Below, piece after piece: positions 1-18,278 of a stretch of DNA of 18,278 bases. Both the position numbers and the translations under genes were made by a program. The notes beneath the pieces were generated by a model. It was not told where the DNA came from. It worked only from the letters and a program-made list of their open reading frames with translations, and searched no databases. This DNA comes from Promethearchaeota archaeon. GTDB lineage: Archaea; Asgardarchaeota; Lokiarchaeia; Sigynarchaeales; SOKP01. Positions within the stretch are counted from its first letter, which is position 1. Each line of letters starts with the position of its first letter. The stretch covers positions 1 through 18,278 of the forward strand of contig JAUWBH010000117.1 of NCBI GenBank assembly GCA_030605085.1, written 5' to 3'.

Positions 1-422
1 CCAGCAGGTCCTAGAAATCGTGCAAGATACCTCGCTACATCTCTCATCAATTTATCTTCGACTACGAAAAACTCATACTTTTTCACAAACTTTTTCTTAT
101 ATTTCTTTTCTTCCTTATCTATATTAACCAACCCTTCTGAATCTAGTGTGTCAATGTTAAGCTTTTTTGCTTCCAGTAATATTTCGTCTGAGGCAATTAC
201 ACAGACATTTGGCAAATTACTTGTTATAACTTCGTTCGGTAATATTAACTCTTTGTCAATTCTATTTTTAGGATCTTTTAAATTGAAATCCTTTAGATTT
301 ATAATAAAATCTATTGTCTCGTCGAATTTTCGAACTTTATCTTTATGGCCCTCTTTCTTTATAACTGAAAAATCTATAGCAGCGTTTAAAGATCTTTTTA
401 ATAATTTATCGTCAACTTTCAT
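1..422 (-). CDS. rpl1: Ribosomal protein L1 (uL1), N-terminal part, runs off the left edge
   Basis: Large-subunit protein that binds 23S rRNA in the mobile L1 stalk; in bacteria and archaea it is also known to repress its own operon by binding mRNA. The minus strand reads about 140 codons from an ATG at 422 without a stop to the window edge. The N-terminus (MKVDDKLLKRSLNAAID) and the segment ending in VEDKLMRDVARYLARFLGPAG are typical of archaeal L1, the latter being the conserved lead-in to the GKMP motif. The start lies 3 nt after the L11 stop and is preceded by a strong AAGGAGG at 434-440, so the two genes form an L11-L1 operon. The order matches the usual L11-L1(-L10-L12) cluster, so more ribosomal genes are expected to the left. 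Nothing in the visible part is broken, in contrast to L11. Confidence 0.93.
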   Translation of the reverse strand, partial: MKVDDKLLKRSLNAAIDFSVIKKEGHKDKVRKFDETIDFIINLKDFNLKDPKNRIDKELILPNEVITSNLPNVCVIASDEILLEAKKLNIDTLDSEGLVNIDKEEKKYKKKFVKKYEFFVVEDKLMRDVARYLARFLGPA

Positions 423-425
423 TCT

Positions 426-983
426 TTAAGATTCCTCCTTTATTCTATCGTCGTATTCTCCATTATTAATACGTTCTTGGATAATTTTTGGATTCTCTCC
501 TTCAACCGTTAATCCTACAGATAATGCCGTTCCTAAAACTGTTTTAACGCATGCCTTGAAGGTTTTATCTAAAAACTTATCTTTCTTAGCCTGTGTGACC
601 TGTATAATTTGTTCAATGGTTAAATTGCCTGCTTTTTCCTCTTTAGGATCAGACGAGCCTTTTTCAACTTTCGCTTCTTTAAGTAAAAGCGATGCTGTGG
701 ATGGCGTTTCAATAAATATTTCGAATTGTTTTGTTTCAGGATCGCATTCGATTCGCACTGGAACGGTTAACCCTTTAAACAACATTGTTTGTTCGTTTAT
801 TTCGTCGACGACATCTTTAATGTTAATACAAAAAAAGCGATATGCTTAAATTTTTTATACCTGTGGGACCTACTGCAGGACCTTTACCGAATGAAGCGAA
901 ATGTTTCATACAATAGGCGGTCCTCCTGAAGCAGCTCCCCCAGTCACTAATGCACGTACAATTATCTTTCCCTTTTCACTCAA
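426..983 (-). CDS. rpl11: Ribosomal protein L11 (uL11), split gene with two short intervening sequences
   Basis: Builds the L11 stalk base of the large subunit, where it binds 23S rRNA and translation factors. A TTG start at 981-983 follows a strong GAGGAGGTGGAG. Exon 1 encodes 24 residues ending SGGPPI, exon 2 (856-882) encodes GPAVGPTGI, and exon 3 (824 to 426) begins NIKDVVDEINEQT and continues through LLLKEAKVEKGSSDP and NLTIEQIIQVTQAKKDKF. Removing 29 nt at 883-911 and 31 nt at 825-855 gives a continuous 165-residue protein, the usual archaeal length. Its N-terminus then matches the family pattern GPPLGPALGPLGVN. Read unspliced, the frame hits stops within both inserts, so only an internal 119-residue piece from 785 would be open. 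Excision by splicing is an inference; decay or assembly error is the alternative. Apart from the inserts, no damage is visible. Confidence 0.88.
825..855 (-). other. Intervening sequence 2 in the L11 gene (31 nt, candidate intron)
   Basis: This segment sits between GPTGI and NIKDVVDEIN, only 27 nt after the first insert. Its edges share the direct repeat GTAT (860-857 and 829-826), so the exact boundary can slide over 4 nt without changing the product. With cuts after 858 and 827, a 4-bp central helix CAGG/UUUG (two G-U pairs), two UAU bulges and an inner AAAA/UUUU helix can form, but the outer helix is poor. The bulge-helix-bulge case is therefore weaker than for the first insert. Together the two inserts total 60 nt, so the downstream frame is the starting frame, but stops lie in between. 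Confidence 0.62.
883..911 (-). other. Intervening sequence 1 in the L11 gene (29 nt, candidate BHB intron)
   Basis: On the minus strand this segment sits between PPI and GPAVGP and shifts the frame. By protein alignment the boundary can also be placed one base over (884-912), giving ATA instead of ATT for Ile24. The RNA can fold into a bulge-helix-bulge-like shape. The outer exon-exon helix is AGGACC (924-919) with GGUCCU (882-877). A 4-position central helix pairs GCCU (918-915) with CGGU (889-886), with one G-U pair and one mismatch. The 3-nt bulges are AUU (914-912) and AAA (885-883), and the inner stem is AUGAA (909-905) with UUCAU (895-891). Both predicted junctions fall inside the bulges, as the archaeal splicing endonuclease requires. 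The fold was made by eye. Confidence 0.7.
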
Positions 984-1489
984 TTCTCCACCTCCTCTAT
1001 ATTTTTTTCACTAATAACACACGCATTTCTAAAAACTTCCTTTTCATTCATTCGTATCAACTTTTTTTTATCAGATTATAATTTCAATGCATTTTATATA
1101 AAAGAGAAAAAGACTAACAAATAACTCAGATATATCTCAATATCTTAATATAAAACATTATCGAGACCGCATTATTTGCGTCCTAAGTCTCTAAAAAATG
1201 CTCCGAACTTAGTAATTAAATAAAAGAAAGATGATTAAAAAATTTTCTTATAACTCAGTAACTTCAAAAAAATGAATTCGAAGAGTTTATTTTTTTATTT
1301 TTTAAGTTCCTTTCTTTGCATAGTAATTTCTCGTATAACTTTATTTAAGCTCGTAAAGAAAGATATTATATGGGAAAAAAATCTAAATAATTAATTAATG
1401 ACGGAACTAGAGAATTATTAAGGTTTATTTAATTTTGATACTTTTATTAATAAAATTAAAGATATTCTTGTTATAATTAGGTTATAATA
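984..1489. other. Intergenic region between divergent L11 and MBL genes
   Basis: About 500 AT-rich bases with no supportable open reading frame. It holds the L11 ribosome binding site (985-1000), a probable minus-strand TATA box (1092-1103) and a small GC-containing inverted repeat at 1163-1191. In the repeat, GAGAC plus CGCA faces TGCG and GTCTC, with a 6-nt bulge. No tRNA-like or C/D-box-like structure was convincing. Confidence 0.5.
1092..1103 (-). promoter_or_regulatory. Probable TATA box of the L11-L1 operon
   Basis: TTTATATAAAAT on the minus strand resembles an archaeal TATA box. Transcription would start near 1070, giving a leader of roughly 85 nt that ends in the strong ribosome binding site before the L11 TTG start. 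Confidence 0.4.
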
Positions 1490-2254
1490 ATGAAGATTAC
1501 TTTTTTAGGAACTACTGGAGCCATTATAACTGCAAAAAGAAGTTATCCATCAATTTTGATTAATAACGATCTCCTTCTTGATTGCGGTGAAGGTACTACT
1601 CAAAAATTACTTCAAGTTAATTCTATAAATACAGTTAAATTAATTTGCTTAACTCATTTACACTACGATCATTTCAATGGAATATTTTCTTTACTGCTAA
1701 ATTATTATTATAATAATAGAACTGATGATTTAACCATTATAGGTCCTCCGAAAACAAAAGCGACTATTGAAAAAATATTGGATTTATTTAATCATGAAGG
1801 AGGGATAAGTGAATTTAATTATAAGGTGTATTTTAATGAGTTGGCAGATACTAACGAAATTCAAGAAATTGAAGGGGATTACAGGATAAAATGTGCAAAG
1901 ATGGACCACAAAATAACGTCGTTCGCTTACCGTGTGGAAAAAAAAGAAAAATCGTTCTGTTATTCAGGAGATACTACACATACTCAAAAATTAGTTGAAT
2001 TGGCAGATAAATGTAACATTTTAATATGTGAATCTACATTTCCAGATAGAAACAAAGAATTAGCTATTGAATATGGGCATTGTACCCTTTCAGATGCTGC
2101 GAGAATGGCAAGAGACGCTAATTGCGAAAAATTAGTCGTGGTTCACATTGCACCATTCTTTTTTAAAAAAATAGTAAGATCCAAAGATAAAATAAAAGAA
2201 ATATTCAATAAAGAAGTGATAATCGCTGATGATTTATTAACGTTAGAAATATAA
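1490..2254 (+). CDS. RNase Z-like MBL-fold metallo-hydrolase
   Basis: A 254-residue protein of the metallo-beta-lactamase fold, closest in pattern to short-form RNase Z (tRNA 3' endonuclease). The zinc signature THLHYDH gives H56, H58, D60 and H61. Further probable ligands are H140 (in MDHKITSFAYRVE), D161 (in SGDTTHT), H197 (in EYGHCTLSDAA) and H219 (in VVVHIAP). The order HxHxDH, H, GDT, ES-TF, GH-T and H is the RNase Z arrangement, and the family N-terminus MKITFLGTTGA is present. The characteristic C-terminal HFS-RY is replaced by HIAPFFFKK, so it may act on another phosphodiester or thioester substrate. It stands alone, transcribed away from L11 and toward the CocE-type gene. The start has only a weak AGGT upstream. 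Confidence 0.8.
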   Translation: MKITFLGTTGAIITAKRSYPSILINNDLLLDCGEGTTQKLLQVNSINTVKLICLTHLHYDHFNGIFSLLLNYYYNNRTDDLTIIGPPKTKATIEKILDLFNHEGGISEFNYKVYFNELADTNEIQEIEGDYRIKCAKMDHKITSFAYRVEKKEKSFCYSGDTTHTQKLVELADKCNILICESTFPDRNKELAIEYGHCTLSDAARMARDANCEKLVVVHIAPFFFKKIVRSKDKIKEIFNKEVIIADDLLTLEI

Positions 2255-2304
2255 GAAATTTAATGAATAAAAAATAGAAATAACACTACAACTACTTATT
2301 CTTC

Positions 2305-4095
2305 TTATTTTTTAATTATAGGAATATCAATGAAAGATGCGTGATTTTCATTCCTTTTAATGGTAAGTGTCGGGGTACCCTCCGCAGGATAACGATTAAA
2401 CGTATCTTTATCCGCACCAGCTATTGCAACGCGAAGTCGATGACCTTGACGAATCAAAACTGAAGTCGGTAAAAATCCAAAAGAAATCTCCATAAGTTCG
2501 CCTGGAACTACTGGTTGCGAATCTTTCTTTCTAAACGAGTGGTGTGGAACTGTAATTTTATATGGGGGCTCTTCTGTCGAGATTTTGCGATGAATAAGAC
2601 GCAATTGCCCTTCAGTGATGTAAGTTACTTTCCCTTGCTCATCAACATCTTCTAAATAAGCAAATACTGCGCCATCTTCGTGAGTCGAATTCATGTATAG
2701 AGAAATAATGGGATGTCCAGTTATTTCCACATCTTCCTTTAAAGGAAGAGTGGTATATGTTAATAATTTTCTATCTATTTGAGACCTGTCTGGCATCCTA
2801 AGTTTTTGGTCGTAGTGGACGTGCCAGCGATTTCCAGTCCCCGTAGTGACCTCAAAATCTACGATATAAGTATCTTCACTCGATTCACTTTGGGGTTTGG
2901 TTTGAGATAGTTCATTATTTTCTGAGAAATACCATCTATACATGGTATGGCCGGTGGGAGGCCAAATTTCCGTTTTTTTCCATTTTTCTTCTCCCATTGT
3001 ATAATAGTATAGGACCTTTTCTGAAAACTTGTCGTTTATGCATAGCTCAAAAAAATCAAGCCGGGCGTTTTGATGTATTTTTTGACCTGGAGGAAGTTTA
3101 TACTTTCTATAAAAGTAGGGATTAGTTTTACGGATCATTTCATGGTCCCAATCACCGATTATTGCTCTCATGGGATTCTCATAGGTCATAAAACGTTTAA
3201 TGATATGGTCCGAAACAGCTGCATCTAACCAGCCGCCCCACACGCAAAAGGGGACATTATATCTTTCTATTTTCTTTTTTTGAGTAAAAACACTGACTGC
3301 ATCAATCGTATCTCTATAATTAACTTCTAACTCAACCTCGTGCACATAAATATTTTTTTCGTGTTCTTTAATAGCATCTTTTAGAAAAATTTTCCCTTTG
3401 TCAGATTCTACTGGCTTAACCCCTTTTGCCACGAAATAGAGTTTAGGGTGTAGGGTAAGAAAACTTTTGCTCTTATTTTGATCCAAACCTTTATCGAGCT
3501 CTCCCCAATCGGTCATAAAATAGTGGTTATATACCCCTCCAGGCAGTCCTACTTCTAAATAACAGTCCCATTGGGTACTCATTGGACTTACTCCCTTTAA
3601 ACATCCGTTTGAATGCTTTATAGTTGCTAGATATTCAGAAGCAGTACCTAAATAAGAGACTCCCATAGAAACGACATTTCCATCTGACCAGGTCTGTTTA
3701 ATTATCCAATCTGTTATTTCTCGTCCATCTTTTACTTCGTTTGCAGACCATGGCCACGGTCTGGTTCCAAAAGAGGCTCCAGTCCCTCTTACATCCACTT
3801 TAACGAATGCATATCCGCGTTTTATGCCAATCTTATGAAGATATTTACTGTATCCGAAGCTGTAATCTTTCATAAACCATTTGAACGGAATTCTAAGATC
3901 ATAATCCCTCCAATATCGGGTTTGTAACAAAATCGCAGGAAGCTTATCTTTAGGTGTTAAATTTTTTGGTATGAGAATTTCGACGGCAATCTTTACACCA
4001 TCTCTCATTGTAAGATAATGAGAACTTTTTTTTATTCCCTTAAATTTAGTGTCCCGACGCTTAACATTTTCAAAATAAAAAGGATTGACTTCCAT
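2305..4095 (-). CDS. CocE/NonD-family alpha/beta hydrolase (X-Pro dipeptidyl-peptidase S15-like)
   Basis: A 596-residue serine hydrolase of the cocaine esterase / X-prolyl dipeptidyl-peptidase class, which cleaves amides or esters. The N-terminal half is the alpha/beta domain: YLTMRDGVKIAVEI (27-40), the oxyanion-type segment DVRGTGASFG (101-110), the nucleophile Ser147 in GVSYLG, Asp291 in GGWLDAAVS and His318 in GDWDHE, forming a complete triad. The C-terminal part (about 390-596) is the jelly-roll domain of the family, with ITGHPIISLYMNS and RQGHRLRVAIAG. There is no signal peptide, so it is probably cytoplasmic. The minus-strand ATTATATA at 4115-4122 lies about 23 nt upstream of the ATG, matching a leaderless transcript. 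The natural substrate cannot be told. Confidence 0.85.
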   Translation of the reverse strand: MEVNPFYFENVKRRDTKFKGIKKSSHYLTMRDGVKIAVEILIPKNLTPKDKLPAILLQTRYWRDYDLRIPFKWFMKDYSFGYSKYLHKIGIKRGYAFVKVDVRGTGASFGTRPWPWSANEVKDGREITDWIIKQTWSDGNVVSMGVSYLGTASEYLATIKHSNGCLKGVSPMSTQWDCYLEVGLPGGVYNHYFMTDWGELDKGLDQNKSKSFLTLHPKLYFVAKGVKPVESDKGKIFLKDAIKEHEKNIYVHEVELEVNYRDTIDAVSVFTQKKKIERYNVPFCVWGGWLDAAVSDHIIKRFMTYENPMRAIIGDWDHEMIRKTNPYFYRKYKLPPGQKIHQNARLDFFELCINDKFSEKVLYYYTMGEEKWKKTEIWPPTGHTMYRWYFSENNELSQTKPQSESSEDTYIVDFEVTTGTGNRWHVHYDQKLRMPDRSQIDRKLLTYTTLPLKEDVEITGHPIISLYMNSTHEDGAVFAYLEDVDEQGKVTYITEGQLRLIHRKISTEEPPYKITVPHHSFRKKDSQPVVPGELMEISFGFLPTSVLIRQGHRLRVAIAGADKDTFNRYPAEGTPTLTIKRNENHASFIDIPIIKK

Positions 4096-4114
4096 ACTAT
4101 CGCCAATTTTTTTC

Positions 4115-4122
4115 TATATAAT
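4115..4122 (-). promoter_or_regulatory. TATA box of the CocE-type hydrolase gene
   Basis: ATTATATA on the minus strand lies about 20-27 nt before the ATG at 4095, the distance expected for an archaeal leaderless promoter. No ribosome binding site is seen. Confidence 0.45.
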
Positions 4123-4349
4123 CATACTAATTAAACTTTAATTCAATTGAGTAAAAATGTGTTAAAAACATTTATATACATTTCGAAATTTATCTCCTCC
4201 CGCTAATAAATCTTTAAATCTTTATAATTTAAAAAAACACTGAGTTTTTATAATTCAATTCAAATTTGATAATGAGTTTAAGGTGAATTAGATGGAATAA
4301 AACTCCTATATGTAAGGGCTATCTCCATAAGTACTCTACATCATTGTGA

Positions 4350-4358
4350 TTATAAAAT
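4350..4358 (+). promoter_or_regulatory. Probable TATA box of the charged-protein gene
   Basis: TTATAAAAT would start transcription near 4378, giving a leader of about 40 nt that includes the ribosome binding site GAGAGGTG at 4400-4407, 11 nt before the ATG at 4419. Confidence 0.45.
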
Positions 4359-4418
4359 AGGAATTAATTCACGATCATTTTAACAAAATCAATTTATTTA
4401 GAGAGGTGTGATTTGTAA

Positions 4419-5348
4419 ATGTGTGAAGAATATAATGAAGAACATGAAGAACAAGAAACTCATGAAGAAAAAGAAGAACAAGATAAAGAAGCAGATGAGG
4501 ATGTTTTCGACGAACAAGGGAAAGAATTTGAACCAAATTATTGCAACCAAAATATAGAACTAGTTGTGGAATTTGAGCCAAAATACGAACATTCCAATAA
4601 TGAATTCAAAGAATATAAACAAAACGAATTAGATAAAATTAACACTCAAACTAAACAAAAGGAAAGAGATTTACTAGTTAAATCGGACAAACAAAATAAA
4701 TTCTATGTAAAGGACGAGTCAGACAAGCCAGAGAAATTAAACAAGCAAAATGAGGAAGTCAAATTAGATAAAGGAAGCCAAACAGATGATTCGAATAAAG
4801 AGTATATACAAAACAATTTAAATAAACGAGCTGATTCAGCTAAATTGGATAAATCTAATCAAGATGAGCTAAATAAGTTGGATAAACAAAATAAACCAAT
4901 AGAAATTGGAGAAATAGATGTACAAGACAAATCAGATAAGCAAAATTCAAAAGAGAAATTGGATTACCGAAAAAATTTAAATAAACAAGACGAATCAGAA
5001 CTATTAAACGCGCAATACAAACCAAATAAGCTAGATGAAAAAGAAAAATCTTCTAAACAAAATAAACGCGAAAAATTCGATAAAAAAGACATTACAAAAA
5101 GAGGACGAAGAGGTAAGAGAGGGAAACGAGGTAAAAGAGGTAAGAGAGGAAAACCGGGTAAATTAAGTAAAGCTGGTGGACTGAATGCTATAGATATGAA
5201 ATTGTTAAAAAAAATGAAGAAAAGAAATAAGAAGAAGAATAAAGGAATTTTTATAAAAACAGAGGAGGAGATAAAGAAAGAAATTATAAAAGAAATATAT
5301 AAACAATTAAATAATCCTCAAAAAAAAGGAGTAAATAATTTGAAATAG
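4419..5348 (+). CDS. Low-complexity, charge-segregated protein with RGK repeats
   Basis: A 309-residue protein of unknown function. Residues 1-40 are strongly acidic (runs of E and D, MCEEYNEEHEEQE). Residues 60-220 are rich in K, N, D, E and Q, with a loose recurring pattern of the type LDKxNK or SDKQNK. Residues 227-248 are a basic repeat of RGK triplets ending PGK. Residues 255-300 hold lysine-rich helices (LLKKMKKRNKKKNK, then EEEIKKEIIKEIYKQL). No signal peptide or membrane segment is seen, and most of the chain should be disordered. The RGK block resembles RGG-type RNA binding tracts or short collagen-like repeats, so nucleic acid binding or condensate formation is a guess. The stop is TAG, backed by an in-frame TAA six codons on, then a nine-T run. 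Repeat and low-complexity composition could be mistaken for coding, but the good ribosome site and long frame argue for a real gene. Confidence 0.72.
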   Translation: MCEEYNEEHEEQETHEEKEEQDKEADEDVFDEQGKEFEPNYCNQNIELVVEFEPKYEHSNNEFKEYKQNELDKINTQTKQKERDLLVKSDKQNKFYVKDESDKPEKLNKQNEEVKLDKGSQTDDSNKEYIQNNLNKRADSAKLDKSNQDELNKLDKQNKPIEIGEIDVQDKSDKQNSKEKLDYRKNLNKQDESELLNAQYKPNKLDEKEKSSKQNKREKFDKKDITKRGRRGKRGKRGKRGKRGKPGKLSKAGGLNAIDMKLLKKMKKRNKKKNKGIFIKTEEEIKKEIIKEIYKQLNNPQKKGVNNLK

Positions 5349-5358
5349 GAAATTAAAG

Positions 5359-5367
5359 TTTTTTTTT
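5359..5367 (+). terminator. Poly-T terminator after the charged-protein gene
   Basis: A run of nine T on the coding strand 10 nt after the stop fits the U-tract terminators of archaea. No stem is evident. Confidence 0.4.
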
Positions 5368-5513
5368 AAGATCCTTAAAAGAAGTAATTGGATGTGGAAC
5401 ATTCTCGAAATAATGAGGATTTACTTAAGAAGAAGATGGGATAAAATAAATATATATATAAATTCTGACAACAATAATATTGATATTAATATAAAAAATT
5501 ATAAAATAAAAAT

Positions 5514-6248
5514 ATGGGAATAGAAGGACTTACAGAATTAGAACTTATAGAAGGTTTCTTGGGTACAATAAGCTTAATAATTACTATTTTTGTAGGATTA
5601 AGAATCGTTTGGAAGTACTTCACTTTTAAGAGAATTGAATTTATAACAATTGGATTTACGATGGTTTCTTTAACTTCAGGATGGTGGGGGGCTAACTTTT
5701 CATTTTGGGCATATCTAATCTTCGACATAGTCCTTCCAGATGTTATATATTTCTTTCTAAGTCAAGGATTCACACCACTCGCGATTATATTATGGGTGTA
5801 TTCCTTTTGCCATCTAGTATATCCGAAATCGAAATGGAAAATCGTATCAATAATAGTGGTAATTGGCATTTTATACGAGATTTTTTTCATAATTTTTTTA
5901 ATTACAGATCCAACTATTATTGGTACAAAGATAACAAAATTTGATGCTGAATTTCATTTGTTTGTATTTTCTTACATAATTTTTTCGTTAATAGTATCAT
6001 TAATTACAAATATTATCTTTTTTAAACATTGCCTAAGATCAGAAGACCCTAAAATCCGATGGAAAGGAAAATTCGTCTTTATTGGCTTTATTGTGTTTCT
6101 CATAGCTGCAATTTTAGATTCGGGAATTCCTTTAAATCCAATCACATTATTTATAACAAGACTTATGTTAGTGTTTAGTTCCATTATAAGTTATATTGGA
6201 TGGATTATGCCAGACCGGGTAGCTAGATGGTTGATAAAAGAAGGTTAA
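5514..6248 (+). CDS. Multi-pass membrane protein of unknown function (about 7 TM)
   Basis: A 244-residue, strongly hydrophobic protein. Segments at about 14-32, 42-60, 63-82, 86-103, 109-130, 148-168, 181-198 and 205-226 look membrane-spanning, so there are seven or eight helices. The linkers are short and charged (WKYFTFKR, RSEDPKIRWKGK), and the end is IMPDRVARWLIKEG. No catalytic motif, kinase domain or transporter signature is recognised. Architectures of this sort occur as sensory or orphan 7-TM proteins, but that is only a resemblance. There is no Shine-Dalgarno sequence. An A/T-rich TATA-like stretch (5487-5497) stands 17-27 nt before the ATG, so it may be leaderless. The gene is 165 bp from the charged-protein gene and converges on the small gene at 6299. 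Confidence 0.7.
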   Translation: MGIEGLTELELIEGFLGTISLIITIFVGLRIVWKYFTFKRIEFITIGFTMVSLTSGWWGANFSFWAYLIFDIVLPDVIYFFLSQGFTPLAIILWVYSFCHLVYPKSKWKIVSIIVVIGILYEIFFIIFLITDPTIIGTKITKFDAEFHLFVFSYIIFSLIVSLITNIIFFKHCLRSEDPKIRWKGKFVFIGFIVFLIAAILDSGIPLNPITLFITRLMLVFSSIISYIGWIMPDRVARWLIKEG

Positions 6249-6298
6249 AGAGAAACAATTTTACTTTTTTTTTATTTTAATAATGATTTTTTTTAATT

Positions 6299-6484
6299 TT
6301 AAAATCTACAACATAATCTTCGCCCGTAGTCGAGATTATTTTTTAAATACTCGTCAGACAATATTTTCATAACATTATCGTAATCTAAATTAACTTTTTT
6401 TGCGATATCTTCGATCTCAATTCCGGGAATAGAAATTAATTCAAAAATTTCTTTTTTAATCTCTTCACTAACTTCTTCTGTCAT
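6299..6484 (-). CDS. Small helical protein, HTH-like
   Basis: A 61-residue protein of unknown function. EEIKKEIFELISIPGIEIEDIAKKVNLD followed by YDNVMKILSDEYLKNNLDY reads as a compact helix-turn-helix or winged-helix N-terminus. It ends in a basic, cysteine-containing tail, DYGRRLCCRF. It lies 61 bp downstream of the ferredoxin-type HTH gene on the same strand and may be cotranscribed with it. The tail's two adjacent Cys could touch metal or be redox active; this is speculative. The codon pattern and helix periodicity favour a real gene, though it is short and its start has no clear ribosome binding site. Confidence 0.55.
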   Translation of the reverse strand: MTEEVSEEIKKEIFELISIPGIEIEDIAKKVNLDYDNVMKILSDEYLKNNLDYGRRLCCRF

Positions 6485-6545
6485 TAAGTTGTAGATAATT
6501 TTTCCCTATTTTAATTTTTAGTTTAAGTTTAAGAAGTAGAAATTA

Positions 6546-7613
6546 TTAGTTAGAGATATTTTTTTTAGCTTCGTATATAGCTTTCCCTAACTCAAGCACT
6601 CTTTCAAAGGGCTCTTCTCCGTCCTCTCTTAAATGTAAAGTTATAGCCTCTTCTGGACAGACACCAGCACATAAACCACACCCGAGACACAAATCTCTAT
6701 TAACAGTAGCAACATCATCTAAAGTTATTGCTTCGACAGGACAACGTTCGACGCAATTTCCACATCCTACACATAATTCTTGGTCAATTATCGATTCAAA
6801 CAAAGCATTAAGGTACATGTGTTTATCGTAGCCCTTTTTTGTTATTCCTTTCATGGAAGCACAGCAGCAGGGGCAACAATTACAAATATTTGATAAATGT
6901 TTAGAATTCACTCCGGCATGAACTAATCCTGCCTTATCAGTTTTTTCTATAACCTTTATGCATTCTTCCGGAGTAATTTCTCGTGCCACGCCATTTTCGA
7001 TGTAATATTCTGCTGCTGCTCCGAAGGCCAAGCATGTTTCCTCCATCGGATACTCACATCCCTCACCGAGTAATCGGGATTCTTTTCGGCAAATGCAATC
7101 ATAAACTGCGATTTTTCTAGCATTTTTAATGCTTTCCTTGAGTTTATGGTATGGATAAAGTACAGTATTAGCTTCTATTGATTCATCAACAGGAAGGACC
7201 TTAAATCCAGGTACATTGCTAGCTCCCATCTCGTCCACCATAACTAAATCAAAATACTCCTTGAACATCTTTGCTAGATCCTTATCGATTTTATTTACAG
7301 AATATTCATACAATCCAATCATATAGGGTGCTGAATTATAAAACGTTTTGCCTTCCCTTCGAACTCTAAATATTAATCCCTTTTTTGACATCGACTCCAA
7401 CTTTTCTTCCATTTCTTTCTTGTCCATTTTAGTGCGTCTTGCGATTCTGGAGATGGTATCTGGTATTGGATTTATCATTACAGCGATCCTAGCCTCCTCC
7501 TCTGTAAAAAGTCGTTTTAAAATCTCGATTTCAATTCCCGACGATGTTTTAGGAAATCCTATAGGGAAACGATCTAAATGCTCTCTTAATTTTATATAAG
7601 GCTCTTCTGACAT
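6546..7613 (-). CDS. HTH domain / multi-Cys domain / 2x[4Fe-4S] ferredoxin fusion protein
   Basis: A 355-residue iron-sulfur protein. Residues 28-95 look like a winged-helix domain (ARIAVMINPIPDTISRIARRTKMDKKEMEEKLESMSKKGLIF). Residues 100-265 form a middle domain with cysteines at 173 and 175 (CIC), 186, 194 and a cluster at 244-251 (CNCCPCCC), enough for one or more extra clusters. Residues 280-325 carry two classical ferredoxin motifs, CVGCGNCVERCP (281-292) and CLGCGLCAGVCP (309-320). Proteins of this layout are seen in anaerobic archaea and bacteria and are usually annotated only as 4Fe-4S binding proteins; whether they regulate or transfer electrons is open. A TATA-like TATTTATATTTAAA (7631-7644) stands about 25 nt before the ATG, matching a leaderless start. 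The small gene at 6299 follows. Confidence 0.85.
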   Translation of the reverse strand: MSEEPYIKLREHLDRFPIGFPKTSSGIEIEILKRLFTEEEARIAVMINPIPDTISRIARRTKMDKKEMEEKLESMSKKGLIFRVRREGKTFYNSAPYMIGLYEYSVNKIDKDLAKMFKEYFDLVMVDEMGASNVPGFKVLPVDESIEANTVLYPYHKLKESIKNARKIAVYDCICRKESRLLGEGCEYPMEETCLAFGAAAEYYIENGVAREITPEECIKVIEKTDKAGLVHAGVNSKHLSNICNCCPCCCASMKGITKKGYDKHMYLNALFESIIDQELCVGCGNCVERCPVEAITLDDVATVNRDLCLGCGLCAGVCPEEAITLHLREDGEEPFERVLELGKAIYEAKKNISN

Positions 7614-7630
7614 TTAATTTAACCTAAATT

Positions 7631-7644
7631 TATTTATATTTAAA
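7631..7644 (-). promoter_or_regulatory. TATA-like promoter of the ferredoxin-HTH gene
   Basis: An A/T box on the minus strand (TTTAAATATAAATA) is centred about 25 nt before the ATG at 7613. This fits leaderless transcription; no Shine-Dalgarno is visible. Confidence 0.4.
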
Positions 7645-7712
7645 CATACAATTCAATTTATAATAAAGTTTTGGCATAACCATTTATAAAATAATTATAA
7701 AATTATTTTTCA

Positions 7713-8399
7713 TTAATCCGAATGTTCTAAGATTACTTCATTTGTAAGAGTGCCTATATTTTCAATTGTGGCTTCGATTATATCTCCAGGGTGGATGGGA
7801 CCTACCCCACTTGGAGTGCCTGTCGCAATTATATCCCCCGGTTCTAATGTAATATATTTTGAAAGATATTCAATAATTTCTGGAATTTTAAATATCAAAT
7901 ATTTTGTATTAGATGATTGTTTGATCTCTTCGTTTAATTTTAATTCAATTTTAAGATTATGAGGGTCTCCAATTTCTTTATGAGGAACGATTCTTGGACC
8001 AATTGGAGCGAAAGTATCAAAATTTTTTGATCTATACCAAGGAAGATTTGCATTTCTGTCCAAGATTTGCATTGATCGTGCGGTTATGTCAAGAAAGATT
8101 GTATAGCCTAAGATATAATTGTATGCATTTTCGACTTTTACATTTTTACACTGCTCTATTAAAACAAAAGCAAGCTCAATTTCATGATCTACGCGATTTA
8201 CCACACTATTATCATATAAAATTTTTGGATAAATAATAGACTCATCATCTTTAATTAAACAATTAATTGTTTTACAGAAAAAAACAGGCTCACTTGGTAT
8301 TTGAGATTTCATTTCCTTTGCATGTCCTAAATAATTTCGCCCTAAGCAAATTATTTTCGTAGGGAAAATTTCTTTGTCCCCAATTATCGTAGAACTCAC
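7713..8399 (-). CDS. FAH-family hydrolase, FAHD1-like, copy B
   Basis: A 228-residue member of the fumarylacetoacetate hydrolase superfamily, of the small FAHD1 (acylpyruvase / oxaloacetate decarboxylase) size. The lid dyad H26 and E29 (GRNYLGHAKEM), the metal ligands E73 and E75 (DHEIELA) and D104 (LDITAR) are present, as are the C-terminal PGDIIATGTPSGVGP and IHPGDIIEA. It is a close tandem paralogue of the upstream gene. The family Asn before the ligand Asp (ND) is Leu here. The start is GTG, directly abutting the TAA of copy A with no base between. The GGAG in the end of copy A serves as the ribosome site, so translation is probably coupled. The exact substrate is unknown; a 3-acylpyruvate or similar beta-keto acid is the family expectation. 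Confidence 0.85.
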   Translation of the reverse strand: MSSTIIGDKEIFPTKIICLGRNYLGHAKEMKSQIPSEPVFFCKTINCLIKDDESIIYPKILYDNSVVNRVDHEIELAFVLIEQCKNVKVENAYNYILGYTIFLDITARSMQILDRNANLPWYRSKNFDTFAPIGPRIVPHKEIGDPHNLKIELKLNEEIKQSSNTKYLIFKIPEIIEYLSKYITLEPGDIIATGTPSGVGPIHPGDIIEATIENIGTLTNEVILEHSD

Positions 8400-9074
8400 T
8401 TAATCTCCTTCTAAAACAACTTTATTTGTAAGAGTTCCTATTTTTTCAATAGTGGCTTCTATAACATCTCCAGGATTAACGGGACCTATTCCACCGGGTG
8501 TCCCGGTTGCGACAATATCCCCAGATTCCATCGTAAATAAACTTGAAATATATTCCATTATTTCAGGAACTTTAAACAATAAATGTTTTGTATTAGAAGA
8601 CTGCTTAAGTTCTCCATTTACTCTGAGTTCAATTTTGAGATTATGTGGATCTCCAATTTCATCGTGAGGGACGATCTTTGGTCCAATAGGTCCAAAAGTA
8701 TCGAGAGATTTCGACCGAAACCATGGTAATTGTGATACAATATCTTTTGTTTGCATTTTTCTTGCAGTGACATCGTTAAATACGGAATATCCTAAAATGT
8801 GATTGTAAGCTTGGTTTGCTAGCACATCTTTACATTTATCTTTTACGATAAAAGCTAATTCCACTTCGTAATCAACTCTTTTAAGCCTTCGATTATTAAA
8901 CAACAATTTTGGATAGATGATTGGTTCTCCATCACCTATCAAGCAGTTTAACGTTTTAGGAAAAATAACAGGTTCTTTTGGAACGGGTAATTTAGTTTCT
9001 TCAATATGATCCATATAATTAGTGCCAACGCAAATTATTTTTGTCGGATTTATCGTAATATCTCCAATTCTCAT
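8400..9074 (-). CDS. FAH-family hydrolase, FAHD1-like, copy A
   Basis: A 224-residue first gene of a two-gene operon, the same length as human FAHD1. It shows the catalytic lid pair H23 and E26 (GTNYMDHIEE), metal ligands E70 and E72 (DYEVELA) and D101 (FNDVTARKMQ), the substrate segment PWFRSKSLDTFGPIGP (about 117-132), and the C-terminal family signature SGDIVATGTPGGIGP with NPGDVIEA. The family breaks carbon-carbon bonds in beta-keto acids with Mg2+ or Mn2+. Copies A and B are alike throughout, showing a local duplication. The ATG is preceded by GGAGTGAGG. A TATA-like ATTTATATC (9094-9102) lies about 24 nt upstream. Confidence 0.87.
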   Translation of the reverse strand: MRIGDITINPTKIICVGTNYMDHIEETKLPVPKEPVIFPKTLNCLIGDGEPIIYPKLLFNNRRLKRVDYEVELAFIVKDKCKDVLANQAYNHILGYSVFNDVTARKMQTKDIVSQLPWFRSKSLDTFGPIGPKIVPHDEIGDPHNLKIELRVNGELKQSSNTKHLLFKVPEIMEYISSLFTMESGDIVATGTPGGIGPVNPGDVIEATIEKIGTLTNKVVLEGD

Positions 9075-9188
9075 AATTTCCTCACTCCAATTGATATAAA
9101 TAGATCTAATTTCTTATACAATATTTAAGTTCTTAAAATTACAGATAAATATAAAAATTAATGAAACATAATAACTGATTAATTTAAT

Positions 9189-9196
9189 TATATTTA
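9189..9196 (+). promoter_or_regulatory. TATA-like box of thiW
   Basis: TATATTTA about 25 nt before the ATG at 9217 would put the transcription start at or just before that ATG. No thiamine riboswitch signature was seen between 9075 and 9216. Confidence 0.35.
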
Positions 9197-9216
9197 ATTC
9201 GAAGTTTGTGAAAAGG

Positions 9217-9795
9217 ATGAGTGATGAATTGCCTAATCAAGATGATATTGAAACTGAAAAAGAGGCGCCTATTCGAAGTACCCTATCAAAAAGAGTGGCT
9301 ACAGCTGGTATTTTTATAGCAGTTGGGTTAGTATTAAGTATCTTGAATCCATTTGCTTATTTACCTACAATAATGGGCGCTAGAATTTTTCCATTTGCTC
9401 ATTTCATAAACGCATTATCTGGTGTTTTAATCGGGTTACCATTTGCGATTATAGTCGCGTTTGGAATTGCTATTTTTAGATATCCATTAGGTTTAGGCTC
9501 AATTCATGCTTTTCATGGAGGTATTTCTGGAGCCGTCGTGGTTGGAATATCAGCACATATCTTACGGAAAAAAAAACCTAAACATGTAGAATTAGCAGCA
9601 TTAACTGAACCAATAGGGACGGTATTTATAGGTGGAACCATTGCTTATCTTATTGTTCCTTTTGGTGGTATCATAGGTTTATTATATTGGTGGGGTCTGT
9701 TTGCTGCAAGTTGTATACCGGGATGTATTCTAGGATATCTAATGTTGAAAACTCTTAGAAAGGCAGGTATTTCCTGGGAAGATTACTTTCCATAG
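9217..9795 (+). CDS. thiW: ThiW-type substrate-binding (S) subunit of an ECF vitamin transporter
   Basis: A membrane S component that captures a vitamin, probably thiamine or a thiazole precursor, and passes it to an ECF energising module (A, A' and T subunits) not present here. After a hydrophilic N-terminus, TLSKRVATAGIFIAVGLVLS starts the first helix. The block GARIFPFAHFINALSGVLIGLPFAIIVAFGIAIFRYPLGLG is the typical ThiW core (the F-P-F/Q-H-x-I-N pattern), followed by SIHAFHGGISGAVVVG and three more hydrophobic stretches, about six helices in all. A GTG at 9208 is an alternative start in frame; the ATG at 9217 fits the TATA spacing better. The stop is TAG, with an in-frame TAA two codons later and a run of nine T. 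Family assignment is by pattern and substrate by family knowledge. Confidence 0.8.
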   Translation: MSDELPNQDDIETEKEAPIRSTLSKRVATAGIFIAVGLVLSILNPFAYLPTIMGARIFPFAHFINALSGVLIGLPFAIIVAFGIAIFRYPLGLGSIHAFHGGISGAVVVGISAHILRKKKPKHVELAALTEPIGTVFIGGTIAYLIVPFGGIIGLLYWWGLFAASCIPGCILGYLMLKTLRKAGISWEDYFP

Positions 9796-9804
9796 CTAAA
9801 TTAA

Positions 9805-9813
9805 TTTTTTTTT
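9805..9813 (+). terminator. Poly-T tract after thiW
   Basis: Nine consecutive T between thiW and the next gene, 10 nt after the stop, suit an archaeal U-tract terminator. The next ATG follows only 9 nt after the tract. Confidence 0.35.
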
Positions 9814-9821
9814 ATATTTTT

Positions 9822-10409
9822 ATGAGATTTAACGAGAATCTAGACTTTAACGATTTTATTGGTCGTAATACCATTCTATATGGAGAAACTAATACAAAAA
9901 AAACCTATTACACCGCAAAATTTGTACAATTTCTCTTGCAAACAAAAAAATTTGACCCGAAAGAAATAAGCATATTAGATTTCGCACCTAAATTGTTCAA
10001 ATATTATGGTATAAAGATCGGAGGTAAAATCGAGGATTTTTATCCGCAAAGCATAAGATGTAATAATGTTACATTTGTTGGGGAAATTATACCACCCCGC
10101 TTAACTGCAAGCAATAAAAAAGACCTTTACGATAACGCGTGTAAAAACTACAAAAAAACATATGAAATCCTTAAAATATTCAGCGATAATCCTACTCCAA
10201 TCCTAATTATTAACGATATATCAATTTATCTTCATATTGGAAGTAAAAATTTTTTATTAGATACAATTAATAAAGCAAACACCTTTTTTGGAAATAGCTA
10301 TTATGGAACTTCTATTAAAAAAAATTTTGCGAAGGTTTTCAGTTTAAAAGAAAAGCGTTCAGTCGAATATATCATAAGCAAATTTGAAAATTCTTATTCC
10401 ACGGGTTAA
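9822..10409 (+). CDS. Hypothetical protein with a degenerate P-loop
   Basis: A 195-residue protein that I do not recognise as a named family. ILYGETNTKKTYYTAKF (18-34) resembles a Walker A motif, but the usual G-K-T is K-K-T. PILIINDISIYL (126-137) resembles a Walker B strand ending in Asp131. This suggests a P-loop NTPase fold with an altered nucleotide site. Other segments (DPKEISILDFAPKLFKYYGIKIGGKI) are alpha/beta in character. There are no membrane segments. The gene lies 43 bp before the ribbon-helix-helix protein gene and might be cotranscribed with it. There is no Shine-Dalgarno. A partner or nucleotide-binding role is only a guess. Confidence 0.65.
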   Translation: MRFNENLDFNDFIGRNTILYGETNTKKTYYTAKFVQFLLQTKKFDPKEISILDFAPKLFKYYGIKIGGKIEDFYPQSIRCNNVTFVGEIIPPRLTASNKKDLYDNACKNYKKTYEILKIFSDNPTPILIINDISIYLHIGSKNFLLDTINKANTFFGNSYYGTSIKKNFAKVFSLKEKRSVEYIISKFENSYSTG

Positions 10410-10452
10410 TATAGGAAAATATCTTATATAATCATAGAAAAAGGTGAAAAAT

Positions 10453-10773
10453 ATGGGAGATAAAATATCAATCGTAATACCTGATGAATTAAAATCAGAA
10501 CTAGATAAATTAAGAAAGCAATCTAAAGAAGATCAATCTTCAATTATTAGGCGATTATTATGGAAAAGTATTGCCCAAGAAAAACTTGAAAATGCCCTTA
10601 AAGATTACATTGATGATAAAATTTCACTAGGAAAAGCAGCAGAAATAGCGGGAATCTCAATATGGCAGATGTTGGACGAACTTAAAAAAAGAAATTTCAC
10701 TCTTAAATACAAAATATCTGAGGCAGAATTAGAAATCGAAAATATTTTGAGAAAATTTAAAAAAATTGAATAA
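10453..10773 (+). CDS. Ribbon-helix-helix / UPF0175 small DNA-binding protein (antitoxin-like)
   Basis: A 106-residue protein. The N-terminal ISIVIPDELKSELDKLRKQSKEDQSSIIRRLLWKSI (5-40) is a CopG-type ribbon-helix-helix. The C-terminal half, IDDKISLGKAAEIAGISIWQMLDELKKRNFTLKYKISEAELE (56-97), matches the UPF0175 helix-turn-helix pattern. UPF0175 proteins often sit beside PIN-type or other toxins as VapB-like antitoxins, but no toxin gene is visible next to it, so it may be an orphan regulator. The ATG at 10453 is chosen over the in-frame GTG at 10444 because AAAGGTGA sits directly before it at good distance. Confidence 0.78.
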   Translation: MGDKISIVIPDELKSELDKLRKQSKEDQSSIIRRLLWKSIAQEKLENALKDYIDDKISLGKAAEIAGISIWQMLDELKKRNFTLKYKISEAELEIENILRKFKKIE

Positions 10774-10779
10774 ATATTA

Positions 10780-10866
10780 CTCTTTAGCCCTCCCTTAATA
10801 ACATCTAAAGATGATATAGATAATGCGTTAGAAATATTTCAAAATACACTATCCCAAATAAATTAA
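10780..10866 (+). pseudogene. 3' remnant of an aminotransferase gene
   Basis: Directly after the UPF0175 gene, 28 codons plus a stop read LFSPPLITSKDDIDNALEIF followed by QNTLSQIN. This closely resembles the extreme C-terminus of class III aminotransferases (pattern R-x-x-PPL-I-T-x-E-x-ID-x-AL-x-I). There is no start codon and nothing upstream of the first residues matches, so it looks like a leftover end after deletion of the rest. The fragment is short, so the assignment could be wrong. Confidence 0.5.
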
Positions 10867-11046
10867 CATTTATTTCAATTCTTTTATTTTTGTTTCGTTG
10901 AAAAAAGAAAACTTATGTTCTAAGATCATTTTATTATATTCATTGGGATTCTAAATTAAAAATATTTTAATAAAAAAATTCAAATGAGATTTACAATAAT
11001 AATTGCTTAAAGTTAACTTATAAAAAAGTTTTGAAAGGATGCAAAC
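10867..11046 (+). promoter_or_regulatory. Upstream region of adenylate kinase copy 1
   Basis: An AT-rich spacer. CTTATAAAA at 11018-11026 is a TATA-like box about 25 nt before the ATG at 11047, and GAAAGGATG immediately upstream could serve as ribosome site. Nothing else was recognised. Confidence 0.35.
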
Positions 11047-11691
11047 ATGAAAAAATTTATCTTATTTGGAGCACCAGGCAGTGGCAAAGGAACTTTTGCC
11101 GGTAGAATAAAGCACATGTTTCCAAATATCATTCATATAAGTACGGGCGATATCTTCAGAGAAAATGTGTCTAATATGACGGAGTTAGGAAAAAAAGCTA
11201 AACTGTTTATGGATAAAGGAGAACTTGTACCTGACAAAATTGTAATAGGGATGGTCCGTAATAGATTGAATCAAGAAGATGTTAAAAAAAATGGATTCAT
11301 TCTCGATGGTTTCCCGCGTACTCCTGCCCAAAACGATGCCTTGGCAGAATTTACACAAATTGACAGAGTCATTTTAATGGAAGTTGAAGAAAGTGTATTA
11401 ATTAAAAGAATATTAGGTCGTTATGCCTGTAAAAATTGTGGATATACATATAACAAATATTTCTTACCCCCTAAGGAAGAAGGAATATGTGACAATTGTA
11501 AAAATCCACTTAAATTTGAATAGAGATCTGACGATACTGAAGAAGCTATAAAAACAAGATTGAAAGCGTATGAAAATAATGCCAAGCCAATTATAGAGCA
11601 TTACGAGAAGAAGGGGATTTTAGCAAGGGTTGATTCTGAAAAAACCCTAGAATTTTCACGCGAAGAAATTAAGGAATTCTTAGGGACTTAA
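11047..11691 (+). pseudogene. adk: Adenylate kinase copy 1, interrupted by an in-frame TAG
   Basis: Adenylate kinase interconverts ATP plus AMP and 2 ADP. The 214-codon frame starts at ATG 11047 and ends TAA 11689-11691. It has the P-loop GAPGSGKGT (8-16), the NMP-binding STGDIFRENV, DGFPRT (87-92) and a zinc-type LID with Cys128, 131, 148 and 151. At codon 159 (11521-11523) there is a TAG. The paralogue at 11779 has CAG (Gln159) in the same context, FVQRTDD versus FE-stop-RSDD. The codons beyond read on cleanly as RSDDTEEAIKTRLKAYENNA and KPIIEHYEKKGIL to a normal end, so the damage is a single C-to-T change or the stop is read through. The first 158 residues hold the catalytic core but lack the last helices and the LID arginine region, so the short product alone is unlikely to work. 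Confidence 0.82.
11521..11523 (+). other. In-frame TAG at a conserved Gln position (adk copy 1)
   Basis: GAA TAG AGA TCT GAC in this copy aligns with GTA CAG AGA ACT GAC in the neighbouring copy (position 159 in both proteins). The change is a single CAG to TAG transition. Confidence 0.85.
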
Positions 11692-11778
11692 TCGATTGTA
11701 TTGGTTTAACATTTTTTTGAATTAATAGATTTTTTTTAGAAAACTTATTCTATTATTTATCGTTTTAGCATGATAGTT

Positions 11779-12423
11779 ATGAAAAAAAATTTAGTTTTAT
11801 TTGGAGCACCAGCCGCAGGTAAAGGTACATTTTCTTCACAAATCAAAAAAATACTTCCAAACATCGTTCATATTAGTACCGGCGATGTATTTAGAGATTA
11901 TTTAAAAGAGAACGATCCTATTGGCTTGGAAGTTAAAGAATTTATGGAGAATGGCATACTAATTCCTGACGAAGTCGTTATTCGTGAAGTCAATAAAATA
12001 TTGGAAACCGACGAGGTTAAAAAATTTGGTTTCGTATGTGACGGTTTCCCTCGCACCCTTCTCCAAATAGAGTTTCTCGAGAAATACGGTGTGAATTTAT
12101 GCCTATTATTAGATGCGGACGAAGAACTCATAAAAAAAAGAGTTTTAGGGAGATATTCGTGTGAAAAATGCAACGCTATATATAACAAATGGTTTTTAAA
12201 ACCTAAAAAAGAGGGTATTTGCGATCAATGCGGAAGTGCGATTGAATTTGTACAGAGAACTGACGATAACGCAGAAACTTTTAAAAAACGGTTAGCGCTC
12301 TACCAAGACTATTCAGGGCCAATTATCGAATATTATAAAAACAAGGGTATTTTGAAAAAGATTGAAACAGATGATACCTTGGAGTTGTCTGAGGACGAGA
12401 TTAAAAATATAATTGAAGTATAA
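11779..12423 (+). CDS. adk: Adenylate kinase copy 2, intact
   Basis: A 214-residue cytoplasmic kinase making 2 ADP from ATP and AMP. It shows the P-loop GAPAAGKGT (9-17), HISTGDVFRDYL (31-42), CDGFPRT (87-93), a zinc-finger LID (YSCEKCNAIYN, GICDQCG; Cys128, 131, 148 and 151), QRTDD (159-163) with the LID arginine, and the C-terminal helix GPIIEYYKNKGILKKIET. Length and order of motifs are those of ordinary long-form adenylate kinases with a zinc LID. The ATG at 11779 is preferred over the in-frame ATG at 11770 because the aligned copy starts MKKF where this one reads MKKN. It lies 78-87 nt after copy 1 and 173 nt before a synthetase that produces AMP, so it probably recycles that AMP. Confidence 0.93.
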   Translation: MKKNLVLFGAPAAGKGTFSSQIKKILPNIVHISTGDVFRDYLKENDPIGLEVKEFMENGILIPDEVVIREVNKILETDEVKKFGFVCDGFPRTLLQIEFLEKYGVNLCLLLDADEELIKKRVLGRYSCEKCNAIYNKWFLKPKKEGICDQCGSAIEFVQRTDDNAETFKKRLALYQDYSGPIIEYYKNKGILKKIETDDTLELSEDEIKNIIEV

Positions 12424-12561
12424 TCTTTATAATTCAATCTTTTTATATTTAAATAGATATTTTTACAGAAAGATAAGATTTTTAATTGGATAAATCCTAA
12501 TTCTTCAATGCAAGTTTTTACATTTACCAAAAAAGTAAATTAAAATTAAAATAAAACGGTA

Positions 12562-12576
12562 TAAATTTAAATATAA
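12562..12576 (+). promoter_or_regulatory. TATA-like box before acyl-CoA synthetase 1
   Basis: TTTAAATATAAAAAA lies about 25-35 nt before the ATG at 12597, and GAAAGGAGTG before the ATG is a strong ribosome site. Either the gene has its own promoter or it is cotranscribed with adenylate kinase; the sequence cannot decide. Confidence 0.35.
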
Positions 12577-12596
12577 AAAAGAAAGGAGTGTAGAAT

Positions 12597-14426
12597 ATGT
12601 TAGAAGAGCCGGGGTCGAAAGAACTGGACCTTATTCCAAATAAAGAGTATAGAAAAAGAAATTTGAGGTTTCTCAGAAAACATAGAAATATTTTAGCAGA
12701 ATCACTAAAAATAAACGAGGAAAACAAAGTTTCATGGGGAACGATTGTAGAAAGGAATGCGCAACAATATCCCGATAATATCGCCATCAAATTTGAAGAT
12801 ATAACGCTTACTTATAAAGAGTTTAATGAATGGGTAAACCGTTATGCCAATTATTTTATTTCTTTAGGCTTGAAAAAAGGGGATGTTGTGGAGTTGATGA
12901 TGACCAATCGACCAGAGTATTTAATGATTGTATATGCTGTTGGTAAAATTGGAGCAATTACTTCCTTAATCAATATTGATCTACGCGAAATGTCCTTAGC
13001 GCATTGTTTAAAACTTACCCCTGGTAAATTTATTATAGTTAGTGAAAATTGTTATGATAGCTTCAATGTCGTTCAATCTGATCTCGATCTATCACAAGAT
13101 CAAATCATGTATTTCTTACCCGACCAAAGTTTGATATCGATTCCAGAGGGTTTTGTTGATCTTTCCCAAGAAGTCAAAAATTTTCCCGTAGACAATCCTT
13201 TAACTACGATTGACGTTAAAACATCTGATATTATTACATATATCTTTACTTCAGGCACAACGGGATTTCCGAAAGCTACTAAGTTTGCTCATGCCGCGTT
13301 GGTGGGTGCTTATCATATATTTGGGCATGTAATAGGGGATTTTACTCCTAACGATACGATGTATGTTTCACTTCCGCTATTTCATTCAAATTCTTTAGCA
13401 ATAGGTTGTGCATCCGCGTTTGCTGGTGGCGCAACTCTAGCTATAGGGCGTAAATTCAGCCCTAGCCGTTTCTGGGATGAGATTCGTAAATATAACGCCA
13501 CAGCCTTTAATTATATCGGAGAAGTATGCCGATACCTAATGAATCAGCCTCCCAAGCCTGATGACTCGAATAATCCCGTAAGAGTAGTTGTTGGTTTAGG
13601 CCTTCGTCCAGAAATATGGACAGATTTTAAAGAACGGTTCAATATCGAAAAAATTGGAGAATTCTACTCGGCAACAGAAGCTGTGGGAGGATTTGGCAAT
13701 ATACTGAATTTTGACCGTACTGTAGGGTGCTGTCTAACTTCTTATGCTATTGTTAAATACGATCACGAGGTAGAAACACCTGTCATGAACAAGGAAGGAT
13801 TTATGGAAAGGGTCAGCCTTGGCGAATCCGGGTTACTATTATTCCAGATTGCTGGTATTGCTAAATTTAGAGGATATACTGATAAAAAGGCAACTGAAGA
13901 GAAAATATTTCGTAATGTTTTTAAAGAAGGGGATGTCTGGTTTAATACAGGAGATTTAATGAGAGATATTGGGAATAAGCATGCCCAATTTGTAGATCGC
14001 CTTGGAGATACATTTCGTTGGAAGGGGCATAATGTATCTACTACGGAAGTAGAAAAAATTCTTAATATTTTTGAACAGGTTTGGTTATCAACTATCTATG
14101 GTGTCCAGATACAAGGTACTGACGGACGGGCTGGGATGACCGCCATTGTACCAAGCTCCTCTGTCGAAGATTTTGATTTAAGAGGCCTGACTGAACATTT
14201 AATACAAAACCTTCCTCCTTACGGTGTTCCAATTTTTCTCAGATTTAAATCGATATTGGCAACCACAGCAACCTTTAAGCTTAAAAAAGTAAAACTAAAA
14301 GAAGAGGGCTTCGACTTAGAGAAAGTTGAGGATCCCCTATATATTATGTTACCACATAAATCAGAATACGTACCCTTGACAGAGGAAATCTATGAAAATA
14401 TACAAAATGGACAATATAAATTTTAA
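12597..14426 (+). CDS. FATP-type long-chain acyl-CoA synthetase 1, intact
   Basis: A 609-residue AMP-forming ligase that adenylates a carboxylic acid and transfers it to CoA, releasing AMP and PPi. The AMP-binding P-loop is YIFTSGTTGFPKATK (215-229). It is followed by LPLFHSNSLAIG, the A5-type motif EFYSATEAVGGFGN, WFNTGDLMRD, and the hallmark of fatty acid transport protein / very-long-chain synthetases, DRLGDTFRWKGHNVSTTEVE. The C-terminal FKLKKVKLKEEGFDLEKVEDPLY is also FATP-like. No signal peptide or clear transmembrane anchor is seen, whereas animal FATPs have one. A strong GAAAGGAGTG precedes the ATG. It probably feeds beta-oxidation or lipid synthesis with fatty acyl-CoA; chain length cannot be told. 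Confidence 0.9.
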   Translation: MLEEPGSKELDLIPNKEYRKRNLRFLRKHRNILAESLKINEENKVSWGTIVERNAQQYPDNIAIKFEDITLTYKEFNEWVNRYANYFISLGLKKGDVVELMMTNRPEYLMIVYAVGKIGAITSLINIDLREMSLAHCLKLTPGKFIIVSENCYDSFNVVQSDLDLSQDQIMYFLPDQSLISIPEGFVDLSQEVKNFPVDNPLTTIDVKTSDIITYIFTSGTTGFPKATKFAHAALVGAYHIFGHVIGDFTPNDTMYVSLPLFHSNSLAIGCASAFAGGATLAIGRKFSPSRFWDEIRKYNATAFNYIGEVCRYLMNQPPKPDDSNNPVRVVVGLGLRPEIWTDFKERFNIEKIGEFYSATEAVGGFGNILNFDRTVGCCLTSYAIVKYDHEVETPVMNKEGFMERVSLGESGLLLFQIAGIAKFRGYTDKKATEEKIFRNVFKEGDVWFNTGDLMRDIGNKHAQFVDRLGDTFRWKGHNVSTTEVEKILNIFEQVWLSTIYGVQIQGTDGRAGMTAIVPSSSVEDFDLRGLTEHLIQNLPPYGVPIFLRFKSILATTATFKLKKVKLKEEGFDLEKVEDPLYIMLPHKSEYVPLTEEIYENIQNGQYKF

Positions 14427-14446
14427 AATAACATAATAATATTATA

Positions 14447-14518
14447 AAAGTTGTTTATGTAAAGAATGTCAAACCAATAATTAAATACTATAAGAAGCAA
14501 AAACTGTTTTCGGACTAA
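14447..14518 (+). pseudogene. C-terminal remnant of a third adenylate kinase
   Basis: Between the two synthetase copies the frame reads YVKNVKPIIKYYKKQKLFSD then TAA (14456-14518). This aligns with the adenylate kinase C-terminus YENNAKPIIEHYEKKGILARVD of copy 1 and SGPIIEYYKNKGILKK of copy 2. No start or upstream domains remain. It marks a lost kinase copy in the same relative position, before a synthetase, as in the intact module. Confidence 0.72.
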
Positions 14519-15165
14519 TCCTTCTAAAAATTCGGGATTAATATATTTTCAAGAGTAAGATTTATAAATGGAATAAACTTATTTCTTTTTTAGCAAAATT
14601 TTTTTTATTATAAGAATTCGAACTGTATATTTTATTTTAAAAAACTAAAAAATAGAAAGGGAATTAATATGTTAGAAGTACCAAAACCGAAAGATCTGGA
14701 TCTTATTGATAAGAAAGAGTTTAGAAAAAGATTAAGAGAGAATAATAAAAAACATGCACATGAAGTCGCTGAGATCGTTAAAATAGTTGCTGAAAACAAG
14801 GTTTCATGGGGCACAATTGTTGAAAGAAATGCACAAAAATACTCTGATAAAATAGCGGTCAAATTTGAAGATATTACATTAACTTTCAAAGAATTTAATG
14901 AATGGGTAAACCGCTATGCCAATTATTTTATTTCATTAGGCTTAAAAAAAGGTGATGTTGTAGAGCTCATGATGATGAATCGACCAGAATTTTTAATCAC
15001 GCTTTCTGCTCTCGGGAAAATTGGAGCAATTAGTTCATTAATCAATACTGATCAGCGTGAGAGGTCTCTGGTGCATTCTTTAAAACTTAATCCTTCAGAT
15101 GTTTTTATAGTTGACGAAGATTGTTTTAATGCCTTTAATAATGTTAAATCTGACCTTAACTTACG

Positions 15166-15189
15166 AAAAGAGTAAAAGCTCTTTTTTTT
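15166..15189 (+). terminator. Stem-loop plus T tract spanning the TAA of synthetase 2
   Basis: AAAAGAG (15166-15172) and CTCTTTT (15179-15185) pair perfectly around a 6-nt loop that contains the premature stop, followed by TTTT (15186-15189). It looks like an intrinsic terminator placed inside a gene, but the T run also encodes the conserved FFLP segment, so it may be fortuitous. Confidence 0.35.
15173..15175 (+). other. In-frame TAA at a Gln position (acyl-CoA synthetase 2)
   Basis: Codon 169 is TAA in RKE-stop-KLFFLP, whereas synthetase 1 has CAA in SQDQIMYFLP with no gap between the two proteins up to here. The change is a single C-to-T transition. Confidence 0.85.
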
Positions 15190-16509
15190 ACCTTATCAAG
15201 GCTTGATTCCCGTTCCAGACGGATTTCTTGATCTTAGCCAAGTGGTCAAGGATTTTTCTGCGGACAATCCTTTAACTACATCCAATATTAAGAGTTCTGA
15301 TCCACTTGCTTACGTATTTACTTCAGGTACCACAGGCTTACCAAAAGCTTCAATCTTAGTCCATTTACGCATGGTTGGCAGTTATTATATATTTGGTCTT
15401 TTATTGGGGGAATTGACACCTGAAGATATTATGTATGTTGCACTTCCTTTATATCATACCACTGGATTGTGCGTAGGCTGGGCAGCCGCTTTTGGAGTCG
15501 GTGCAGCTACGGCTATTAGATGTAAATTCAGTGTTACCCACTTCTGGGATGATATTCGTAAATTTAATGCCACCGCATTTAGTTATGTCGGAGAATTATG
15601 CCGTTATCTGATTAATCAGCCTCCCAGTCCTAACGACTCAAATAATCCCGTGAGAACGATTATGAGGAACGGTCTTCGCCCGGATATATGGATGGATTTT
15701 AAAAAACGATTCGGCATCACTAAAGTAGGAGAAGTATATGGAGCATCAGAAACAGGCACTGTATTTGCCAATTATTTAAATTTTGATTGTACTGTTGGGT
15801 ATTGTTCAAATCCTTTTGCAATTGTCAAATACGATCATGATGAAGAAAAACCAATGAGAAATGAGGATGGATTCATGCAAAAAGTTGACCCCGGTGAGAC
15901 AGGTTTGCTACTTTGGGGTCTTCAAAATAAATTTGTCTTCGTAGGTTATACTGATAAAAACGCTACAGAAACCAAAATATTGCGGAATGTCTTCAAAGAA
16001 GGTGATGCTTGGTTCAACACGGGCGATTTACTGAGAGATCAAGGGTGTAAACATGTTCAATTTATTGATCGAATCGGGGATACTTTCCGCTGGAAGGCGC
16101 AAAATGTATCCACAACTGAGGTAGAAGAAGTACTTAATGTTTTTGAACATGTTTTAATGTCATCCGTGTATGGTGTGAAAATAACGGGTACTGATGGACG
16201 AGCAGGAATGGCTTCCGTTGTAATCAGTACCAAAATTGAGGACTTTGATTTTAGTGGATTGATTAGTCATTTCAGAAATAACCTACCTCCCTATGCTATT
16301 CCTATTTTTCTAAGATTTAAATCGAATCTATCGATCACAGCGACGTTTAAATTTAAAAAGGTAGAATTAAAAAAAGAGGGCTTCGATCTTGAAAATATAG
16401 ACGATCCTTTGTATGTTATGCTGCCGGGTGAGTCAGAATACACGCCATTGACAAAAAATATCTATGAGAATATTCAAAACAAGAAATATAAATTTTAAAT
16501 TAATGAAAT

Positions 16510-16605
16510 TTATAGTTCCTCTAATTTATTTAACTCCCTTATGGCTTCTAAAACGCTATTAATATTGTTTAAACCGTTTAAAAATTTAATTTCACTCGAG
16601 ACTCG
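16510..16605 (-). other. Short open stretch of helical character, possible gene remnant
   Basis: Read on the minus strand, the frame from 16605 gives RVSSEIKFLNGLNNINSVLE then AIRELNKLEEL and TAA at 16510-16512, bounded upstream by another stop. It has the heptad-like pattern of a real C-terminal helix but no start codon and only about 31 residues. It may be the end of a decayed minus-strand gene. I cannot assign a family. Confidence 0.25.
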
Positions 16606-16628
16606 TTAAATTTCTAAAATAACTTTTA

Positions 16629-16770
16629 ATAAAATTGAAAAAAGAGGGCTTCGACTTAGAAAAAATAGAAGATCCGTTGTATGTAATATTACCGGGTGAG
16701 TCGGAATACACCCCTTTAACAAAGGATATCTATGAAAATATAAAAAAAAATAAAATAAATTTTAAATTAA
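16629..16770 (+). pseudogene. C-terminal remnant of a third acyl-CoA synthetase
   Basis: The frame IKLKKEGFDLEKIEDPLYVI followed by LPGESEYTPLTKDIYENIKK matches the last 50 or so residues of both synthetases (KKEGFDLENIDDPLYVMLPG in copy 2). An indel in an A run shifts the frame at the end, so the usual KYKF stop is missed and the frame runs on to 16817. Nothing upstream of IKLKKEGFD matches. It is the tail of a deleted third copy. Confidence 0.85.
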
Positions 16771-16840
16771 GTTATACCTTATATCTTTTCTATTCTTTGA
16801 CTCTCTTAATATTTTAGTTTGTATTCTTAGTTTTGAGGAT

Positions 16841-17893
16841 TTATTTTATTAAGGTAGAAGCATTTTTTATCTGCTTTTCGGCATCTTTAACTATAGTTTC
16901 GATGATACTGGTAACATTTTCTATGCTGTTGATAATTCCAATGCTTTGGCCTAGCAGTACAGCGCCATCGGTAATATTTCCATTGTAAGCCATTTCCCCT
17001 TTTTTTAACCCATTTATCGTATCTTTCATTGTCATTTTTGCCTCTTCTGCCATTTTTTCTGATTTATCCGCAATGAGACCACGCGATAGTGAATATTTAT
17101 TTTTCCAGAGCCTAATCGGACCTAAAGAACCTGTTACTAAAATGGTATCCTGTGCTTTCGCGGGAGGAGCAACGTTCTTATAATCTTCGTGGAATTCGCT
17201 TTCTTTTGATGCGATGAATCTCGAGCCCATTGCGATCGCTCCAGCTCCCATAGACAAGACGGCCGCGAGCCCTTGACCCGTAGCAAATCCTCCGCAAGCT
17301 ACTATTGGTATATCCGGATATTTTTGAACAACTTGCTGTAATAAAACTAAAGTGCTAACATTTTCATAGGATTGATGACCTCCTCCTTCATTTCCGGTTA
17401 TAACCATACCATCCACTCCAGTCTTAACGCATTTATCTGCCAACCAAAGAGCAGGTGCAACATGAAAATGCTTTATATTCGACCCGCTCTCTTTTAATTT
17501 TTGGTAAGATTTTGATTCCGGCAGCATTTTTGAGGATCCTGCACTGGTAATAGCATAAACACATTGTTTTTTTAGTTTTGGATTGTTCATGATAAATTCC
17601 GGAATTTCCTTACATAATACCGACGCATCTGTTTGCACCCTTGAAGTTCGAATATTAAACCCGAACGGTTTATCAGTGTGCTCAACAACATATTCCATAT
17701 CTCTTTTCATTATTTCAATAGGAGTCCTTCCGGCTTCATAGTCGGTATACAATGCAGTATGACTTAATACACCGAGACCACCGGCTTCTGAAACTGCGAT
17801 AGTTAATTCGGTCGTGTAAAAAGGACCCATTGGCGCTGCGATTATAGGATGTTTAATCCCTAACATTTTAGTTATATTTGTTTCAATTACCAT
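16841..17893 (-). CDS. Nitronate monooxygenase / FabK-type FMN-dependent oxidoreductase
   Basis: A 350-residue TIM-barrel flavoprotein of the 2-nitropropane dioxygenase family, which includes nitronate monooxygenases and enoyl-ACP reductase FabK. The N-terminal LGIKHPIIAAPMGPF (11-25) is the FMN-site start. ITGNEGGGHQ (165-174) carries the family His173, and PIVACGGFATGQGLAAVLSMGAGAIAMGSRF (196-226) contains the phosphate-binding loops. The tail is helical. Length is normal. The ATG at 17893 is preferred to the in-frame TTG at 17896, with AAAGGT about 10 nt upstream. It faces the synthetase cluster tail to tail. A role in fatty acid metabolism (enoyl reduction) would suit the neighbours, but detoxification of nitronates is equally possible. 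Confidence 0.85.
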   Translation of the reverse strand: MVIETNITKMLGIKHPIIAAPMGPFYTTELTIAVSEAGGLGVLSHTALYTDYEAGRTPIEIMKRDMEYVVEHTDKPFGFNIRTSRVQTDASVLCKEIPEFIMNNPKLKKQCVYAITSAGSSKMLPESKSYQKLKESGSNIKHFHVAPALWLADKCVKTGVDGMVITGNEGGGHQSYENVSTLVLLQQVVQKYPDIPIVACGGFATGQGLAAVLSMGAGAIAMGSRFIASKESEFHEDYKNVAPPAKAQDTILVTGSLGPIRLWKNKYSLSRGLIADKSEKMAEEAKMTMKDTINGLKKGEMAYNGNITDGAVLLGQSIGIINSIENVTSIIETIVKDAEKQIKNASTLIK

Positions 17894-17937
17894 CAAATAT
17901 TACCTTTAGATATGCTTATTAAATTTATAGTTTTTTA

Positions 17938-17981
17938 ATGAAGATTTCATGAATCGTTCAATCGTTCAATGAAATCTTCAT
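17938..17981. repeat. 13-bp perfect inverted repeat upstream of the flavoprotein gene
   Basis: ATGAAGATTTCAT (17938-17950) and ATGAAATCTTCAT (17969-17981) are exact reverse complements around an 18-nt loop. The loop contains two copies of AATCGTTC in tandem (17952-17967). It lies 45-88 bp upstream of the ATG at 17893. It could be a hairpin in RNA, a regulator site or a remnant of a mobile element. Confidence 0.7.
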
Positions 17982-18025
17982 AGGCAATTTTAAGTTAAAG
18001 AGGGTTCATTTAAAAAGATTTTTAA

Positions 18026-18047
18026 ATTTTACATTAATATGTAAAAT
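18026..18047. promoter_or_regulatory. Dyad-symmetric operator-like site
   Basis: ATTTTACAT and ATGTAAAAT flank a 4-bp centre TAAT, a 22-bp perfect-arm dyad with the size of TetR- or MarR-type operators. It lies 133 bp upstream of the flavoprotein gene. In AT-rich DNA such dyads are moderately common, so function is only suggested. Confidence 0.4.
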
Positions 18048-18278
18048 CGGTTGTTTTGTTTTCAAAGTTTTTTCTGATTGGAGTCATAGATAAATTATTT
18101 ATATAATTAATAAAGAATAAATATGTTTAATTAATTCAATTCTTAAGTTTACAAGTTAATCAATAAAAAGTTATTTTTTCATGATATGCTACCGACATTA
18201 ATGAATTACAAGACTTTGGAGTAAAAAAGTAGGGGGGATGTAAGAATTTATCATTTAAATTCGATTGCCTTAAGATTT

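Follow-up and report, generated by a model that had tools for sequence, protein, structure and literature searches.

Short bulge-helix-bulge introns probably interrupt the ribosomal protein L11 gene in Lokiarchaeia

Two short inserts interrupt the gene for ribosomal protein L11 (uL11) in the stretch of Lokiarchaeal DNA analysed here, 18,278 nucleotides long and hereafter called the window. We conclude, with a probability of roughly 0.93, that both are bulge-helix-bulge (BHB) introns of the L11 pre-mRNA and are spliced by EndA and RtcB. An earlier note on this DNA had proposed that the inserts are removed from the mRNA. Comparison strongly supports that proposal: the predicted BHB motif falls in the register that restores the frame, its pairs show compensatory changes, no second L11 was found in ten genomes with interrupted L11, and EndA and RtcB are present in the group. 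The inserts are real, and they are not peculiar to this one gene copy: across Lokiarchaeia such inserts are common, with much variation between loci, and they occur in the RNA polymerase gene Rpb2 as well.

Two inserts break the L11 gene of the window

The L11 gene lies on the minus strand (983-426) and is interrupted by 29 nt and by 31 nt; reading the window bore out the earlier note in that a normal L11 of 165 residues results once both are taken out. Translation from a TTG start (983-981, minus strand) reads ..VTGGAASGGPPI up to the 29-nt insert, after which come GPAVGPTGI, the 31-nt insert and NIKDVV.., ending at a stop codon at 428-426. A Shine-Dalgarno-like GGAGGTG, seen by eye, lies 5 nt upstream of the TTG (989..995, minus strand). 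The downstream piece matches the Ribosomal_L11 family (PF00298, E 6.2e-20). Taken by themselves, the exact insert edges are ambiguous, in that they can slide by a few nt. In the register homologous to that of relatives, exon 1 (71 nt, 913..983) ends in ..GGPP plus the AT of an Ile codon and is followed on the minus strand by the 29-nt intron B (884..912). Exon 2 (855..883 in the BHB register) consists of an A, the codons of GPAVGPTGI and a further A; next come the 31-nt intron D (824..854) and exon 3 (426..823), which is placed by its open reading frame and the PF00298 match and runs to the stop codon. Both inserts of the earlier note are therefore kept, with splice points, at 912-884 and 854-824, that lie 1 nt from where it had put them, and its 27-nt middle exon becomes one of 29 nt. 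The downstream gene for ribosomal protein L1, which that note had called intact, starts at 422 on the minus strand and shows no interruption up to the window edge (1..422).

The inserts recur at four sites in Lokiarchaeal L11 genes

The earlier note had called for a comparison with close relatives. We examined 121 L11 sequences and dropped 48 duplicates, which left 73 distinct loci; a scan of species genomes had supplied 50 Lokiarchaeal L11 loci, and a class-wide search 30 loci and 40 more that were fetched. Partial L11 matches of two genomes (G054 and G064) were left out of the set. Inserts were found in 28 of the 73 loci, 38 inserts of 28-37 nt in all, and 45 loci had none. A splice-aware alignment placed them at four sites within 18 codons of L11, with one to three inserts per gene: site A between GG and SASGG (12 inserts), site B between PPI and GPA (8), site C between PAV and GPT (2) and site D between GI and NIK (16). 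A contig end cuts one locus (L035) before sites A and B and another (L003) around site A. The window's inserts occupy sites B and D, which are filled in 8/73 and 16/73 distinct loci, window included. Because relatives have inserts at the same two sites, those of the window are not a product of chance. Every insert breaks the reading, 30 of the 38 by a frame shift and the other eight by a stop within an in-frame length.

All 28 insert-bearing loci belong to the Loki clade (53 rows), in which 25 loci are without insert; the other lineages of the class gave 0/20 rows. L11 was matched in 74 of the 83 genomes of the class-wide search. A phylum-wide search matched it in 210 of 227 Asgard genomes, and outside the class nearly all of the matches listed were single, near full-length and stop-free, the exceptions among them being a TGA in one genome (G130) and two L11 matches in another (G114).

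The inserts fit the bulge-helix-bulge motif

That the inserts fit archaeal BHB introns, with a 4-bp central helix and two 3-nt bulges, is strongly supported by their predicted pairing. At each site there is one register in which the four exon bases leading up to a 3-nt bulge are complementary to the four intron bases that precede the second 3-nt bulge. In this register, one per site, a cut after the second bulge nucleotide restores the L11 reading in 38/38 inserts; in cbf5 pre-mRNA, the cut made by a heteromeric EndA falls between the second and third bulge residues (PMC2738675). The central helix pairs [A/U]GGG with CYC[U/A] at site A, GCCn with nGGU (AUGU in L016) at site B, GGYU with AGYC at site C, and GYAU with [A/G]UGY or GUAU at site D. 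Overall, 147 of 152 central-helix cells are paired, a figure flattered by the choice of register, which was made for pairing among the frame-keeping ones (by homology for the window's two). Sliding either strand lowers the pairing to 12-58%. The five unpaired cells all belong to B introns, and the window accounts for one of the five.

When the register was left free, all four pairs formed in 33/38 inserts, against about 4 expected from shuffles, and the window's two inserts favoured other registers. Among shuffled introns, the observed helix was reached on average by 17% for site A, 13% for B, 12% for C and 6% for D; requiring the inner helix as well lowered these shares to 1.8%, 7%, 0.05% and 0.5%, respectively. 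In these statistics related introns are non-independent trials. Compensatory changes occur at site A, with A-U in six introns and U-A in six, and at site D, where the second central pair is C-G in 15 introns and U-A in one, that of the window. Through these changes, third codon positions in the exons are coupled to the intron. Applied to nine D introns of equal length, RNAalifold returned unprompted a helix of 4 bp that is separated by a 3-nt bulge from an inner helix of 8 bp. A separate count on the same nine gave 96.3% paired, and 25-47% for slid versions. Covariation in these nine is modest: out of 500 shuffles, 30 reach the score, 34 the double changes and 290 the pair types. An inner helix is present at sites A, C and D and partial at B. 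The outer helix, strong at both B and C, comprises 1-2 bp at D and is not adjacent at A. The predicted motifs are relaxed BHB forms, with a weak outer helix at A and D. The minimum-energy fold holds at least three of the four helix pairs in 26/38 inserts.

For intron B of the window, the predicted motif (877..924, minus strand) has an outer helix of 924-919 with 882-877 (AGGACC/GGUCCU), a central helix of 918-915 with 889-886 (GCCU/CGGU, 3/4 pairs, with a U.C mismatch), bulges at 914-912 and 885-883 and an AUUUC loop at 902-898; this fold is 3.9 kcal/mol less stable than the minimum-energy one. For intron D (823..860, minus strand), the central helix of 860-857 with 829-826 (GUAU/GUAU) has 4/4 pairs, two of them G.U, the bulges lie at 856-854 and 825-823, the loop is AUAUC (843-839), and the 5' bulge is able to pair with a U-run (6.7 kcal/mol). 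By these predictions both motifs of the window are relaxed and rank with the weaker ones of the set.

Lokiarchaeia encode candidate machinery for such splicing

Among 15 genomes, matches to the splicing endonuclease family PF01974 numbered two in 12, three in one and one in two, and in Lokiarchaea EndA has two kinds of subunit, a catalytic alpha and a structural beta. The best solved-structure match of the alpha subunit is the splicing endonuclease chain 3p1z_B, presumably that of Aeropyrum pernix, and the alignment covers its Lys 44 by our own count. Broad specificity of EndA is reported to rest on a lysine of a Crenarchaea-specific loop, K44 in A. pernix (PMC6379350). The alpha sequences have the loop lysine in 14/14, within a V[RK]K[KR] stretch in 14, the catalytic His in 14 and the Tyr in 13; all ten beta sequences are without the His and without the loop. 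Since the alpha subunits of Asgard lineages free of L11 inserts (L127 and L134) also have the loop with its lysine, an EndA loop of the broad-specificity type may permit the introns and does not explain them. RtcB was found in 11 of 12 genomes and not in G001. In G003, 20 tRNA matches include 13 with a length of 101-107 nt, some of them with long variable arms. Four tRNA genes (L147, L149, L153 and L155) have insertions of about 30 nt, which lie either in the anticodon loop or beside the variable region.

By sequence, each insert together with its exon edges can form a BHB of the type recognised by the tRNA splicing endonuclease. We propose that the heteromeric Lokiarchaeal EndA (alpha and beta) would excise the 29- and 31-nt introns, and that RtcB would then join the exons. 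The spliced mRNA would be translated from the TTG into one L11 of 165 residues, and a peptide spanning GGPPIGPAVGPTGINIK would be expected from it.

Similar putative introns occur in Rpb2

A class-wide search matched Rpb2 in 77 of 83 genomes and found BHB-type inserts of 31-32 nt at two sites in three of the 77 (G007, G032 and G033). The G007 insert, 31 nt between DPG and GYFIING (L172, 2077-2107), falls where 13 other genomes read straight through; its predicted central helix is CCUG/CAGG (4/4), with bulges GA^A and AA^G, and 56 of 2000 shuffles reach the helix, 1/2000 reaching the helix with 7/8 inner pairs. In G032 and G033 the insert is 32 nt long and lies between VPD and IPGFK (L187, 264-295; L186, minus strand, 304-335). 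It has the same central helix, CCUG/CAGG (4/4), bulges AU^A and AA^A and an AUUUC hairpin loop; since 219-250 of 1000 shuffles form this helix too, the motif alone is weak. L11 is uninterrupted in both genomes. As judged by their predicted structure, BHB introns thus extend beyond L11, where they are nevertheless much more frequent (28/53 versus 3/77 for Rpb2).

Screening 67 sequences (440 kb; the window, L001-L050 and L121-L136) for collinear split hits had found L11 alone to be interrupted, a result that the Rpb2 inserts overturned; the screen recovered 20 of the 28 known insert-bearing loci and is hence insensitive. In a set of 15 Lokiarchaeal genomes, the Rpb2 domain PF00562 is open in 14, the G007 frame being short. 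The TruB_N domain of cbf5 lies in one open frame in 14 of the 15 (no match in G001), and S12 is an open frame in 14 (no match in the remaining one). A protein resembling the ATPase A subunit, named by eye, was matched in 73/83 genomes, with no gap of about 30 nt among the matches listed. In six genomes (G011, G016, G030, G032, G044 and G076) this gene has an intein-like gap, roughly 1 kb or longer, that leaves a single long frame open. Rpb2 of G011 likewise gave an intein-like split match within a single long open frame, and the other split Rpb2 rows are pieces on different contigs. ARAGORN found no tRNA in 46 loci.

Many of the proposed introns share a hairpin loop and come and go

Introns of different L11 sites have a hairpin loop NNNUC in common. 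On a stem of at least 4 bp it occurs in 7/12 introns at site A, 6/8 at B, 0/2 at C and 15/16 at D, against 0.5, 0.2, 0.0 and 1.1 in shuffles, the motif having been noticed first and tested afterwards. In the C introns the loop letters recur, there on a stem of 2 bp. One Rpb2 site shares the loop, and the G007 Rpb2 intron is without it. A 15-nt core of the window's D intron is identical to that of the B introns of two other species, L027 and L041 (0/1000 shuffles). Searched for in 83 genomes with up to two mismatches, the B-intron core gave seven matches (four at L11, three elsewhere) against six for a reversed control, and there are therefore no dispersed copies of it in these genomes. Inspection by eye of the G003 tRNA introns for the NNNUC pentaloop was not convincing.

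A tree of L11 and L1 (57 rows, 16 distant rows left out) had 28 of 54 inner branches weakly supported. On it the fewest changes are 10 for site A, 7 for B, 2 for C and 13 for D, counts that tree error inflates. Well-supported sisters differ in their sites, L007 (A and D) from L009 (B) and L039 (A and B) from L041 (A, B and D). As read from this comparison, the L11 introns are gained and lost often. We entertain, tentatively and at somewhat less than even odds, that a family of BHB mini-introns is spreading among essential protein genes of Lokiarchaeia, its members moved or re-gained often, perhaps by RNA-level reinsertion, the shared loop serving as a recognition element that ties the host genes to the tRNA/rRNA splicing machinery. 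The finding of the Rpb2 inserts made this reading likelier.

Relation to known archaeal introns

The closest known case is the cbf5 pre-mRNA of Desulfurococcales and Sulfolobales, which has, as proposed here for L11, a BHB-type intron in archaeal coding mRNA, gained and lost between species (PMC2738675). There is one intron in cbf5, at the catalytic Asp codon; here, in another gene and another phylum, there would be up to three in 18 codons of L11, at four sites, with others in Rpb2. Archaeal tRNA introns have the same motif, would use the same enzyme and are of similar size to the insertions of about 30 nt in the Lokiarchaeal tRNAs. They differ in that L11 is a protein mRNA, in which codons limit the exon half of each helix. 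Haloferax HVO_1309 has a BHB intron in the 5'-UTR of its mRNA, which EndA processes in vitro (PMC7714728); that position is non-coding, whereas the L11 coding frame would depend on exact splicing. Atabeyarchaeia and Freyarchaeia, also Asgard archaea, have introns in 92-95% of their tRNA genes, and the introns described in that source are of tRNA only, in contrast to the protein genes here (PMC11291895).

As presented in a 2020 report, cbf5 was the one additional archaeal BHB intron besides the 5'-UTR case (PMC7714728). By 2009 there were also predictions, as yet unconfirmed, of introns for other protein genes of archaea (PMC2738675), and prediction as such is therefore not new. Among the entries listed in our literature search, which took in open-licence work without preprints and could miss a report, none on introns in Asgard protein genes was found. 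The kind of intron is thus known, with cbf5 as the one confirmation in coding mRNA within these sources. What is new is that several such introns are predicted per gene, in a ribosomal protein and an RNA polymerase, and in Asgard archaea. If the reading is true, a protein-only tRNA splicing system can sustain protein genes with multiple introns, several of them packed into the most conserved stretch of the essential L11 and others in RNA polymerase, and the group provides numerous natural settings in which to follow intron gain and loss.

Other readings of the inserts

Splicing might in addition act as a regulatory switch, retained introns shutting off L11 and so linking ribosome production to EndA and RtcB capacity. 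The high frequency of inserts in one ribosomal protein gene (28/53 versus 3/77 for Rpb2) and the loop motif common to several sites would suit such a role. We regard this addition to the main reading as improbable, since a switch that is needed would hardly be missing from 25 of 53 clade loci or differ between sister species.

Programmed translational bypassing, in which ribosomes would hop over the inserts, is known from T4 gene 60 and from the byp elements of yeast mitochondria and needs matching take-off and landing codons. Inserts that are short, hairpin-forming, of suitable size and within a coding frame would be fitting substrates, but in 28 of 37 the repeat at the edges is shorter than 3 nt and so not of codon length. 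The locus with three inserts within 18 codons (L041) would require three hops, and bypassing gives no reason for a helix-and-bulge geometry that spans exon and intron. We consider it very unlikely.

A pseudogene or an error in assembling the genome from metagenomic data seems similarly far-fetched. It draws on the nature of the data (a MAG) and on two other genes of the window with in-frame stops. Against it, the same sites and structures recur in 28 loci from differently named isolates, and the exons read as L11. The earlier note had named a separate intact L11 as something to look for, and none was found in the genomes of ten insert-bearing relatives. Each of these ten relatives has a single L11 locus, among them G003, which is one contig titled chromosome. 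Nor was a second full-length L11 seen across the 83 genomes searched class-wide, where G068 has an extra C-terminal L11 piece at the end of another contig. Named entries among the best homologues are Promethearchaeota or Lokiarchaeota MAGs, and the Lokiarchaeal kind of the window's DNA was judged from them. A C-terminal open reading frame from another source, P0001, is 99% identical and begins at the same internal Met; this agreement is mild evidence against assembly error, as the source may share related reads. The C-terminal piece has 532 homologues, and among the 120 listed the uninterrupted motif is present in 57 and missing in 63, some of these perhaps contig ends; this too speaks against an isolated fault.

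Many of those 63 are predictions of 117-146 aa that begin inside or after the interrupted region, and some may reflect contig ends; public Lokiarchaeal L11 predictions are often truncated in this way. These entries without the N-terminal part are what would favour an L11 made truncated or in pieces, its C-terminal part starting from an internal ATG (785-783). By eye, no Shine-Dalgarno-like sequence was seen upstream of that ATG, unlike the full-length TTG, and the N-terminal exon is no less conserved than in relatives whose gene is uninterrupted. The middle exon, moreover, would be lost, and we give this possibility scarcely any credence. Group I and group II introns carry a ribozyme core and spliceosomal introns have GT-AG boundaries, and all three were rejected for inserts of 28-37 nt, with no match in an Rfam scan of the window and no GT..AG boundaries by eye.

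Elsewhere the window holds, partly by eye, three tandem pairs of paralogues, resembling FAA hydrolase (7713-9074), adenylate kinase (11047-12423) and an AMP ligase (12597-16498). An adenylate-kinase-like gene, named by eye, has an in-frame TAG (11521-11523, plus strand) followed by 55 codons that resemble the tandem copy at 11770-12423, and it has no insert. The AMP-ligase-like gene at 14669-16498 has one in-frame TAA (15173-15175, plus strand), with neither frameshift nor insert, and its tandem copy (12597-14426) is fully open.
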